Shown here: piece after piece, positions 1-64,000 of the stretch
How the letters are laid out: each line of letters begins with the position of its first letter
Numbering within the stretch: position 1 is the first letter of the stretch
Source: Halococcus agarilyticus
GTDB taxonomy: Archaea; Halobacteriota; Halobacteria; Halobacteriales; Halococcaceae
Length of the DNA stretch: 64,000 nt
Direction of reading: 5' to 3'
Assembly (NCBI RefSeq): GCF_000334895.1
Contig: NZ_BAFM01000001.1
Location: 1 to 64,000 of the forward strand
Notes under the pieces: generated by a model
What the model saw: the letters and a program-made list of their open reading frames with translations, nothing else
What the model was told of the DNA's origin: nothing
Database searches by the model: none
Made by a program: the position numbers and the translations under genes

Positions 1-2
1 GT

Positions 3-172
3 GACGGTATCGCTCCGCGAGCGGGGCTGGGAAGTGCGGACGAAATCGACGTCGATACCCGGCGTGCGACTGGTGGCGTCGCGAACGGATCGGATAGCTA
101 CCACGTCTCGGGGGAGATAAGCGGTCTCACAGTCGATGGTGACGCGACCATCTATAGAAACGGAGAGCAAAT
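3..172 (+). repeat. Type-B unit of the ~82-residue repeat (partial)
   Basis: Translated frame 3 reads APRAGLGSADEIDVDTRRA, then GGV, NGSDSYHVSGE, and ATIYRNGE. This matches the B units of the esterase at 19798-21714 and of the protease-GH26 fusion at 32864-36142. More units probably lie left of the window. Confidence 0.85.
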
Positions 173-1337
173 CCATCCGGACTCGCCCGGCAACGGTACG
201 GGCCTCAAGCTCGGTTACGACGCTCGCGCCCAATCACACCGTCGCGGGGACACGTTCGACGATTTCAGCAATCTCAACAAGGCAGGGGGTTGGTACGTAA
301 CGAACGGCGATTTCTCGTTGGATACTGAGTGGCAGTTCCACGACGACGACCCATCGTCCGCGCGTCTCGACGGTTACTCGGACGACGACCGTATCGGCAT
401 GGCGGTCGATTTCCCCGCGGGTCGGGCGTTCTCTCATCGCGATCTCTCGCTCGCCGTTCGACTGGGAGAGGCTGCTCACGAGACACTCCGCGTCGAGTTG
501 TACGCGGAAACTGCGAGCGACCAGTTCATCACTACCCGATATCTCTCGCGGAAACACGGCTGGGTCCGGGTCGCGCTCGGGGCGTCGGACATCCGCGGAT
601 CGCCGGATCTCGGTGCCGTCCGCCGGTTCGGGATCGAGTGCTACACCGGTGGCAAGCGCGTCCGGATGAACATTGACGCCATCCGCACGACGCCGAAGCG
701 AAACAAAGGGGCAGCCGTCCTGACGTTCGACGATGCCAACCGGACTCACTACACCAACGCTTTCACAGAGATGCGATCACGGGGGATGCCGGGGACTTGC
801 GCGGTCATCCCGCGAGTGATCGGCAGTAATGGCAGTCTGACGCTCAACCAAATGCGGGAGATGCAGAGCGATGGGTGGACGATGGCGAGCCATCCCCAGG
901 CAAAGGACGTGAGTGGTGGGTTGGGAAGTATTCCAGCCAGCGAGACGGAGCAATTGATGCGAGATACGAAACGATGGTTGTTGGGTCACGGCTTCGACCG
1001 CGGCGCACGGTGTCTCATATGGCCGTTCGGCGACTTCGACCGCGACGCGATGGAATTGGCGGGCGAATACCACGAGCTGAGCTTCGGCGGCGGGGCCACC
1101 CCCTGCGGAGGGACCGTCACCGAGGCGGCGTGGGTCCCCCGCGTGAACACCGACAACGTGAGCGAGGCACTCGCTGCTATCGACTACGCGGCGCGATACG
1201 ACACCGTGGTCACGTTGATGGCTCATCAAGTCGGAACTTCGCGACTGCCAATGAGCGATTTTCGTAGGATACTCGACCGGATAGAGGTGCGTGATCTGGA
1301 TGTGTTGACTGCGTCTGATTTCGCCGACGAGCAGTGA
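3..1337 (+). CDS. Secreted NodB-like polysaccharide deacetylase, 5' end outside window
   Basis: The reading frame is open from the left window edge, so the internal ATG at 318 is not the true start. Residues from the edge (about 3-170) form one type-B unit of the repeat also found at 20.7-21.7 kb and 34.1-35.1 kb (APRAGLGSADEIDVD, ATGGV, NGSDSY, ATIYRNGEQ). A beta-rich middle domain follows (about 220-690), then a polysaccharide deacetylase domain from about 700. Its metal/catalytic motif TFDDA is present, as are ASHPQ and WPFGDFD. The family's usual HxxxH metal site shows only its first His (SHPQAK), so activity or metal geometry may be atypical. Likely an exported enzyme removing N- or O-acetyl groups from a surface glycan. 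The start and any signal peptide lie outside the window. Confidence 0.8.
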   Translation, partial: DGIAPRAGLGSADEIDVDTRRATGGVANGSDSYHVSGEISGLTVDGDATIYRNGEQIHPDSPGNGTGLKLGYDARAQSHRRGDTFDDFSNLNKAGGWYVTNGDFSLDTEWQFHDDDPSSARLDGYSDDDRIGMAVDFPAGRAFSHRDLSLAVRLGEAAHETLRVELYAETASDQFITTRYLSRKHGWVRVALGASDIRGSPDLGAVRRFGIECYTGGKRVRMNIDAIRTTPKRNKGAAVLTFDDANRTHYTNAFTEMRSRGMPGTCAVIPRVIGSNGSLTLNQMREMQSDGWTMASHPQAKDVSGGLGSIPASETEQLMRDTKRWLLGHGFDRGARCLIWPFGDFDRDAMELAGEYHELSFGGGATPCGGTVTEAAWVPRVNTDNVSEALAAIDYAARYDTVVTLMAHQVGTSRLPMSDFRRILDRIEVRDLDVLTASDFADEQ

Positions 1338-1475
1338 TATTAGTTGGATTTCCCCACGCTTCAGCGGACCGTTCAGCGTCGTCGTTGCGCTTCGGTTACC
1401 ACTGAACGCTCAGAGCACGAGCGAGAGCGCCAAGTCACATGACCGCGAAAAGCAGCTCGTCGGACGCCACGCAGT

Positions 1476-1855
1476 CTAAGAGGCGTACGGTATGTCGATT
1501 GAACAGCTCTCTATCCGGACCTTTTTCCGCCGGTTCGTGTCGACCGTCGGATTCGGTGGCGAACCCTCGAAGTCGACGTTGGCGAACTCGGTCGGCTTGT
1601 TGCCGGGGGCTCGATACCGCGCCACCTGCTTTTCTCCAAGTCGATCACCGCACCGTGCATGTCGCTGTCGTTGTGGATCGTCGAATCGCGCACGACGGAC
1701 CCTGATCCGTTGCATATCACGCATACGAGGGTCGCCGACTGGCGGCCGTCGGTCTCCGTGATCCAACTACCCTGAAGGATCCACACTACCGTCCTGACAT
1801 ACGGTAGCCATTCGTTGCACCTGCTGCCCGAATCGTTTTGCCTACACCCCGTCAC
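1476..1855 (-). pseudogene. Remnant of a right-handed beta-helix (pectate-lyase-like) protein
   Basis: Two minus-strand frames read as one decayed C-terminus. The upstream frame gives VRDSTIHNDSDMHGAVIDLE. After a frame change near 1610 the other frame gives KPTEFANVDFEGSPPNPTVD, then KVRIESCSIDIPYAS and a stop at 1476. Short DSTI/CSI rungs spaced like this are typical of parallel beta-helix carbohydrate-active proteins. No start or signal peptide survives. It lies beside a deacetylase and fits the secreted glycan-active set. The family call rests on pattern recognition only. Confidence 0.45.
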
Positions 1856-1863
1856 GACTACCC

Positions 1864-2052
1864 ATGAGTGAATCCGGCGACGAATCCCGCGTCACACACG
1901 CGATCGAGCAGCTGTACGATGCCCAGGAAACGGTGAAGGACGCGCAGTCCGACCTCCGCTCGGCGGATCTACTGACAGAGCCGCGAGAGCAACAGTTCGA
2001 CAGTGTCGAACGAGACCTCGACGAAATGGTCAAGGAACTCCAGGAACTGTAA
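1864..2052 (+). CDS. Small acidic helical protein, function unknown
   Basis: This 62-residue protein is rich in Glu, Asp, Gln and Leu and predicted almost entirely helical (for example EQLYDAQETVKDAQSDL and VERDLDEMVKELQEL), possibly a short coiled coil. It has no signal peptide or membrane segment. Coding is supported by the strongly acidic haloarchaeal composition and an ATG start preceded by a T-rich box (TCGTTTTGCC, about 1833-1842). It stands alone between the beta-helix relic and the AsnB-like gene. The function is not recognised. Confidence 0.6.
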   Translation: MSESGDESRVTHAIEQLYDAQETVKDAQSDLRSADLLTEPREQQFDSVERDLDEMVKELQEL

Positions 2053-2137
2053 TTTCTACTCCACTGTAACTTAGTCACCGGTCGCAGGGTGTGTGTCAGA
2101 ATTCTATCCAAAATATTCGGCTTTACCATATGTAATA

Positions 2138-3382
2138 TTATTTATAGTTCGCTTCGATAAATAGCTCAAGCGACGCCAGAGTTCGCAATTCTTGTCCGAA
2201 ATCACTACCTCGTTGATGATCGCTCCAGATGGTCCACGGATTCCACCACTCGACCACCCCCCGTTCGGCAAGCCGACCGATGAGCGATTTGACGACATCG
2301 CGGAACGATGTCTGATGCCGGAGAGCCATGTCGAAATTGAGGTACTGGCCGTTGGAGTGGAGTGTATGATCTTTTGTCATCTTATCCCAACAATATCGAA
2401 GATCTGCAACCTTGTTATTGAGAACGGACCATTTAGAATCCGCACCGAGGGGGTTTCCGGCCCGCGTCTGGGTAGGAAGGGAGAACAAATCAGGAAACAT
2501 ATCTTGGATGAGTTGCTTAAACAGTCGCCTGTCGTCACGATGGGTTTCGGGAACACTCAGGATGAACGACACCCACTCCTCGTGGTAAAATGGGGCTTGA
2601 TCGTCCAACGGTACGGCGATGGGGTTAATAAAACACGGCTGTCGAACCCCGAAGTCCAACTGATCGCCATACGAAAGCGCACCAGCTTTGAGCCACTGGG
2701 TGGGGGGAAGTGTTGCTGTCGGGTCGAACCCACAAGGGACGAACTCGGCATCACACGACCGATTCCACACTGCGAACTGCTCGCAGGCCTCAGCCCAGTC
2801 CTCACAATCTGTCGAGAAGTTGCTCCGGTGCGCGCCGGCCAGTGCCTCACCGAAGAACCCACTCCAGAAAACAGTCTGGCCCTCAACGCGCTGTTTTGCG
2901 CGCTTTCGAGCGGCATAATTGATGTACCCCTCAAAAACTCTGTTCGGGTGATCCAGCTCTCTAGCATAGTTAAGAAGATCGTCATGTGACCACTGAGTCT
3001 TCGAGGGACTGAGATCAATCGGGATATTTTCAACACCAGTGACATCCGCGACGCGACGGGGAATGTCGAAGTCCCACGTCCCCGGAATGCCGTAGGTAAC
3101 GGTCAGAATCTGCGATGGACCGACGTGTTCTAAGAGAAGTCCAAGGATGGTCCGCGAGTCGAGACCTCCACTGAGCGGGACGATGTGCGTTGCGCCTCTG
3201 GGACACGATGCGAATGTTTCGTCCATCGCCTCTCGGAGGGCCTCTTTCCCAGCATCAAGAAGATTTACTCCCCTCTGCTTGTCTGTATCTACATTTGTAC
3301 CATTAGTAAATCGGCGATCAAGTGTGCTACAACTTTCATGAGGAAAATAATCCGTAGTAAAGTGTGTTCTCAATGACGGCAC
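2138..3382 (-). CDS. Asparagine synthase-like ATP-PPase (AsnB C-terminal type), probable N-terminal frameshift
   Basis: The ATP-pyrophosphatase loop SGGLDSRT (about residues 70-77) identifies the synthetase domain of the asparagine synthase family. The N-terminal Cys2 glutaminase domain is absent, so it would need free ammonia or a partner. Such stand-alone proteins in glycan loci often amidate sugar acids, but the substrate here is unknown. The longest open frame begins at a GTG (3382). An ATG at 3395 in another frame gives MNLPRAVIENTLYYG, which would join smoothly to YFPHESCSTLDRRF if one A of the run near 3348 were removed. A palindromic TATA-like box at 3414-3426 sits 19-31 bases above that ATG. 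The gene is probably frameshifted, or carries a sequencing error. It is AT-richer than the rest of the window. Confidence 0.75.
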   Translation of the reverse strand: MPSLRTHFTTDYFPHESCSTLDRRFTNGTNVDTDKQRGVNLLDAGKEALREAMDETFASCPRGATHIVPLSGGLDSRTILGLLLEHVGPSQILTVTYGIPGTWDFDIPRRVADVTGVENIPIDLSPSKTQWSHDDLLNYARELDHPNRVFEGYINYAARKRAKQRVEGQTVFWSGFFGEALAGAHRSNFSTDCEDWAEACEQFAVWNRSCDAEFVPCGFDPTATLPPTQWLKAGALSYGDQLDFGVRQPCFINPIAVPLDDQAPFYHEEWVSFILSVPETHRDDRRLFKQLIQDMFPDLFSLPTQTRAGNPLGADSKWSVLNNKVADLRYCWDKMTKDHTLHSNGQYLNFDMALRHQTSFRDVVKSLIGRLAERGVVEWWNPWTIWSDHQRGSDFGQELRTLASLELFIEANYK

Positions 3383-3413
3383 GGGGAAGGTTCATGCACT
3401 TGGACCAAGTCCA

Positions 3414-3426
3414 CCTTTAATAAAGG
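3414..3426 (-). promoter_or_regulatory. TATA-like promoter of the AsnB-like gene
   Basis: CCTTTAATAAAGG is a perfect 13-base palindrome. It lies 19-31 bases upstream of the ATG at 3395, the usual distance for a leaderless haloarchaeal transcript. Confidence 0.55.
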
Positions 3427-3472
3427 TGTCTATATCATAGGATAGTGGCTTTCTGAGTAGAAGTCTCACGAG

Positions 3473-4186
3473 CTATCGATTAAAAACAAGAAGGTTTTTC
3501 GGAATCCACGTTGTTTTCTCAACGTTTATGTGATCGCGGAGATACCGTACTGCTTGCTCGTCGTAAGTCATCCCTTGTGAATGAAATTTATCAATCCAAT
3601 ATTTTCGTGGCTGTGTGTTGACGTGATGAGTTCCACCTTGTCCAGGCGTTGCAGCGGTCATCACGATGGTGTCTCCCGCCCCAACAAGCGTCTTCACAAG
3701 CCCGTCAGCGGACTTTTCGGGGAGATGTTCGGCCAGCTCGAAACAGAGTACAAGATCGTAGGTGTGATCGACTGTGTACCGATTCCGGAGATCGTACTGT
3801 TCCAAATACTCGTCTGGAATTACTGCATGGTCAAATGCCGCTCTGTTCCCGTCAACGCCATGCACGGTTGCTCCATCTTCGAAAAACACTTCGAGGTGAG
3901 CACCAATAGCGCAGCCGAAATCAATCACGCTATCAGGACTATACTTGCTGTTAATGACTTCAGACACATTGTGCGCATCGGATCGCCAAGGGTCCTGTCT
4001 GCGCCGTGCATAGAAGGACTCCTCGTAGATGTCGTCCAATTCGAAAAGTCCGCGTTGGTGCCCAGCGAACAACGCTCGCTCCCATATCCGTTGACCATTC
4101 TCTTGTATCTGCTTCCATTTACGGTATGGTGGCCGAAGTACGCGCAACGCGGCTTTGGGGGCGTGTTGGTTAACCCACTGCTTCAT
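3473..4186 (-). CDS. Class I SAM-dependent methyltransferase
   Basis: This 237-residue protein has the Rossmann motif I VIDFGCAIGAHL (about residues 89-100), the acidic loop HGVDGNRAAFD, and the motif IV-like LVLCFELAEHLPE. These are hallmarks of small-molecule or sugar methyltransferases of the Methyltransf_11/23 type. No signal peptide is seen, so it is cytosolic. It lies between an AsnB-like gene and a GT2 glycosyltransferase, so a sugar or lipid-linked glycan is the likely acceptor. An A/T-rich box (GCGAATAAAACG, 4209-4220) lies 23-34 bases upstream of the start. The substrate is inferred only from context. Confidence 0.8.
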   Translation of the reverse strand: MKQWVNQHAPKAALRVLRPPYRKWKQIQENGQRIWERALFAGHQRGLFELDDIYEESFYARRRQDPWRSDAHNVSEVINSKYSPDSVIDFGCAIGAHLEVFFEDGATVHGVDGNRAAFDHAVIPDEYLEQYDLRNRYTVDHTYDLVLCFELAEHLPEKSADGLVKTLVGAGDTIVMTAATPGQGGTHHVNTQPRKYWIDKFHSQGMTYDEQAVRYLRDHINVEKTTWIPKNLLVFNR

Positions 4187-4208
4187 GGAATAGTCTGAAG
4201 CCCCCCTT

Positions 4209-4220
4209 GCGAATAAAACG
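4209..4220 (-). promoter_or_regulatory. TATA-like promoter of the methyltransferase
   Basis: On the minus strand this reads CGTTTTATTCGC, 23-34 bases upstream of the ATG at 4186. It faces the divergent promoter at 4270-4282. Confidence 0.5.
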
Positions 4221-4269
4221 ACTCCTTCTTAATCGGATCTTCTGAGAGGATATCCCACCCCTCCAAATC

Positions 4270-4282
4270 AAAAAATAAATAC
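4270..4282 (+). promoter_or_regulatory. TATA-like promoter of the GT2 gene
   Basis: AAAAAATAAATAC lies 24-36 bases upstream of the ATG at 4306. Confidence 0.55.
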
Positions 4283-4305
4283 TGTTTGCAATACTGATCC
4301 GCTCC

Positions 4306-5217
4306 ATGCCTGATATTGCGCTCGGCGTCGTGGTTCTGACCCGCACGGACAAACTCAGCGGACTACTCGAGTCAGTCGAGCAGCAACCTATCGACAAGGT
4401 CTATATAGCGGACAACGGGAAAATGACGCCCGAAAAAGAGCAGCTCTACAACGAAGATTTTGCATTCGAGCTCGTGGTTCTCGATCTAGAGTACGATATT
4501 GGACTAGGATATAGCCGTGACAGTATCGTGAAAGAATTTGACGAGGACTATCTGTTCGTTGTGGATAGCGATCACGAACTCCCACATAACGCAATGCTCT
4601 TGCTTGATCAGTTGGAGGAGCGTCCTGATATCGGCGGGATCGCCGGATCACTCATCGAACCCGACCAAGGAAAGCTGTGGCAAGATGCCAAGGATTTCCA
4701 TGAGGAAGGCAATGACTTAGTCCGTGGCGCACGGTACGAAGAAAAGAATATCGAGTACATTTCTGGCTCGCCCTTCGTCGAATTCGATTTCATCCCGAAT
4801 GCAGTGCTATTCCGCAAGGAGTGTCTTCAGGACTACTCGTGGGATCCCGAATATCCTCTAGGCCGTGCTCACGCCGATTTTTACCTCGGACATTGGCTGA
4901 ATACTGACTGGAAGTTTGGTATCTCTCCCGAAGTGCTCTTCCGACATTACCCCGGAGGAGATACGGAGTACATATCCCACAGACGTGCCGACGAGAAATA
5001 TGAGTTTGCTGAAAAGTATTTCCTCGGTAAATGGGGATACGATGACTTCCGTACTGACTATCGGTACTGGTACTCTACCCACTACGAAGACCTAACGATT
5101 GTTGGACGGGCGAAGAGGTACTATCAAGAGGAAGGTTCGAAAGCGTTTCTCAAAAAGTCGATTCGCTCAGCCCCCGACATCGCTCGGAGGAATATCTCTA
5201 TGTTCATGGACAGGTGA
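4306..5217 (+). CDS. Family 2-like glycosyltransferase
   Basis: This 303-residue cytosolic protein has a GT-A fold start (ALGVVVLTRTDKLSGLLESV) and a VYIADNG strand. The nucleotide-sugar/metal DxD-type motif is FVVDSDHELP (about residues 84-93). A late acceptor-site region contains RAHADFYLGHWL. It would transfer a sugar from a nucleotide donor to a lipid-linked glycan. Base composition is clearly lower in GC than the rest of the window (26 of 60 bases at 4501-4560), suggesting acquisition together with the two genes on its left. Donor and acceptor cannot be read from sequence. Confidence 0.8.
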   Translation: MPDIALGVVVLTRTDKLSGLLESVEQQPIDKVYIADNGKMTPEKEQLYNEDFAFELVVLDLEYDIGLGYSRDSIVKEFDEDYLFVVDSDHELPHNAMLLLDQLEERPDIGGIAGSLIEPDQGKLWQDAKDFHEEGNDLVRGARYEEKNIEYISGSPFVEFDFIPNAVLFRKECLQDYSWDPEYPLGRAHADFYLGHWLNTDWKFGISPEVLFRHYPGGDTEYISHRRADEKYEFAEKYFLGKWGYDDFRTDYRYWYSTHYEDLTIVGRAKRYYQEEGSKAFLKKSIRSAPDIARRNISMFMDR

Positions 5218-5265
5218 GTAACCGAGCATCTCGGGTTTAGCCGTGTAGCGTAAGATGATTCAGTA

Positions 5266-5274
5266 ACTATTTGA
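5266..5274 (+). promoter_or_regulatory. TATA-like promoter
   Basis: ACTATTTGA lies 26-34 bases upstream of the ATG at 5300. Confidence 0.4.
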
Positions 5275-5299
5275 AGAGACCAAACGGACGATTCGACAA

Positions 5300-6268
5300 A
5301 TGCTCCCTGAGTCGGTAAAAAGAGTAGCTGAAAGCGTCGAAAAGAACGGCCTACGGCATACCCTTAGCATTCTCGCGAAGATGTGCTACCGGGGGCCGTG
5401 GTTCACTCTCACGTCTCGGTATCCGATGGGAACGAACGTCTACGAGCGCGACTGGGACGCGTTACTCATTCTGGATGCCTGTCGCGTCGACGCACTCGAA
5501 GCAGTCGCCGACGAGTTCGATTTCATCGACGATGTCGATAGCATCTGGTCGCGAGGAAGTACTTCTCAGGAATGGATGGCCCAGACGTTCACGCGAGAGT
5601 GGCGCGATGCAATCGCCGACACGATCTATCTGGTCGGGAACGGATTCGCCAAGCAGACGTTCGAGGAGGGTGGACGGCCGATTCTGGACTTCAATCCGCT
5701 CTCGTTCCCCGCCTTCGATGTCGTTGATGCAGCGGATTTCAAACTCTTGAAAGGAGTATGGGGGACCGGCCACGACGACCGCCTCGGGAACGTCCCGCCA
5801 CGCTACATCACTGATCGAGCGATCGAGCTCGGACGCGACGAGACTTCGGAGCGACTGATCGTTCATTACAACCAGCCGCACGCGCCGTACCTCGCGAACG
5901 CGGTCGCCACTGACAGTGCCCCCTCCTCCTTCGAGTCGGACCCGTTTCCGCCGCTCCGTCGTGGAGAGCTATCCAGGGAGAAAGCGTGGGCGATGTATCT
6001 CGACAACCTCCGGCTCGTCCTGAACGATGTCGAACTCCTGCTCGAAAACCTCGATGCCGAACGGGTGGTGATCACGGCGGACCACGGCGAGGCGTTCGGC
6101 GAATGGGGCCAGTACGGCCATCCGAACGCGAGCCCGCTTCCCGCCGTCAGGAAAGTGCCGTGGGTCGAAACGACCGCGTCGGATGCACGGACGCACACGC
6201 CAGCCGAAGAGGACAACGAGACCTCGACTGATATCGAAGACCATCTAGCGGACCTCGGTTATCTGTAA
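5300..6268 (+). CDS. Short alkaline-phosphatase-superfamily hydrolase (sulfatase-like)
   Basis: This 322-residue protein is one of three short paralogs in the window. Metal and catalytic signatures are LILDACRVDA (first metal Asp), GSTSQEWM (candidate Ser/Thr nucleophile), VHYNQPHAPYL, VITADHGEAFGE and a YGHP His. It ends LADLGYL, the C-terminal tail common in sulfatase-like proteins. There is no Cys in the nucleophile region, so a formylglycine sulfatase is unlikely. A phosphohydrolase or phosphotransferase acting on a glycan or lipid intermediate is more plausible. No classical signal peptide is seen. It sits in line with GT2 genes at 4306 and 6396. Confidence 0.75.
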   Translation: MLPESVKRVAESVEKNGLRHTLSILAKMCYRGPWFTLTSRYPMGTNVYERDWDALLILDACRVDALEAVADEFDFIDDVDSIWSRGSTSQEWMAQTFTREWRDAIADTIYLVGNGFAKQTFEEGGRPILDFNPLSFPAFDVVDAADFKLLKGVWGTGHDDRLGNVPPRYITDRAIELGRDETSERLIVHYNQPHAPYLANAVATDSAPSSFESDPFPPLRRGELSREKAWAMYLDNLRLVLNDVELLLENLDAERVVITADHGEAFGEWGQYGHPNASPLPAVRKVPWVETTASDARTHTPAEEDNETSTDIEDHLADLGYL

Positions 6269-6362
6269 CGAAACCTGGCCGACGAAGGAGTGATCTCTGT
6301 GGTCGATACGATCAGCGATCTCGCATATAGCATGTGTTTCGTTCCTGTTCTCGAAGAGAAAC

Positions 6363-6370
6363 GAATAAAC
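6363..6370 (+). promoter_or_regulatory. TATA-like promoter that favours the ATG at 6396
   Basis: GAATAAAC lies 26-33 bases upstream of the ATG at 6396. This supports that start over the in-frame GTG at 6384. Confidence 0.45.
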
Positions 6371-6395
6371 GTCGTTGTGATCTGTGTCCCGCGTG

Positions 6396-7361
6396 ATGAA
6401 CGCAGCGGAAGAAGCGGACACCGCTCGACCACTGGTTTCGGTGGTCATCCCGGCGTACAACGACCCCGAGGGAGTTCGAGTGACGCTCGAATCGGTTCTC
6501 GCGCAGACGTACCCCGAAACATCCTACGAGATCATCGCCGTCGACAACGGCTCTGACGACGGGACGCAGTCGGTGATCAGAGCGTTCTGCGGACAGTATC
6601 CCGATCGACTCTCCCTGGAAATCGAAGACGAGATACAGGGTCCCGCTGCTGCCAGGAACGCCGGAATACGAAGCGCGAACGGCTCGCTGCTCGCGTTCAT
6701 CGATGCCGACATGACCGTCGAGGAGACGTGGCTCGAATCGGTCGTGGCGGCGATGACCGAAAACGACCGGAGCTACATGGGGTGCAACGTCGAACTCTAC
6801 GACGACAGCGACGAGGAGACTCTCGTTGCGAAATACGACAAGACCTTCGGCTTCCGGATGGAGCGGTACATCGAGGAGAGCGATTTCGCGGGAACTGGCT
6901 GTCTGGTGGTTCGGCGGTCGGTGTTCGAGGAAGTCGGAACGTTCGACGATCGACTCCGGTTTTCGGCCGACCGCGAGTTCGGCCGCCGCGTTCACGATGC
7001 TGGGTTCGACCAGCACTTCGAACCCAGCATCGTCATGTATCATTCGGCTCGTGCCACTGTCTCTGAGCTGATCGAAAAAAGCATCCGTACTGGTCGTGGT
7101 AAAACTCACCTGCGGACACGGTTTCCGGAACGGTTCGAGACGCGAAGCCTGCTCGACCCGCGGAAATATCTCCCGCCGCATCCGGTTCGTTTTTACCTTC
7201 GGGCCACCCGAACGGAGCAACTCTCGAAGCGGGATCTCATCGGACTGTTCGCCATCGTTTACCTCAGCAAACTGTGTAGAGCTCTCGGTGAACTGTATGA
7301 ACTCGCGGTCGGCCACAACGAGACGTTATCCTCGAAAGGAGTGCAGAACCCATCCCGTTGA
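6396..7361 (+). CDS. Family 2 glycosyltransferase
   Basis: The protein has a canonical GT2 (GT-A) start, LVSVVIPAYNDPEGVRVTL, followed by EIIAVDNGSDDGT. The donor-binding AARNAGIRSANG is present, as is the DxD motif FIDADMTVEETWL (about residues 107-119). A WL..VVAAM helix and a C-terminal acceptor region (ADREFGRRVHDAGF) follow, and the C-terminal third is basic. It is about 321 residues, normal for the family. The start was chosen at 6396 rather than the GTG at 6384 because of the upstream TATA-like box. It is probably cytosolic or membrane-associated and adds one sugar to a growing lipid-linked glycan. Confidence 0.85.
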   Translation: MNAAEEADTARPLVSVVIPAYNDPEGVRVTLESVLAQTYPETSYEIIAVDNGSDDGTQSVIRAFCGQYPDRLSLEIEDEIQGPAAARNAGIRSANGSLLAFIDADMTVEETWLESVVAAMTENDRSYMGCNVELYDDSDEETLVAKYDKTFGFRMERYIEESDFAGTGCLVVRRSVFEEVGTFDDRLRFSADREFGRRVHDAGFDQHFEPSIVMYHSARATVSELIEKSIRTGRGKTHLRTRFPERFETRSLLDPRKYLPPHPVRFYLRATRTEQLSKRDLIGLFAIVYLSKLCRALGELYELAVGHNETLSSKGVQNPSR

Positions 7362-7373
7362 TCGGAACGACAG

Positions 7374-8588
7374 CTACAGCACCTGTTCGTAGAGTTCGAC
7401 GAACTCCGGGACGACTGTCTCGGCCCGGTACTCCGCTGCCGTCCGTTTTGCGTCGTCGGAGAGGGTGGGCAGTTCGTTGTTCTCCACGAGCTCGATTATC
7501 GACCGCGAAAAATCGCGTACTGTCCCATCCGTCGTCCGGCCCCCGCTGCCGATGATGTCACCGACGCTGCCAACGTCGCTGGAAACTACCGGCGTCCCCG
7601 CCGCAAGCGATTCGAGAAAGACCCGTCCGAACGGTTCGTCCCACCGGCCAGGATAGAGAAACAGGTCGTGGGCAGCGTACACGCCCGGCAGTTCGTCGTT
7701 CGGGAGCTGACCGGTGAACGAGACGGCAGAACGGAGGTCTCGTTCCCTCGCTTGCTTTTCGAGTTCCGAACGGAGTCCGCCGTCCCCGACGATGGTCAAC
7801 TGAAACTCACGTGGCGATCGCCGACGGAGCTGTGTGAGAATCGGGAGCAGCTTGTCGACGCCTTTGTGCCTATCCAATGAACCCACGTACAGGAGTTCGT
7901 ACGGTTCGCCGAAGTCGCTCTCGTGTTCCCGACAGAACGTCTCGTCAAGCATGTTGGGTATCACTCGAATACGATTCCGAGGAAACCCGAAGTCAGCGTA
8001 CGCTGCCTTGACGTGGGGAGAGAGTGCGTGATAGCCGTCGATCCGATCGGCGTTCCGGCCGCTTTCTCGAACCAGTTTGAGGTAACCCAGTCTGCTTGCC
8101 GTGCGGTACGCACTGCTGTACTCGTCGTGACCGCCGCTCGTCGCGAGCGAGCAGGCGGTACATTTCATCACGCCGTTGCTCGTACATGGCTCCCGGTCCA
8201 GGTACCGAAGATCGTTTTTCGGGCAGATGCCGCGGTAGGCGTTCAGCGTCACGACTGTGGCGGTCGATGTCCGTGACCCGATTTCGGCCAACGCGGGGGT
8301 ACTTGGGGAGTAATAGCTGTGAATCAGGTCGTACGCATCGAACTCGTTTGCTCGACTGCGGAGCGCTTGATTCAGTCGTACACCCGAATGGTACGGGTAA
8401 CCGGATAGCTCGAGGAACTCGAGAGGGAGCTCGGTGTCCCCTTCCTCGGAACTGGGTGGGCGCTCCGTGCAGTACACGGTGACGTCGTGTCCCCGCTTGG
8501 CCAACTCGAGCACGATCCGCGATGCACTGTGAGCTGCTCCCGTTCCTTCGCTCCGTGGGTATTCCGGATGGACGAATGCGATCTCCAT
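7374..8588 (-). CDS. Family 4 glycosyltransferase
   Basis: This 404-residue GT-B protein has the N-terminal MEIAFVHPEYPRSEGTGAA loop. The C-terminal donor domain has YVGSLDRHKGVDKLLPIL, VSFTGQLPNDELPGVYAAHD, and the EX7E-type motif DEPFGRVFLESLAAGTPVV. A Cys-rich stretch in the middle (CPKNDLRYLDREPCTSNGVM, then KCTACS) is unusual for GT4 and could bind a metal. It converges on the GT2 gene ending at 7361. A retaining transferase using a nucleotide sugar is expected; its specificity is unknown. Confidence 0.85.
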   Translation of the reverse strand: MEIAFVHPEYPRSEGTGAAHSASRIVLELAKRGHDVTVYCTERPPSSEEGDTELPLEFLELSGYPYHSGVRLNQALRSRANEFDAYDLIHSYYSPSTPALAEIGSRTSTATVVTLNAYRGICPKNDLRYLDREPCTSNGVMKCTACSLATSGGHDEYSSAYRTASRLGYLKLVRESGRNADRIDGYHALSPHVKAAYADFGFPRNRIRVIPNMLDETFCREHESDFGEPYELLYVGSLDRHKGVDKLLPILTQLRRRSPREFQLTIVGDGGLRSELEKQARERDLRSAVSFTGQLPNDELPGVYAAHDLFLYPGRWDEPFGRVFLESLAAGTPVVSSDVGSVGDIIGSGGRTTDGTVRDFSRSIIELVENNELPTLSDDAKRTAAEYRAETVVPEFVELYEQVL

Positions 8589-8764
8589 ATCTATAGCAGA
8601 AATTCGTATTCGTCTTCGAGGTGGTTCACGCTTCGATCTGAAATCGGATGGCTCTTTTCAGTGTCGGTTGCGCATATTATGATCGACAGATACTACTCAG
8701 AAGCTACCGCAATTATACCGATAGCTGACAGCCGGAAACAAGAGCCAAGGCCCGTGCGTAACCG

Positions 8765-9685
8765 CTATTCGGTATAGCCCAGATCTCGAAGCCGGTCAGC
8801 CACTACCTCGCTGTCTACCTCGTTCGACTGTGTGACGGGTGATTCTCGCCGAATCTTCCGCCGAGGACCGTCCTCCCGGACCAACCAGGGTACTGTGATC
8901 AGTTCGTCGGTATACACGCCTCGTGGGTGGCCCCACTCACGCATCGGGATCGGGAACGCGCGCTCGCCCACCATGTTGCCGTGGTCGGCCGTGACGACCG
9001 TTTTTCCGTCGAGAGCATCCATCAACTCCTCGACGTGTGGTAGCGCGCGCTCCAGGTTCGCCTCGTAGATCCGCCAGACGTCGGCCTGGTCGGCATCGAG
9101 CGCGCCGTACAACAATTGACTCCAGAGGCTTTCGCGTCGCGCGCCGGTGAGGTGTCCCTTGTCGAAGTCGGTTCCCGAATCGATGAACGGGTAGTGTGGC
9201 TGCATGTAGTGGACGACGAGGCGTTTGTCGGGGTACTCCTGCGCCGTACGCGTCGCGTACTCCGTCACCGTCTCGGGAAGCACCGTTCCGTACTCCTCGT
9301 CCCACCCTTCCTCCTGCCAGACGTGGATCACGTCGTGGAACGTCGTGCGTATTGACTCACGGTTTCGGTAGAGTTGCGGATTGGCCGTTACGTAGACGGT
9401 ATCCCGGAGATCACGATCATCCATGTTCGCAGACAGGAACTCGGTGGTCGCGGAGCCTTTCGACTGGCGGCGTTCGAGTCGGCCCGGTAGTTCCGAGCAC
9501 CGCGCGAACATATCGTATCGGCAGGCATCAAGAACGAGGAGGTTGTCCCAATCTTCATCGAAGACACTGACGCCGTCGGTATTGTGTTCACGACGACCGA
9601 ACCGCCGGTGGTAGAGTCGGTTCGCGTACCGGAAAAAAAGCACCGGATTGTTGATCGCCCGGCCCAGCCGTGAACTCGTGTCCAT
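8765..9685 (-). CDS. Short alkaline-phosphatase-superfamily hydrolase (second copy)
   Basis: It is about 306 residues from the ATG at 9685. Key motifs match the genes at 5300 and 18515: LLVLDACRYDMFARC, GSATTEFL (candidate nucleophile), VHYMQPHYPFID, VVTADHGNMVGERAF and EWGHPRG. It ends LRDLGYTE. The frame extends upstream to 9754, but the extra residues (MLPVLTRRQPDHNPH and so on) do not look like part of the family. The same reasoning as for the first copy applies: no formylglycine Cys, so phosphoester chemistry is more likely than desulfation. It is divergently arranged with the GT4 gene at 9822. Confidence 0.75.
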   Translation of the reverse strand: MDTSSRLGRAINNPVLFFRYANRLYHRRFGRREHNTDGVSVFDEDWDNLLVLDACRYDMFARCSELPGRLERRQSKGSATTEFLSANMDDRDLRDTVYVTANPQLYRNRESIRTTFHDVIHVWQEEGWDEEYGTVLPETVTEYATRTAQEYPDKRLVVHYMQPHYPFIDSGTDFDKGHLTGARRESLWSQLLYGALDADQADVWRIYEANLERALPHVEELMDALDGKTVVTADHGNMVGERAFPIPMREWGHPRGVYTDELITVPWLVREDGPRRKIRRESPVTQSNEVDSEVVADRLRDLGYTE

Positions 9686-9821
9686 ACTACTGGGTGACGC
9701 GAGGAGGGAATGAGGGTTGTGGTCGGGCTGTCTGCGTGTTAGCACAGGAAGCACCGACCGACAGCGAACGAATGAAATGATATATCACCCGCTGCGGACG
9801 ACGACGTTTATAGTGCCCCAG

Positions 9822-10940
9822 ATGTCACGGTCAGTTCTCATCGACGCTAGTCCTCTTGGAGGAGGGGTTTCCGGGGCGGGCCGATACGCTTACGAACTCC
9901 TCGATACACTAGTGCCGATGGCTCGAGAACTTCGTTTCGAAATTATCGTCCCGCCGAGAGACAGCCGGAACTGGGACATCGATCACTGGTCGAAACGAAA
10001 GAACGTCACGACGACTCCGGCTGATATCAGGGGTGTCGGTCCCCGGCGACAGTTGTATTTCCTCAGACATTCCTTCGAATACGATTTGTTTCATTCGCTT
10101 TCATCGTATCTCCCACTATTCGTCCGGGGGCGGTCTCTCGTCACCGTCCACGATCTGAAATACGTCCACTTTCCCTCGTACTTTCGGGGTCTGGGATCGC
10201 TCAAACACCGCTATATCACCGCGATGATTCGGCGAAGCGCTCGTACCGCCGACCACGTTCTTACCGTTTCGGAGCACACCCGCTCTGACATCGTCACGGA
10301 GTTCGACGTCGAGAGTGAGAACGTCACAGTCGTTCCACACGGTCCTGGAGGTGCACGGACTGACATCGACGGATCGTCCCCGGTCGATGGTTCGTATCTG
10401 TTTTTCGTCGGCTCGCTGCGTCCACATAAGAACCTCGCCACTCTCGTCGACGCCTACAACGAACTTCGGAGTCGGGGTGACGGAACGAATGTGAAGCTGG
10501 CTATCGCTGGCGCGGAGTACGGCGATAGCCTCGCCGAGCTACGAGATCGGATATCCGTCCCGTACCGAAAGGACGTTGAGTTTCTCGGCCGAGTTGACGA
10601 CGATACGTTGGCTCGGCTGTACGCACACGCTACGGCGTTCGTTTATCCTTCCCTGTACGAAGGGTTCGGATTGCCTCCGCTCGAAGCGATGGGACACGGA
10701 ACGCCCGTCATCGTCTCCAATCGAACCTCGATTCCCGAGGTCGTCGACGACGCTGGTATCTACATTGACCCGACGGACACGTCTGCTCTCGCCGATGCCT
10801 TGGAGCGTGTGTTGACCTCCGAATCAACTCGTGACTGCCTGCGAAAACGCGGACGACGGCGATATCAAGAATTCTCATGGGAACGAACGGCGAGCGAGAC
10901 GCTGGCCGTCTACGAGAAATTGATAGCTGAGGAACATTAG
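9822..10940 (+). CDS. Family 4 glycosyltransferase
   Basis: The GT-B N-domain begins [20 protein letters not shown] at 9822. The C-domain contains [38 protein letters not shown], and the complete EX7E motif [20 protein letters not shown]. At 372 residues it is a usual size for the mannosyl/rhamnosyl-type GT4 group. An in-frame upstream ATG at 9777 is possible, but the residues before 9822 do not fit the fold. Cytosolic or peripheral membrane. Confidence 0.85.
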
Positions 10941-11189
10941 TTCGTTGATCGCTCCATCAGTTCGAGGCGCTGTCTGTCGGTGCGTGAAGTCAGTCGTGCG
11001 CAGCATCGGGAGGCGTTGATGACGAACGGTTGACTCAGATGTCGTGGACTGCTGAACGCTGATTCGATACGGAGGATCCTATCCGATAACGGCAACGCGA
11101 GTGAGAGGGCAACGAGCGACTGTGCCGGGTATCGCTACACTTTTGTCCGTGTCCCGTCGGATTTCGTCACGGACTTGTCTCCGAGACTC

Positions 11190-11747
11190 ATGAAAGGCAT
11201 CGACGAAAACGGGCGACTGTTCGGGACCGTGAACGTTATCGACGCGGTCGGCATAGTGCTCCTCATCGCTCTGATCGTCTCAGCGGGTGCGGTCTTCGTC
11301 TCGGTTTCGTCGACGGACGGTGGGGCCGAGACTTCCGGAACCGCGTCCGAAGACGCCACCGGAACCGTGTCCGGGAACGCCACCGAAACCGGGGGATCGA
11401 ACGCAAATCGGTCTTCTATAGTTGTCCGATTTCAGTTACTCGACGATGCACCCTATATCGTTGAAGCCATCGACGAGGGGCCGGTTCCGGGCAACGAGAA
11501 CATCACGGCCGTACTGGGTACGTCCCGAACGACACCCGTCGAGACGGGACCCAACACGACCTCCAACGCGAGTCTCCGGCTCCGGCTCGACGTCACCGAA
11601 CAGCAGGGTCGTGTGCAGTTCGAAGGCGAGCGGCTCTATATCGGCAAGGAAGTCCAGCTCGACCTCGGTGACGTCATCGTGAACGCCATCGTGACGGATT
11701 TCAGGACGAGTCGTACGACGACCACGAACGCACGAACGCGGACCTGA
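11190..11747 (+). CDS. DUF4330-family single-pass membrane protein
   Basis: It starts MKGIDENGRLFGTVNVIDAV, the typical opening of DUF4330. One membrane helix follows (IVLLIALIVSAGAVFVSV, about residues 21-38), then a Thr/Ser/Gly-rich linker with N-glycosylation sequons (NAT, NRS). The exported beta-rich domain ends VNAIVTDFRTSRTTT. Members often sit next to polysaccharide export genes; the biochemical role is unknown. One base separates its stop from the ATG of the next gene at 11749, so the two are almost certainly co-transcribed and may work together. An in-frame start at 11175 would add five residues. Confidence 0.75.
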   Translation: MKGIDENGRLFGTVNVIDAVGIVLLIALIVSAGAVFVSVSSTDGGAETSGTASEDATGTVSGNATETGGSNANRSSIVVRFQLLDDAPYIVEAIDEGPVPGNENITAVLGTSRTTPVETGPNTTSNASLRLRLDVTEQQGRVQFEGERLYIGKEVQLDLGDVIVNAIVTDFRTSRTTTTNARTRT

Positions 11748-11748
11748 T

Positions 11749-13362
11749 ATGGTTGACACGTCTGGGACGGGGACGAAGTCGAGAGGCCGTATCCAGCGAT
11801 GGGTCGACGGATCGCGCTCGGTACGGATGGCCGTTGTCGGTTACGACGACGTTTCAACCCGTTTCGCCCGCTCGTTCGTCGGCCATGGCTGGCGGACGAT
11901 CCGCCGCTGGCTCCCGGATTCACGATTCTACGGCTGGCTGACAGCTGACGTGAGCGCTACCTCGACGTTCGGTTCGTACTCGTACCACGCGCGAGCATGG
12001 CTGTTCGTTCTGCTTGGCATGATGATTCTCGGCATCGTCGCCGCTACCCGCTTTCTCACCCCGTGGATCGGTGTCGTCGCGCTTGCACTCGGCGTGTCGC
12101 TGTTCGGTCTCCGTCAGTACTGGCGAGGCAACACTCTCCTCGCGCTGTTGGCGGCGGGATATCTGTTCCGGCTCGGTATCGTCGTTCTCAACTTTCGGTT
12201 GGGCGTGTTGACTCAGCCGGACATCTCCATCAGTCACCACGAGCGAGCGATGGCGCTGGCTGACGCGTGGCTGAGTGGACAGCTCGGTGGTGTCCTCGAG
12301 ACGGGTACTATGGAACGGCTCGTTGCCTATACACATGCCCCGTTTTATCTGGTCTTCGGTCGATGGCAACTCGCCGGTGAACTCGGGACAGCCTTCTACG
12401 GGACCGCGATCGGCTACGTCACGTATGCCATCGCAAAGCAAGTCACGACGCGCCGGAACGCCGTCCTCGCGGCGGGTGCTGTCGTGTTCTGGCCGTCCAT
12501 CGTCTATCGATCCGTTGTCATTCAACGAGAGGTCCTCGTTGCACTTTCCATGCTAACGACAGTGTGGGTTGCTCTTCGACTTACGCAACCCAACCGGCTG
12601 TATGAGCACTTTCCAGAGGAAGACGTCTGGCGAACAGCACACTGGACGAAACGCCTTCCAGCGACCGATATTGCACTCCTCCTCGTGGCTGTCGGGGTGA
12701 TATACATCACACGGAAGGAAAACCTCGCTGTGGTCGGAATCTCCCTCGTCGTCGCCCTCGCGCTCAGGAACCGGGACGTACCGTGGCGCTTCGTCGTGGT
12801 CGGGGGGCTCCTGCTGCCCGTTCTCGCCTATTTCACGCTCAATTTCGCCGACTTCGTCGGCGGGAGCACGGCGCTGACACCGGCAGGTCTTGACAGGTTC
12901 GCTCATCTTCGGGCTCGTGGTGGGAGTGCATATCTCACGGATCTCCACTATCGCTCGTGGCTCGACATCGCCCTCTATGCCCCCGTGAAAATCGTCTATT
13001 TCCTGTTCTCACCGCTACCGTGGCAGGTCGACAGTCTCACCGACCTCCTCGCCGGTGTCAGCGGTTGGGGGCTGTTCGTCGCTACCTTGCTTTCCGGACG
13101 GGGTTTCGTCTTGCTTCGAGCACATCCCGAAAAGCGAGCGACCCTGGCTGCCTACGCCATCAGCGGGATCACCGCGTACGCGATCATCGAGATGAACTCC
13201 GGCGCGGCGTTCCGGCGTCGCATCCAGTTCGTTCCGATCATCCTGCTCCTCGCCGTCGTTGCCCTCACCAGCGTCTCGTTTCGGCAGCGCTCCGACCAGG
13301 CCACTCGGGAGTCCATCGTCTCGGCGGAGACAGAAAGCACTACAACTATGCGCCGGGACTGA
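11749..13362 (+). CDS. Multi-span membrane protein, possibly GT-C glycosyltransferase or polymerase (paralog of 28554-29930)
   Basis: This 537-residue protein has a basic cytosolic N-terminus of about 80 residues and then many hydrophobic helices. Conserved blocks shared with the gene at 28554 are FWPSIVYRSVVIQREVLVAL, ITRKENLAVV, AYLTDLHYRSWLDIALY-PVKIVYFLFSPLPWQV, and the C-terminal NSGAAFRRRIQFVPIILLL. The layout, with loops carrying charged conserved residues between helices, recalls lipid-linked sugar transferases or polymerases, but no named family was recognised with certainty. It is coupled to the DUF4330 gene upstream. Likely acts in the cytoplasmic membrane on lipid-linked glycan. 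Confidence 0.65.
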   Translation: MVDTSGTGTKSRGRIQRWVDGSRSVRMAVVGYDDVSTRFARSFVGHGWRTIRRWLPDSRFYGWLTADVSATSTFGSYSYHARAWLFVLLGMMILGIVAATRFLTPWIGVVALALGVSLFGLRQYWRGNTLLALLAAGYLFRLGIVVLNFRLGVLTQPDISISHHERAMALADAWLSGQLGGVLETGTMERLVAYTHAPFYLVFGRWQLAGELGTAFYGTAIGYVTYAIAKQVTTRRNAVLAAGAVVFWPSIVYRSVVIQREVLVALSMLTTVWVALRLTQPNRLYEHFPEEDVWRTAHWTKRLPATDIALLLVAVGVIYITRKENLAVVGISLVVALALRNRDVPWRFVVVGGLLLPVLAYFTLNFADFVGGSTALTPAGLDRFAHLRARGGSAYLTDLHYRSWLDIALYAPVKIVYFLFSPLPWQVDSLTDLLAGVSGWGLFVATLLSGRGFVLLRAHPEKRATLAAYAISGITAYAIIEMNSGAAFRRRIQFVPIILLLAVVALTSVSFRQRSDQATRESIVSAETESTTTMRRD

Positions 13363-13559
13363 TTGCGTACAATCGATAGACCATGTATCGAGCGATCCGT
13401 TCTCCCCCGTCGGATTACTGCGTCACGGTGCGGCGTTCGGCGACGAATCGTCAGATGGGCGATACGCGAGACACGGGTACGTCTCCCTAGCGGTCCCCGA
13501 CAGCACCTGACCACGATATCGATGCACGCACCCGCCCAGATCAGACGGCTCCCCACTCC

Positions 13560-14684
13560 ATGAGCGCCACCGAACCGGACGTCCTGCACGTCATCACCCG
13601 ATCGGACTGGGGGGGCGCGCCGCGCATCGTCAATCTCCTCGCAGCCGAGGCCGCAGCGAACACCGCGGTGGCGTGCGGTACGGGCGGAAAACTCATCGAC
13701 GAACTGCGGGCACGCGACATCCCGGTGTTCGAGCAACCGTCGCTGCGGAGCCCGCCAGGTCCCGCCGATGCGCGCGCGTTCGTCGACCTGTATCGCCTGC
13801 TCCGGCGCGAGTCGTTCGACCTCGTTCACTGTCACAGCACGAAAGCCGGGATGTTGGGCCGCTCCGCCGCGAAGCTCGCGGGAACGCCGACCGTGTTCAC
13901 GGTCCACGGCTGGGGGTTTTACAACACGGGCTACGACTGGGCGGCACCGATCGTAACACGGAGCGAACGACTTCTCGCGCGGAGTACGGATGCCATCGTC
14001 TGTGTCTCGGAGAACGATCTCGCCGAAGGTCGTGAACGCGGTATCATTCAGCACACTCACAGTACGGTGATCCACAACGGCGTGCCGCCGGTATCGGTTC
14101 CGGCGGATCGTCGAACCCTCTTCGAGGAAGCCGGGATCGAACCGGGCACCGTCGTGGTCGGTGCGATAGCGCGGCTCGTCGACCAGAAAAACCCGATCGG
14201 GATCGTTCGGATCGCGGGCGAACTCCAGAAACGGGGTCACGACGCGACCGCGGTCCTCATCGGCGATGGCCCGCTTGCGGCCGACTGCGAGCGATACGCC
14301 GACGAACACGGGATCGAGATCCACCTGCTCGGGTTCCGCGAACGCGCGCTCGAACTCCTCCTCGATTTCGACGTGTTCGTCCTTCCGTCCCGGTTCGAGG
14401 GGTTTCCGCTCACCGTCCTCGAATCGCTCCACGCCGGCGTCCCGGTCGTCGCGTACGACGTCGGTGGGGTCGGCGAAGCGATCGTCGATGGCGAGACCGG
14501 GTTCGTGGTCGCGCCCGGCGACGCGACCGCGTTCGTCGACCGCGTCGAACGACTCGTCACCGACGCCGATCGACGCGACGAGATGGGGAACCGCGCCGAA
14601 GCGGTAGCGGCGAGCGCGTTCACCGCACAGCGGATGGCCGCGGAGTACGATCGACTGTACGCCGACGTTCTCGACAGAGCATGA
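13560..14684 (+). CDS. Family 4 glycosyltransferase
   Basis: This 374-residue GT-B protein begins with DVLHVITRSDWGGAPRIV. Its middle region, LVHCHSTKAGMLGRSAAKLA and FTVHGWGFY, is typical of transferases acting on undecaprenyl- or dolichyl-linked sugars. The donor domain contains VGAIARLVDQKNPIGIVRIA, LLGFRERALELLLDFDVFV and the EX7E motif FEGFPLTVLESLHAGVPVVA. It precedes the flippase at 14790 on the same strand by about 100 bases, so the two may share a transcript. Confidence 0.85.
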   Translation: MSATEPDVLHVITRSDWGGAPRIVNLLAAEAAANTAVACGTGGKLIDELRARDIPVFEQPSLRSPPGPADARAFVDLYRLLRRESFDLVHCHSTKAGMLGRSAAKLAGTPTVFTVHGWGFYNTGYDWAAPIVTRSERLLARSTDAIVCVSENDLAEGRERGIIQHTHSTVIHNGVPPVSVPADRRTLFEEAGIEPGTVVVGAIARLVDQKNPIGIVRIAGELQKRGHDATAVLIGDGPLAADCERYADEHGIEIHLLGFRERALELLLDFDVFVLPSRFEGFPLTVLESLHAGVPVVAYDVGGVGEAIVDGETGFVVAPGDATAFVDRVERLVTDADRRDEMGNRAEAVAASAFTAQRMAAEYDRLYADVLDRA

Positions 14685-14789
14685 ACGAGTTTCACCGACA
14701 ACACGAGATGAGTGGGACGTGAACGCGGCGATCGTCGTTGCGAACCGCGTTCTACGGGCTGATGACGCCGAACGCTCGTCGACGGACAG

Positions 14790-16298
14790 ATGAAACGAAG
14801 CTTCGTCAAGGGGTTCGTCTCTATCCTCGGCGGGAACTTCGTCTCGATGTTCGTGTCGCTGCTGCTCACGCCCATCCTGATCAGAGTCCTCGGCAGTTCA
14901 CAGTACGGCCAGTACGCGGTCGTGCTCTCGGTGTTCGGTCCGCTGATGATTCTCGTCAACGCCGGCCTGTTCCCCGGCATCCGGAAGTTCGTCGGCGAAC
15001 ATCCGAACGACCCCGCGTGGCGCGACGGACTGTTCGGGTTCTACACCCGGGTGGCGATCGGCTTCGCCGTCGTTGGGATCGTCGCCGTCCTCGTCGCGGT
15101 CCTCTCGGGGGTCATCGACGTGTTCTTCGGCGAGTCGTTCCGGCCCCTGTTTTACATCGTCGTGCTCATGATCCCGCTGTATCAGTTCTTCGTCCTCGGA
15201 CGCGGCACTCTCATGGCGCTCGGGCTTGAACACTACTCCGAGCCGGTGGCGGCGCTCCAGCAACTGCTGTTCAAGGGACTCGGCATCCTGCTGGTTCTCG
15301 CCGGGCTCGGGGTCGCCGGCGCGCTGTTCGGGTACGCGATCAGTCTGTTCGTGGCGGCAGCCCTCTGTCTGGTGTTCGCCGTACGTCACGTCGAGCTGCG
15401 ATCCGTGATCGACCCGCTCTCCCTGGACATCGAGAGACAGGAACTGCTCGGGTTCAACGTGCTGTCGGTCGTCCACGCGTTTCTCGCCAGCTCGTTGCTC
15501 AACGCGGACGTCCTGCTGATCCAGTTCTTTCGGGGCAGCAGCCAGGCAGGCTACTACAAGGCCGCACTGGTGGTGTCGGCGTTCCTCTGGTTCGTCCCGC
15601 GAGCGCTGAAAACCACCCTGTTGCACTCGACCGCCGAGCTCTGGGCCGAGGACAGGTACGACCGGATCTCCGCGCGTGCGAGCCGCCTGACACGGTACTC
15701 GCTGGTCTCGGTCATGCTGCTCGTTCTCGGACTGGGGGCGCTCGCTGACGCGTTCGTCTCGATCTACTACGGCGCGAGTTTCGCGCCAACGGTCACGCCG
15801 CTTTTGCTGTTGCTCCCCGGCACGTTCGGGTTCGCGCTCGCCCGTCCCCTGATGGCGATCGGCCAGGCGAACGGCAGCCTCCGAACGCTGATCGCTGCGA
15901 CCGGAAGTGCCGCGGTGATCAACGTCGTCCTGAACTTCCTGTTGATCCCGACGTACGGGATGAGCGGCGCGGCGGTCGCGACCAGCGTCGGCTACGGCTC
16001 GATGCTCCTGTTCCATCTCGCCGGCGCACGAGTCATCGGGTACGATCCGCTCGCCGATCTGCGGCTGGGACGCGTCGTCGCGAGCGGCGCGCTCACGGGT
16101 ATCGTGATCCTCGGTCTCGCGATCACCATCGGCTCGGACCTCGTCTCACTTGTCGTCGTTCCGCCGGTCGGCCTCGTCGTCTACGCTGCGGCGTCGATCG
16201 GGACCGGCGCGATCGGAACGACGGAGCTGCGAACGATCCTCCGGCAGCTCCCCCTCCCACGAGTGGGCCCGCTACAACGGTTGATCGGTTCCGAGTGA
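14790..16298 (+). CDS. Polysaccharide flippase (Wzx/MOP superfamily)
   Basis: This 502-residue, almost entirely hydrophobic protein has about a dozen membrane helices. The start KGFVSILGGNFVSMFVSLLL and the block ILIRVLGSSQYGQYAVVLSV match the N-terminal signature of Wzx-type lipid-linked oligosaccharide flippases. A later TYGMSGAAVATSVGYG block is also typical of the MOP superfamily. It would move lipid-linked glycan across the cytoplasmic membrane for assembly outside. It is the only flippase seen in the window, so it probably serves the whole surrounding glycosyltransferase set. Confidence 0.85.
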   Translation: MKRSFVKGFVSILGGNFVSMFVSLLLTPILIRVLGSSQYGQYAVVLSVFGPLMILVNAGLFPGIRKFVGEHPNDPAWRDGLFGFYTRVAIGFAVVGIVAVLVAVLSGVIDVFFGESFRPLFYIVVLMIPLYQFFVLGRGTLMALGLEHYSEPVAALQQLLFKGLGILLVLAGLGVAGALFGYAISLFVAAALCLVFAVRHVELRSVIDPLSLDIERQELLGFNVLSVVHAFLASSLLNADVLLIQFFRGSSQAGYYKAALVVSAFLWFVPRALKTTLLHSTAELWAEDRYDRISARASRLTRYSLVSVMLLVLGLGALADAFVSIYYGASFAPTVTPLLLLLPGTFGFALARPLMAIGQANGSLRTLIAATGSAAVINVVLNFLLIPTYGMSGAAVATSVGYGSMLLFHLAGARVIGYDPLADLRLGRVVASGALTGIVILGLAITIGSDLVSLVVVPPVGLVVYAAASIGTGAIGTTELRTILRQLPLPRVGPLQRLIGSE

Positions 16299-16444
16299 CG
16301 GCACGGCCGATCGGACGTGTTCGCACGATCGTCGTCGAGGTCCCCATCGGACGACACCGAACCGACGGCAGCCGTCGGTTCGGCCGACAGTGTCGATGAC
16401 GGTCGGCCCGGCGAGAGCTGTCGATCGGCTCCCGTACCAACGGT

Positions 16445-16453
16445 GTTTTTATG
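16445..16453 (+). promoter_or_regulatory. TATA-like promoter that fixes the GT4 start at 16488
   Basis: GTTTTTATG lies about 35-43 bases upstream of the ATG at 16488. The longer in-frame extension back to 16317 would include this promoter and has non-family sequence. Confidence 0.5.
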
Positions 16454-16487
16454 CGACCCGCGGGTTCGATGCTCTCACGACGCAGCG

Positions 16488-17606
16488 ATGGGACGAACGA
16501 AACTCTACCCGGTCGGATCCGGTCGCCTCGAGAAGATAGCGCCCGCGCTGCGGCGGGCGTTCGACGTCGTCGAACCAGGTCGCGATCCCGTTCCCCGTTC
16601 GCTCAGAGCGGTGCCGGGGCTCGGCCAGGCCGGAACGCTCGTCGAGTACCTCGGCCCGATCGTCTCGGCTCCGGCCGTCGACGGCGAGAAGCCCGTCGTT
16701 CTGGTCGACTCCGTCGGTCTCTTTCCGTTGCTCGTGGGGATTCTGTGTGAACAGCGGGATGTCCCGTTCGTCGTCCGTCTCCGCGGCGGGATGTGGAAGG
16801 AGTTCCGCGACCGCGCCCACACCGAGTCACACCTCCGGCGGCACTCCCACAATCTCCACAAGGAGTTCGTGCGGAACCGGGTGCTGTCGCTGGCCGATCG
16901 CATCCTTCCGGTCTCACCGTTCCTCCGGGCTCAGGTCGCCTACGAACTCGAAGTCGATCTCGAACGGGTTCGGGTCGTCCACAACCCGCTCGAAACCGAC
17001 CGGTTCGACGCCACGCCGGAGGGTCGGTTCAAACGGGCCATCGGGCTGGACGACGAGAAGTTCATCTCGGCGATAACGAGCTTCAACTATCGGCGGAAGT
17101 ACGAGGGCATCGTCCACTTCGTGCCGGCCATCCAGCGGGTTCTCGAGGCCCATTCGGACTGGCACTTCGTGATCGCCGGTGCCGGAACCGCCTACGAGGA
17201 GGGGCGAGAGCGGATCCGCGAGCGGTTCGACGAACCGGTGCGGGACAGAGTCGTCTTCACCGGGTTTTACACACCGATCGAGGAGCTGCTCGTCGACGCG
17301 GACATCGCCCTCCACCTCTCCTTTCGGGACGCCGGACCGATGGCCGTGCTCGAAGCCCAGGCGGCGCGAACGCCGATCGTCGTCAACACCGGCGGCGGAA
17401 TGGCGGGGTTGCTCGACCGGTCCGTCCGCGGGACGGCTGTGGTCGAGAACGACGACGAGCTGTACCACTCGCTGAACGAGTTCGTCGAGGAGCCGGAGCG
17501 ACGCCGGGCGGTCGGTGAGCGAAACAGACGACACATCGAGCGGGAGTTCGCGCCAGAAACCGTCGCGGCGGAGTTCCGGCACGCGATCGACGACATGCTT
17601 TCGTAG
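16488..17606 (+). CDS. Family 4-like glycosyltransferase with degenerate EX7E motif
   Basis: It is about 372 residues from MGRTKLYPVGSGRLEKIAPA. The N-domain ends PFVVRLRGGMWKEF. The C-domain has ISAITSFNYRRKYEGIVHFV, FVIAGAGTAYEEG, VVFTGFYTPIEELLVDADIA and the acceptor/donor motif FRDAGPMAVLEAQAARTPIVV. The first Glu of EX7E is Asp here, a conservative change. A frame extension to 16317 exists, but the TATA-like box at 16445 favours 16488. It follows the flippase and faces the acyltransferase. Confidence 0.75.
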   Translation: MGRTKLYPVGSGRLEKIAPALRRAFDVVEPGRDPVPRSLRAVPGLGQAGTLVEYLGPIVSAPAVDGEKPVVLVDSVGLFPLLVGILCEQRDVPFVVRLRGGMWKEFRDRAHTESHLRRHSHNLHKEFVRNRVLSLADRILPVSPFLRAQVAYELEVDLERVRVVHNPLETDRFDATPEGRFKRAIGLDDEKFISAITSFNYRRKYEGIVHFVPAIQRVLEAHSDWHFVIAGAGTAYEEGRERIRERFDEPVRDRVVFTGFYTPIEELLVDADIALHLSFRDAGPMAVLEAQAARTPIVVNTGGGMAGLLDRSVRGTAVVENDDELYHSLNEFVEEPERRRAVGERNRRHIEREFAPETVAAEFRHAIDDMLS

Positions 17607-17676
17607 GCGGTCGGACCCGACCGGTTATCGGCGAACCGATCGGTTCGAGGTTTGGCTGCGCGCTGTGTCCCCCCGA

Positions 17677-18441
17677 TCACTCGATCACACCGTGGATATC
17701 GTCGATCTCCCGGAGATCGGTGGTGAAAAACCGCTTGTTTCGCCGCATTCGGTCCTCGTCCCACTCCCACCACGCTATGTCGAGCAACTGTTCCCGTGTC
17801 CGTTCGTCGAAGCGCCATCCTCTGTGCTCGGCCGGAACGCCGGCGACGATCGCGTACGGCTCGACGTCTCCAGTGACGACTGCTCCGGCTCCGACGACAG
17901 CCCCGTGACCGATCTCCACACCCGAGAGAACGGTGGTGTCCATCCCGATCCAGACGTCGCTGCCGACGCGGATCGGCCCCTTCGAGACCATCTCGAGCCG
18001 TTCGTCGAGAACCTCCGCGTAGAACTTCCATTGGGTGCTCGGTCTGTGCGTCGAGTGGTCGATTGCCTGAAACGACGTCCGTCGTCCCACCGGGGTGAAC
18101 CCGCCGACGCTGATCTCGCCCCCGATGAACTCGATGTCCGCAGTGAGGTTGACGTATCGATCGAGGGAGACCGACCCCGTGACCTTCGAGTCCGGACCGA
18201 CGTGGGCGTTCTCGGCCAGCGACACGTCGCCACTCAGGTGGCTCCCTGACTCGACGTGCGCTCCTGGACCGAGCGTCACGTCACCCGCGAGCCGTGCGCC
18301 GCGTTCGACGCATGCATCGTCCGCGGCACGGATGGTATCGTCGATCGGCGCACGGTTGATGACCCGCCGGACGATGGGCGGATAGCCAGTAGCCGTCGCT
18401 ACCCGTGCACCGATCGCTTTCACGAGCGAGCGGCTCGACAT
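17677..18441 (-). CDS. Left-handed beta-helix (hexapeptide) O-acyltransferase
   Basis: It is about 254 residues from the ATG at 18441. Successive hexapeptide turns are visible (GARLAGDVTLGPGAHVESGS, SLAENAHVGPDSKVTGSVSL). The candidate catalytic His is in AIDHSTHRP. The C-terminal CatB-like coil has VWIGMDTTVLSGVEIGHGAV, AGAVVTGDVEPYAIVAGVPA and a WWEWDEDR helix. It would acetylate (or otherwise acylate) a sugar or nucleotide sugar in the cytosol. The window also encodes an SGNH esterase and a deacetylase, so it may supply the acyl groups they remove. The TATA-like box at 18466 fixes the start; the longer frame to 18684 overlaps the neighbour and looks non-coding. Confidence 0.8.
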   Translation of the reverse strand: MSSRSLVKAIGARVATATGYPPIVRRVINRAPIDDTIRAADDACVERGARLAGDVTLGPGAHVESGSHLSGDVSLAENAHVGPDSKVTGSVSLDRYVNLTADIEFIGGEISVGGFTPVGRRTSFQAIDHSTHRPSTQWKFYAEVLDERLEMVSKGPIRVGSDVWIGMDTTVLSGVEIGHGAVVGAGAVVTGDVEPYAIVAGVPAEHRGWRFDERTREQLLDIAWWEWDEDRMRRNKRFFTTDLREIDDIHGVIE

Positions 18442-18465
18442 GCTCTCACTCCAGCCCTCGAATCG

Positions 18466-18474
18466 GCATAAAGC
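18466..18474 (-). promoter_or_regulatory. TATA-like promoter of the acyltransferase
   Basis: On the minus strand this reads GCTTTATGC, 25-33 bases upstream of the ATG at 18441. Confidence 0.5.
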
Positions 18475-18514
18475 TACGCGTTCGGCGAAGCGACGTCGCC
18501 CGAACGGGCGAGCA

Positions 18515-19471
18515 CTACACGTAGCCGAGCGCGCGCAACCGTTCGTCCACCTCGGACTCGCTCGCGGTCGAGTGCGACTCCACCGCACCCTCGGTGATCT
18601 CGCGCCGCGGCGCGCTGTCGACGGTCGCCCACGGGACAGTCGTGAGGGCGGGGTGTCGACGGCACGGCGGATGGCCGTACGCACGTGGGCCGACGATGGG
18701 GGTCAACCGCTCGCCGACGAGGTTACCGTGATCGGCGGTGATCACGGTCCGTCCGTCGATCCCGTCGAGGAGTTCCGTGACGTGCTCCATGACGTATTCG
18801 AGGTTTCGTCGATACGCCGCCCACACGGTGTCACGGTCGACGAGGCCCTTTTCGAGCGCCTCCCAGACGTGGCGCGCACGGTCGTCGGCATGGGCGCTAT
18901 CGAGCTCCGGTGTCCCGGACCACGACCAGAACTGGAGGTCGGGGTCGTGAACGAACGGGTAGTGTGGCTGGATGTAGTGGACGATCTGGCGCTTGTTCGG
19001 GTGCACGGAATGGGCGTCGAGCGCCGCGTCGGTGACGTGGTCGGCCGGAACCGTGCCCAACTCCGGATCGAATCCGTCGCGCCACACTTCCTCCACACGA
19101 TGGAACGAGCCGGCGGCGTGGCGGGCCAGCATCGGGCTTCCCGCCACGTAGACCGTATCGCCGTACTCGTCGGGAAACGAGTAGCGCATCCACTCGCTCG
19201 TCGCGCTCGCCGGACTCCGCACTCGGCGATACGCGTCGAACCGATCCGCTCCGACAGTCTCTTCGAAGAGGTCGACACGACAGGCGTCGAGAACGACGAG
19301 CGTGTCCCAGTCGGCGTCCATCACGCTGCAGCTCTCACGGCGGGTGCTGGATGCGGCATAAAAGGGCGTGTTTTTCCACTCGCGGGCGCGACGGAGCCAC
19401 CACCCCCGGTCGGTGCGATGGTCCCAGGCTTCCCCGAGGGCGTACCGCGCGAGCGCCGTCGCCGAATTCAT
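18515..19471 (-). CDS. Short alkaline-phosphatase-superfamily hydrolase (third copy)
   Basis: This 318-residue protein shares all signature blocks with the genes at 5300 and 8765: LVVLDACRVDLFEETV, SATSEWMRYSF (candidate Ser/Thr nucleophile), VHYIQPHYPFVHD, VITADHGNLVGERL, and a YGHPPCR His. It ends LRALGYV. The N-terminal 50 residues (ALGEAWDHRTDRGWWLRRA) are basic and amphipathic and may sit on the membrane. No formylglycine Cys is present. Inferred to act on phospho-substituted glycan or lipid carrier. A TTTTTCATA box at about 19493-19503 lies 22-32 bases upstream. Confidence 0.75.
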   Translation of the reverse strand: MNSATALARYALGEAWDHRTDRGWWLRRAREWKNTPFYAASSTRRESCSVMDADWDTLVVLDACRVDLFEETVGADRFDAYRRVRSPASATSEWMRYSFPDEYGDTVYVAGSPMLARHAAGSFHRVEEVWRDGFDPELGTVPADHVTDAALDAHSVHPNKRQIVHYIQPHYPFVHDPDLQFWSWSGTPELDSAHADDRARHVWEALEKGLVDRDTVWAAYRRNLEYVMEHVTELLDGIDGRTVITADHGNLVGERLTPIVGPRAYGHPPCRRHPALTTVPWATVDSAPRREITEGAVESHSTASESEVDERLRALGYV

Positions 19472-19797
19472 AGGCGTTCCTCACCGCTCTGCTATGAAAA
19501 ACTTTCTCTGTGTCGCCTGGATCGCGGATCGAGCCGCGTTTCGTTGATCGCGCGCAGAGAGCCGAAAGCACACCTGAACGACCCGTGTAGTCGATCCGTC
19601 CCGCGTACCATCCGGTCGACTACTGCAGGTCTACCCACGTTCCGTGTTCGTTGTCGGTATTCCCGCCGCCACACTCTTTCTATCGGTGCCAGCTACAGAT
19701 CGGTGTGGTGTATTCGGCACGTTTCGACGCCTCCAGCGCGATTTTCGGAACCGTCGTCTCCGTTACTATTAACTATTCGTACCGTGACATCGTCGAC
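19472..19797. other. Divergent intergenic region
   Basis: This 326-base gap separates the short phosphatase-like gene (leftward) from the esterase (rightward). It holds a TATA-like box for each: about 19493-19503 for the leftward gene and 19765-19777 for the rightward. No convincing coding sequence is seen between them. Confidence 0.5.
19765..19777 (+). promoter_or_regulatory. TATA-like promoter of the SGNH esterase
   Basis: ACTATTAACTATT lies 21-33 bases upstream of the ATG at 19798. This supports that start over upstream in-frame codons back to 19651. Confidence 0.5.
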
Positions 19798-21714
19798 ATG
19801 GCAACACGACGTCGGGTTCTGAAGGCCGTCGGTGCTTCTGGCACTTTCCTGATCGGGAGTGGAGCTGCGGCAGCCGACGGGACGGCACGAACTACCGGGC
19901 GTTCGCAACCGAACGGTAGTGCAACTGCTTTGGATGATCGAATCGACGTCTTCGTGATCGGTGGGCAATCGAACGCCAAGGGTCTCGGTGACGCCAGCAA
20001 GTCGCCAGCCCCCCCATCGGGGACTGCTTACGAGTTCGAAAACGACACCGGAAATATCGTCGAACTCGATGATCCCGTCGGGGTCGGGCAGTATGGAGCC
20101 GCTACCGGGAGTGCGTGGCCGGCGTTCGCCGAGAAGTACTTCGACAGGACGGGACAGAAAGCCGCCTATATCCCGACGGCTGTCGGCAGATCAGCGCAGG
20201 TCGCGGCCGTCCGTGACGGTAGTCCGGATAGTCAAAACCACTGGGACGCCGGTGGTGCTCGCCGGGGAGATACAGTGAACATGACCGAGCGGGCGATGGA
20301 TGCACTCCGCAACGAGGGATTCCAGCCGAGGCTGCGCGGGATGCTCTGGTCCCAAGGTGAATCCGACGCGAACGCGATCGACAGCGGGACGATCTCGATC
20401 GAGGATTACAAGCGCGCTTTCTCAGAGATGTTGGGATACTTCCGCAACAACATCCAGGACCACTTCCCGATCTGGATATTCCAGACCGGAAAGCCGAGCA
20501 CCGGGGACACGAGCGGGTTCCGGAAGATTCGATCGGCACAGGCCGACTTCCCGACGACAGAACAGGATGTTCAGATGGTCTCGACGGTCCAGAAGAACTT
20601 CCCCGACAAGGGCTGGATAGCTCCTCACCGGGTCAGTACACAGGAACTCGGTGTGCTGTCCCACGTTTACCACTACTCGCAACGGGGCTACAACGTGATG
20701 GGTGAGACGGGTGCGGAGAATCTGGAGGAAAGTTCCACCCTCACGATCGAGGAAAACGACGGTTCATGGACGACGTACGGTTTCTCGGTCAGTGGGAAAG
20801 TAACTCCCCGGAAGAACGTCAGTGGGGTCGACGAGATCAGCGCCGACGGGACGCGCGCGACCGGCGGGGTGGTGAGTGGGTACGACAGTTACACTATCAC
20901 CGGCGGGATCACGAGCCTCAGTCTCAGTAGCGACGCGACGCTGTACCTGAACGGTACGCAAGTGGACGTCGAGAAATACCTGCCGGACGTACTGACGGTC
21001 AGGAACCACGGCTCGTGGACGACCTACGAGTTCGCCGCCAGTGGCGGCGTCGCTCCGCGAGCCGGACTGGGGAGTGCCGACGAGGTCCACGCTGATACCG
21101 GCCGTGCGACCGGTGGCGTCGGGAACGGCTCCGACAGCTACTACATCGCGGGCGAACTCACCGACGTCAGCGTCGAGGGGACTGCCGACGTCTATCGAAA
21201 CGGCGAACTGCTCGACGTGGGTGGTGAACGCACGCTCAGAATCGTTGAAACCGGAGATTCGTGGACCACCTACGGGTTCTCGGTGAGCGGGAGCATCAGC
21301 CCGCGGAACAACATCGGCGGGGCGGACGAGATCAGCGCCGATGGGCAGCGCGCGACCGGCGGGGTGATCGACGGCTCCGATGGGTACACCATCACCGGCG
21401 AGATCACGAGCCTCAGCCTGAGCGGCGACGCCACGGTGTACCTCGACGGCGAAGCTCTGAATGTGGAGGAGTACCTGCCGGACGTCCTCACCGTCGAGGG
21501 AAGCGGGTCGTGGAGCACCTACGAGTTCGCCGCCAGTGGCGGCGTCGCTCCGCGAACCGGATTGGGGGGAGCTGACGAGGTCGATGCCGACGCGGGGCGC
21601 GCGACAGGTGGTGTCGTGAGCGGAGACGACAGCTACCTGATCTCGGGTAAACTCACCACCATCAACGTGGATGGGAACGCAACTGTCTATCGCAACGGTC
21701 AGAGAGTTCAGTGA
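19798..21714 (+). CDS. Tat-exported SGNH/CE6-like carbohydrate esterase with four C-terminal repeats
   Basis: It is about 638 residues. It opens with a Tat signal (TRRRVLKAVGASGTFLIGSG). The esterase domain (about 40-310) has FVIGGQSNAKGLGD with nucleophile Ser at about residue 58, MLWSQGESDAN, and a distal HVYHYSQRGYNVMG supplying the His. This is the sialate O-acetylesterase-like (DUF303/CE6) pattern, so removal of O-acetyl groups from a glycan is likely. Residues from about 315 to the end form four repeats in A-B-A-B order (A 84, B 81 residues) with WTTYGF or WSTYEF and ATGGV cores. The same repeats occur in the deacetylase at the left edge and the protease-GH26 fusion, so they may bind or crosslink to the same surface polymer. 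Confidence 0.8.
   Translation: MATRRRVLKAVGASGTFLIGSGAAAADGTARTTGRSQPNGSATALDDRIDVFVIGGQSNAKGLGDASKSPAPPSGTAYEFENDTGNIVELDDPVGVGQYGAATGSAWPAFAEKYFDRTGQKAAYIPTAVGRSAQVAAVRDGSPDSQNHWDAGGARRGDTVNMTERAMDALRNEGFQPRLRGMLWSQGESDANAIDSGTISIEDYKRAFSEMLGYFRNNIQDHFPIWIFQTGKPSTGDTSGFRKIRSAQADFPTTEQDVQMVSTVQKNFPDKGWIAPHRVSTQELGVLSHVYHYSQRGYNVMGETGAENLEESSTLTIEENDGSWTTYGFSVSGKVTPRKNVSGVDEISADGTRATGGVVSGYDSYTITGGITSLSLSSDATLYLNGTQVDVEKYLPDVLTVRNHGSWTTYEFAASGGVAPRAGLGSADEVHADTGRATGGVGNGSDSYYIAGELTDVSVEGTADVYRNGELLDVGGERTLRIVETGDSWTTYGFSVSGSISPRNNIGGADEISADGQRATGGVIDGSDGYTITGEITSLSLSGDATVYLDGEALNVEEYLPDVLTVEGSGSWSTYEFAASGGVAPRTGLGGADEVDADAGRATGGVVSGDDSYLISGKLTTINVDGNATVYRNGQRVQ
20740..21711 (+). repeat. Four A-B-A-B repeat units in the esterase
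   Basis: Units start at 20740 (A1), 20992 (B1), 21235 (A2) and 21487 (B2). A units are exactly 252 bases and B1 is 243. Cores are W-[TS]-T-Y-x-F near the start, PR...ADE in the middle, ATGGV and a terminal NG or DG turn after VY or LY. A2 is nearly identical at DNA level to the units at 34079 and 34586. Confidence 0.85.
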
Positions 21715-22095
21715 AATGAAACCGCCCACAACGAGCTAATTCGGCCGAAGATGACGGTCTGTGTCTGGGTGGAAACGCGCTTGTGACCCTCGGAACTCGC
21801 CCCTTGATCCGACGATGGCTACGTTCGAAAAACTGACGGAGGGTCTGCCGAGGGAACCGTTACAAGTATGGTGGCAGGTTCGTTTCGTTGGGCCAATGAG
21901 CATCCGTCAATCGGCACGTAGACGTATCCCGACGATTCACCCCGTCTTCCGTGCGGCTCGGTGCTCGACCGAACACCAGGCCGGAAGGGACCCCCGAACC
22001 GTTTCGGATCGTGCCGTCTCTGGCAGTCACCTCGCTGTCGATGCGTTTCCGCAGACAGCCGACTGGCGACACGAATCTCGGAAGATGGGGCGAAC
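21715..22095. other. Intergenic region, no supported gene
   Basis: This 381-base gap precedes the GTG-started phosphodiesterase. A 67-codon frame from an ATG at 21896 runs into the downstream start (its stop overlaps the GTG at 22096). Its Arg/His/Ser-rich composition is not haloarchaeal-protein-like, so it was not called. No clear TATA box was found close to 22096. Confidence 0.4.
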
Positions 22096-23730
22096 GTGAG
22101 CAACCCGCAGCTCCTGGTGATCGGTCTCGATGCGGCGTGTTTCGAACAGCTCGATCCCCTGCTCTCGGCCGGCGTCATGCCGAACCTGGCTGAGCTCGTC
22201 GACTCCGGACTCGCCGCCGATCTGGAGACGACCCACCCACCGTGGACGCCCTCGGCGTGGCCCTCGGTCGTCACCGGAACGACGCCGTGGAACCACGGCG
22301 TCTACGACTTCTATCACCACGGAAACGACGAGCCACGGCTGGTGAGCGCACGCGAGATCCGGACGCCGTTCGTCTGGGAGCTCCTTTCGGCGTGTGGTCT
22401 CGAATCGATCGTCGTCAACGTCCCGGTGACTCATCCGGCCCACTCGTTCCGTGGCAGCCTGGTTCCCGGCTACATCGCCCCGGAGGGTGCGGACTGTTTG
22501 ATCGACGGCGAGCGCCAGCCGATGGCTGCCCTCGGCGACGACTATCGGATCTACGCACGCGACGTCGGCTCCAAACGCGAACGGATCGAGGAGTACGGAC
22601 GGCTCACCGACTCGCGGGTGGCCGCGGCCGAGCGCCTCGACGGCCTCCACGACTGGTCGTTCATGATGGTCCAGTTCCAGCGCACCGATTCGGCCTTCCA
22701 CACGATGGGCGACGATCAGCGCGCCATCCGTCAGGTGTACGGCCGGGTCGACGACGCCATCGGATCGCTGCTTGACCTGGCCGGGGAGGACTGCTCGGTG
22801 CTCGTGGTCTCGGATCACGGCATCCGCCAGTACGACCGCGTCTTCAACGCCAACACGTGGCTCCGTGATCGGGGGTACGCCGCGACGTCGCCCGAATCCG
22901 ATCGCTTCGCGTGGAACGAGGAGACGAAACGCGAACGGAAGACCGACGGCGAGACCGACGCGGCGAACGGCACACTCCGACGTGGCCTCGGGGAGATGCT
23001 CGACGGACTGCGTGCGGTGGGCATCACGCCACAGCGAGCCGAACGGCTGCTTTCGACCGTCGGCCTCGACGAGCCGATCCGCCGGGCCCTCCCGACGGGC
23101 GTTCTTGTGGACGCTGCCGACGCCGTCGACGTGTCCCGATCGCGTGCGTACTGCCGGTCGGTGTCCGCGCTTGGACTCCGATGTAACGTCGTCGGCCGGG
23201 ACCCAAACGGCGTCGTTCCGCAGGACGAGTTCGACGAGCTACGGCGCTCGCTCGTTCGCGAACTCTCCGCACTCCGCGATCACGCCGGCAACGCCGTCTT
23301 CGACGACGTGTACGACCGGCACGCGGTCCACGGATCGACCGTCGAGAACGACGCCTCCGCCCCGGACGTCGTTCTCCAACCGACCGACATGCGGTGGAAG
23401 GTTTCGGACGTCATCAAGGAGAACGTCTTCGAGACGACCGACGAGTTCAGTCACACTCGTCACGGGGCGCTGATCGCGGCGGGACCGACGGTCGGCGACT
23501 CCGGTGAGATCACGCCGAGCGTCGTCGATGTCGCCCCCACGGCCCTCCGTCTTCTCGGAGTCGAACCGCCGGAATCGATGGACGGGGCCGAACTCCCCGG
23601 CGTTTCGGTCCCCGGCGAACTGGAGTCGGTTCCGACCGTCCCGACCCGCGAGTACCTCGCGGACGCGACCCGGCAGAACACCGAGACGGTCGTTCGTGAC
23701 CGGCTCCGGGACATGGGATACGTCGAGTGA
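22096..23730 (+). CDS. Type I phosphodiesterase / nucleotide pyrophosphatase family protein
   Basis: It is about 544 residues from a GTG at 22096; no in-frame ATG lies closer to the fold's first strand, LLVIGLDAACFEQLDPLL. The nucleophile Thr lies in HPPWTPSAWPSVVTGTTPWN. Metal residues are in MVQFQRTDSAFHTMG, VLVVSDHGIRQYD and a late His in FSHTRHGALIAAG. It ends RLRDMGYVE. The fold matches archaeal proteins annotated as phosphodiesterase or AP endonuclease-like AlkP members. It would cleave a phosphodiester on nucleotide-sugar or lipid-linked substrates, with the cytosolic side likely because no signal peptide is visible. Its 3' end is duplicated as a relic at about 25778-25858. Confidence 0.8.
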   Translation: MSNPQLLVIGLDAACFEQLDPLLSAGVMPNLAELVDSGLAADLETTHPPWTPSAWPSVVTGTTPWNHGVYDFYHHGNDEPRLVSAREIRTPFVWELLSACGLESIVVNVPVTHPAHSFRGSLVPGYIAPEGADCLIDGERQPMAALGDDYRIYARDVGSKRERIEEYGRLTDSRVAAAERLDGLHDWSFMMVQFQRTDSAFHTMGDDQRAIRQVYGRVDDAIGSLLDLAGEDCSVLVVSDHGIRQYDRVFNANTWLRDRGYAATSPESDRFAWNEETKRERKTDGETDAANGTLRRGLGEMLDGLRAVGITPQRAERLLSTVGLDEPIRRALPTGVLVDAADAVDVSRSRAYCRSVSALGLRCNVVGRDPNGVVPQDEFDELRRSLVRELSALRDHAGNAVFDDVYDRHAVHGSTVENDASAPDVVLQPTDMRWKVSDVIKENVFETTDEFSHTRHGALIAAGPTVGDSGEITPSVVDVAPTALRLLGVEPPESMDGAELPGVSVPGELESVPTVPTREYLADATRQNTETVVRDRLRDMGYVE

Positions 23731-23984
23731 TCGGACCATCTCGCCACCGCCGGCCGCGAGCGCGATCGACGCTCCGGCCGCGGACGCGCTCGACACGACT
23801 AGGGCCCGGCTTGCCCCATGCAATCACCATGTCCTCGTTGGACGTTCAAACGAGCACGCGACACCGATGTGGTCCAACGGTGGCTGTTCCGCTCGATCGC
23901 TTCCGGCGACGACTGGCGACTTGGCGACCTGCGTCAGTGGTAAGCGGGTGAGCACGGGTCGTTCTCAGCCAAACGGCATGGGTA

Positions 23985-23993
23985 GTGTTAAGT
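23985..23993 (+). promoter_or_regulatory. TATA-like promoter of the small membrane protein
   Basis: GTGTTAAGT lies 23-31 bases upstream of the ATG at 24016. Confidence 0.4.
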
Positions 23994-24015
23994 CACCGCT
24001 CGCCGCCGTTCCCAC

Positions 24016-24207
24016 ATGAAACAGTACGTGACACTCGAAGATCGAGCGGCCTATCTCGGGGTATACTCCGGAGTCGTAGCCCTCCTGCTCGTCCCCGCTA
24101 CCGTCCTCCCGATCCGCCTCTCGCGCGGCGCGTTCTGTGGGGCGTGCGTCGTCTCGGTACTGTCCTTCGTGACGAGTTACCTCGCCTTTCTCAAGCAAAT
24201 CACGTGA
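24016..24207 (+). CDS. Small two-helix membrane protein, function unknown
   Basis: This 63-residue protein has two hydrophobic segments, YLGVYSGVVALLLVPATVLP and AFCGACVVSVLSFVTSYLAF, separated by IRLSRG. Its stop overlaps by eight bases the 3' end of the membrane transferase on the other strand (24200), a tail-to-tail overlap. Promoter placement, ATG start and membrane-protein composition support a real gene. It may be a small subunit or regulator of a neighbouring membrane enzyme, but nothing in the sequence proves it. Confidence 0.6.
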   Translation: MKQYVTLEDRAAYLGVYSGVVALLLVPATVLPIRLSRGAFCGACVVSVLSFVTSYLAFLKQIT

Positions 24208-25714
24208 AGCGGATCGCCGTCGCGTCCGCCGTCGGAACCTTCCCGACTATCTGGTAGTCCCGGCGGAGATCGGGGAGACGATCGTTGGCAACCAGCGCCA
24301 GCCGCACGTCTTCGTCTCCGTTGAGTCCCTCCGTGTCCACTCCCTCAAGCTGCCGATCAACCTGATAGGAAAACACGATGAGGTTCGCGCGGATCTCATC
24401 GTCGACGTAGACGGTCTCGCCGGGTTCGGCGAGATTCGCGAATGCGTTCCCGATGGCGCGCTGTTCGGTGTTGTACGAGCCGATCGGATCACCGCCGCTG
24501 GGGGGATAGTGCCCAGGGATCGCCACGAGTGCCGTGAGGCCGACAAGCGTGAGCACCACGAACACCTGATAGTTGATCGGCGACCGTCCACTGAGGCGCG
24601 GACGCACCGTATCGTTGAACACACCCACCGTCGCGGATCCAACCCGCCCGACGATCAGGGCGGCCGGGACGATCGAGGGGAGCAAATACCACTTGTGGTT
24701 CCCCCCTGCGAAACTGTAGACAAAGGGCACCGCAAACAGCCACCACAGGAGGACCGCATCCGCCTTCCAGCCGCCGCGTCGCGCCGGGAGCGAGAGCGCG
24801 AGCGCCCCGGCCGCGCCGAGGACGAGATACCTCGTCAGGCGGTAGTAGATCGGGAAGCGTCTGAAGAACGGGTAGTTCGACCGAGGGATGAGTGTTGCCG
24901 GGCCACCGCTCGTGGACTTCGCGCCGGTCGCCCGTCGGATGACCTGGTCTGCGATCATCTGTGAATAGAGCGCGTCGCCCCGGAGAACCGCCGCGGCGAC
25001 GAACCACGGCAAGGTGACGACGAGGCCAACGAGCACGCCGCCCGCCAACTTCCGAGGTGGATAGTCACGCCAGCCGACGAGTACGATCGGGATAGCGATG
25101 ACGAGGAACACGCTGGCGGCAACCCCCTTTGCGAGGACGGCCAGCGCGCCGAAAACGCCCGCCCATAGCAGATAGCGGCCGTTCTCTCTCCCCTTCCACA
25201 CACACCACACGAACGCGGTTCCGAAGAGTGCGAGCGGCATGTCCGTCGCAGCGGTCCGCCCACCATGTGAGATGAAAAAGGCGGGTGGGAGACCGAGGAG
25301 GAGGAATCCCGCGGCGAGACCGGCGAACTCGTCGTAGCGGTCGGTCCCGATCAGGTAGACGAGAACTGCGAGCGCGACCGTCGCGAGCGCCGACGGAAGC
25401 TTCGCCGCGAAGCTCGTGACGCCGAACACCCCGATCGACAGCGCTTGGAGCCAGTAGACGAGCGGCGGTTTGTCGAGAAACGGCTGCCAGAGGTGTGGCT
25501 GACCGCGCCAGTAGACATGAGGGATGATCCAGTGGCCATCCTGAAGCGCGAACCGGGCGGCGCTCGCGTAGATCGCCCCGTCCCAGCGGACGAGTGCTGG
25601 GATGCCGAGACCGTTGAGATAGAGTACCAGCCCGACGACGGTCAGGAGAGTGACGCTGAAGTGGTGGCGCTGTATTTCGGGCGACGAAAATCGCCCTCCG
25701 AGATTGATTGACAC
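24200..25714 (-). CDS. GT39/GT83-type membrane glycosyltransferase (ArnT/PMT-like)
   Basis: This large membrane protein has the GT-C catalytic loop near its N-terminus: GIPALVRWDGAIYASAARFA (the Asp after the first helix). It also has FLDKPPLVYWLQALSIGVFG (KPP motif) and LAVLAKGVAASVFLV, as in ArnT, PMT and related dolichyl-phosphate-sugar-dependent transferases. About ten helices follow, with a C-terminal soluble tail containing ETVYVDDEIRANLIVF. The frame extends to a GTG at 25810, but that part is antisense to a relic of another gene. The GTG at 25714 (about 504 residues) is therefore preferred. It would use a polyprenyl-phosphate sugar to modify a glycan or protein on the outer face of the membrane. 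Confidence 0.75.
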   Translation of the reverse strand: MSINLGGRFSSPEIQRHHFSVTLLTVVGLVLYLNGLGIPALVRWDGAIYASAARFALQDGHWIIPHVYWRGQPHLWQPFLDKPPLVYWLQALSIGVFGVTSFAAKLPSALATVALAVLVYLIGTDRYDEFAGLAAGFLLLGLPPAFFISHGGRTAATDMPLALFGTAFVWCVWKGRENGRYLLWAGVFGALAVLAKGVAASVFLVIAIPIVLVGWRDYPPRKLAGGVLVGLVVTLPWFVAAAVLRGDALYSQMIADQVIRRATGAKSTSGGPATLIPRSNYPFFRRFPIYYRLTRYLVLGAAGALALSLPARRGGWKADAVLLWWLFAVPFVYSFAGGNHKWYLLPSIVPAALIVGRVGSATVGVFNDTVRPRLSGRSPINYQVFVVLTLVGLTALVAIPGHYPPSGGDPIGSYNTEQRAIGNAFANLAEPGETVYVDDEIRANLIVFSYQVDRQLEGVDTEGLNGDEDVRLALVANDRLPDLRRDYQIVGKVPTADATAIRFT

Positions 25715-25777
25715 TGGATGTTCGGGATACGTGGAACTTACTTCACTATTCTGGATCTTCGCCTGGCTCGCGGTTCG

Positions 25778-25858
25778 CCACCGGTACTCGGACGTGACCC
25801 GACAGAACACCGAAACGGTCGTTCGTAACCGGTGTCAGGACAGAGATACGTCGAGTGA
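25778..25858 (+). pseudogene. Relic of the C-terminus of a phosphodiesterase (duplicate of 23650-23730)
   Basis: Frame translation gives TRQNTETVVRNR, nearly identical to TRQNTETVVRDR at the end of the gene at 22096-23730. The DNA stays alignable through GATACGTCGAGTGA, including the stop, with an indel that destroys the final GYVE. Only the last few dozen codons remain. It indicates that a second copy of the phosphodiesterase gene once lay here, or that a tail-only duplication occurred. Confidence 0.6.
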
Positions 25859-26005
25859 CCGGGCCGGACGGTTATCGAAGCGATGTGGACGGGGCGGTCA
25901 GTCACACGCAAGCGTCATGTATCTACTGTTGTTTATTGTGCACAGTTGTTCGGTCAGCGCGGGATTCGGACCGCGCAGCCGGACCTCATGTGTATCCTGT
26001 AACCA

Positions 26006-26014
26006 GTTTTATTG
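26006..26014 (+). promoter_or_regulatory. TATA-like promoter of the metallophosphoesterase
   Basis: GTTTTATTG lies 31-39 bases upstream of the ATG at 26045. Confidence 0.5.
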
Positions 26015-26044
26015 ACGTAGAGCGATTGTTGACCGGTGGTGGCT

Positions 26045-27151
26045 ATGTCAGATAGTGACAGCCGCAAGACGATGCGGAGACGCACCGTTCTTCAGGCCAC
26101 TGCCGGGGCTGCGATCGTCGGCACTGCAGGGTCCACCACCGCTGCTTCCTCCATACAGGACGACGAGTCCGCCGAGTTTCGACGGGACGACTCGCCCGTT
26201 CGGTTCTCGCCGGCGATCCGGAACGCGGACCCGCTCAAAGTGGGGATCGTCTCGGACATCCACTGGCGTGACGAGCCCCGCCCGCAACACATCGTCTCGA
26301 AGGAGGTGGCCAAGGAAAACCTCCGCAGGGCTGCAACCGAGCTCAACGAATGGGGAGCGGACTTCGTCGTCCAACAGGGCGACCTCGTCGACGGATGCTG
26401 TGGTCGGGCCGAACGCCCGCCGGGGGCAATCAGACGCGGCATTCGCGAGGCGAGGGCGTTTTTGGACGACGTTCTCGACGCACCCGTTCACCACGTCCTC
26501 GGCAACCACGAGTACATGTGGCCGAACGCGGACATCGAACGGACGTACTCGATCTACGGCTGGGACGGACTCGAAGACACGTTCTACACGGTGAAACGGA
26601 AGGGAGTCACCTTCGCCGTGCTGAACTCCGCGTACACCGAAACGAACCGAAAACAGAATACCACCGATCACCGGATCCCGCAGGAGTGTCTTTGCTGGCT
26701 GCGTGATATCGTCGCGGAGACCGACGGTCCGCTGTTTTCGGTCTCCCACGTTCCGCTGACCGGTGGCGACGGCACGAAGTACGACTCCACACGAGGGGCG
26801 ACCACGGCACTCGAACATCTCCACTCGGCACCCGGCTACGTCGGGGGGTTTTTCGGCCACTCGCATCACGCCCCGAACTGGAAGCGTGTGCGTGTCCAGA
26901 CCGATAGCCGTGGATCACCGCACGTCCACACGTGCTCGCCGAACTACTTCGCCGAGGGCGACGCGGTTCGACACAGCCGTTCGTCAGAGCGTCTCGTCCC
27001 GTACACCAAGGTCGCCATCTCACCCGCCGGCTGGCAGGCGATCGCCTCATACGCGGACTGGGATGTGCGGACGAGCGCCAACTGGCGCTACGAGACGGAC
27101 GCGCTCCGCTCGCTACGTCGGAACGACTGCTCTTCCAACGCTGGCGGCTGA
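26045..27151 (+). CDS. Tat-exported calcineurin-like metallophosphoesterase
   Basis: It is about 368 residues. The N-terminus carries a Tat motif and hydrophobic stretch (RRRTVLQATAGAAIVGTAG). The dimetal site motifs are complete and in order: GIVSDIHW, QQGDLVDG, VLGNHEYMW, FSVSHVPLTGG and GFFGHSHHAPNW. These are typical of secreted phosphodiesterases or phosphatases of the calcineurin superfamily. It would act outside the cell, possibly trimming phosphodiesters of surface polymer or scavenging phosphate. The GT4 gene follows directly; its start at 27229 leaves a short gap with its own TATA-like box. Confidence 0.8.
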   Translation: MSDSDSRKTMRRRTVLQATAGAAIVGTAGSTTAASSIQDDESAEFRRDDSPVRFSPAIRNADPLKVGIVSDIHWRDEPRPQHIVSKEVAKENLRRAATELNEWGADFVVQQGDLVDGCCGRAERPPGAIRRGIREARAFLDDVLDAPVHHVLGNHEYMWPNADIERTYSIYGWDGLEDTFYTVKRKGVTFAVLNSAYTETNRKQNTTDHRIPQECLCWLRDIVAETDGPLFSVSHVPLTGGDGTKYDSTRGATTALEHLHSAPGYVGGFFGHSHHAPNWKRVRVQTDSRGSPHVHTCSPNYFAEGDAVRHSRSSERLVPYTKVAISPAGWQAIASYADWDVRTSANWRYETDALRSLRRNDCSSNAGG

Positions 27152-27197
27152 GTCCGTGGCGGCGAGCATTTGCGACGGCTGTGGAGGAAGGAGAACC

Positions 27198-27206
27198 GAT
27201 AAATAC
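27198..27206 (+). promoter_or_regulatory. TATA-like promoter that supports the GTG start at 27229
   Basis: GATAAATAC lies 23-31 bases upstream of the GTG at 27229. Confidence 0.45.
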
Positions 27207-27228
27207 GGTGGAGCGGTGGCCTCGGACA

Positions 27229-28413
27229 GTGCACGTCTGCTATCTCTATCACAAGGAGTATCCGCAGAACAACGCGACCGCGACGAACGAGTTCCCCCGC
27301 ATACTGTCGAGTCTCGGCGTCGACGTCACCGTCATCGCGGCACGGACCGCTCCCACTCAGCCAGCACACGAGGTAGTGGACGGCGTGACCGTACACAGAA
27401 TCCCCACCGACAAATCGACCCGGAAATCGATCGAGCCGACCCGGTTCGGCTACCGGGGGTTGCGGAAGATCGACGAGCTGTGCCGGACCGATCCGATCGA
27501 CGTGCTCCACATGCTCGGATTTCCGAACCTCGGCCTCGTCCTCCATCCGGTGCCGTGGCTCGACGCGCCGGAGAACGTCGTCGTCGACATCCGGGGTATC
27601 GGCACGAGCAGCAAACTCCTGAACTGGATCTCGCGGGTCGCGCTCAACGTCCAGGCGACGCTCGCCGACAACGTGAACACGCTGGACCGAGTCATGGCCG
27701 AAAGCGTTCTGCTGGACGACGACGCCGCGGAAATCGTTCCGCTGGGTGCCGATTTCGAGCGGTTTCGTCCCGGCGACGGCAGCGAGATACGCCGATCCCT
27801 CGGGCTGTCATCGACGGACGTCGTGTTCGGGTACACCGGCGTTCTCAACGAGTCGCGCGCCCTCGATCGGATGATCGAGGCGTTCGCCGCGGCCCATGAG
27901 ACCCATCCGCAAAGCAAACTCGTCGTCGTCGGTGGCGGGAACGCCCGGGCCGATCTCGAACGAACCGCCGCCAGGCTCGGGTGTTCCGACGCGGTGATCT
28001 TCACCGGCGAGATCCCGTTCGCGGACGTTCCCGAACACGTCCGTGCGTTCGACGTCGGGTTCGCGTACATCCCGGATCGCCGGCCGTATCGGATCCAGCC
28101 GCCGCTGAAGACCGTCGAGTTCCTCGCGTCGGGGCTGCCCGCTCTCGCGACCGATACGCCCGGGAATCGACGGTTCGTCGAACAGGACGGTAACGGGCTT
28201 CTCCGTCCCGATTCGAAAGCGGCGTATGCGGACGCGATTCGTGAACTGGTCGACTCGCCGGCGAAACGGGAGGCACTGGGAGCGAACGCCCGTGCATCGG
28301 TTCGCGAGTACGACTACACCCACATCGTCGAGAACCGACTCCTCCCGCTGTACGAACGGATCGTCGCGGACGAACCGTCTCGCCCGCTACGGTCTCCGGA
28401 ACGATCGTCGTGA
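27229..28413 (+). CDS. Family 4 glycosyltransferase
   Basis: It is about 394 residues from GTG 27229 (VHVCYLYHKEYPQNNATATN). The donor domain contains VVFGYTGVLNESRALDRMIE, VVVGGGNARADLERTAARLG, VIFTGEIPFADVPEHVRAFD and the late block PPLKTVEFLASGLPALATDT, in which only the second Glu of EX7E is recognisable. Longer frames reach back to 26932 but overlap the metallophosphoesterase and give Arg-rich non-family sequence. The TATA-like box at 27198 supports the GTG start. Donor and acceptor are unknown. Confidence 0.8.
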   Translation: MHVCYLYHKEYPQNNATATNEFPRILSSLGVDVTVIAARTAPTQPAHEVVDGVTVHRIPTDKSTRKSIEPTRFGYRGLRKIDELCRTDPIDVLHMLGFPNLGLVLHPVPWLDAPENVVVDIRGIGTSSKLLNWISRVALNVQATLADNVNTLDRVMAESVLLDDDAAEIVPLGADFERFRPGDGSEIRRSLGLSSTDVVFGYTGVLNESRALDRMIEAFAAAHETHPQSKLVVVGGGNARADLERTAARLGCSDAVIFTGEIPFADVPEHVRAFDVGFAYIPDRRPYRIQPPLKTVEFLASGLPALATDTPGNRRFVEQDGNGLLRPDSKAAYADAIRELVDSPAKREALGANARASVREYDYTHIVENRLLPLYERIVADEPSRPLRSPERSS

Positions 28414-28553
28414 GACGGGACTGATCCCCACACCGACCCCACGACTACAGCGACCCGAACGGGAACGCCCGTTCGCAAGAGTTTTTGTGCGTCCCTGAGG
28501 AGCGAAGACAGGCTCTCGGTGTGGGGGCTGGCCGAGATCGAACTGGATCGACA

Positions 28554-29930
28554 ATGGAACTCGGGACACAGACATCCACCTGGCGGCCGAATCTGCGATT
28601 GGTTCTCGTACTCGTCGGAACCCTCGTCGGAGTCGGTCTCGTGACGCAGTTCCTGTTCGCCTGGTTCGGGGTGTTCGTCCTCGTCGCCGGGCTATCCGCT
28701 CTCGGATACCGTCAGTATCGGGCGGGCAAGTACCTCACGGCGCTACTGATCGCGGCCTTCCTGGTTCGTGCCGCCATCATCCTCGTCAACGCACAGCTCC
28801 ACGTCCTCTCCCAGCCGCCGATCTCGGTCGAACACTCCGCGAACGCGGCGGCGCTCGCGGACCTGTGGACGCAGGGGGAGTTCCTCGACGGACCCACGAT
28901 CCCGTCGCGCACGAGACGGTTCGTCGCGTACGTGCTCGCGCCGTTCTACGTGCTCCTTGGGTCATGGGAAGTCGCCGGCGAACTCGCCATCGCCGGCTTC
29001 GGGACGCTGATCGGCTACGTCGCGTACGAGCTCGCGGCCGAGGTGACGACGCATCGGAACGCCGTTCTCGCCGCCGGGATCGTCGTCTTCTGGCCGTCGA
29101 TCCTCTACCGATCGGTCGTCATCCAGCGCGAGGTGATCGTCGCGCTCACCATGTTGACGATGCTCTGGATCGCGCTCCAGTGGACGGATCGAGAGCGACC
29201 ACGGAACTGGGTGCAAGCCTGGCCATGGCTGCGCGACGTCGCCGCGCTCGCGCTCATCGCCGTGGTGATCTACCTCGCGCGGCGGGAGAACGTCGCCATC
29301 ATCGCCGTCACGTTCGCCGCCGCGATCGCGCTCAGATACCGGCGCTCGCCACGATCCATCGGGCTCGTGGGGCTTCTCCTGGTCCCGCTGTTCGCCTATC
29401 TCGCGCTCAACATCGGCAAGCTCACCGGCGTCGGGACGGCGATCTCTCCACGGATCCTCGATAGGTACGCGCAGGGACGAAACAAGGGTGCGACCACCTA
29501 CCTCACTGACCTCCACTACGAGTCGTGGTTCGATGTCCTGCTCTACCTCCCGATCAAGGTGTTTTACTACCTGTTTTCGCCGATGCCGTGGCAGGTGAAC
29601 GGCGTCGCCGATCTCCTTGCCGGGGTTTCCGGGTGGGCGATGGCCGTGGCCGTTCTGGTGGCCGTACCGGGGTTCTTCTGGGCCCGGGGCGACGTCGCGA
29701 AACGCTTCACCATGCTGGCGTACGCCGCGAGCGGGATCGCCGCGTACGCGATCATCGAGTTGAACGCCGGTGCGGCCTTCCGGCGGCGCATCCAGTTCGT
29801 CCCCGTGATCCTCGTCTTCGCCGCGATCGGATTCGGCACTCTTTTCGCCCGGCTCGACGATCGCCGTTCCAGCACGACCGATCCGACGCCGCTCGATTCG
29901 GAAAACACTAACCCGTCCGACGTCGACTGA
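28554..29930 (+). CDS. Multi-span membrane protein, possibly GT-C glycosyltransferase or polymerase (paralog of 11749-13362)
   Basis: It is about 458 residues from the ATG at 28554. It shares with the gene at 11749 the blocks FWPSILYRSVVIQREVIVAL, ARRENVAIIAVTFA, TYLTDLHYESWFDVLLYLPI, FYYLFSPMPWQVNGVADLLA and NAGAAFRRRIQFVPVILVF. It lacks the basic N-terminal extension of that paralog. Ten or so hydrophobic helices are visible. It sits directly before two sulfatase-like genes (stop at 29930, next ATG at 29941) and probably shares their transcript. The function is inferred only from fold and neighbourhood. Confidence 0.65.
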   Translation: MELGTQTSTWRPNLRLVLVLVGTLVGVGLVTQFLFAWFGVFVLVAGLSALGYRQYRAGKYLTALLIAAFLVRAAIILVNAQLHVLSQPPISVEHSANAAALADLWTQGEFLDGPTIPSRTRRFVAYVLAPFYVLLGSWEVAGELAIAGFGTLIGYVAYELAAEVTTHRNAVLAAGIVVFWPSILYRSVVIQREVIVALTMLTMLWIALQWTDRERPRNWVQAWPWLRDVAALALIAVVIYLARRENVAIIAVTFAAAIALRYRRSPRSIGLVGLLLVPLFAYLALNIGKLTGVGTAISPRILDRYAQGRNKGATTYLTDLHYESWFDVLLYLPIKVFYYLFSPMPWQVNGVADLLAGVSGWAMAVAVLVAVPGFFWARGDVAKRFTMLAYAASGIAAYAIIELNAGAAFRRRIQFVPVILVFAAIGFGTLFARLDDRRSSTTDPTPLDSENTNPSDVD

Positions 29931-29940
29931 CGAGAAACAC

Positions 29941-31284
29941 ATGTCGTCCTCACCGAACGTCCTCCTGTTGGTGGTCGACTCGCTCCGGTACGACGCGGTC
30001 TTCGGCGACGAGTCGTACGACACGCCGACGCTCGACCGCCTCGCCGACGAGAGCGTCGTCTTCGATCGCTGCTACTCCCAGGGGATCAGCACGGCCCCGG
30101 CGATGACCGCGATGCTCACCGGCCGGTACCCCCTCGAATACGGCGGCCACTGGTACATCGAGGACGAACAGCCCACCTTCGCCGAGCAGTTCCACGACAA
30201 CGGGTACGCGACCGGCGCGATCCACTCGAACCCGAACGTCTCCCGACTCCGGAACTTCGACAAGGGGTTCGACACCTTCGAGGAGAACATCCTGCCGTTC
30301 GAGACCGACGGCCTGCTCGAACGTGCCCCGGACGACCTGCTCCGGTACGCCAACAAGTTCGTCCGACTGTTGCGACGGACGCCGTACATGCCCTCGCCAC
30401 GGGTGAACGACCGTCTCGCGAAGTGGACCGAAGTGGCCCCGGAGCCGTGGTTCCTCTGGACGCAGTACATGGACGTCCACGGCCCGTACCTCCCCGGTGG
30501 CGAGTTCACCTACCGGAACAAGTTCCGGGCGGAGAAGCTGTGGCGAAAGGCGGCCGTCAACGCCGCCGAGGACGTCACGCCGGCCGAACACGAGGAGCTG
30601 CGAACGAACTACCGAAAGGAGGTCGAGTACTTCGACGACGAGCTCGGGAAGTTCCTCGCCCGCCTCGACTGGCGGGGCCAGCTCGACGACACGCTCGTCG
30701 TGGTCGTCGGCGATCACGGCGACGAGTTCTACGAACACGACGACTACGGCCACAGCAACCTTCCCTACGACGAGCTCACCCGCGTTCCGCTCCTCATGTC
30801 GTTCCCGGATGGGACCGACATCGACCAGCCTCAGCGCGTCGACGACCTCGTGCGCTGTGTGGATATCCTGCCGACGGCGCTCGATCTCGCGGGCGCGGAA
30901 CTCACCGAGGAGATGGAGCAGCGCCTGGTCGGGGAGTCGCTGCTCCCGCTGCTCCGGGAGGGGAGCGCGCCGTCGTTCGACGTCGTCGTGACCGAAAAGG
31001 AGATCCGCGGCGAAACCGCGCTCCGGTTCGGGTTCCGGACCGAGCGCTGGAAGTTCCTCTACGACGGCAAGGCGGATCGAACGCTGCTGTACGACCTCGA
31101 CGCCGATCCGGACGAGACCGAGAACGTCGCCGATGCCCACCCGGAGGTGGTCGACGAATTCGAGGACCACCTCGACGCCCGCCTCGAACGGATCGAACGG
31201 ACGTCGGCGGGCATCCAGATCCCGGACCTCGCGTCCCAGCCTGGCGTCGAAGAGCGACTACAGGCGCTCGGCTACCAGGAATGA
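29941..31284 (+). CDS. Sulfatase-like alkaline-phosphatase-superfamily enzyme with Thr at the nucleophile position
   Basis: This 447-residue protein has NVLLLVVDSLRYDAV (metal Asp), the active-site region GISTAPAMTAMLTGRYPLEY, FLWTQYMDVHGPYLPG, VVVGDHGDEFYEHD and YGHSNLPYDE. It ends LQALGYQE. Aligned to the CxPxR sulfatase signature, the formylglycine Cys is Thr and the Arg is Met. Hydrolysis of sulfate esters by the usual mechanism is therefore unlikely. A phosphoester hydrolase or phosphoglycerol/phosphoethanolamine-type transferase with Thr nucleophile is more plausible. There is no signal peptide. The next gene starts at 31281 in an ATGA overlap, so the two are translationally coupled. 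Confidence 0.8.
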   Translation: MSSSPNVLLLVVDSLRYDAVFGDESYDTPTLDRLADESVVFDRCYSQGISTAPAMTAMLTGRYPLEYGGHWYIEDEQPTFAEQFHDNGYATGAIHSNPNVSRLRNFDKGFDTFEENILPFETDGLLERAPDDLLRYANKFVRLLRRTPYMPSPRVNDRLAKWTEVAPEPWFLWTQYMDVHGPYLPGGEFTYRNKFRAEKLWRKAAVNAAEDVTPAEHEELRTNYRKEVEYFDDELGKFLARLDWRGQLDDTLVVVVGDHGDEFYEHDDYGHSNLPYDELTRVPLLMSFPDGTDIDQPQRVDDLVRCVDILPTALDLAGAELTEEMEQRLVGESLLPLLREGSAPSFDVVVTEKEIRGETALRFGFRTERWKFLYDGKADRTLLYDLDADPDETENVADAHPEVVDEFEDHLDARLERIERTSAGIQIPDLASQPGVEERLQALGYQE

Positions 31285-32792
31285 GCCGGCCGAACGTCGT
31301 CCTCGTCGTCATGGACACGGCGCGCGCCGCAGACGTCACGCTGGGAACCGGGGACGACGGCCTGGCCGGCGACAGCCCCGACGCCGCGATCGAAGGCACG
31401 GAGACGACGCCGACGATCCGATCGATCGCCGAAGCGGGGACGACGTTCTCGAACGCGTGGGCCGCTGCCCCGTGGACGCTCCCCTCTCACGCCTCGCTGT
31501 TCACCGGCACGTATCCCTCGAAACACGGCGCGCACGCCGACCACAAGTATCTCGACGACGATCTGCCGACGCTCGCGGAGTGCTTTCGGGACGGGGGCTA
31601 CGAGACGGTCGCGGTCTCGAACAACACGTGGATCAGCGAGGAGTTCGGTTTCGGCCGCGGGTTCGAAACGTTCCACAAGACGTGGCAGTACGTCCAGTCG
31701 GAGACGGACCTCGGCGAGGTAGCCCGCACTACCGAGGGTATCGAGACCGTCCGCGCGCTCGCCGCGCGGCTCGTCGAGGGCAACCCGCTCGTCAACGTCG
31801 CCAACGCGGTCTACGGCCAGTTCTTCCGCAAGCGCGAGGACGACGGTGCGCGACGGGCCAATCGGGAGGTGGCCGACTGGCTCGCCGCTCGGGAGTCCTC
31901 CCGACCGTTTTTCCTGTTCGCCAACTACCTCGAACCCCATCTCGAGTACCGTCCTCCCGAAGCCCACGCCGAACGATACCTCCCCGACGGCGTCTCCTAC
32001 GAGGAGGCGATGGCGATCTCCCAGGACGCGTGGGGCTACATCGCGGGCGATGTCGAACACACCGAGCGCGAGTTCGCCGCCCTCCGTGGCCTCTATCGTG
32101 CAGAACTCGCCTATCTCGACGAACGCATCGGCGAGCTCAGGGACACGCTCCGGGCAGCGGGCGAGTGGGAGGACACGGTGTTCGTCCTCACCAGCGATCA
32201 CGGGGAGAACATCGGCGACCACGGGCTGATGGACCACCAGTACTGCCTGTACGAGACGCTGCTCGACGTGCCGCTGGTGATCCACGGCGGCGCGTTCGCC
32301 GGCGGCGGTGTCGTCGACGATCCCGTCCAGCTCGTCGATCTCCCGCCGACGCTGCTTGACGCCGCCGACGTGACCGCCCCTACGGCCCGTGAGACGTTCC
32401 AGGGACGCTCCGTGCATCCCAGCGCCGAGGTGGAGCCGCGCGAACGCGCCATCGCGGAGTACGTGGCCCCGCAGCCGTCGATGGACGCGCTCGAACGGCG
32501 CGTCGGCAGCCTCTCCCCCGAGGTGCGCCGCTTCGATCGGTCGCTGCGCGCGATCCGCGCCGACGGCTGGAAACTGATCCGGGGTTCGGACGGCTCGCGC
32601 GAACTCTACCGGCTCGAAGACGATCCCGACGAACGGAACGATCGTGCTGCCGACGATCCCGAACGGGCGACGGCACTCGGCGATGCGATCGACGAGTGGC
32701 TGGCGTCGTTCGAACACGCCGCCGCGAGCGGGGCGGTCTCGATGAGCGACGACACGGAAGCACGACTTGAAGACCTCGGTTACCTCCAGTAG
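31281..32792 (+). CDS. Second sulfatase-like enzyme with Thr at the nucleophile position
   Basis: It is about 503 residues, starting MSRPNVVLVVMDTARAADVT inside the upstream stop codon (ATGA). The active-site region is APWTLPSHASLFTGTYPSKH: Pro-Ser of the sulfatase motif is kept but Cys is Thr and Arg is His. Other metal ligands lie in FLFANYLEPHLEY, FVLTSDHGENIGDHGLMDHQ and YCLYETLLDVPLVIHG. It ends LEDLGYLQ. WTLPSHASLFTG is a block commonly seen in haloarchaeal sulfatase-annotated proteins, most of which are not shown to desulfate. Probably paired functionally with the preceding enzyme. Confidence 0.8.
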   Translation: MSRPNVVLVVMDTARAADVTLGTGDDGLAGDSPDAAIEGTETTPTIRSIAEAGTTFSNAWAAAPWTLPSHASLFTGTYPSKHGAHADHKYLDDDLPTLAECFRDGGYETVAVSNNTWISEEFGFGRGFETFHKTWQYVQSETDLGEVARTTEGIETVRALAARLVEGNPLVNVANAVYGQFFRKREDDGARRANREVADWLAARESSRPFFLFANYLEPHLEYRPPEAHAERYLPDGVSYEEAMAISQDAWGYIAGDVEHTEREFAALRGLYRAELAYLDERIGELRDTLRAAGEWEDTVFVLTSDHGENIGDHGLMDHQYCLYETLLDVPLVIHGGAFAGGGVVDDPVQLVDLPPTLLDAADVTAPTARETFQGRSVHPSAEVEPRERAIAEYVAPQPSMDALERRVGSLSPEVRRFDRSLRAIRADGWKLIRGSDGSRELYRLEDDPDERNDRAADDPERATALGDAIDEWLASFEHAAASGAVSMSDDTEARLEDLGYLQ

Positions 32793-32832
32793 CCGCGAAC
32801 GGCCCACTTATCCGATGACCTACTGATACAAA

Positions 32833-32844
32833 GATTTACTTTAG
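32833..32844 (+). promoter_or_regulatory. TATA-like promoter of the protease-GH26 fusion
   Basis: GATTTACTTTAG lies 20-31 bases upstream of the ATG at 32864. Confidence 0.55.
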
Positions 32845-32863
32845 TTCCTTCTCTGTCCTACCT

Positions 32864-35800
32864 ATGGCTGGGAATACGCCTTTCGACCGTCGTCGTTTTT
32901 TGAAGGCTGCTGGGAGCTTCGGATTGCTCGGTAGTGCAGTGGAACCCGGAGCTGCCCGTCCTCAATCGGGCGGAGAACCGAACGAACTGCTCATCGGGGT
33001 TGCTCCTTCGACGAACGCCGTCCGAACGGCCGAACGCGCACTCCCGGCCGAGGCCCGAGTCGTCGGCCGAAACAGCACGTTGGGCTACGTGCGAGCCGAA
33101 CTTCCCGAGCAGACATCTACGGCCGCGAAGGCCCGAGTCGCCGAGAGCGTCGCCAACCGGCCTGGCATCGAGTACGCGGAGCCGAACGCGATCTACGAGA
33201 CCCTGCTGGTTCCGAACGATCCTCGCTTCGACGACCAGTACGCCCCCGAGATGGTGAACGCACCGAACGCGTGGGACACCACCCTTGGCGACGGTGACGT
33301 CACGATCGCAGTTGTGGATGAAGGTATCAAGTACGATCATCCAGATCTCGAGGGGAACATGGCAAGCGACGTCGGTCGGGACTTCGTCGATGACGACGAC
33401 GATCCCTATCCTGACGATCTCAGCACCGAAGACCACGGTACACACGTCGCGGGCATTGCGGCCGCCGGGACCGACAACAGCGTGGGTGTCGCCGGCATCA
33501 GCAACGCGTCGCTGCTCAGCGTTCGTGCGCTCGACGAATCCGGTACGGGATACACCTCCGCTATCGCCGACGGCATCCAGTGGGCCGCGGACAACGGTGC
33601 GGACATCATCAATCTCTCGATCGGCGGCGGTGGATACACCGGGACGCTACAAAAGGCCGTCAGCTACGCGTACGGAAATGGCGTGTTGCTCGTCGCCGCT
33701 GCAGGCAACGATTACGGCGGTTCAGTCACCTATCCTGCGGCTTACAGCGAGTGCATGGCGATCTCGGCGCTCGACCCCGATGGCACCCTTGCCTCGTATT
33801 CGAATACAGGTCCCGAAATCGAACTCGCTGCGCCAGGAACCAACCTTCTCTCGACATGGGTCGATGATGGTTACAGCAGTTCGCTTTCAGGGACTTCGAT
33901 GGCAACACCGGTCGTTTCGGGCGTTGCGGCTCTAGTGCTGTCGCAGCAAAGCTTCTCGAACGAGAAAGCGCGCACTCAGCTGAAGAACACGGCTGTCGAT
34001 GTCGGGTTGACGAGCGAGAAACAAGGAGCCGGTCGGATCAACGCAGCGGCGGCTGTCAATGAGCCACTCCCGAGAGAACTGACGATCGCGGAGAACGACG
34101 GCGCGTGGACCACTTACGGCTTCTCGGTGAGCGGGAGCATCAGCCCGCGGAACAACATCGGCGGGGCGGACGAGATCAGCGCCGATGGGCAGCGTGCGAC
34201 CGGCGGGGTGATCGACGGCTCCGATGGGTACACCATCACCGGCGAGATCACGAGCCTCAGCTTGAGTGGCGACGTCTCCCTGTACATGGATGGCGCGGAA
34301 GTGAGCGTCGAGCAGTACCTGCCCGACGTACTGACGATCGAGGGAAGCGGGTCGTGGAGCACTTACGAGTTTACCGCAACCGGTGGTGTCGCTCCGCGGA
34401 AGTACATCGGCGATGCCGACGAAATCGATGTCGACGCGGGTCGCGTTTCCGGTGGTGTCGGCAGCGGTTCCGACAGCTATCACATCGCGGGCGAGCTCAC
34501 CGACGTCAGCGTCGAGGGGACTGCCGACGTCTATCGAAACGGCGAGCGACTCGACGTTGGTGGAGGTGGAGCCGAGGAGCACTCGCTCACGATCGCGGAG
34601 AACGACGGCGCGTGGACCGCCTACGGGTTCTCGGTGAGCGGGAGCATCAGCCCGCGGAACAACATCGGCGGGGCGGACGAGATCAGCGCCAGCGGGACGC
34701 GCGCGACCGGCGGGGTGATCGACGGCTCCGATGGGTACACCATCACCGGCGAGATCACGAGCCTCAGCCTGAGCGGCGACGCCACGGTGTACCTCGACGG
34801 CGAAGCTCTGAATGTGGAGGAGTACCTGCCGGATGTCCTCACCGTCGAGGGAAGCGGGTCGTGGAGCACCTACGAGTTTACCGCAACCGGTGGTGTCGCT
34901 CCGCGGAAGTACATCGGCGATGCCGACGAAATCGATGTCGACGCGGGTCGCGTTTCCGGTGGTGTCGGCAGCGGTTCCGACAGCTATCACATCGCGGGCG
35001 AACTCACCGACGTCAGTGTGGACAGCGGTGCGACCGTCTATCGGAACGGTGAAGAGACAAACAAGAGCGACTCTCCAACCATTGGCGTCTACAGCGGCCT
35101 CAGCGACGCGGATTTTAGTGCCGTTGGTCGAATGGAGGAGTGGCAAAACGCTCCTTACCCTGTTCAGAACCTGTTCGTTCCGTGGAACCCGGACGAGGGT
35201 CACATGAACTGGCTGTTCGATCGAATCCTCCCCCGGATTTGGAACGCAGGTCGGGTGCCGCTGATTACATGGGAACCGTACACGCCAGATACACGAACTT
35301 CGTCGGTCGACACCGCAGCCCTCGTCGAGCGCAACGAGTACGACGCGTACATCGAAAGCCTCGCGGACACCACTCCGGACGATATCGAGGTCCGGATCGG
35401 CGATGGAGAGTACGATCAGTACATCGATCGATGGGCCGGCCGACTACAGGAGTTCCTCACGGCTTCCACCGACCGGCGTGCGTACGTCCGGCTCGCCCAC
35501 GAGATGAACGGCGACTGGTATCCGTGGTCGCCGACGGTGGGGAGCTCCTCGGCAGAGAGCTACGGCCGGATGTGGCGACACGTCCACGATCGGTTCGAGC
35601 GGCAGGGACTGACCGGGGACGCCGTCGACTGGATGTGGTGTGTGAACGCCGAGGATGTCGGCTCTCACTCCGCAGAGCAGCTGTATCCCGGCGATTCGTA
35701 CGTCGACTGGCTCGGTCTCGATGGCTACAACTGGGGCCAGAGCCAGAGCTGGTCTGGATGGGAGTCGCCGGACAGCGTCTACGGCGGGATGCTCGACAGA

Positions 35801-36142
35801 CTCCGCGACCTCGCCGACAAGCCGGTCTGCGTCGCGGAGTTCGCCAGCAGTTCGATGACGAAGTCGGGACACGACCCACAGCGAAAGGACGAGTGGATAC
35901 GGAACGCCCTCACTTACTTCGACGACCGCGGGATCGACATGTGGTGTTGGTTCAACGAGGACAAGGAAACCGACTGGGCAGTCTTCGACGGCGCACGCGG
36001 GACCGAAACGGTGACACACGACGGCGAACAGGTCGACGCCTACCGTGCCTATCGAACGACGATCGATTCGTCCGCGACCGCCACCACGGACACGATGGCG
36101 TCGAAACCGGCGGCCGGCGACCCGGTCGCCGGCGACGACTGA
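32864..36142 (+). CDS. Tat-exported subtilisin-like protease fused through four repeats to a GH26 glycoside hydrolase
   Basis: This 1092-residue protein has a Tat signal (DRRRFLKAAGSFGLLGSA) and an inhibitor-like propeptide (about 40-130). A subtilase domain (about 130-400) carries the full triad: Asp152 in VVDEGIKYDHPD, His191 in DHGTHVAG, Ser345 in SGTSMATPV, plus AAAGNDYGG. Four A-B-A-B repeats span about 406-730. The C-terminal domain (about 735-1075) matches GH26 (beta-mannanase family): acid/base Glu880 in RLAHEMNGDWYPW and nucleophile Glu992 in VAEFASSS. It could autoprocess, cut surface glycoproteins, and hydrolyse a mannan-like polymer while bound through its repeats. Stand-alone haloarchaeal subtilases (halolysins) end about where the repeats begin. 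The fusion is in one uninterrupted frame. Confidence 0.85.
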   Translation: MAGNTPFDRRRFLKAAGSFGLLGSAVEPGAARPQSGGEPNELLIGVAPSTNAVRTAERALPAEARVVGRNSTLGYVRAELPEQTSTAAKARVAESVANRPGIEYAEPNAIYETLLVPNDPRFDDQYAPEMVNAPNAWDTTLGDGDVTIAVVDEGIKYDHPDLEGNMASDVGRDFVDDDDDPYPDDLSTEDHGTHVAGIAAAGTDNSVGVAGISNASLLSVRALDESGTGYTSAIADGIQWAADNGADIINLSIGGGGYTGTLQKAVSYAYGNGVLLVAAAGNDYGGSVTYPAAYSECMAISALDPDGTLASYSNTGPEIELAAPGTNLLSTWVDDGYSSSLSGTSMATPVVSGVAALVLSQQSFSNEKARTQLKNTAVDVGLTSEKQGAGRINAAAAVNEPLPRELTIAENDGAWTTYGFSVSGSISPRNNIGGADEISADGQRATGGVIDGSDGYTITGEITSLSLSGDVSLYMDGAEVSVEQYLPDVLTIEGSGSWSTYEFTATGGVAPRKYIGDADEIDVDAGRVSGGVGSGSDSYHIAGELTDVSVEGTADVYRNGERLDVGGGGAEEHSLTIAENDGAWTAYGFSVSGSISPRNNIGGADEISASGTRATGGVIDGSDGYTITGEITSLSLSGDATVYLDGEALNVEEYLPDVLTVEGSGSWSTYEFTATGGVAPRKYIGDADEIDVDAGRVSGGVGSGSDSYHIAGELTDVSVDSGATVYRNGEETNKSDSPTIGVYSGLSDADFSAVGRMEEWQNAPYPVQNLFVPWNPDEGHMNWLFDRILPRIWNAGRVPLITWEPYTPDTRTSSVDTAALVERNEYDAYIESLADTTPDDIEVRIGDGEYDQYIDRWAGRLQEFLTASTDRRAYVRLAHEMNGDWYPWSPTVGSSSAESYGRMWRHVHDRFERQGLTGDAVDWMWCVNAEDVGSHSAEQLYPGDSYVDWLGLDGYNWGQSQSWSGWESPDSVYGGMLDRLRDLADKPVCVAEFASSSMTKSGHDPQRKDEWIRNALTYFDDRGIDMWCWFNEDKETDWAVFDGARGTETVTHDGEQVDAYRAYRTTIDSSATATTDTMASKPAAGDPVAGDD
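34079..35055 (+). repeat. Four A-B-A-B repeat units in the protease-GH26 fusion
   Basis: Units start at 34079 (A1), 34331 (B1), 34586 (A2) and 34838 (B2). A units are 252 bases each and B1 is 255. B1 and B2 share an identical run of over 100 bases (about 34378-34495 against 34886-35001). A1 and A2 are nearly identical to A2 of the esterase at 21235. Confidence 0.85.
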
Positions 36143-36239
36143 CCCACTCGGAACGCAGAGCCCGTCACACTCTCCGTCCCAACCTCTCTGACGACGCTCG
36201 ACATATCGATGACCGATGAGCGAAAGGAGCCGTCTCCAG

Positions 36240-37367
36240 TCACCGATCTGCGTTCTCGTGGAGCGTTTTTAGTCGAGCCGTCGTCCGTGCGACCGTGTCG
36301 CTCCAGTCGTAGTCGGCAGTCACCAGTTCCCGTCCGCGTTCGCCGAGTTTCGTCCGGTGCTCCGGGGCCGACGCGAGATCGTCGAGCGCCGCTGCGAAGC
36401 CAGCGACGTCACCGACGGGAACAGTGCGCCCCACCCCTTCGACGATCGACCGCAGCTGGGGGAGGTCGCTCGTCACGACCGGAACGCCCGTCGAGAGGGC
36501 TTCGAGCACCGTCCGCGGCAACCCCTCGGCACGGCTCGGCAGAACGAACAGGTCCGCAGCACGGTACAGCTGTGGCATCTCCTCGTAGGGAATCGCCCCG
36601 AGAAACTCGACGGCCGAACCGAGATCGTTGTCGGCAGCGTGCCGTTCGAGATCCGCCCCGAGCGGACCGTCTCCGGCGAACACCAACCGTGCGTCCGGGT
36701 GGGATGCACGAACCCGTTCGATCGCCGCCAGCGCGTCGTTCGGCCGTTTCCCGCCAACCAGCCGGCCCACGAACAGGATCGTCGGATCGCCCGTCTCGAT
36801 CAGATCGCTCGCCGGTCCGTCGGGGCGAAAACGGTCGGTATCGATCCCGTTCGGCACGATCTCGATGTCGGTTTCGACGCCGAACTCCCGCAGTCGTCGT
36901 CCGTCGGCAGCGGTGTAACAGAACACGACGTCGGCGCTGTCGAACGTGCCACGACCGAGCGTCCGGAGATACCACCGAAACAGCCACTCGGGGGCCGACT
37001 GCGAGTAGAGTCCGTGGTTCGTGATCGCGAGTGGGGTGGCGTCGAACCCGCGTTTCAGCGCCGCGAGATTGGTCGAGAAGTAGAGGTGTGAGTGGGCGTG
37101 AATCACGTCGTAATCGGCCGCCCCGCGGAGGAAGCGTGCGACACCGGCCGAGAGGTCGTTGCCGAGCAGTTCGGCGGTCACCGAACGGCGGAGCACGGTG
37201 TAGCCGTCGCGTTCCTCGTGCCGTGGTCGATCGTCATCGTCGGTGACGGTCAGCACCGTCACGTCGTGACCCATCGCGGCCTGGTCGCGGCTGAGGGCGT
37301 GCGCGTGGTAGGCTCCACCCCCCATCGTTTCCGGATAGAGTTTCTGGGTCACCCGCAGAATGCGCAT
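36240..37367 (-). CDS. Family 4 glycosyltransferase
   Basis: It is about 375 residues from MRILRVTQKLYPETMGGGAY at 37367, the classical GT4 opening with the Gly-rich acceptor loop. Further motifs are IHAHSHLYFSTNLAALKRGF, ILFVGRLVGGKRPNDALAAI, LVFAGDGPLGADLERHAADN, VEFLGAIPYEEMPQLYRAAD and EX7E in RAEGLPRTVLEALSTGVPVV. The longer frame to 37505 would run through the opposite promoter region and was not used. It converges with the fusion protein gene and is divergent from the epimerase. Confidence 0.85.
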   Translation of the reverse strand: MRILRVTQKLYPETMGGGAYHAHALSRDQAAMGHDVTVLTVTDDDDRPRHEERDGYTVLRRSVTAELLGNDLSAGVARFLRGAADYDVIHAHSHLYFSTNLAALKRGFDATPLAITNHGLYSQSAPEWLFRWYLRTLGRGTFDSADVVFCYTAADGRRLREFGVETDIEIVPNGIDTDRFRPDGPASDLIETGDPTILFVGRLVGGKRPNDALAAIERVRASHPDARLVFAGDGPLGADLERHAADNDLGSAVEFLGAIPYEEMPQLYRAADLFVLPSRAEGLPRTVLEALSTGVPVVTSDLPQLRSIVEGVGRTVPVGDVAGFAAALDDLASAPEHRTKLGERGRELVTADYDWSDTVARTTARLKTLHENADR

Positions 37368-37519
37368 CTGCCGTAGGGCGGTACCCGGGAGGACAAAAGC
37401 CGTTTGATCCGCCGGTGCCGACGAACGAGCCACGCTACCGTCATGTCTTCCGGAGTACGGAATCGCGGTTCGATCGGCTCGACATATCCGATCACCGACC
37501 AGCAATCCAGCAATCGGTA

Positions 37520-37528
37520 CGCTTTAGC
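37520..37528 (+). promoter_or_regulatory. TATA-like promoter of the epimerase
   Basis: CGCTTTAGC lies 26-34 bases upstream of the ATG at 37554. Confidence 0.45.
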
Positions 37529-37553
37529 CGACGGTCGTCTCCCCTTCGAGGGA

Positions 37554-38537
37554 ATGATACTCGTCACCGGCGGTGCGGGGTTCATCGGCGGGCATCTCGC
37601 CGAACAGTTCGTCCGCGACGGTCACGACGTGGTCGTGCTCGATGACCTCGATCCGTACTACGACGTCGACATCAAGCGCCGAAACATCGAGTGCGCCCGC
37701 GAGGCCGCCCACGGCGGTTCGGGGAGCTACGAACTGGTTGAGGGGGACGTTCGTGATGCCGACCTCGTCGCCGACCTGGTGGACGAGGCGGCGTACGTCT
37801 ACCATCAGGCCGCCCAGGCCGGCGTGCGAACCAGCGTCGAGAACCCCCGACGGGTCGACGACATCAACGTCGAGGGGACGCTGAACGTCCTCGATGCGGC
37901 GCGTGCCTCCCCCGTCGAGCGGATCGTCTTCGCGAGTTCGTCGTCGGTCTACGGCAAACCACGCGATCTCCCCTACGACGAGGACCACCCCACGACCCCG
38001 ATCAGTCCCTACGGCGTCTCGAAGCTCGCCGCCGAGAACTACGTCCGGGTGTACGGTGACCTCTACGACCTCTCGACCGTGGCGCTCCGTTACTTCACCG
38101 TTTACGGTCCACGGATGCGCCCGAACATGGCGATCAGCAACTTCGTCTCCCGGTGTGCGAACGGCGAACCACCCGTCGTCTACGGCGACGGCTCCCAGAC
38201 GCGGGATTTCACCTACATCGACGACGTCGTCCGCGCGAACGCGAAACTGCTCGATACCGACGCCGCCGACGGCGAGGTTCTGAACATCGGCAGCACCGAC
38301 ACCGTTTCGATCGCGACGCTCGCCGAGGTGATCCGGGACGAGATTGCACCCGACCTCTCCATCGAGCACGGCGAGCGTCAGGCCGGCGACGCCGAACACA
38401 CTCACGCCGACGTGACGAAGGCGGGCGACGTGCTCGGCTACGAACCCACCGAAGACATCCGGAGCGGTGTTCGGCAGTTCATCGCGTGGTATCGGGCGAA
38501 TCGAGAGTGGTACGAACCGCTCGTCCGATCCTCCTGA
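37554..38537 (+). CDS. NAD-dependent sugar-nucleotide epimerase/dehydratase (extended SDR)
   Basis: It is about 327 residues from ATG 37554. The NAD-binding MILVTGGAGFIGGHLAEQF opens the protein. Catalytic Ser lies in FASSSSVYGKP and the Tyr-x3-Lys pair in SPYGVSKLAAE. DLDPYYDVDIKRRNIECA and RYFTVYGPRMRPNMAISNFV are typical of archaeal UDP-glucose 4-epimerase and UDP-glucuronate 4-epimerase-like proteins. It would interconvert gluco and galacto sugar nucleotides to feed the glycosyltransferases. A frame extension to 37404 is not supported by family length or promoter position. Exact substrate cannot be assigned. Confidence 0.8.
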   Translation: MILVTGGAGFIGGHLAEQFVRDGHDVVVLDDLDPYYDVDIKRRNIECAREAAHGGSGSYELVEGDVRDADLVADLVDEAAYVYHQAAQAGVRTSVENPRRVDDINVEGTLNVLDAARASPVERIVFASSSSVYGKPRDLPYDEDHPTTPISPYGVSKLAAENYVRVYGDLYDLSTVALRYFTVYGPRMRPNMAISNFVSRCANGEPPVVYGDGSQTRDFTYIDDVVRANAKLLDTDAADGEVLNIGSTDTVSIATLAEVIRDEIAPDLSIEHGERQAGDAEHTHADVTKAGDVLGYEPTEDIRSGVRQFIAWYRANREWYEPLVRSS

Positions 38538-38650
38538 ATCACCCAGTTGACACTCGTCCCACTCGGCAATTACCACGGCTTCGGTTCCTCGAGAGCGACC
38601 ACAAACTGGTTTGATCGGTCGAAGGCATCCACTTCAATCTCGGAAAACCC

Positions 38651-40279
38651 ATGCGCCGGTCGTGTGGCCGTATCATGGGGACCGACAGATGTATGTCGTC
38701 CTGTGTCGTAGATTGTCAGAGATCGGACGTGAGTGGGATCACCACCTGGCGTTTCGACACGCCCGAGGGGGCCGTCCTCGCCGGCGACAGCGACGCGGTG
38801 ACGTACGCGTGGACCGCCGCGCTGCTGACCGGCCTCCTCGCCGTCGTGGTCCCGGCGGTCGGCCTCGCGAGCGACCTCCCGACGCCCGCGCTCGTCGTGG
38901 CCGCCGGCGTGCTCTACGTCGCGACCGTTCTCGCGGCCGGCGTGGCCTTCGAGGGGTTCGCGGCGTCGGTGTTCGTCCTCGGGCTGTTCGACATCGCGGT
39001 GGTGCTGGTCGATGGCCCGGGGATCGCGACCCTCGATCTCGTGGCGGTCGACGTGGTCGCGATCCCGCTCTTTTTCGTGCTCGTCTACGACTGGCTCGCC
39101 GACCGAGGGCCGCTCCGGCCGACCGCCCGCGTGATCGCGGTGGTCGCGTTCGCCGGCTTCGTCGGCTGGACGTTTCTCGCCGCGCTCTTCGGCAGCGGTC
39201 CTTCGGGGCTGGCCGCCGGACTGTACGCGATCGAACAGCTCCGGTACTTCGTGGTGTTCGCGGTGGCGGCCCTCGTGGTGCGCCGGACGAACGCGTGGTG
39301 TGCGATCTACCCGTTCGTGATCGCCACTGCCGGACACCTCGTGATCTCGCTCGCCCAGATCACGAACAGTGGTCGGCTCGGCTTCCCGTTTCTCGGCGAG
39401 CCGCCCGATCGATTCTTCCAGCCGACGTTCACGCTCGGCGCGACCGAGATCGCCACCGGCTTCTACGCCGGTGGGTTCGTCGGCCACGGCCGGGAGCTGG
39501 CGATGGTCCTGTTCCTGTTCATCCCCCTCGTGCTCGCGATCGCGTTGCGTCACTCGTGGGGACACGTCGGGCTCGCCAGCGTCGGGATCGCCGCCTCGAT
39601 GCTCTCGATCCGAGTTGCCAACACCGATGCCGGCTGGGCGACGCTGCTGCTGCTCAGTGCGGTGTTCGGCACATACTTACTGGGTGTAGGGCTCGTTCGG
39701 GCGAAACGAAAGTACTCGACGCTCGCGCTGGTGCCGGCGTCCACCGCCGTCGTCGCGTTCGCGCTCGTTCTCCTCCAGGGGTTCCGGGCCCTGGTCCGGT
39801 CCGACAGCGTCAACGGCGGCACACTGGTCGTGGGGCGGGGCGCGATCGGGGTACGGATCGAACAGTACGTGGTGGCAGTGCGGATCGCGCTCGCAAACCC
39901 GCTCTTCGGTCTCGGGGGGAAGAACCTGTATCTCGTCTCGCGAAGCTACGGCTTAGGCCCTGATATCGGCGTTCACAACACCTACCTCTCGAACCTCGCC
40001 GCGACCGGGTTCGTCGGGTTCGGGCTGTACCTCCTCGCCGCCCTGGCGGTGCTCTGGATCGCGGTCCGGCTCGCGTTCGACACGAGCGGCGACGAACGCG
40101 CCCTCTGGGTGGCGGTGATCTGTGCAATGTTCGCCTACCACGCTTACTCGTCGTGGATGATGTCATATCACTGGACCGTCGGCAACACCGCGTTCTGGCT
40201 GCTCGCGGGTGTCGCAGTCGGCGGCGCGGCGGCGCGCTGGCGCGATACGGTGACGTCGATCAGCGGTCGCATCGTTTAG
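38651..40279 (+). CDS. O-antigen ligase/polymerase-like (Wzy) membrane protein
   Basis: It is up to 542 residues with about twelve hydrophobic helices. The periplasm-facing loop and following helix carry GIGVRIEQYVVAVRIALANP, LFGLGGKNLYLVSRSYGLGP and the conserved His of DIGVHNTYLSNLAATGFVGF, the pattern of the Wzy_C/O-antigen ligase domain. It would polymerise flipped repeat units or ligate them to a carrier. The start is uncertain: ATGs at 38651, 38675 and 38693 and a GTG at 38729 are all in frame before the first helix. It is the last gene of the glycan region. Confidence 0.75.
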   Translation: MRRSCGRIMGTDRCMSSCVVDCQRSDVSGITTWRFDTPEGAVLAGDSDAVTYAWTAALLTGLLAVVVPAVGLASDLPTPALVVAAGVLYVATVLAAGVAFEGFAASVFVLGLFDIAVVLVDGPGIATLDLVAVDVVAIPLFFVLVYDWLADRGPLRPTARVIAVVAFAGFVGWTFLAALFGSGPSGLAAGLYAIEQLRYFVVFAVAALVVRRTNAWCAIYPFVIATAGHLVISLAQITNSGRLGFPFLGEPPDRFFQPTFTLGATEIATGFYAGGFVGHGRELAMVLFLFIPLVLAIALRHSWGHVGLASVGIAASMLSIRVANTDAGWATLLLLSAVFGTYLLGVGLVRAKRKYSTLALVPASTAVVAFALVLLQGFRALVRSDSVNGGTLVVGRGAIGVRIEQYVVAVRIALANPLFGLGGKNLYLVSRSYGLGPDIGVHNTYLSNLAATGFVGFGLYLLAALAVLWIAVRLAFDTSGDERALWVAVICAMFAYHAYSSWMMSYHWTVGNTAFWLLAGVAVGGAAARWRDTVTSISGRIV

Positions 40280-40695
40280 GAGCCACGGCGTCGTGGTCCG
40301 GGTGTGCGTGAGGCCCATCTCGTCGGCGCGGCCAGTCGCCGTTCGGATCCTTTCCCGACGAAACCTACCACTCGCTGTTCGCCAACTCCGCCGACCGAAG
40401 TGAAGTGTTTCTCATTGACCCGATGCGGACTAAGCAAGAGCGCACAGCAAAATCGGCGTTTGAGTCCTCACTATATATCGGACCGTAGCTAGTCAGTTCA
40501 CTCGCCTCTTGGATCGATCAGGACAGGCAGCGATCGGCGCAGTTGATCACCTCGGTCTCATGTCTGACGGCCACGGCTCTCTCCGTGGTCTCGAACCAGA
40601 GTGTTTCTCTGGGAACCTCCTCTACAACCCAGAGTGTTCTCAAATAGTGGACGATACGGCTTGAACCGTACCTGTATATTGTCTGTGCACGATAG
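40280..40695. other. Intergenic boundary between glycan and sugar-utilisation regions
   Basis: This 416-base gap holds no supported gene. It contains CCAGAGTGTTCTCAAATA (40629-40646), repeated upstream of the iclR start at 41597-41614, and a 16-base element with TACGG/CCGTA arms (40655-40670). Both lie just beyond the 3' end of the iclR-like gene. The AT content is locally higher around 40430-40490. Confidence 0.5.
40629..40646 (-). promoter_or_regulatory. Candidate IclR operator, copy 1
   Basis: The minus strand reads TATTTGAGAACACTCTGG. It matches the copy at 41597-41614 at 16 of 18 positions. Presumed regulator site; no binding evidence. Confidence 0.35.
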
Positions 40696-41440
40696 TTACT
40701 GTGAGAGTGAGAGCTCGATGTCGTTCGCGTGAGTGAGCACGAGGCCGGGGAGGTCTTCCTCCAGTCGCTTGCCGGAGAAGCGTTCGCCGGGGCCGGCGAC
40801 CGCGAGTGCGCCGACGACCTCGTCCTGACATCGGATCGGCGCGGCGACCGAGCGCACCCCCTCGAAGGCCTCGTCACGATCGAACGCGAGCCCTCGGTCG
40901 CTGATGACACCCAGCTCGTCGCGGAGGTCGGCCGCGCTGGTCGTGGTTCGTCGCGTGAGCGCCGCGAGCCCGTGGGTCTCGATGTACTCCTCGATGACCG
41001 TCGAGGGAGCGGCCGCGAGAACGGCCTTGCCGGGTGCGGTGGCGTGGAGCGGCACGCGGCTCCCGAGGCGAATCGGCAGCTCCCTCCCGCTGGAGGCGGT
41101 CACGGCGTAGACGGCGTGGCCGAACTCCGGAACGACCAAAGCTGCCATCTCGCCGGTCTGATCGGCGAGCGCGTCGACCTCGGGGGGCCCCGATCCGACA
41201 GAGATCCATCCCGTCGCGCACCCCCATCCCCACGTCGAGAAATCGGAGTCCGAGTCGGTATCGACCCCCGTCGTTGACGGCGAAACCGACCCGCTCCAGC
41301 GTCACCAGGTGGTTGTGCACGGCGCTCTTCGAGAGGTCGAGCCGCTCGGCCAGTTCGGTGACGCCCGCCTCCCGTACCTCCAGCAACGCCTCGATGACTC
41401 GGACGGACGTCCGCGTCGCACGAACCGGGTAGTCGGTCAT
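40696..41440 (-). pseudogene. IclR-family transcriptional regulator, frameshifted
   Basis: The N-terminal winged helix-turn-helix is intact (TSVRVIEALLEVREAGVTEL, LDLSKSAVHNHLVTLERVGF) from the ATG at 41440. The effector domain (GEMAALVVPEFGHAVYAVTA, RVPLHATAPGKAVLAAAPS, SVAAPIRCQDEVVGALAVAG) continues in another frame to the stop at 40696. The frame change falls at a run of six G (41182-41187, plus strand) followed by CCCC; the span is 745 bases, one more than a whole number of codons. Removing one base restores IGPPEVDALADQTGE and a normal length of about 247 residues. Either a real loss of the regulator, a phase-variable tract, or a sequencing error. Its position beside dgoD suggests it controls the galactoside genes. 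Confidence 0.75.
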
Positions 41441-41596
41441 GTCGCGTCGTTTGGCCGCCACGTGATTAACGGTGTCCACTATTGCCGAACGAACTCCGGC
41501 CGATCCGCCGACTCCGGAGACGGGACGCCGTGACCGGAAACCGCGTCCCCGACCTGCTTCGGGCGTATCACGACCGTTTTCGCCCACACCGGAACT

Positions 41597-41614
41597 CCAG
41601 GGCGTTCTCAAATA
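41597..41614 (-). promoter_or_regulatory. Candidate IclR operator, copy 2
   Basis: CCAGGGCGTTCTCAAATA on the plus strand. It differs from copy 1 (40629-40646) at two positions. Confidence 0.4.
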
Positions 41615-41642
41615 ACGAACGGACGGAACATCAACCAACGCA

Positions 41643-41656
41643 TTCTAAATTGAGAA
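41643..41656. promoter_or_regulatory. Palindromic candidate operator upstream of dgoD
   Basis: TTCTAAATTGAGAA has TTCT/AGAA arms and resembles the TTCTCAAAT core of the two direct copies. It lies about 46 bases above the TATA-like box of dgoD, a position suited to activation. Confidence 0.4.
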
Positions 41657-41701
41657 ACCGGCCGAGACGTCCTGAAATAGGCGACATCAGCACCTCCATG
41701 A

Positions 41702-41712
41702 AAATATTTAAG
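41702..41712 (+). promoter_or_regulatory. TATA-like promoter of dgoD
   Basis: AAATATTTAAG lies 64-74 bases upstream of the ATG at 41776. This predicts an mRNA leader of roughly 40 bases, unlike the mostly leaderless genes around. Confidence 0.55.
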
Positions 41713-41775
41713 TATCACCTTTCCCTCGTTACCGACGGTTGATCATGATACTGTGTAGCGGGGTTCGTCGGTAGA

Positions 41776-42924
41776 ATGCGCATCGTCGATTACGAACTGT
41801 ACTCGGTACCGCCGCGATGGCTGTTCCTCCGGCTGGAGACCAGCGACGGGCTCGTCGGTTGGGGCGAACCCGTCGTCGAGGGGCGGTCGCGGACCGTCCG
41901 GACGGCCGTTCAGGAACTGCTCGACGGCTACCTCCTCGGGGAGGACCCGCTGCGCATCGAGGACCACTGGCAGACGATGTACCGTGGCGGGTTCTACCGC
42001 GGCGGTCCGGTCCTGATGTCCGCCATCGCCGGAATCGATCAGGCGCTCTGGGACATCAAGGGCAAACACTTCGGCGCGCCCGTCTACGAGCTGCTCGGCG
42101 GACGGGCCCGCGATCGAGTCCGCGTCTATCAGTGGATCGGCGGCGACCGACCCGAAGGCGTCGCCCAGGCCGCCACCAAGAAGGTCGAGGAGGGGTTCTC
42201 CGCGCTGAAGATGAACGCCACCTCGGAGCTCCAGCACGTCGACTCCCCCGCCGCGGTCGCGGCCGCCGTCGAACGGATCGCCCGCGTCCGCGAGGCCGTC
42301 GGGCCGGAGGTCGATATCGGCGTCGACTTCCACGGGCGCGCATCGAAGTCGATGGCCAAGCGCCTCGTGAGCGCGCTGGAGCCACACGAACCGATGTTCG
42401 TCGAGGAGCCGGTGCTGCCCGAGCACAACGACGCGCTGGCGCAGGTCGCGTCGCGGACGAGCGTGCCGATCGCGACCGGCGAGCGGCTGTTCTCGCGGTG
42501 GGACTTCAAGGAGCTGTTCGAGCAGGGCGTCGTGGACATCGTCCAGCCCGACCTCTCACACGCCGGCGGGATCACCGAGGTGAAGAAGATCGCGGCGATG
42601 GCGGCAGCCTACGACGTCTCGATGGCTCCGCACTGTCCGCTGGGGCCGATCGCACTCGCGTCGTGCCTCCAGGTCGACGCCTGTTCGCCGAACGCCCTCA
42701 TCCAAGAACAGAGCCTCGACATCCACTACAACGAGACGAGGGACGTTCTCCACTACCTCGAGAACCGCTCGGAGTTCGCGTTCGACGACGGCTACGTCGA
42801 GCTGCCGACGGAGCCGGGGCTGGGGATCGACATCGACGAGGAGCGCGTTCGCGACAACGCCGGTGAGGTCGACTGGCACAACCCGGTCTGGCGTCACGAG
42901 GACGGCAGCGTCGCGGAGTGGTGA
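41776..42924 (+). CDS. dgoD: D-galactonate dehydratase
   Basis: This 382-residue enolase-superfamily protein is strongly similar throughout to bacterial DgoD. Examples are SVPPRWLFLRLETSDGLVGW, GFYRGGPVLMSAIAGIDQAL, VDFHGRASKSMAKRLVSALE, SHAGGITEVKKIAAMAAAYD, MAPHCPLGPIALASCLQVDA and a terminal NPVWRHEDGSVAEW. It dehydrates D-galactonate to 2-keto-3-deoxygalactonate, the second oxidative step of the De Ley-Doudoroff galactose route used by haloarchaea. Metal-binding Asp/Glu residues lie in VDFHG, VEEPV and TGERL. It heads the sugar-utilisation genes next to an IclR-type regulator. The importer gene at 43050 follows on the same strand after 125 bases, and galactosidases lie farther downstream. 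Confidence 0.9.
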   Translation: MRIVDYELYSVPPRWLFLRLETSDGLVGWGEPVVEGRSRTVRTAVQELLDGYLLGEDPLRIEDHWQTMYRGGFYRGGPVLMSAIAGIDQALWDIKGKHFGAPVYELLGGRARDRVRVYQWIGGDRPEGVAQAATKKVEEGFSALKMNATSELQHVDSPAAVAAAVERIARVREAVGPEVDIGVDFHGRASKSMAKRLVSALEPHEPMFVEEPVLPEHNDALAQVASRTSVPIATGERLFSRWDFKELFEQGVVDIVQPDLSHAGGITEVKKIAAMAAAYDVSMAPHCPLGPIALASCLQVDACSPNALIQEQSLDIHYNETRDVLHYLENRSEFAFDDGYVELPTEPGLGIDIDEERVRDNAGEVDWHNPVWRHEDGSVAEW

Positions 42925-43049
42925 TCGATGTACCGTACGGTTCCACCGGGCGAGGACGACTCCGGGGGCGGCGAACACTGGCCGCCACCCCCGGCGGCAC
43001 GCACGGGCGGAGTATCGAGCGACGAACACGGCGGCCCCGAAACTGACCA

Positions 43050-44471
43050 ATGACACGACCCAACGCGACCGACGACCGCAACGAACACGACGACATCACG
43101 CGACGACGGCTGCTGCTCGCGGGAGCCGTGGCCGGGCTCGGCACGACGGCCGGCTGCCTCGGCGGCGGCAGCGGCGACGGGACGAACGGAAGCGGCGGAG
43201 CCGGCAACGCGAGCGGGGGCGGTGGGAACGCCAGCGCGGGCGGCGGCAGCGGCGACAACGGGACGGGCGGCGGAACCGGCAACGCGAGCGGCAACGGAAC
43301 CGCGGCGGCCGAAGCGACGATGCTGGACGCAGCCAGCTGGGGCGAAGGGATCGAGCAGGAGATCGTCACGGGGATCCTGAACGACTACGACAACTCGACG
43401 GACGGTATCGGTGTCAGATACCAGAACATCCCGAACGAGGAGTACTCCCAGACCCTCCAGACGCAGTTCGCCGGCGGCGAGGAGCCGGACGTGTTCTACC
43501 TCATCGCCGACGAGGCCCCACAGTTCATGCGCAACGGCGCGCTCCTGGGGCTCGACGAGTACGTCCAGAACGACGAGGACTACAACTTCGACGGCATCCT
43601 CGACAACCTGCTCGCCCCCTTCACCTACGAGGACACGGTCTACGGCATTCCCAAGGACTTCACGCCGGTCGGACTGATGTGCAACACGAACCACCTCGAA
43701 TCGGTGGACGCGTCGATGCCGAAGACGTGGAACGAGTGGCAATCGGCCATGGAGAGCCTCAAGAGCTCGGCGGACGTCGAGTACCCGATGGCCGTCGGGA
43801 GTCAGCCGCGAAACACGCTCGTACAGCTCATCTGGCAGAACGGCGGCCGCGTTCTCAACGACGACATGACCGAGTCGCTCATCGGCTCCCCGGAGGCCAT
43901 CGAGGCGATGGAGTTCCTCAACGGGCTCGTCGAGGACGATCTCGCCGGCATCTACGGCAGCGATCTCGAGGCGACCTGGGCGGGGCCGGCACTGGGCGAG
44001 GAGACGATCAGCACGACGATGTCCGGTGCGTGGGTCGTCTCCACGCTGGAACAGGAGTACAGCGAGGTCTACAAGGCGACCGAGGTCGGGATGCCGGTTC
44101 CGGAGGGCGGCGAGACGGCGACCGTCGTGTTCACGACGGCGTGGGCCGCGTCCGCGAACTCGAACGAGCCCGAAGCCGCCGCCGAACTCGTGAAATCCCT
44201 CACCAACGAGGAGGGGATGTGGGACTGGGTCAGCACCGGCACTTCGCTGCCCTCGCGGCAGTCGCTGCTGGACCGCGACTTCTACGACGACCGGCCGTTG
44301 CTGTCCGGGCTTGGCGATCTCGCCGAATCCGGTCAGGCGCTGGTGTTCGGACCGCAGACCACGGCCATCCTCGACACGATCATGACGGAAGCCGAGGCGG
44401 TGCTGACCGGCAACAAGAGCCCCGAGGACGCCATGAAAGCAGCCGAACGGCAGATCAACAGCGAGCTATAG
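43050..44471 (+). CDS. Sugar ABC transporter substrate-binding lipoprotein
   Basis: This 473-residue protein has a Tat-lipoprotein signal: TRRRLLLAGAVAGLGTTAGC, with lipobox Cys at about residue 33. A low-complexity Gly/Asn/Ser/Thr linker of about 60 residues with several N-glycosylation sequons (NGS, NAS, NGT) follows. The mature domain resembles family 1 (maltose-type) binding proteins: EEYSQTLQTQFAGGEEPDVF, YGIPKDFTPVGLMCNTNHLE, MSGAWVVSTLEQEYSEVY. It is anchored to the outer face of the membrane and captures oligosaccharides. It is followed at 44473 by the ATPase with one base between them. The substrate is inferred as galactoside-containing from the operon. Confidence 0.85.
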   Translation: MTRPNATDDRNEHDDITRRRLLLAGAVAGLGTTAGCLGGGSGDGTNGSGGAGNASGGGGNASAGGGSGDNGTGGGTGNASGNGTAAAEATMLDAASWGEGIEQEIVTGILNDYDNSTDGIGVRYQNIPNEEYSQTLQTQFAGGEEPDVFYLIADEAPQFMRNGALLGLDEYVQNDEDYNFDGILDNLLAPFTYEDTVYGIPKDFTPVGLMCNTNHLESVDASMPKTWNEWQSAMESLKSSADVEYPMAVGSQPRNTLVQLIWQNGGRVLNDDMTESLIGSPEAIEAMEFLNGLVEDDLAGIYGSDLEATWAGPALGEETISTTMSGAWVVSTLEQEYSEVYKATEVGMPVPEGGETATVVFTTAWAASANSNEPEAAAELVKSLTNEEGMWDWVSTGTSLPSRQSLLDRDFYDDRPLLSGLGDLAESGQALVFGPQTTAILDTIMTEAEAVLTGNKSPEDAMKAAERQINSEL

Positions 44472-44472
44472 G

Positions 44473-45678
44473 ATGGGACGGACGACGCTCGACGGAGTGA
44501 CCAAGCGGTTCGCGGGCGAGCACGACGAGGTGGTCGCGGTCGACGATCTGTCGCTCGAGATCCGGGACGGGGAGTTCCTCGTTCTCGTCGGTCCCTCCGG
44601 CTGTGGGAAGTCGACCACCCTCCGCACCATCGCCGGGCTGGAGACGGTCACCGAGGGTGAGATCAGGATCGGCGAACGCGAGGTCACCGGCGTCAAACCG
44701 AAAGACCGTGACATCGCGATGGTGTTCCAGAACTACGCGCTGTATCCACAGAAGACCGTTCGTGGCAACATGCGTTTCGGGCTCGCGATGACGACCGACC
44801 TCGACGACAGCGAGATCGAGCGACGCGTCGAGGAGGCCGCCGACCTGCTCGACATCACGGAGCTGCTGGACCGGCGGCCACGGGCGCTCTCGGGCGGCCA
44901 ACAGCAGCGGGTCGCGCTCGGCCGGGCGATCGTCCGCGATCCGGCCGTCTTCCTGATGGACGAACCGCTCTCGAATCTCGACGCGAAACTCCGCACCCAG
45001 ATGCGGACGGAGCTCCAGGAGCTCCACGACGAACTCGGGGCGACGACGGTCTACGTCACCCACGACCAGACCGAGGCGATGACGATGGGCGACCGGATCG
45101 CCGTGCTCGACGGGGGACGACTCCAGCAGGTCGGCACGCCGCTCGAACTCTACTACGAGCCGGCGAATCGGTTCGTCGCCACGTTCATCGGCTCCCCGTC
45201 GATGAACACCATCGAGGGCACGTTCGACGACGAGGCGCTCGTCTTCCCCGGCTTCACCTACCCGCTGACCGACGACCAGCGCGAGGCGCTGGCGGCGGGG
45301 CTCACCGGCGAAGCGGTCACGCTGGGGATCCGCCCGGAGGACATCCGCCTCGACGCCGAGAGTGGACCGCGGAGCGCCGAGTTCACCGCTAGCATCGTCG
45401 AGCCGATGGGCAACGAGAACGTCCTCCACCTCGATCACGAGATGGGCGAACTCGTCGCGACCGTCGGCGGCGGCCAGCTCGTCAGGGAGGGCGATACCGT
45501 TCGTGCAACGCTCCCCGCCGACCACGTTCACGCCTTCGACGGCGAAACCGGCGAGGCGCTGTTCAATCGGACCCGAACCGAGGAGACCGCCACCGGCGTG
45601 ATCGGGACGGCCGGCGGGAGCGACGGAACCGGTGACCGGTCGTCGGGAGTCGGGAGCGTCGGGGGTGGCTCGTCGTGA
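44473..45678 (+). CDS. Sugar ABC transporter ATPase (MalK/UgpC type)
   Basis: This 401-residue protein has Walker A GPSGCGKSTT (about residues 38-47), Q-loop FQNYALYPQKTV, signature LSGGQQQRVALGRA, Walker B AVFLMDEPLSNLD and switch His VTHDQTEAMTMGDR. A C-terminal TOBE/OB domain follows (GSPSMNTIEG, LGIRPEDIRLD). The last 30 residues are Gly/Ser/Thr-rich, an odd low-complexity tail. It energises import with the two permeases that follow; the GTG of the first permease overlaps its stop (45675). MalK-type ATPases are often shared by several importers, which may explain the importer at 60-63.4 kb lacking one. Confidence 0.9.
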   Translation: MGRTTLDGVTKRFAGEHDEVVAVDDLSLEIRDGEFLVLVGPSGCGKSTTLRTIAGLETVTEGEIRIGEREVTGVKPKDRDIAMVFQNYALYPQKTVRGNMRFGLAMTTDLDDSEIERRVEEAADLLDITELLDRRPRALSGGQQQRVALGRAIVRDPAVFLMDEPLSNLDAKLRTQMRTELQELHDELGATTVYVTHDQTEAMTMGDRIAVLDGGRLQQVGTPLELYYEPANRFVATFIGSPSMNTIEGTFDDEALVFPGFTYPLTDDQREALAAGLTGEAVTLGIRPEDIRLDAESGPRSAEFTASIVEPMGNENVLHLDHEMGELVATVGGGQLVREGDTVRATLPADHVHAFDGETGEALFNRTRTEETATGVIGTAGGSDGTGDRSSGVGSVGGGSS

Positions 45679-46700
45679 GCACGCTCGACGACTCGATCAG
45701 TTCCTCGATCGGGCGTGCCGCGTCGGCAGTTCGGAACGCGGTGGGGCGCGTCACCGACCGTCCGACCGAGGAGAACAACTTCGCCGGGCTCCTGTTCGTT
45801 CTCCCGAACGTGATCGTGTTCACGCTGTTCTTGCTGGGACCGATCGTCTACGCGCTCGTCCTCTCCTTTCAGGAGTGGAACCTGTTTCTCGGCACCGGCG
45901 AACTCACCTGGGTGACGCTGTTCGGCGTCAGGCTCCCGCTCGGGAACTACGCCGATATCCTCCAGCCGTGGCCGTGGGAGAACAACTGGGGGGCGCTCAG
46001 AAGTCCGTCGTTCAACCTGTGGTGGTTCGCGGTCCGGAACACGGCGCTGTACACGATCGTCGTGGTGCCGACCCAGATCGTCGGGGGCTTTCTGGTCGCG
46101 CTCGCCCTCGACAGCCGCATTCGTGGCAAGAAGGTCTTCCGCACCGCCTTCTTCGTTCCCGTCATGCTGTCGGCGGCCGCCAGCGGCGTGATCTGGCGGT
46201 GGGTGCTCTCGAAGAACGGCGTCGTCAACGAGTTCCTCCGGCCGCTCGGGCTGGCCCACGACTGGGCGAACAGCCCCGAAACCGCGCTCGGCGCGCTGAT
46301 GCTCATCGGGCTGTGGGGCGGGATCGGGTTCAACATGATCCTCTATCTCGCCGGGCTCCAGAACATCCCCGACGAGCTGTACGAGGCCGCCCGGATCGAC
46401 GGCGCGAGCGGTCTCCAACGGATCCGTCACGTCACGTGGCCGAACCTCCGCAACACCCACTTCTTCGTCACGGTGCTCGCGATCATCGGCACCTTCCAGG
46501 TGTTCGGGATCGCGCTGGCGTTCGCGGAGGGCGGCCCGGCCCGCGCGACGACCACGGTCGTCGTGCTCATCTACGAGACGGCGTTCGATCAGAGCAGCTT
46601 CGGCCGCGCGACGGCGATGGCCTTCCTGCTGTTCGCCGTCGTCTTCGTGTTCAGCTACTACCGCTATCGGATCGAACAGCAGGACGAGGTGGCATACTGA
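45675..46700 (+). CDS. Sugar ABC transporter permease (MalF/UgpA type)
   Basis: This 341-residue protein has six or more membrane helices. The EAA loop that docks the ATPase reads YEAARIDGASGLQRIRHVTW-PNL (about residues 236-258). The N-terminus is a soluble 35-residue stretch before LLFVLPNVIVFTLFLLGPIV. The GTG start overlaps the ATPase stop by four bases (GTGA), indicating translational coupling. The downstream permease ATG overlaps its own stop at 46700. Forms the channel with the next gene product. Confidence 0.9.
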   Translation: MSTLDDSISSSIGRAASAVRNAVGRVTDRPTEENNFAGLLFVLPNVIVFTLFLLGPIVYALVLSFQEWNLFLGTGELTWVTLFGVRLPLGNYADILQPWPWENNWGALRSPSFNLWWFAVRNTALYTIVVVPTQIVGGFLVALALDSRIRGKKVFRTAFFVPVMLSAAASGVIWRWVLSKNGVVNEFLRPLGLAHDWANSPETALGALMLIGLWGGIGFNMILYLAGLQNIPDELYEAARIDGASGLQRIRHVTWPNLRNTHFFVTVLAIIGTFQVFGIALAFAEGGPARATTTVVVLIYETAFDQSSFGRATAMAFLLFAVVFVFSYYRYRIEQQDEVAY

Positions 46701-47560
46701 TGTCGAAATCGAGCTACGACTACCCCGGCTACGAACGCTCCGGCTCCCGGTACTGGGCGAAGACCACGATCCTGTACGGCGGCATCACCTTCGGTGCGCT
46801 GCTCTGGTCGCTCCCGCTCTGGTGGATGCTCTCGACCGCGCTTTCGGGGAATCCGACCGGCGCGTCGGTGTCGTTCATCCCGGCCGAGCCAACCCTGGCG
46901 AACTTCGAGGAGCTGTTCGCGACCGAACCGGTCGGCCGCTGGTTCTTCAACTCGATCGTGTTCGCCGGCAGCGTCACGGCGTTCAACCTCGTCTTCGACA
47001 GTCTCGCGGGCTACGCGCTGGCGAAGATCGAGTTCGTCGGCCGCGAGAAGCTGTTCCTCCTGTTCGTCGCGACGATCATGGTGCCGGCGATGGTGACGCT
47101 CATCCCCGTGTACGTCCTCCTCGCGGAGCTGGGCTGGGTGAACACCTATCAGGGGCTGATCGCGCCGTTGATCGCCCAGCCGATCGGGATCTTCCTGCTG
47201 CGCCAGCACTTCATGAACCTCCCGTCGTCGCTCGGCGACGCGGCCAAGATCGACGGCTGCAACGAGTTCCAGACGTTCTACAAGGTGTACCTGCCGCTGG
47301 CGAAGCCCGCGCTGGCGACGCTCGGGATCTACACGTTCGTTACGACGTGGAAGAACTTCGAGTGGCCGCTGATCATCGCCAGCGACGAGTCGATGTACAC
47401 GCTGCCGGTCGCGCTGTTCGCCGTCCGGAACCAGTACTTCACCGAGTGGGGGCTGGTGATGGCCGCCGCCGCGGTCATCGTGCTCCCGGTCATCGCCGTG
47501 TTCCTCTCGGCGCAGAAGTACTTCATCCGCGGGATGACGCTCAGCGGGATGAAGGGATGA
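46700..47560 (+). CDS. Sugar ABC transporter permease (MalG/UgpE type)
   Basis: This 286-residue protein starts MSKSSYDYPGYERSGSRYWA with its ATG inside the upstream TGA. It has six helices and the EAA motif GDAAKIDGCNEFQTFYKVYL-PLAKP (about residues 178-202), and ends FIRGMTLSGMKG, the usual MalG-type terminus. It completes the importer begun at 43050. It stops two bases before the 3' end of the oppositely oriented YesL-like gene. Confidence 0.9.
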   Translation: MSKSSYDYPGYERSGSRYWAKTTILYGGITFGALLWSLPLWWMLSTALSGNPTGASVSFIPAEPTLANFEELFATEPVGRWFFNSIVFAGSVTAFNLVFDSLAGYALAKIEFVGREKLFLLFVATIMVPAMVTLIPVYVLLAELGWVNTYQGLIAPLIAQPIGIFLLRQHFMNLPSSLGDAAKIDGCNEFQTFYKVYLPLAKPALATLGIYTFVTTWKNFEWPLIIASDESMYTLPVALFAVRNQYFTEWGLVMAAAAVIVLPVIAVFLSAQKYFIRGMTLSGMKG

Positions 47561-47562
47561 TC

Positions 47563-48234
47563 TCAGCGGTCCCGCCGGTAGGTGGACCGGACCGCGGCCG
47601 CCCCGTCTCCGGCGAGCTCCTCGAACGCGACGATCTCGACGACCGCGAGCACCCCGGGAAGTACCAGGACGATCGCCACCCGGACGGTCGTCGCGGCCAG
47701 CAGTACGGCACCGACGCCCGCGGCGACGAGCACCGAGAAGGAGGGGTGGTCGACGAACGTCCCTCCGGCCCGTCCGACCGCTTGCCGGACGCCGAGCGGT
47801 GGGTCCGCTCGAACCCGGAAACTCGCTGCACGCAGACACCACACCGCCGCGACGACGACCGCGTAGAGTCCGGTCAGGGTCGCCAGCAGAAACAGGGCCG
47901 ATTCCTGAGCCAGACCCACGACGTAGTAGAGCACGGTCAGGCCCGCCACCGCCGACAGCAGGAGGCTGTAGGGCAGTCCCGCGACGAGATGCCGGCGGAA
48001 CGCCGCCACGAACAGGCGGGCACGCCCACGCTCGGACGGCGGGGCCCCGCTGTCCCGGCGGGTGACGACGACCGTCCAGGTCTCGACCAGCGCGAGGAGG
48101 GCCGCGCCCAGCGAGACCACCGGCAGCGACGCGACCGCGAACAGGAGGCTCGTAACGACGACGGTCGGGAGTTCGGTGTAGATCACGCGACCGACCGTCG
48201 TCGCCACGGTTCCCGGTCGCACTCCGGCACTCAT
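47563..48234 (-). CDS. DUF624/YesL-like membrane protein
   Basis: It is about 223 residues from the ATG at 48234. Pairs of hydrophobic helices are seen (VVTSLLFAVASLPVVSLGAA, LPYSLLLSAVAGLTVLYYVV, LFLLATLTGLYAVVVAAVWC). The block LPVVSLGAALLALVETWTVV resembles the conserved PxxTxGPA-type motif of DUF624/YesL proteins, which lie in bacterial and archaeal sugar-importer operons and have no proven role. The frame extension to 48270 is disfavoured by the TATA-like box at 48261. It runs convergently into the permease. Confidence 0.6.
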   Translation of the reverse strand: MSAGVRPGTVATTVGRVIYTELPTVVVTSLLFAVASLPVVSLGAALLALVETWTVVVTRRDSGAPPSERGRARLFVAAFRRHLVAGLPYSLLLSAVAGLTVLYYVVGLAQESALFLLATLTGLYAVVVAAVWCLRAASFRVRADPPLGVRQAVGRAGGTFVDHPSFSVLVAAGVGAVLLAATTVRVAIVLVLPGVLAVVEIVAFEELAGDGAAAVRSTYRRDR

Positions 48235-48260
48235 TCTGTCACATCCACGCGACTGCGGCA

Positions 48261-48269
48261 GATAAATCA
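48261..48269 (-). promoter_or_regulatory. TATA-like promoter of the YesL-like gene
   Basis: On the minus strand this reads TGATTTATC, 27-35 bases upstream of the ATG at 48234. Confidence 0.5.
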
Positions 48270-48426
48270 CCTGCTCGCGCGGGCGCAGCGACGCCCGCGA
48301 ATCGCCCCGTCCGAGTACCGAATCGACGGCTACCCCGCATCAGATGATGAATTTCTATCAACCCGAGTACGACGACGCTGTTGCATCGGAGTCGACCACC
48401 CGTACCCACCGACGCCGTGGTCCACG

Positions 48427-48552
48427 ATGAGTGCGGACGGATCCGCGGAGACTGTCACCGTCGCCGGTCCGACCCGGTCGATCGACGTGGATACCGCACG
48501 GCGGGACGCGTGGGCGTGTGAACGGCCCGATCACGGGGGGTCCGCAACGTGA
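48427..48552 (+). CDS. Possible 41-residue leader ORF coupled to the alpha-galactosidase
   Basis: An ATG at 48427 opens a 41-codon frame (MSADGSAETVTVAGPTRSID and onward) whose TGA overlaps the GTG start of the galactosidase (48549) in a GTGA arrangement. The composition is acidic and haloarchaeal in the first half. It may be a real small protein or a device for translational coupling. No homolog was recognised. Confidence 0.35.
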   Translation: MSADGSAETVTVAGPTRSIDVDTARRDAWACERPDHGGSAT

Positions 48553-50741
48553 CCATCGAACGAACCGCCGGCGAGACGACCGTCGGGTACGATCCCGCTG
48601 CCGCTCGACTTCGCGTCGAAGGCGGTGGCACGACGCTCGCGGAGGGACCCCTCGGAGTCGACGTCGACGGGGCCACTGCCCCCGACGGCCCCGCGACCGT
48701 CGCCGAGCGCGACGGGTGCGTCCGTGCTGTTCACGACGGCGATCTCGAAACGACGGTGACGCTCGCCCCCGCGGACGGGGCGGTGGACGTGACCGTCTCG
48801 ATCACCAACGACGCCGACGAGCCGGTGCGACTCCACGGCTTCCACCCGCTTGCGGACGCGACGACGCCGTTCGGTCCGACGGACCGCGTCTTCGAGCACG
48901 GCTACCAGTCGTGGACGCCGACGGCGACGCTCTCGCTCGACGAGCGGTTCCCGACCGAACCGCCGGGCAACCGTCCACAGATGTGTGATCTCGCCGCACT
49001 CGCCGACGAACGGACGAGCCACTACCTGATCGCGCTCGCGGGCGACTCGGACACCGTGACGCTCGGCTTCCTCGACCACGCCGCCTACCTGTCGCGGTTC
49101 GACCTCGACACGGCGGAAGCGACACGTCTGTCGGCAGTCTGTCCCGCGGACGGGGTCGCACTCACTCCGGGCGAAACACGATCGAGCGCACCGCTCCGGA
49201 TCGACGCGACGCGCTCGCTTCCCGACGCGCTCGACGCGCTGGCGGCCACCATTGGCGAGCGGATGGACGCGCGGGCGGCCGGGTCCGCGCCGACCGGCTG
49301 GTGCTCGTGGTATCACTACTTCACCGACGTGAGCGAACCCGACATCCACGAGAACGTCGACGCTCTCCAGGAGTGGGACCTCCCGGTCGACGTCGTGCAG
49401 ATAGACGACGGCTACGAGACCGCCTTCGGCGACTGGCGCACGCTCGCCCCGGGGTTCGACGACATGGCGCGACTCCGCGAGGAGATCACCGAGACGGGAT
49501 ACACGCCGGGGCTGTGGCTCGCGCCCTTCTACGTGCAGGCGGACTCGGAGCTCGCCAGTTCGCATCCGGAGTGGCTGGTGACCGACGACGGCGAGCCGGT
49601 CGACGCCGGCGACCGCCACGGGCCGATGTACGGGCTCGATACGACCCACCCCGACGTCGAGCGGTGGCTCGCGACGACGTTCGAGACGATCGTCGAGGAG
49701 TGGGGCTTCGAGTACCTGAAGCTCGATTTCCTCTACGCTGCGGCGCTACCGGGCGAGCGATACGGCGACAGCACGCGTGCGAGCGCGTATCGACAGGGGC
49801 TCCGGACGATACGTGAGGCCGTGGGCGAGGAGGTCTTCGTCCTCGGCTGTGGCGCGCCGACCTTCCCGAGCGTCGGGTTCGTCGACGCGATGCGGGTCGG
49901 CCCCGACACCGCGCCGTACTGGCGGCAGGCGGACGATCCGGCCAGCGAGCCCGCCCACGAGAACGCGGTCCGCAACGTCCTGAACCGACAGTTCTGCCAT
50001 CGACGGCTGTGGCTCACCGATCCCGACTGCCAGCTCGTTCGGGGGACGACCGACCTGACCGAGGCCGAACGTCGATCGTTCGCGACGGTGGTCGCGCTGA
50101 CCGGCGGCGCGAACGTGTTCAGCGACGCGATCGCCGAGATCGACGCGGCGGGACGACGTCTGCTGGAACGAACGTTGCCACCGGTGACGGGCGGCCGAGT
50201 GGACGGCGTGGGCAAGGACGAGTTCCCCGATCGCCTCGTCTGCGAGCGTCAGGTCGACGGGACCGCTGCGATCGCGGCGTTCAACTGGTCCGACGAGCCC
50301 CGGACGGTGAGCGTCGACCCCGCCGAGTGGATCGACGCCGGAACGACGCGCACGTGGTCGGCGTTCGCCGGTGGTGTCAGCGGGGGCGCGATCGAGCGCG
50401 AACTGCCGCCACACGGCGTCGCGCTGGCGCACTGTGCGCCGGCACACGACCGACCCCATCTGCTCGGGGCTCGACACCTCGCCAACGCCGCCGACCGAGT
50501 GAGCGGCGTCGAGTGGAACGGCGATCGGACCACCGGGACGCTCGCGGTGTCGGCCGATGCCGAGCGCCCGTTCGAGCTGCTCGCGGCGACGCCCGGGGAC
50601 TGGCGACGCGCGAGCGGGCGATCGGCAGAGAGCGACGCCCCCGTCCCGGACGATCCGGCGATCTCCGGCGGGTCGGCCACGTGGCTCACCGTCGAACCGG
50701 GCCGCACGGCGTTCGCCTTCGAGCAGGGGGAGCAGGGATGA
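48549..50741 (+). CDS. GH36 alpha-galactosidase
   Basis: This 730-residue protein has an N-terminal beta-supersandwich (about 1-240), including VFEHGYQSWTPTATLSLDER. The (beta/alpha)8 barrel has GWCSWYHYFTDVSEPDIHEN, VVQIDDGYETAFGDW, nucleophile Asp393 in EYLKLDFLYAAALPGERYGD, and acid/base Asp453 in DAMRVGPDTAPYW. This is the GH36 pattern. It would release terminal alpha-galactose from raffinose-, melibiose- or galactomannan-type oligosaccharides. With no signal peptide it acts in the cytosol after import. The stop overlaps the ATG of the beta-galactosidase (50738), so both are coupled. Confidence 0.9.
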   Translation: MTIERTAGETTVGYDPAAARLRVEGGGTTLAEGPLGVDVDGATAPDGPATVAERDGCVRAVHDGDLETTVTLAPADGAVDVTVSITNDADEPVRLHGFHPLADATTPFGPTDRVFEHGYQSWTPTATLSLDERFPTEPPGNRPQMCDLAALADERTSHYLIALAGDSDTVTLGFLDHAAYLSRFDLDTAEATRLSAVCPADGVALTPGETRSSAPLRIDATRSLPDALDALAATIGERMDARAAGSAPTGWCSWYHYFTDVSEPDIHENVDALQEWDLPVDVVQIDDGYETAFGDWRTLAPGFDDMARLREEITETGYTPGLWLAPFYVQADSELASSHPEWLVTDDGEPVDAGDRHGPMYGLDTTHPDVERWLATTFETIVEEWGFEYLKLDFLYAAALPGERYGDSTRASAYRQGLRTIREAVGEEVFVLGCGAPTFPSVGFVDAMRVGPDTAPYWRQADDPASEPAHENAVRNVLNRQFCHRRLWLTDPDCQLVRGTTDLTEAERRSFATVVALTGGANVFSDAIAEIDAAGRRLLERTLPPVTGGRVDGVGKDEFPDRLVCERQVDGTAAIAAFNWSDEPRTVSVDPAEWIDAGTTRTWSAFAGGVSGGAIERELPPHGVALAHCAPAHDRPHLLGARHLANAADRVSGVEWNGDRTTGTLAVSADAERPFELLAATPGDWRRASGRSAESDAPVPDDPAISGGSATWLTVEPGRTAFAFEQGEQG

Positions 50742-52771
50742 GCGACGGCCCGACCGGTGGGGCCACGGTCCCCCGAACCGGTGTCTGTTACTTCCCCGAG
50801 CACTGGCCACGGGATCGCTGGGAGACCGATGCTCGGCAGATGGCCGCGGCCGGCCTGGAGGTGGTCCGACTCGCGGAGTTCTCGTGGGGCCGTCTCGAAC
50901 CCGAGCGCGACGCATTCGATTTCGAGTGGCTCGACACCGCGGTGTCGGTGCTCGGCGCGGCGGGACTCGACGTGGTTCTCTGCACACCGACGGCGACGCC
51001 ACCGAAGTGGCTCGTCGACGAGCATCCCGGCATCCTCCAGGAGGAAGCCGACGGGACGACCCGGGCGTTCGGCAGCCGCCGCCACTACTGCTTCAACGCG
51101 CCTGCCTACCGCGAGGAAACCGAGCGAATCGTCGGGCGGCTGGCCGCACACTACGCCGACGATCCCCACGTCGTCGGCTGGCAGACCGACAACGAGTACG
51201 GCTGTCACGGGACCGTCAGATGTTACTGTGACGACTGTGCGGACGCGTTCCGCGGCTGGCTCCGCGAGCGCTACGGGACGATCGAACGGCTCAACGAGGC
51301 CTGGGGGACGACCTTCTGGAGTCAGCAGCACGCCGACTTTCGGGAAGTCGATCCGCCACGACATACGGTCACCGACCACCACCCGTCACGGCTGCTCGAC
51401 TACGCCCGGTTCGCCAGCGCGAGCGTCGCCGAGTACAATCGCCTCCAGACGGACCTCCTCCGGGCGGCGAACGACGAGTGGTTCGTGACGCACAACTTCA
51501 TGGGTCACTTCCCGTCGCTCGACGCTCACGAGGTGGGTTCGGCCCTCGATTTCGCTGCCTGGGACTCCTACCCGACGGGGTTCGTGCAGGATCGCCGACA
51601 GGGGGAGCCGACGCCGGCGGAGCTCCGGGCGGGCGACCCCGATCAGGTCGCGCTGAACCACGACCTCTACGGCAACCCGTTCTGGGTGATGGAACAGCAG
51701 CCGGGCGACGTCAACTGGCCACCGCACGGCCCCCAGCCGGCCGACGGCGCAGTCCGACTGTGGACCCACCAGGCGGTCGCTCACGGTGGGGACGCCGTGC
51801 TCTACTTCCGGTGGCGGCGGTGCCGCGAGGGCCAGGAGCAGTACCACGCCGGGCTCCGTCGGCGCGACGGCAGCGCCGACCGGGGGTACGGGGAGGCCCG
51901 TCGGGTCGGCGAGGAGCTGGCCGGGCTGGAGCTGGCGTCGCCGGAGCGATCGGTCGCCCTGCTGTTCGACTACGAGAACGGGTGGGCGCTCGACGCCCAG
52001 CCTCGGGCCCCGGAGTTCGATTACTGGTCACACGTGGGCACGTACTACGGCGCGTTGCGTGCCCGCGGTGTGGACGTCGACGTCGTCCGCCCGGACACGT
52101 CGCTGTCGAGCTACGACGCCGTCGTCGCGCCGACGCTGTACCTCACGGACGACGCACTCGCGACGCGGCTGACCTCGTACGTTCGCGACGGCGGCCATCT
52201 GCTGGCGACGATTCGCTCCGGCGTCAAGGATCGACACAGCAAGCTCCACGCGGAGCTCCCGCCGGGACCGCTGTCCGACCTCGTGGGCGCGACCGTCGAA
52301 CGCCACGAGAGCCTGCCCGAAACGCTCGACACTCGCGTCACGTACCGAGGCACGGAGTACGTCTACCGCACTCTCGGCGAGTGGCTGACGGCCGACCAGG
52401 CGACCGTTCGCGGCCGCCACGCATCCGGTGTCGCCGACGGTGAGCCCGCCATCGTCGAACGGGCCGTCGGTGCGGGATCGGTGACGTACTGTGGTGTCTG
52501 GCCCCGCGAGGACCTCGCGGACGCGGTCACGACCGCGCTGCTGGAACGGGCCAGCGTCGCCCACACCGACCCGCTGCCGACCGGCGTCAGGCTGGCCGAG
52601 CGCGACGGGCACGCCTGGGTGTTGAACTTCGGCCCGAACCCGGTCCGTGTCGACGCTCCAGCGGACGCGGAGTGGACGATCGGCGGAGCGACGGTCGATC
52701 CCTTCGACGTGAGCGTCGCTACTGCGCCTGCCCCGTCGCTGCGCGTCGAACCGACAGCCACCGACGACTGA
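50738..52771 (+). CDS. bgaH: GH42 beta-galactosidase, close relative of haloarchaeal BgaH
   Basis: It is about 677 residues from ATG 50738, overlapping the upstream stop. GVCYFPEHWPRDRWETDARQ, VVLCTPTATPPKWLVDEHPG, NEYGCHGTVRCYCDDCADAF and NEAWGTTFWSQQHADF match the Haloferax BgaH enzyme closely as remembered. Acid/base Glu153 lies in QTDNEYG and nucleophile Glu319 in WVMEQQPGDVNWPP. The Cys cluster (CYCDDC) is the zinc site typical of GH42. The last third is the trimerisation and C-terminal domain. It hydrolyses beta-galactosides in the cytosol, feeding galactose to the oxidative pathway. Confidence 0.92.
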   Translation: MSDGPTGGATVPRTGVCYFPEHWPRDRWETDARQMAAAGLEVVRLAEFSWGRLEPERDAFDFEWLDTAVSVLGAAGLDVVLCTPTATPPKWLVDEHPGILQEEADGTTRAFGSRRHYCFNAPAYREETERIVGRLAAHYADDPHVVGWQTDNEYGCHGTVRCYCDDCADAFRGWLRERYGTIERLNEAWGTTFWSQQHADFREVDPPRHTVTDHHPSRLLDYARFASASVAEYNRLQTDLLRAANDEWFVTHNFMGHFPSLDAHEVGSALDFAAWDSYPTGFVQDRRQGEPTPAELRAGDPDQVALNHDLYGNPFWVMEQQPGDVNWPPHGPQPADGAVRLWTHQAVAHGGDAVLYFRWRRCREGQEQYHAGLRRRDGSADRGYGEARRVGEELAGLELASPERSVALLFDYENGWALDAQPRAPEFDYWSHVGTYYGALRARGVDVDVVRPDTSLSSYDAVVAPTLYLTDDALATRLTSYVRDGGHLLATIRSGVKDRHSKLHAELPPGPLSDLVGATVERHESLPETLDTRVTYRGTEYVYRTLGEWLTADQATVRGRHASGVADGEPAIVERAVGAGSVTYCGVWPREDLADAVTTALLERASVAHTDPLPTGVRLAERDGHAWVLNFGPNPVRVDAPADAEWTIGGATVDPFDVSVATAPAPSLRVEPTATDD

Positions 52772-53623
52772 GCCGCCGGTCACGCTGTCACGAGCCCTTC
52801 GGACCCTCCGGCGCTCGTGCCGTGCCTGGGCACTCACGACGACGGGCGGACGACCCTCGGTCACGTACTGGCGCTTACAGCGTGTGTCGCGGTGGGTCGT
52901 GTGTAGGCGTGAGCCCTCGGTTTCGACAGTCCCTGCCTTCGACCGAGCAATCCTGTCCGTCGGCATCACCACCGAGACGAACCGCGTGCGCGTTCACGCG
53001 TCCGCCGCCGTCGCCAACGAGAACGGACACCGCAGCCCTCTTCCATCGAGTGTCGCTCGTCGAACCGTTCGTCGAGTCATGCCCACTGGTTCCACGATAA
53101 TGTAGACAACCATCTCTTCCTTGTCTCAGATATCATCATCGAAGAAACTCGAACACATCCAAACAATAGTGTGAGAACAGTCGAATCATCGTCCATCATA
53201 TCAAGGACGGAGCGCTGTTACTCGATCAAAGGGTCCCATCATTTCGGGGGATTTAGAGCGTCTATCGGTGTCTGATGAACGAGTCGGTCACGGACTATCG
53301 TCTTCCTCATTCCGTGACGAGTTCAAAGTAGATTGGACTGAGACCACGAACAACCCATTTCAGGATTCAAAAACAGTACCGGAATCTCTAATCGAGTGGC
53401 CGGCACGTTCGAACGCGATCTGCGTTACGACTCTGTCCTTCGGTACGATCGCTGGCTACACGGGTAACGACAACTCCCGAAAGATCGCGGCCGTGGCGTG
53501 GAACGCTACCACGACGCTCGTTCAGTTGCCGGTGCATCTGCGTTCGATCGATCCGGATATGCACGAGCCGTTCCACGAGTCGTCTTCCGACAGCGTAATG
53601 CAATAGCACGCACCAACCGAGGC
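52772..53623. other. Long intergenic region, no supported gene
   Basis: This 852-base gap lies between the beta-galactosidase and the aldose dehydrogenase. The part from about 53100 to 53400 is AT-richer than its flanks. A 112-codon frame (53268-53606) is open on the plus strand, but its product has no recognisable family or motif, and both strands are open there. No tRNA, insertion-sequence terminal repeat or clear promoter for the gene at 53624 was identified. TGTGAGAAC at about 53171 weakly recalls the candidate regulator site. Confidence 0.4.
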
Positions 53624-54709
53624 ATGGACGTCGATGCGCTCTTCGAGGGAGCCTGCGCTCGCGACTGGGAGACGATCGCCGCCGACGAAGCTTCGACCGT
53701 TCGATTCGCCGTCGTCGGACTGGGCTGGTTCACGAAGGGGCGCGCGCTGCCGGCGCTCGAAGCGAGCGCCCGCTGCGAGCCCACAGTATTGGTGAGTCGA
53801 ACGGCCGAAAAAGCGGCGCGCGTCGCCGCAGATACGGACGGCGCGACACGAGGGATCTCCGCCGACGAGTTCCACACCGGCTCGGCACGCGAGGAGTACG
53901 ACGCGGTGTACGTCTGTACCCCGAACGCCCTCCACCGCGAGGCCGTCGAAACCGCGGCGTCGTTCGGGAAGGACGTCCTCTGCGAGAAGCCGATGGAGCG
54001 CGACAGCGAGCGGGCACGCGACCTCGTCACCACCTGTGAGGAGGCGGGCGTCGACCTCATGATCGCCTACCGGATGCAGACCGAGCCCGCAGTTCGCCGT
54101 GCCCGAGCGCTCGTCGAGGCGGGGTACGTGGGCGAGCCGATGGAGGTCCGGGGCGACATGTCCCAGCGATTGCTCGATCGGATCGATCCCGACCCGGACC
54201 AGTGGCGACTCGATGCGGCGCTCGCCGGCGGCGGCGCGCTGTTCGACATCGGCATCTACCCGCTCAACACCGCCCGATTTCTCCTCGGGACGGACCCGGT
54301 CGCGGTCGCCGGCCGGACGGGGAGCACCCACGACGCCTTCGACGAGGTGGACGAGACGGTTTCGTTCGCGCTGCGCTTCCCGACCGGTGTGGACGCGTCC
54401 TGCTATGCCAGTCACAACGCGCGCCAGTCGAGCGCCATCACCGTCACCGGCACCGAGGGGCAGGTCCGGGTCGAGCCGGCGTTCTTCCAGGACCAGACGC
54501 GACAGCTCCACCTCTCCCGCGGCGACGGACGTGCGTCGATCGCGTTCAGCGAGGTCGACCAGATGCTGGAGGAGTTCGACTACTTCGCCGATCGGGTACG
54601 CAGCGACGCGAGCATTCGTCCCGACGGCGAGCACGGCCTCGTCGACATCCAGGCGATGGAGGCGGTGTACGAGGCCGACGAGCGTGACGAGTGGGTATCG
54701 CTGTCCTGA
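53624..54709 (+). CDS. Gfo/Idh/MocA aldose dehydrogenase (D-galactose or D-xylose 1-dehydrogenase)
   Basis: It is about 361 residues from ATG 53624. The NADP-binding VRFAVVGLGWFTKGRALPAL opens the Rossmann fold. Catalytic Lys lies in VLCEKPMERDSERARDLV, substrate-site residues in DLMIAYRMQTEPAVRRARAL and WRLDAALAGGGALFDIGIYP (catalytic-site Asp and Tyr). The whole protein resembles the Haloferax D-xylose dehydrogenase. In this neighbourhood, with galactosidases and galactonate dehydratase, oxidation of D-galactose to galactonolactone is at least as likely as xylose oxidation. The alpha-xylosidase nearby keeps xylose open. The frame extends upstream to 53498 without family similarity. Confidence 0.8.
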   Translation: MDVDALFEGACARDWETIAADEASTVRFAVVGLGWFTKGRALPALEASARCEPTVLVSRTAEKAARVAADTDGATRGISADEFHTGSAREEYDAVYVCTPNALHREAVETAASFGKDVLCEKPMERDSERARDLVTTCEEAGVDLMIAYRMQTEPAVRRARALVEAGYVGEPMEVRGDMSQRLLDRIDPDPDQWRLDAALAGGGALFDIGIYPLNTARFLLGTDPVAVAGRTGSTHDAFDEVDETVSFALRFPTGVDASCYASHNARQSSAITVTGTEGQVRVEPAFFQDQTRQLHLSRGDGRASIAFSEVDQMLEEFDYFADRVRSDASIRPDGEHGLVDIQAMEAVYEADERDEWVSLS

Positions 54710-54772
54710 GCACGTCGGGCGGATCGCTCCACTCGTCGGACCGATCGCGCCCCGAAACGAGGTGAAGGGTGG

Positions 54773-56248
54773 TTACGCGGTGAATCCCTGATGGAAGCCG
54801 ACGAGCTTCTCGCGGGAGAAGTGTTCGACGGCGTACTTGATCCCCTCCTTGCCGACGCCGCTGTCCTTGAACCCGCCGTAGGGCATGTGATCGGTGCGGA
54901 AGCCGCTGACGGTGTTGACGTTCACCCCGCCCGCGTCGATCTCGTCGGCCGCACGCTTGGCCCGGTCGATGTCCTGGGTGAACAGGCCGGCCTCGAGACC
55001 GTACTCGGTGTTGTTCGCCTCGGCGATCGCCTCGTCGAAGTCGGAAACCGTGATCACGGGCACGAGCGGGCCGAACGTCTCCGCCGCCGCGGCCGGCATC
55101 TCCGGCGTCACGTCCGACAGCACCGTGGGTTCGAAGACGCGCTCGCCGAGATCGCCCCCGTACGAGCCGCCGTACTCGACCGTGGCCCCTGCCTCGACGG
55201 TGGCCTCGAACAGGTCGACCACCGTCTCGAACTGCTCGTCGTCGACCATCGCGGCGACGTCGGTCCCGTCCTCGAACGGATCGCCCACCGAGAGCGACGC
55301 GGCCGCCTCACTGAGCGCCGCGGTGAACGCCTCCGCGATCGGCTCGTGGACGAGCACCCGCTCGACGCTGTTGCAGACCTGCCCGGCGTTCGCACAGGCT
55401 CCACCCACGACCCGTTCGGCGGCCCGTTCGAGGTCCGTGTCCTCCCAGACGATGGTCGGGTCGTTCCCCCCGAGTTCGAGCGTGAGCTCCGTTATCCCGC
55501 TGTTCTCGGCGAGGTACTTCCCGACGGCCGTCGAGCCGGTGAACGAGATCGCCTCGACCGCCTCGTGGGCGAGGATCGCGTCGCCGACCGTCGAACCGCT
55601 CCCGGTCACGAGGTTGACCAGCCCGTCGGGCGCGCCGACCTCGGCGGCGGCCGCATCGAGGCGCTCGAACAGCGCGATCGAACTGAGCGGGGTGTTGGTC
55701 GCGGGCTTGCCGACCACCGCGTTGCCGGCCGCGAGCGCCGGACCGACCTTGTGGGCCATCAGGTTGAGCGGGAAGTTGAACGGCGTGATCGCCGCGACGA
55801 CCCCGAGCGGTTCGCGCTGGGTGAAACAGTGACTCCGATCGAACCCCTTCTGGGCGTCCATCGGGACGTACTCGCCGAACAGCCGCTTCGCCTCCTCGGC
55901 CGAGAGCCGAAGCACCTGCACTGCACGGTCGACCTCGCCCCGTGACTCCGACAGCGGTTTGCCCTGCTCGCTCGTCATGATCCGCGCCACGTCCTCGGCG
56001 TCGTCCTCGAGTCGCCGTGCCGTCGCCATGAGCAGTTCGTAGCGTTCGTGCGCCGAGAGCGTCGAGGCCGCTGCTGCCCGGTCGGCCGCGTCGATCGCCG
56101 CCTCGACCTGCGCGGCGTCGACCATCGGCACCGACCCCACGACCGCGCCGTCGTAGGGATGGATCACGTCCGTCCGGTCGTCGGCATCGATCCACTCCCC
56201 GTCGACGAGATCGTTCTCGTCCAGCCGGGAGGCTTTTCGCAAGCTCAT
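54773..56248 (-). CDS. Aldehyde dehydrogenase, probably for a sugar-derived aldehyde
   Basis: It is about 491 residues from ATG 56248. The catalytic Cys292 lies in CANAGQVCNSVERVLV and the general-base Glu in LTLELGGNDPTIVW. The cofactor loop is ITPFNFPLNLMAHKVGPALA and SFTGSTAVGKYLAEN, with the C-terminal PYGGFKDSGVGKEGIKYAVE. It looks like the lactaldehyde/glyceraldehyde/2-oxoglutarate-semialdehyde group. After an oxidative galactose or xylose pathway, glyceraldehyde or 2-oxoglutarate semialdehyde are the likely substrates. The divergent promoter region with the aldolase suggests co-regulation. Confidence 0.85.
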   Translation of the reverse strand: MSLRKASRLDENDLVDGEWIDADDRTDVIHPYDGAVVGSVPMVDAAQVEAAIDAADRAAAASTLSAHERYELLMATARRLEDDAEDVARIMTSEQGKPLSESRGEVDRAVQVLRLSAEEAKRLFGEYVPMDAQKGFDRSHCFTQREPLGVVAAITPFNFPLNLMAHKVGPALAAGNAVVGKPATNTPLSSIALFERLDAAAAEVGAPDGLVNLVTGSGSTVGDAILAHEAVEAISFTGSTAVGKYLAENSGITELTLELGGNDPTIVWEDTDLERAAERVVGGACANAGQVCNSVERVLVHEPIAEAFTAALSEAAASLSVGDPFEDGTDVAAMVDDEQFETVVDLFEATVEAGATVEYGGSYGGDLGERVFEPTVLSDVTPEMPAAAAETFGPLVPVITVSDFDEAIAEANNTEYGLEAGLFTQDIDRAKRAADEIDAGGVNVNTVSGFRTDHMPYGGFKDSGVGKEGIKYAVEHFSREKLVGFHQGFTA

Positions 56249-56270
56249 ATCGGGGTGGATGCTGATAGCG

Positions 56271-56280
56271 ATAATAAATC
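56271..56280 (-). promoter_or_regulatory. TATA-like promoter of the aldehyde dehydrogenase
   Basis: The minus strand reads GATTTATTAT, 23-32 bases upstream of the ATG at 56248. Confidence 0.55.
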
Positions 56281-56385
56281 TTGTGCTCGGTGTGAACACC
56301 GTCGGTTCTTCCCGCAGTGTCGACCACGCTGGCGGTCGAACCGCTCGATCCGGTAGCAGCTCGACCGGGGTCGGGACCACCCCAA

Positions 56386-56395
56386 TGTATAAATC
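56386..56395 (+). promoter_or_regulatory. TATA-like promoter of the aldolase
   Basis: TGTATAAATC lies 23-32 bases upstream of the ATG at 56418. Confidence 0.6.
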
Positions 56396-56417
56396 TCCGT
56401 CCACCGACTGTCGACCC

Positions 56418-57326
56418 ATGCAACTATCGGGAGCAATCGTTCCTATGGCGACGCCCATCACCGACCGTTCCCGGGAGGTTGACGTCGAAACCCTCGGCAC
56501 GTTCACCGATTCGCTCGTCGACGCCGGCGTTCACGGTCTGTTTCCGGGGAGTTCGATCGGGGAGTTCCCGAGCCTGACGCGCGACCAGAACCGGGTCGTG
56601 GTCGAGACGGTCGCCGACGCCGCCGCCGACCGGACGACCGTTCTCGCCGGCTGTTGTGACACGAACCACGAGAACGTCGTCGAGCACATCGATGCGGCCG
56701 CGGACTGCGGTGCCGACGCGGCGGTCGTGGTCACGCCGTACTACCTGCGAACGACACAGGCGGGCCTCGAACAGTTCTTCGCGCAGATCGCCGATCGCGC
56801 CGAGCTCCCGATCCTCCTCTACAACATCCCCGCGCTGACCGGGAACCGACTCGCCGTGGAGACGGTACAGCGACTCGCCGACCACCCACGGATCGTCGGT
56901 CTGAAGGACACGTCGGACGACCTCACCTACCACCACCGGATCATCGCCGAGACCCCCGCGGAGTTCCTGGTCTTCCAGGGCTCGACGCAGCTGGCGGCGG
57001 CCTCCCTCGATCTCGGGGCCGACGGCCTGATCGCCGGGCCGGGGAACTTCTTTCCGGGTGCCATGCGCCGACTGTACCAGGCACACGACGAGAACGAACG
57101 CGGGGAGGTCTCGGACCTGATGCGGGAGGTCGTCGCCCCGCTGATCGGTGCGATGGAGGACGTTCCGACCGCGACGGCGATCAAGCACCTGATCGGGTAC
57201 GGCGGCCTCGACGTCGGCGACCCGCTGTCGCCGCTCCCACCGCTCACCGACACGGAGCGGAACCGCCTCGAACGCACCTTCGACGGCGTCGCCGAGCGCG
57301 TCGAAGCGCCGGTTCCGGGCCGCTGA
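56418..57326 (+). CDS. DapA-family 2-keto-3-deoxy sugar-acid aldolase (KDG/KDPGal type)
   Basis: It is about 302 residues from MQLSGAIVPMATPITDRSRE. The DHDPS-family fold is seen with LFPGSSIGEFPSLT (carboxylate loop), VVVTPYYLRTTQAGLEQFFA, catalytic Tyr in LLYNIPALTGN and Schiff-base Lys163 in IVGLKDTSDDLTYHHRIIA. PATs such as GSTQLAAASLDLGADGLIAG follow. In a cluster with galactonate dehydratase, cleavage of 2-keto-3-deoxygalactonate (or its phosphate) to pyruvate and glyceraldehyde (phosphate) is the natural role. No KDGal kinase is seen in the window. True DapA (lysine synthesis) is less likely from context. Confidence 0.85.
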   Translation: MQLSGAIVPMATPITDRSREVDVETLGTFTDSLVDAGVHGLFPGSSIGEFPSLTRDQNRVVVETVADAAADRTTVLAGCCDTNHENVVEHIDAAADCGADAAVVVTPYYLRTTQAGLEQFFAQIADRAELPILLYNIPALTGNRLAVETVQRLADHPRIVGLKDTSDDLTYHHRIIAETPAEFLVFQGSTQLAAASLDLGADGLIAGPGNFFPGAMRRLYQAHDENERGEVSDLMREVVAPLIGAMEDVPTATAIKHLIGYGGLDVGDPLSPLPPLTDTERNRLERTFDGVAERVEAPVPGR

Positions 57327-57401
57327 GTCGTCGTTCGCCGACCGGCGTCGCACCGACGACCCGCCGTCGACACCGGCCCTCGATCGTGGCCGACTCGTCC
57401 G

Positions 57402-59807
57402 CTACGCGAGGTTGACGAGCAGCGTTCCCTCGTCGTAGGCCCAGGAACCGGGCTCCGGCGACGCGGCGACCCGCTCGCTCTGTTCTCCGTTCACGACGAC
57501 CGTCTCCGGCGGTGACTCGACGTTCCTCGCTTCGGCGGTGAAGAGATCGGAGCGACTTCCGGTATCGACCGTCAGTTCGAGCGACGTCCCGTCGAGCGTG
57601 GCTTCGAGGCCGACGAGTTCGTCGGCGTCCTCGTCGTAGAACGTGGTCTCGGTCGCGACGCTCCCCAGGCCGTCGGGCGTGATGCGGAGGGTGACGTCCG
57701 CCGGGGTTCCCGCCTCGACCGTCTCCGTCGCCTCGCCCATCGGCACGATGCTGTTCGCGCGCACGAAGACCGGCATCTCCTCCAGGTCGGTCTCGCGATG
57801 GAGGGTCTGGCCCCCGGCGTAGTGCTCGCCGGTCCAGAAGTCGACCCAGTCGTCGCCCGCCGGGAGGTAGACCGACACTTCGCCGGAGCGCTCGAAGACG
57901 GGTGCGATCAGGAGCGACTCCCCCAGGAGGTACTGGAGGTCGACGTCGTAGGTTCGGGGGTCGTCCTGGTACTCCAGCACGAGCGGCCGAACCACCGGGA
58001 GTCCGGTTCGGGTGGCCCGTTCGGCGAGGGTGTAGAGGTACGGCAGCAGGCGGTAGCGGAGACGGGCGTACTTCTTGAAGATCCGCACCGCTTCCTCGCC
58101 GAACGCCCACGGCTCGCGCGGCGTGGTGCCGTGACACCGGGTGTGACTCGAAAGCAGCCCGAACTGTGCCCACCGGACGTACACCGCCTCGTCCGGCGTT
58201 CCGCGAAAGCCGCCGACGTCGTGGCTCCAGAACGGGAACCCCGACATCGACATTCCGAGGCCGCCGCGCAGCGCCGACGCCATCCCGTGAAACGAGGTCT
58301 GGGCGTCGCCGCCCCAGTACATCGGGAACCGCTGACTCCCGGTCCACGCCGAGCGTCCCCACACGAGCGCCTCGTCCTCGCCGTTCGTCTCCTCGATGGC
58401 CTCGTAGACCGTCCGGTTGTAGAGAAACGGGTAGCGGTTGTGCATCGTCCGCCCGGTCAGGCCGTTCGCGAAGACGGCGTCCGCGGGGACCCCCTCCCCG
58501 TAGTCGGTCTTGAACACGTCGACGCCCATCTCCAGGAGGCGGCGATGTTTCGCCTGCCACCACGCTGCGGCGTCCGGATCGGTGAAGTCGACGATCGCGC
58601 CCGCGTAGTCACCTTGACAGAGGTCGTCCATCACGTAGGGTTTCCCGGTGCTGTCCCGGAGGAAATACCCCTCTTCGACGCCGGTCTCGAACGCCGCCGA
58701 GCCGACCGGCACGTAGGGGTGTTCCCAGAGCGAGAGATGGAAGTCGCGGTCGTCGAGCCAGTCGATCATCCCTGCGGGATCAGGGAACTGCTCGGTGTCC
58801 CACTCGAGATCCGTCGAGCGGAACTCCCGCATCCAGAACGGATCGAGGTGGATGACGTCACAGGGGATCTCCTCCTCCCGGAGGCGCGTGGCGACCGATT
58901 CGAGGTGCTCTCGCGATTCGTACCCCAGCCGCGACATCCAGACGCCGAAACTCCACTTGGGCGGACGGGCGGAACGGCCGGTGAAGGCGGTGTACTCTTC
59001 GATCACGTCGGCGAACGACGGCCCGTCGAAGAACACGAACGAAAGCGTGTCGTCGGCCACGTCGACGGTGGCGCTGGCGGTCGAGGTCGCACCGAGGTCG
59101 TACTCGACGCGGGCGGTGGTGTCGACGAGGAGGCCGAAGCCGCGCGAGGAGAGGTGAAACGGGACGTTCTTGTAGGCGTTCTCGGTCTCGGTCCCGAGCG
59201 GTTCGACGGTCCACGCCGTGAGCTGCTGGCCCCGCTTGTCGAAGTCGGTGAACTTCTCGCCGAAGCCGTAGAGATGTTCGTCGGGACCGAGCGAAAACGC
59301 GGTCCCGGTCCGTTCGATCCGGCGCGGTCCGTCGTTCCTGACCGATTCGGTGAACCCGAGCGGATCGACGCGACTCTCACCATGCACGTCGACGTCGGCG
59401 CGCTGCTCCTCCAGAAGGGGGGTCCCGTCCCGTCGCTCGACCGAGAACGACCACTCCCGGAGACCGATCGACACCCGCAGGGCGGCCGACTCGACGACGA
59501 GCGTCCCGTCGGTCTCCGTGACGTCGAGATCGACATCGGCGGCGATGGCCGACTCGTCGAGGTCGTTGAGCGACTCGGTCGGGCCGGCCTCGGGGTTCGC
59601 CGCGAACTCGAAGCGGAACGTCGACGGGTTGAGGAAGACGAGCGAGACGGGGCGGTCCCGGACGGCAGCGGCGTCGCCTCCTCCCTCGGCCGCTTCGGGA
59701 TACTTGAAATCGGCGGCGACGAACCCGTTGTCGAGCCGACAGTAGAGCGTCACGCCGCTCTCGTCGATCTCGTACCGATCGACAGTCGTGACTGTGCTCC
59801 GTTGCAT
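57402..59807 (-). CDS. GH31 alpha-xylosidase (YicI type)
   Basis: It is about 801 residues from ATG 59807. The N-terminal beta-sandwich includes LYGFGEKFTDFDKRGQQLTA. The barrel has FGVWMSRLGYESREHLESVA, CDVIHLDPFWMREF, nucleophile Asp435 in VFKTDYGEGVPADAVFANG, and acid/base Asp in FPMYWGGDAQTSFHGM. SMSGFPFWSHDVGGFRGTPD follows, then a C-terminal beta domain. KTDYGE and the WGGD context match E. coli YicI-like alpha-xylosidases rather than maltase-type GH31. It lacks a signal peptide, so it probably removes alpha-xylose from imported oligosaccharides (isoprimeverose or xyloglucan fragments). Located between the aldolase and the second importer. Confidence 0.88.
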   Translation of the reverse strand: MQRSTVTTVDRYEIDESGVTLYCRLDNGFVAADFKYPEAAEGGGDAAAVRDRPVSLVFLNPSTFRFEFAANPEAGPTESLNDLDESAIAADVDLDVTETDGTLVVESAALRVSIGLREWSFSVERRDGTPLLEEQRADVDVHGESRVDPLGFTESVRNDGPRRIERTGTAFSLGPDEHLYGFGEKFTDFDKRGQQLTAWTVEPLGTETENAYKNVPFHLSSRGFGLLVDTTARVEYDLGATSTASATVDVADDTLSFVFFDGPSFADVIEEYTAFTGRSARPPKWSFGVWMSRLGYESREHLESVATRLREEEIPCDVIHLDPFWMREFRSTDLEWDTEQFPDPAGMIDWLDDRDFHLSLWEHPYVPVGSAAFETGVEEGYFLRDSTGKPYVMDDLCQGDYAGAIVDFTDPDAAAWWQAKHRRLLEMGVDVFKTDYGEGVPADAVFANGLTGRTMHNRYPFLYNRTVYEAIEETNGEDEALVWGRSAWTGSQRFPMYWGGDAQTSFHGMASALRGGLGMSMSGFPFWSHDVGGFRGTPDEAVYVRWAQFGLLSSHTRCHGTTPREPWAFGEEAVRIFKKYARLRYRLLPYLYTLAERATRTGLPVVRPLVLEYQDDPRTYDVDLQYLLGESLLIAPVFERSGEVSVYLPAGDDWVDFWTGEHYAGGQTLHRETDLEEMPVFVRANSIVPMGEATETVEAGTPADVTLRITPDGLGSVATETTFYDEDADELVGLEATLDGTSLELTVDTGSRSDLFTAEARNVESPPETVVVNGEQSERVAASPEPGSWAYDEGTLLVNLA

Positions 59808-59826
59808 GCCCGCACGAAACCTGGGG

Positions 59827-59837
59827 TACAAATAACT
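59827..59837 (-). promoter_or_regulatory. TATA-like promoter of the alpha-xylosidase
   Basis: The minus strand reads AGTTATTTGTA, 20-30 bases upstream of the ATG at 59807. Confidence 0.5.
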
Positions 59838-60036
59838 GCTTCGTTCGGTTCACTCCCGCACGATCCCGTGGCGACGCCATGACCGTGTCCGCTCGGGGGT
59901 TCGGGAGACGACTGCGCCCGGGGCGGGGGTCGTTCCGCCGACCCGTATCCGGATGGAACGACCACGACGAGTGATCTGTGGGGGACGAGCGATCGATGCT
60001 TCGCCTTCGACGGTCCGGCCGAGGCGGAAGGACGAC

Positions 60037-61407
60037 TCAGGCGTTGTTGACTTCGCTGTCGATCTGGCTCTGTGCGTTGTCGAGCGCCTTCTGTGGCTCC
60101 ACGTCGCCGATGAGCGCCTTGTTCGCCTCGGTGAACACGATCGAGGAGAACGTGGTGTACTGCGGCGTCGAGGGGCGAGCGCTCGTCTCGTTGGCGATCT
60201 CGCTGAACGTCTCGACGAGCGGTGCCTCCTCGAACACCTCCTCGTTGTAGACGTCCTCCCGAACTGGTAGGCGGCTGTGCTCGACCGCGAGCCGTCGCTG
60301 GAGCTCCTTCGACGCGAAGTAGTTCGCGAACGTCTGGGCGGCCTCGACGTTCGCGGAGTACCTGTTGATGAAGATGTTCCACCCGCCGAGACAGGAGTTG
60401 TTGGCGTCCGGGTTCCCCTCCTGTTTCGGCATCCGCGTCACGTCGAACTTGCCGTCGACCGGGGATTCCTCGCCGCTCATCGCCGCGACGGCGTACGGCC
60501 AGTTGCGCATGAACAGCGTGTTGCCCTGCTGGAACGTCTGGCGGTTCTCGTCGGTACTGCTCGACGGCACCGACTCCGGCGTGATCCCGTGCTCCGAGAT
60601 CAACTCGCGGGCGTGGGTGAGCGCCTGGACACCTTTCTCGCTGTTGACGACGAGCTTGCCGTCCTGTTCGACACCGCCGCCCATCCCCCAGAGCCAGTTG
60701 AGCCACATGATCGTCAGCCCCTCGTTCGGGCCGCCCTGCCAGATGTAGCCGTTCTCGATCTCGTCGTCCTTCTCGAGCACGTCCTTCGCGATCTCCACGA
60801 CCTCGGTGTAGGTTTTCGGCGGATCGTGGCCGTACTCCTCGAGCTTGTCCGTCCGGTAGTAGAAGCCGTTGGCGTCGGTAAACAGCGGCATTCCGACCAG
60901 CGTTCCGTCGACCGTCGCGGCTTCGACCGGCGTCTCGAGCATCGCGTCGGTGTACCCCTCCGGATCGTCGACCGGCTCGATCCACTCGTTCGCCGCGAAC
61001 TCCGCCGGCCAGATCACGTCCATCATCCCGTTGTCGAAGTCCGAGGACTGGGAGATGAACTGGTTGACGAAGTACTCCCGGGTCGAGGAGGACTCCGCGG
61101 TCGTCGTCTGTATCGAGACCTGGACGTCCGAGACCGCCTCGTTGAACAGCGGCGCGAGATCGTCGCTGAACAGACCGTCGTACCCCGGCGCGACGTGTTT
61201 GACGTTGACCGCGTTCCCGGAACTACCGCCGCCGGTCGAGTCGTTGCCGCTGTCACCGCCGTCGGTCGACCCGTTCCCGCCGGCCGAGTCGTTGCCGCTG
61301 CCACCGCCGCCGGAACCGCCGGTACAACCGGCCAGCCCGGCGACGCCCGCGACGCTCGCCGCCTTGATGAACTGCCGTCGCAACGTCTCCCGGTCTGCGT
61401 CTGCCAT
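60037..61407 (-). CDS. Second sugar ABC transporter substrate-binding lipoprotein
   Basis: It is about 456 residues from ATG 61407. Tat-lipoprotein signal: LRRQFIKAASVAGVAGLAGC. A Gly/Ser/Asp/Asn linker with NDS and NGS sequons follows. The mature domain resembles family 1 binding proteins: STREYFVNQFISQSSDFDNG, GMPLFTDANGFYYRTDKLEE, GMGGGVEQDGKLVVNSEKGV, FMRNWPYAVAAMSGEE. It is divergent from the two permeases at 61546 and 62518, which it presumably serves. With the alpha-xylosidase next to it, the ligand may be a xylose-containing oligosaccharide. The first importer's binding protein has the same architecture but a different sequence. Confidence 0.85.
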   Translation of the reverse strand: MADADRETLRRQFIKAASVAGVAGLAGCTGGSGGGGSGNDSAGGNGSTDGGDSGNDSTGGGSSGNAVNVKHVAPGYDGLFSDDLAPLFNEAVSDVQVSIQTTTAESSSTREYFVNQFISQSSDFDNGMMDVIWPAEFAANEWIEPVDDPEGYTDAMLETPVEAATVDGTLVGMPLFTDANGFYYRTDKLEEYGHDPPKTYTEVVEIAKDVLEKDDEIENGYIWQGGPNEGLTIMWLNWLWGMGGGVEQDGKLVVNSEKGVQALTHARELISEHGITPESVPSSSTDENRQTFQQGNTLFMRNWPYAVAAMSGEESPVDGKFDVTRMPKQEGNPDANNSCLGGWNIFINRYSANVEAAQTFANYFASKELQRRLAVEHSRLPVREDVYNEEVFEEAPLVETFSEIANETSARPSTPQYTTFSSIVFTEANKALIGDVEPQKALDNAQSQIDSEVNNA

Positions 61408-61430
61408 GCCATCACAAGGGATAACGTGTT

Positions 61431-61440
61431 CATAAGTATT
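61431..61440 (-). promoter_or_regulatory. TATA-like promoter of the second binding protein
   Basis: The minus strand reads AATACTTATG, 24-33 bases upstream of the ATG at 61407. Confidence 0.55.
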
Positions 61441-61512
61441 CCTCATCTCGTCGTCGCCATTCCTCCTGAAACGAAACCCCGCCGACTCGGCCCGGCGGCC
61501 GTGGCGTGACTA

Positions 61513-61522
61513 GATTTATATG
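61513..61522 (+). promoter_or_regulatory. TATA-like promoter of the second permease pair
   Basis: GATTTATATG lies 24-33 bases upstream of the ATG at 61546. Confidence 0.6.
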
Positions 61523-61545
61523 ACTCGGCCGGCACTCACGAGTGT

Positions 61546-62517
61546 ATGGCCAACAGAGGAGAGTCGACGGGCCCCGGGACCGCCCGCATCAGTGGGTATC
61601 GATCCGCACTCAGAGCGCGGCTGGAGCGCTACCGTGATCTCCGACTCAGCGAGTCGGAGCTCGCGACCCTCCTCCTCGCACCGGTGCTCGCGTTCCTGTT
61701 CGTGGTGTCGTTCTATCCCATTCTCGACACCGTCTGGGGGAGCCTTCACACCGGCTACATCCTGCCGACCCGCGAATCCGCGTTCGTCGGTCTGGAGAAC
61801 TACGCGCGCCTGTTCGCCGACGGGAGCTTCTGGAACGCGCTGCAAGTGAGCCTCCTCTATACGTTCATCAGCGTTCCCGTCGAGCTCGTCCTCGGGCTCG
61901 CCATCGCACTGCTGTTGAACCGGCAGTTCAAGGGACGGTACATCGCTCAGGCGGCGATCCTGTTCCCGTGGGCGCTGCCGACGATCATCAACGCTCGGAT
62001 CTGGGCGTGGCTGTTCCACGGCCAGTACGGCGTCATCAACGACCTGCTCGTGCGTCTCGGCGTCATCGCCGAACCGTTCGCCTTCCTCGCTCACTCCGAT
62101 ACGGCGCTGGCGGCGATGATCTTCGTCACCGTCTGGAAGACGACTTCGTTCATGGCGCTGATCCTGCTCGCGGGCCTGTCGAGCATTCCGGACCACCTCT
62201 ACGAGGCCGCCCGGATGGACGGGGCCTCCCGGTGGCGGCAGTTCCGCGACGTCACGCTGCCGCTGCTCAAGCCCACCATCCTCGTCGCGCTGATCTTCCG
62301 CACGCTGCCGGCGTTTCAGGCGTTCGGCCTCCCGTTCGGCCTCGCGGGCGGCGGTCCGGGCGAGGCGACGACCACGCTCGTCCTCTACGCGAACGACATC
62401 ACCTTCACGAGGCTGAGCTTCGGACAGGGTTCGGCCGCCGCCACGGTCATCACCTTCATCGCTCTCGGCATCAGCCTGCTGTACGTCACGACCCTCTACG
62501 AACCGGAGGTGCGATAG
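61546..62517 (+). CDS. Sugar ABC transporter permease (MalF/UgpA type), second importer
   Basis: This 323-residue protein has an N-terminal cytosolic stretch of about 40 residues and then six helices starting LLLAPVLAFLFVVSFYPILD. The EAA loop reads YEAARMDGASRWRQFRDVTL-PLLKP (about residues 222-246). The C-terminus is LYEPEVR. The next permease ATG abuts its stop with no gap. No ATPase gene follows in the window; the MalK-type ATPase at 44473 or one outside the window would be needed. Confidence 0.9.
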   Translation: MANRGESTGPGTARISGYRSALRARLERYRDLRLSESELATLLLAPVLAFLFVVSFYPILDTVWGSLHTGYILPTRESAFVGLENYARLFADGSFWNALQVSLLYTFISVPVELVLGLAIALLLNRQFKGRYIAQAAILFPWALPTIINARIWAWLFHGQYGVINDLLVRLGVIAEPFAFLAHSDTALAAMIFVTVWKTTSFMALILLAGLSSIPDHLYEAARMDGASRWRQFRDVTLPLLKPTILVALIFRTLPAFQAFGLPFGLAGGGPGEATTTLVLYANDITFTRLSFGQGSAAATVITFIALGISLLYVTTLYEPEVR

Positions 62518-63384
62518 ATGAGCGTTATCGATCGCTCTCGGTTCGACTGGAAGTCGCTTCAGTCGGTCGGCGAGAAGCTCGGCTTCTACGGCTCGGTCGC
62601 CGCGCTGTGTCTCGTCTCGTTTTTCCCCATCGTCTGGATCTTCCTCACCTCGATCAAGCCGGCGAGCCAGATCGTCCAGTTCCCCGTGCAGTACCTCCCG
62701 ACGGAGGTGACCCTCGCGAACTACCAGACGGCGATCAACGAGGCCCCGTTCTTCCGGTATCTCGTGAACAGCGCCATCGTCGCCGGCGGGACCGCCATCG
62801 TCGCCGTGCTGTTGGGCGCGCTCGCGGGCTACGCACTCTCGCGACTCGAGTTCGATTACAAGGTGCCGGTCCTCCTGATCATCCTCTTCTCGGCGATGTT
62901 GCCCTTCTTCTCCCGGCTCATCCCGCTGTTCCAGCTCGCTCGCCAGACCGGGCTGTTGAACGACTACCTCGGCCTCATCCTCCCGTACTCGGCGTTCCAG
63001 CTCCCGTTCGCGGTCTGGATCTTCCAGGCGTACTTCAAGGAGCTGCCCGACTCGCTGGAGGAGGCGGGGCTGATGGACGGGCTGTCGCGCATCGGCGTGC
63101 TGTTCCGGATCATCCTCCCGGTCTCGGCACCCGCGATGGCGACCGCCGCGATCATCGTGTTCATCTACGCGTGGAACGAGTTCCTGTTCGCGCTGACGTT
63201 CATGACCCAGGACAGCATGCGGACCATCACCGTCGGGATCGCCCTCTATCAGGGCGAGTACACGTTCCCGTGGGCGACGATCTCCGCAGCGGTGTTCCTC
63301 TCGATCGTCCCGCTGATCCTGTTCATGGTGCTGTTCCAGCGAAAGATCGTCGAGGGGCTCACCGCCAGCGTCGGGAAGTCCTGA
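62518..63384 (+). CDS. Sugar ABC transporter permease (MalG/UgpE type), second importer
   Basis: This 288-residue protein has six helices, with LVSFFPIVWIFLTSIKPASQ near the start. The EAA loop is EEAGLMDGLSRIGVLFRIIL-PVSAP. The end, LFQRKIVEGLTASVGKS, is typical of MalG-like permeases. It starts on the base after the upstream stop, so the pair is one translational unit. It converges with the dehydrogenase at 63432. Confidence 0.9.
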   Translation: MSVIDRSRFDWKSLQSVGEKLGFYGSVAALCLVSFFPIVWIFLTSIKPASQIVQFPVQYLPTEVTLANYQTAINEAPFFRYLVNSAIVAGGTAIVAVLLGALAGYALSRLEFDYKVPVLLIILFSAMLPFFSRLIPLFQLARQTGLLNDYLGLILPYSAFQLPFAVWIFQAYFKELPDSLEEAGLMDGLSRIGVLFRIILPVSAPAMATAAIIVFIYAWNEFLFALTFMTQDSMRTITVGIALYQGEYTFPWATISAAVFLSIVPLILFMVLFQRKIVEGLTASVGKS

Positions 63385-63431
63385 CTCCCTCCGCTTTCGG
63401 TCCCCTCGCCAACCGATCTGACCGCCGGTCG

Positions 63432-64000
63432 TCAGCGATCGCCCGACAGTGACTGCACCCGCTCCCAGAGGTCGGCGTCGATCTCGACGGTCGACGCCGA
63501 GCGATCACGAGCCACCGATCGTTCGCCGGGCACTCGAACCCCCTCGGCTCCGGTGGCGATCCCCGACGACCGGAGGCGATCGAGAAAGGCGCTCGCCCGG
63601 TCGTCGAAATCGGGAACGCCCATCGCTGCGGGATCGATCGCCACGAACAGGTCGCCCTTCGTGCAGGGCTCCTCGGTGTGGTAGGTGCCGGTCACCTCCC
63701 TCCCCATCGCAGCGCCCACGAGCCCGCCGGCGAGCACCTCGACCGCGATCGCCAGTCCGGACCCCTTCGCGCCACCGAACGGCAGGATCGTTCCGTCGAG
63801 GGCGGCCGCCGGATCGGTCGTCGGCTCGCCGTCCGCGTCGAGCGCGACACCCTCGGGGAGCGCCTCGCCCGCCGCTCGACGGCGCTCGACGGTGCCGCGC
63901 GCGATCGCCGCGGTCGACATGTCGAGGTTGAACGGCGGGTCGGTCGGGAGCCCGATGGCGATCGGGTTCGTCCCGAGGATCGCTTCGCTCCCGCCGTGGG
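63432..64000 (-). CDS. Malate/L-lactate dehydrogenase family oxidoreductase (Ldh_2), 5' end outside window
   Basis: The frame is open to the right edge. Upstream of the first in-window ATG (63920) it reads GGSEAILGTNPIAIGLPTDP, then PFNLDMSTAAIARGTVE, the conserved core of the YlbC/YiaK-type Ldh_2 family. FGGAKGSGLAIAVEVLAGGL follows, and the C-terminal part ends QSLSGDR. Family members reduce 2-oxo acids with NAD(P)H: malate, lactate, sulfolactate or 2,3-diketogulonate. In this sugar-acid neighbourhood a 2-keto sugar acid or lactate is plausible. Most of the N-terminal half lies beyond the window. Confidence 0.8.
   Translation of the reverse strand, partial: HGGSEAILGTNPIAIGLPTDPPFNLDMSTAAIARGTVERRRAAGEALPEGVALDADGEPTTDPAAALDGTILPFGGAKGSGLAIAVEVLAGGLVGAAMGREVTGTYHTEEPCTKGDLFVAIDPAAMGVPDFDDRASAFLDRLRSSGIATGAEGVRVPGERSVARDRSASTVEIDADLWERVQSLSGDR

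Follow-up and report, generated by a model that had tools for sequence, protein, structure and literature searches.

Halolysins are secreted proteases of haloarchaea that self-activate (PMC6085418); a halolysin is also able to activate a separate precursor protein through cleavage, and extracellular halolysins act in antagonism among haloarchaea (PMC12893001). Among GH26 glycosidases, more than 100 haloarchaeal members group in a distant clade of their own, well apart from the beta-mannanases (PMC10963439). In Actinoplanes, the GH26 gene wpsE lies within a Wzx/Wzy cluster predicted for a sulfated exopolysaccharide (EPS), and sporangium formation is impaired when it is deleted; no such cluster with a GH26 gene had been characterised earlier, according to the authors of that work (PMC13390465). 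The wall of Halococcus measures 50-60 nm and is a sulfated, acetylated heteropolysaccharide built from Glc, Man, Gal, amino sugars, and uronic acids; it also contains a little glycine, which forms part of N-glycyl-glucosaminyl bridges (PMC4187196). No S-layer protein was found in the walls of Hcc. salifodinae, and the molecular structure of the Halococcus wall was unsolved as of the same 2013 report (PMC4187196). No description of the genes for this wall was found in the literature searched.

The window analyzed here comprises the first 64,000 nt of contig NZ_BAFM01000001.1 of Halococcus agarilyticus (assembly GCF_000334895.1) and is free of Ns throughout. Within it, a complete gene on the + strand (32864-36142) runs from ATG to stop through 1092 open codons. 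From the N- to the C-terminus, the encoded protein of 1092 aa has: (i) a Tat-like signal peptide with an RRRFLK motif (aa 1 to ~32; 32864-32959); (ii) a probable subtilase propeptide (aa 39-108; 32978-33187), which resembles Fervidolysin_NPro with an E-value of 0.0021, below the cut-off; (iii) an S8 subtilase catalytic domain (aa 111-398; 33194-34057); (iv) four beta repeats of ~84 aa (34073-34324, 34322-34573, 34580-34831, and 34829-35080); and (v) a GH26 catalytic domain (aa 741-1066; 35084-36061), all on the + strand. The original prediction of an uninterrupted frame is borne out by these open codons, by the lack of any N, and by the same frame in orthologs. As to the Tat export it proposed, the RRRFLK motif is present, and (R)RxFLK is common to all seven fusions identified in the genus, but the Pfam TAT_signal profile matches only below its cut-off (E = 0.33). 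A single chain with both catalytic sets, presumably secreted and bifunctional, is supported as originally proposed.

Seven of the ten Halococcus genomes encode this S8-repeat-GH26 order in one open frame, and neither catalytic set varies among them. The six other fusion proteins (genomes G002, G003, G004, G005, G007, and G009) range from 1176 to 1334 aa. Repeat arrays are prone to misassembly, and single Ns lie within the gene in three other genomes (G001, G004, and G005), which would be compatible with two genes fused by an assembly error or by chance read-through. However, the same order recurs in one frame in seven genomes, four of the six other fusion genes have no N at all, and the G003 assembly is a single contig. 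An assembly join or chance fusion is ruled out by the six orthologs, and its probability is taken to be close to nil. Mean pairwise identity among the fusions is 76% for the S8 domain, 79% for GH26, and 40% for the repeats; the corresponding mean pN/pS values are 0.23, 0.21, and 0.60, which are rough, as synonymous sites are near saturation. Given these low ratios, purifying selection maintains both S8 and GH26. In three Halococcus genomes (G001, G006, and G008) there is a repeat-GH26 protein without S8, which in G001 is split into pieces at Ns. Since these three genomes keep the S8-less form only, a Halococcus genome need not carry the fusion.

The architecture search for S8 and GH26 in one protein that had originally been proposed was carried out on samples of the order, the phylum, GH26 loci, and plasmids rather than on all sequence space, and fusions were found in Halococcus only. 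No other S8-GH26 fusion was detected among 392 genomes of the order, 393 genomes of the phylum, and 77 other close GH26 loci, and no plasmid record covered 80% of the fusion query. Four long GH26 frames from outside the genus and three other Halococcus paralogs were considered as further fusions and rejected, as no S8 domain lies inside them. On the Pseudarthrobacter plasmid NZ_CP061722.1 (L166:11695-15028), GH26 and S8 are adjacent but have an opposite-strand HU gene between them, and their proximity is probably a coincidence. S8 and GH26 are both known families; the way they are combined, the conservation of this fusion across the genus, and the locus that holds it are new with respect to the literature and databases searched. 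The original remark that no described system of this layout was known is supported, as no S8-GH26 layout appears in that literature.

The protease half matches Peptidase_S8 (PF00082) over aa 145-390 with an E-value of 4e-57 (194 bits against a cut-off of 21.8), and its S8 domain matches thermitase with an E-value of 2e-60. The Asp/His/Ser triad and the oxyanion Asn occur in order (D152, H191, N282, and S345) and are identical in the seven orthologs. The original residue calls, Asp152/His191/Ser345 for the protease and Glu880/Glu992 for GH26, were correct, and all five residues are invariant in this set. The fused S8 domains cluster together in the tree with moderate support (67/93). The fused GH26 domains form a single clade (100/97), to which the S8-less repeat-GH26 proteins are sister (100/98 for both together). 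Stand-alone S8 relatives have a PPC domain at their C-terminal end, which the fusion lacks. Since stand-alone subtilases end in PPC, the simplest history, as judged from sequence comparison, would be a single replacement within the genus, in which 4-7 beta repeats plus GH26 took the place of the C-terminal PPC extension that is usual for a halolysin-type subtilase.

The four repeats of the original prediction were confirmed: a two-repeat block occurs twice (88% identity over 300 nt, spacing 507 nt), with repeat 3 being 83% identical to repeat 1. The 88% identity of the blocks suggests that the array grew through recent duplication. Repeat number among the fusions ranges from 4 to 7, with seven in H. 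thailandensis JCM 13552 and H. morrhuae DSM 1307. A single repeat, modelled with AlphaFold2 (AF2) from 22 repeats, is predicted with confidence to be an all-beta domain (pLDDT 92); comparison of this fold with the PDB gave no significant match (best E-value 0.09, a cellulose-binding domain), and the repeats have no Pfam family. As had been claimed, they are shared with other glycan enzymes, and they are shared with surface proteins as well: a SASA carbohydrate esterase (19705-21711, +) carries the same repeats at its C-terminus with 74% identity, and the same repeat type occurs in giant PKD/malectin surface proteins, three of which were recorded (own-genome contigs C4, C13, and C37). The repeats of a 914-aa secreted protein without a Pfam match (L045:2514-5258, -; own-genome contig C6) match those of the fusion at 80% identity, a similarity that suggests recent repeat exchange between surface proteins. 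The repeat seems to represent a surface-protein domain that is widespread but lacks both a name and a Pfam entry.

The properties of this repeat region bear on whether the subtilase mainly cuts its own linker, which would free or activate GH26 after export and leave the protease little role on outside proteins. The linker is fast-evolving, with 4 to 7 repeats, and the self-activation of halolysins and the cleavage of a separate precursor by a halolysin are in line with such self-release. The repeats are, however, predicted with high confidence to be compact beta domains, and no obvious cleavage linker is present; this explanation is accordingly regarded as unlikely.

In the GH26 half, the best-matching stretch to the Pfam GH26 profile (PF02156) is aa 853-957 (E-value 8.5e-11). 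A phmmer search of the PDB places this half closest to CtLic26A, a lichenase (E-value 6e-33), whereas the best mannanase has an E-value of 1.5e-8. Residues 738-1092 were modelled with AlphaFold2 from 50 homologs (mean pLDDT 88.9), and a Foldseek search with this model returns CtLic26A entries as the best matches (E-value about 1e-22, TM 0.86). By fold, the E-values are about 1e-22 to 2e-22 for the lichenase, as opposed to about 1e-10 to 5e-11 for mannanases. Assignment to GH26 is supported by the profile, by the (beta/alpha)8 fold, and by two catalytic glutamates (acid/base E880 and nucleophile E992) aligned with the CtLic26A motifs. The original prediction depended on the C-terminal domain having a GH26 structure, and the model agrees with it in matching CtLic26A. 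The "beta-mannan-like" substrate it proposed is unsupported, as the closest characterised GH26 enzyme is a lichenase by both sequence and fold, and haloarchaeal GH26 enzymes of this type fall outside the mannanase clade. A beta-mannanase was dropped as the preferred reading, since the lichenase is clearly the closer match in both searches. Judged from sequence and modelled fold, the label mannanase is unsuitable, and the accurate description is a lichenase-like GH26.

The fusion gene lies amid genes for glycan biosynthesis. Downstream of it are a GT4 glycosyltransferase (36243-37433, -) and an NAD-dependent sugar epimerase (37443-38534, +), a pair whose synteny with the fusion extends to four other species, as well as a Wzy_C/O-antigen ligase-like polymerase (38651-40276, +). 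Upstream are a sulfatase-family protein (29941-31281, +), with orthologs (81-84% identical) close to the fusion genes of G002 and G007, and a Wzx-type polysaccharide flippase (14790-16295, +). Many glycosyltransferases and PMT-like proteins are also encoded around the fusion in the window. All seven fusion genes are surrounded by glycan-biosynthesis genes, five of them with the GT4 and epimerase synteny, and the other fusion loci include UDP-sugar dehydrogenase, Wzx, Wzy, glycosyltransferases, UDP-GlcNAc 2-epimerase, and sulfatases. The three S8-less relatives adjoin housekeeping genes such as those for primase, SdhA (succinate dehydrogenase), tRNA-synthetase, and RNR. Of the clues to function, this tie of the protease-bearing form to surface-glycan loci is the strongest. 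Near bacterial GH26 relatives, homologs of the window's glycosyltransferases are rare within 6 kb, and a general EPS context for GH26 is unsupported.

Directly downstream of the glycan-biosynthesis genes, a sugar uptake and catabolism cluster (40877-63384) encodes an IclR-type regulator, MR_MLE, two solute-binding proteins (SBPs), a MalK-like ATPase, permeases, a melibiase-like protein, GH31, and ALDH. With such neighbors, the fusion could be a secreted digestive enzyme for an external glycoprotein or a protein-embedded beta-glucan or mannan, feeding this uptake of sugar. The secretion of halolysins fits this scavenging role, as do the haloarchaeal mannan loci that hold GH26, IclR, and mannonate dehydratase genes (PMC10963439). 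On the other hand, the 20-kb loci of the six orthologs yielded no homologs of IclR, MR_MLE, or the SBPs, while each of these loci holds biosynthetic genes, and the GH26 domain is nearer to the lichenase than to mannanases. Scavenging is considered rather improbable. The same biosynthetic context also argues against an enzyme directed at the S-layer glycoproteins or glycans of competitors, from which Halococcus would be shielded by its polysaccharide wall. Halolysins do act in haloarchaeal antagonism, and the lack of a detected S-layer protein in Hcc. salifodinae agrees with such shielding, but no immunity or toxin-type genes are among the annotated neighbors, and antagonism is deemed very unlikely.

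With regard to sulfation, canonical sulfotransferases of family PF00685 were absent from the own genome, and none of PF13469 scored over the cut-off in the ten genomes of the genus; the locus is therefore only a candidate for the maker of a sulfated wall. Halococcus walls are reported to be heavily sulfated even though no canonical sulfotransferase was found, and the sulfatase-superfamily proteins of the locus could be candidate transferases. Two related proteins without a Pfam match (5300-6265, +, and 8768-9754, -) contain an LLILDACR or LLVLDACR motif, and other species also have relatives of them close to the fusion; by eye, they look like alkaline-phosphatase-superfamily enzymes. The SASA-type esterase described above is encoded in a window from a genus whose wall is reported to be acetylated.

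The reading preferred here, with a probability of roughly 50%, is that the fusion enzyme remodels a polymer on the surface of its own cell, for which the sulfated heteropolysaccharide wall of Halococcus is a plausible candidate. What is observed is the architecture, the intact and conserved active sites, a restriction to the genus within the sampled genomes, and a setting among glycan-biosynthesis genes. The original suggestion that a glycoprotein or protein-anchored polymer is remodelled may still hold, but the own polysaccharide wall or matrix is the better target hypothesis because the surface-glycan locus is conserved and because of the chemistry of the Halococcus wall. Counted against it is the finding that, in two of the three genomes without the fusion, the epimerase sits elsewhere, with no fusion beside it, and so are the genes for sugar uptake and catabolism that follow a few kb downstream in this window. 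According to this proposed remodelling, the protein would be exported via Tat, already folded, and the subtilase would self-mature by removal of its propeptide, as expected from its family. The repeats would act as a spacer, possibly as a wall- or matrix-binding arm. GH26 would then cleave a beta-linked backbone in polysaccharide at the surface of its own cell, the likeliest target being the sulfated heteropolysaccharide wall or an associated exopolysaccharide apparently built by the surrounding genes, while the tethered protease would trim protein of the same layer and possibly its own linker too. A wall- or matrix-associated protein, or this linker, is more likely to be the subtilase substrate than the glycyl bridges. 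Such a mode of action would resemble that of an autolysin or a trimming glycanase, through which the surface layer could be trimmed or opened during growth, septation, or matrix release. It is conceivable, but doubtful, that the fusion is a dedicated Halococcus autolysin that opens both the glycan and the peptide- or glycyl-linked parts of a sulfated wall made by this locus through non-canonical sulfation.

The Halococcus wall is among the few rigid non-S-layer walls in haloarchaea, and a genus-restricted, conserved protease-glycosidase in a surface-glycan locus offers a concrete target for gene knockout as well as an enzyme for use on purified walls. A protease tethered to a glycosidase is uncommon and could help degrade glycoprotein-rich matrices at high salt.

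Like the halolysins SptA and HlyR4, the fusion protein has a subtilase core and probably also a Tat-like leader and a propeptide, and stand-alone relatives are 53-59% identical within the family. However, where halolysins have a short C-terminal extension (PPC in the relatives) right after the catalytic domain, the fusion has repeats and GH26. The S8-less repeat-GH26 proteins of the genus share its repeats and have the sister GH26 domain, but no protease. Compared with CtLic26A of Clostridium thermocellum, the HExNGDWYPW and AEFAS motifs align at the catalytic residues, though identity over the fold alignment is about 29%, and the fusion is archaeal, protease-linked, and set in a glycan-biosynthesis context. 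The GH26 enzymes of "clade I" (PMC10963439) are likewise haloarchaeal and weakly similar to beta-mannanases; no protease fusion was noted in their description. Although WpsE is bacterial, is reported with a GH26 domain only, and is accompanied by canonical sulfotransferases (PMC13390465), it resembles the present case, as judged by its description, in that its GH26 gene belongs to a Wzx/Wzy-type cluster with a sulfated polysaccharide as the predicted product (Actinoplanes wps-1).
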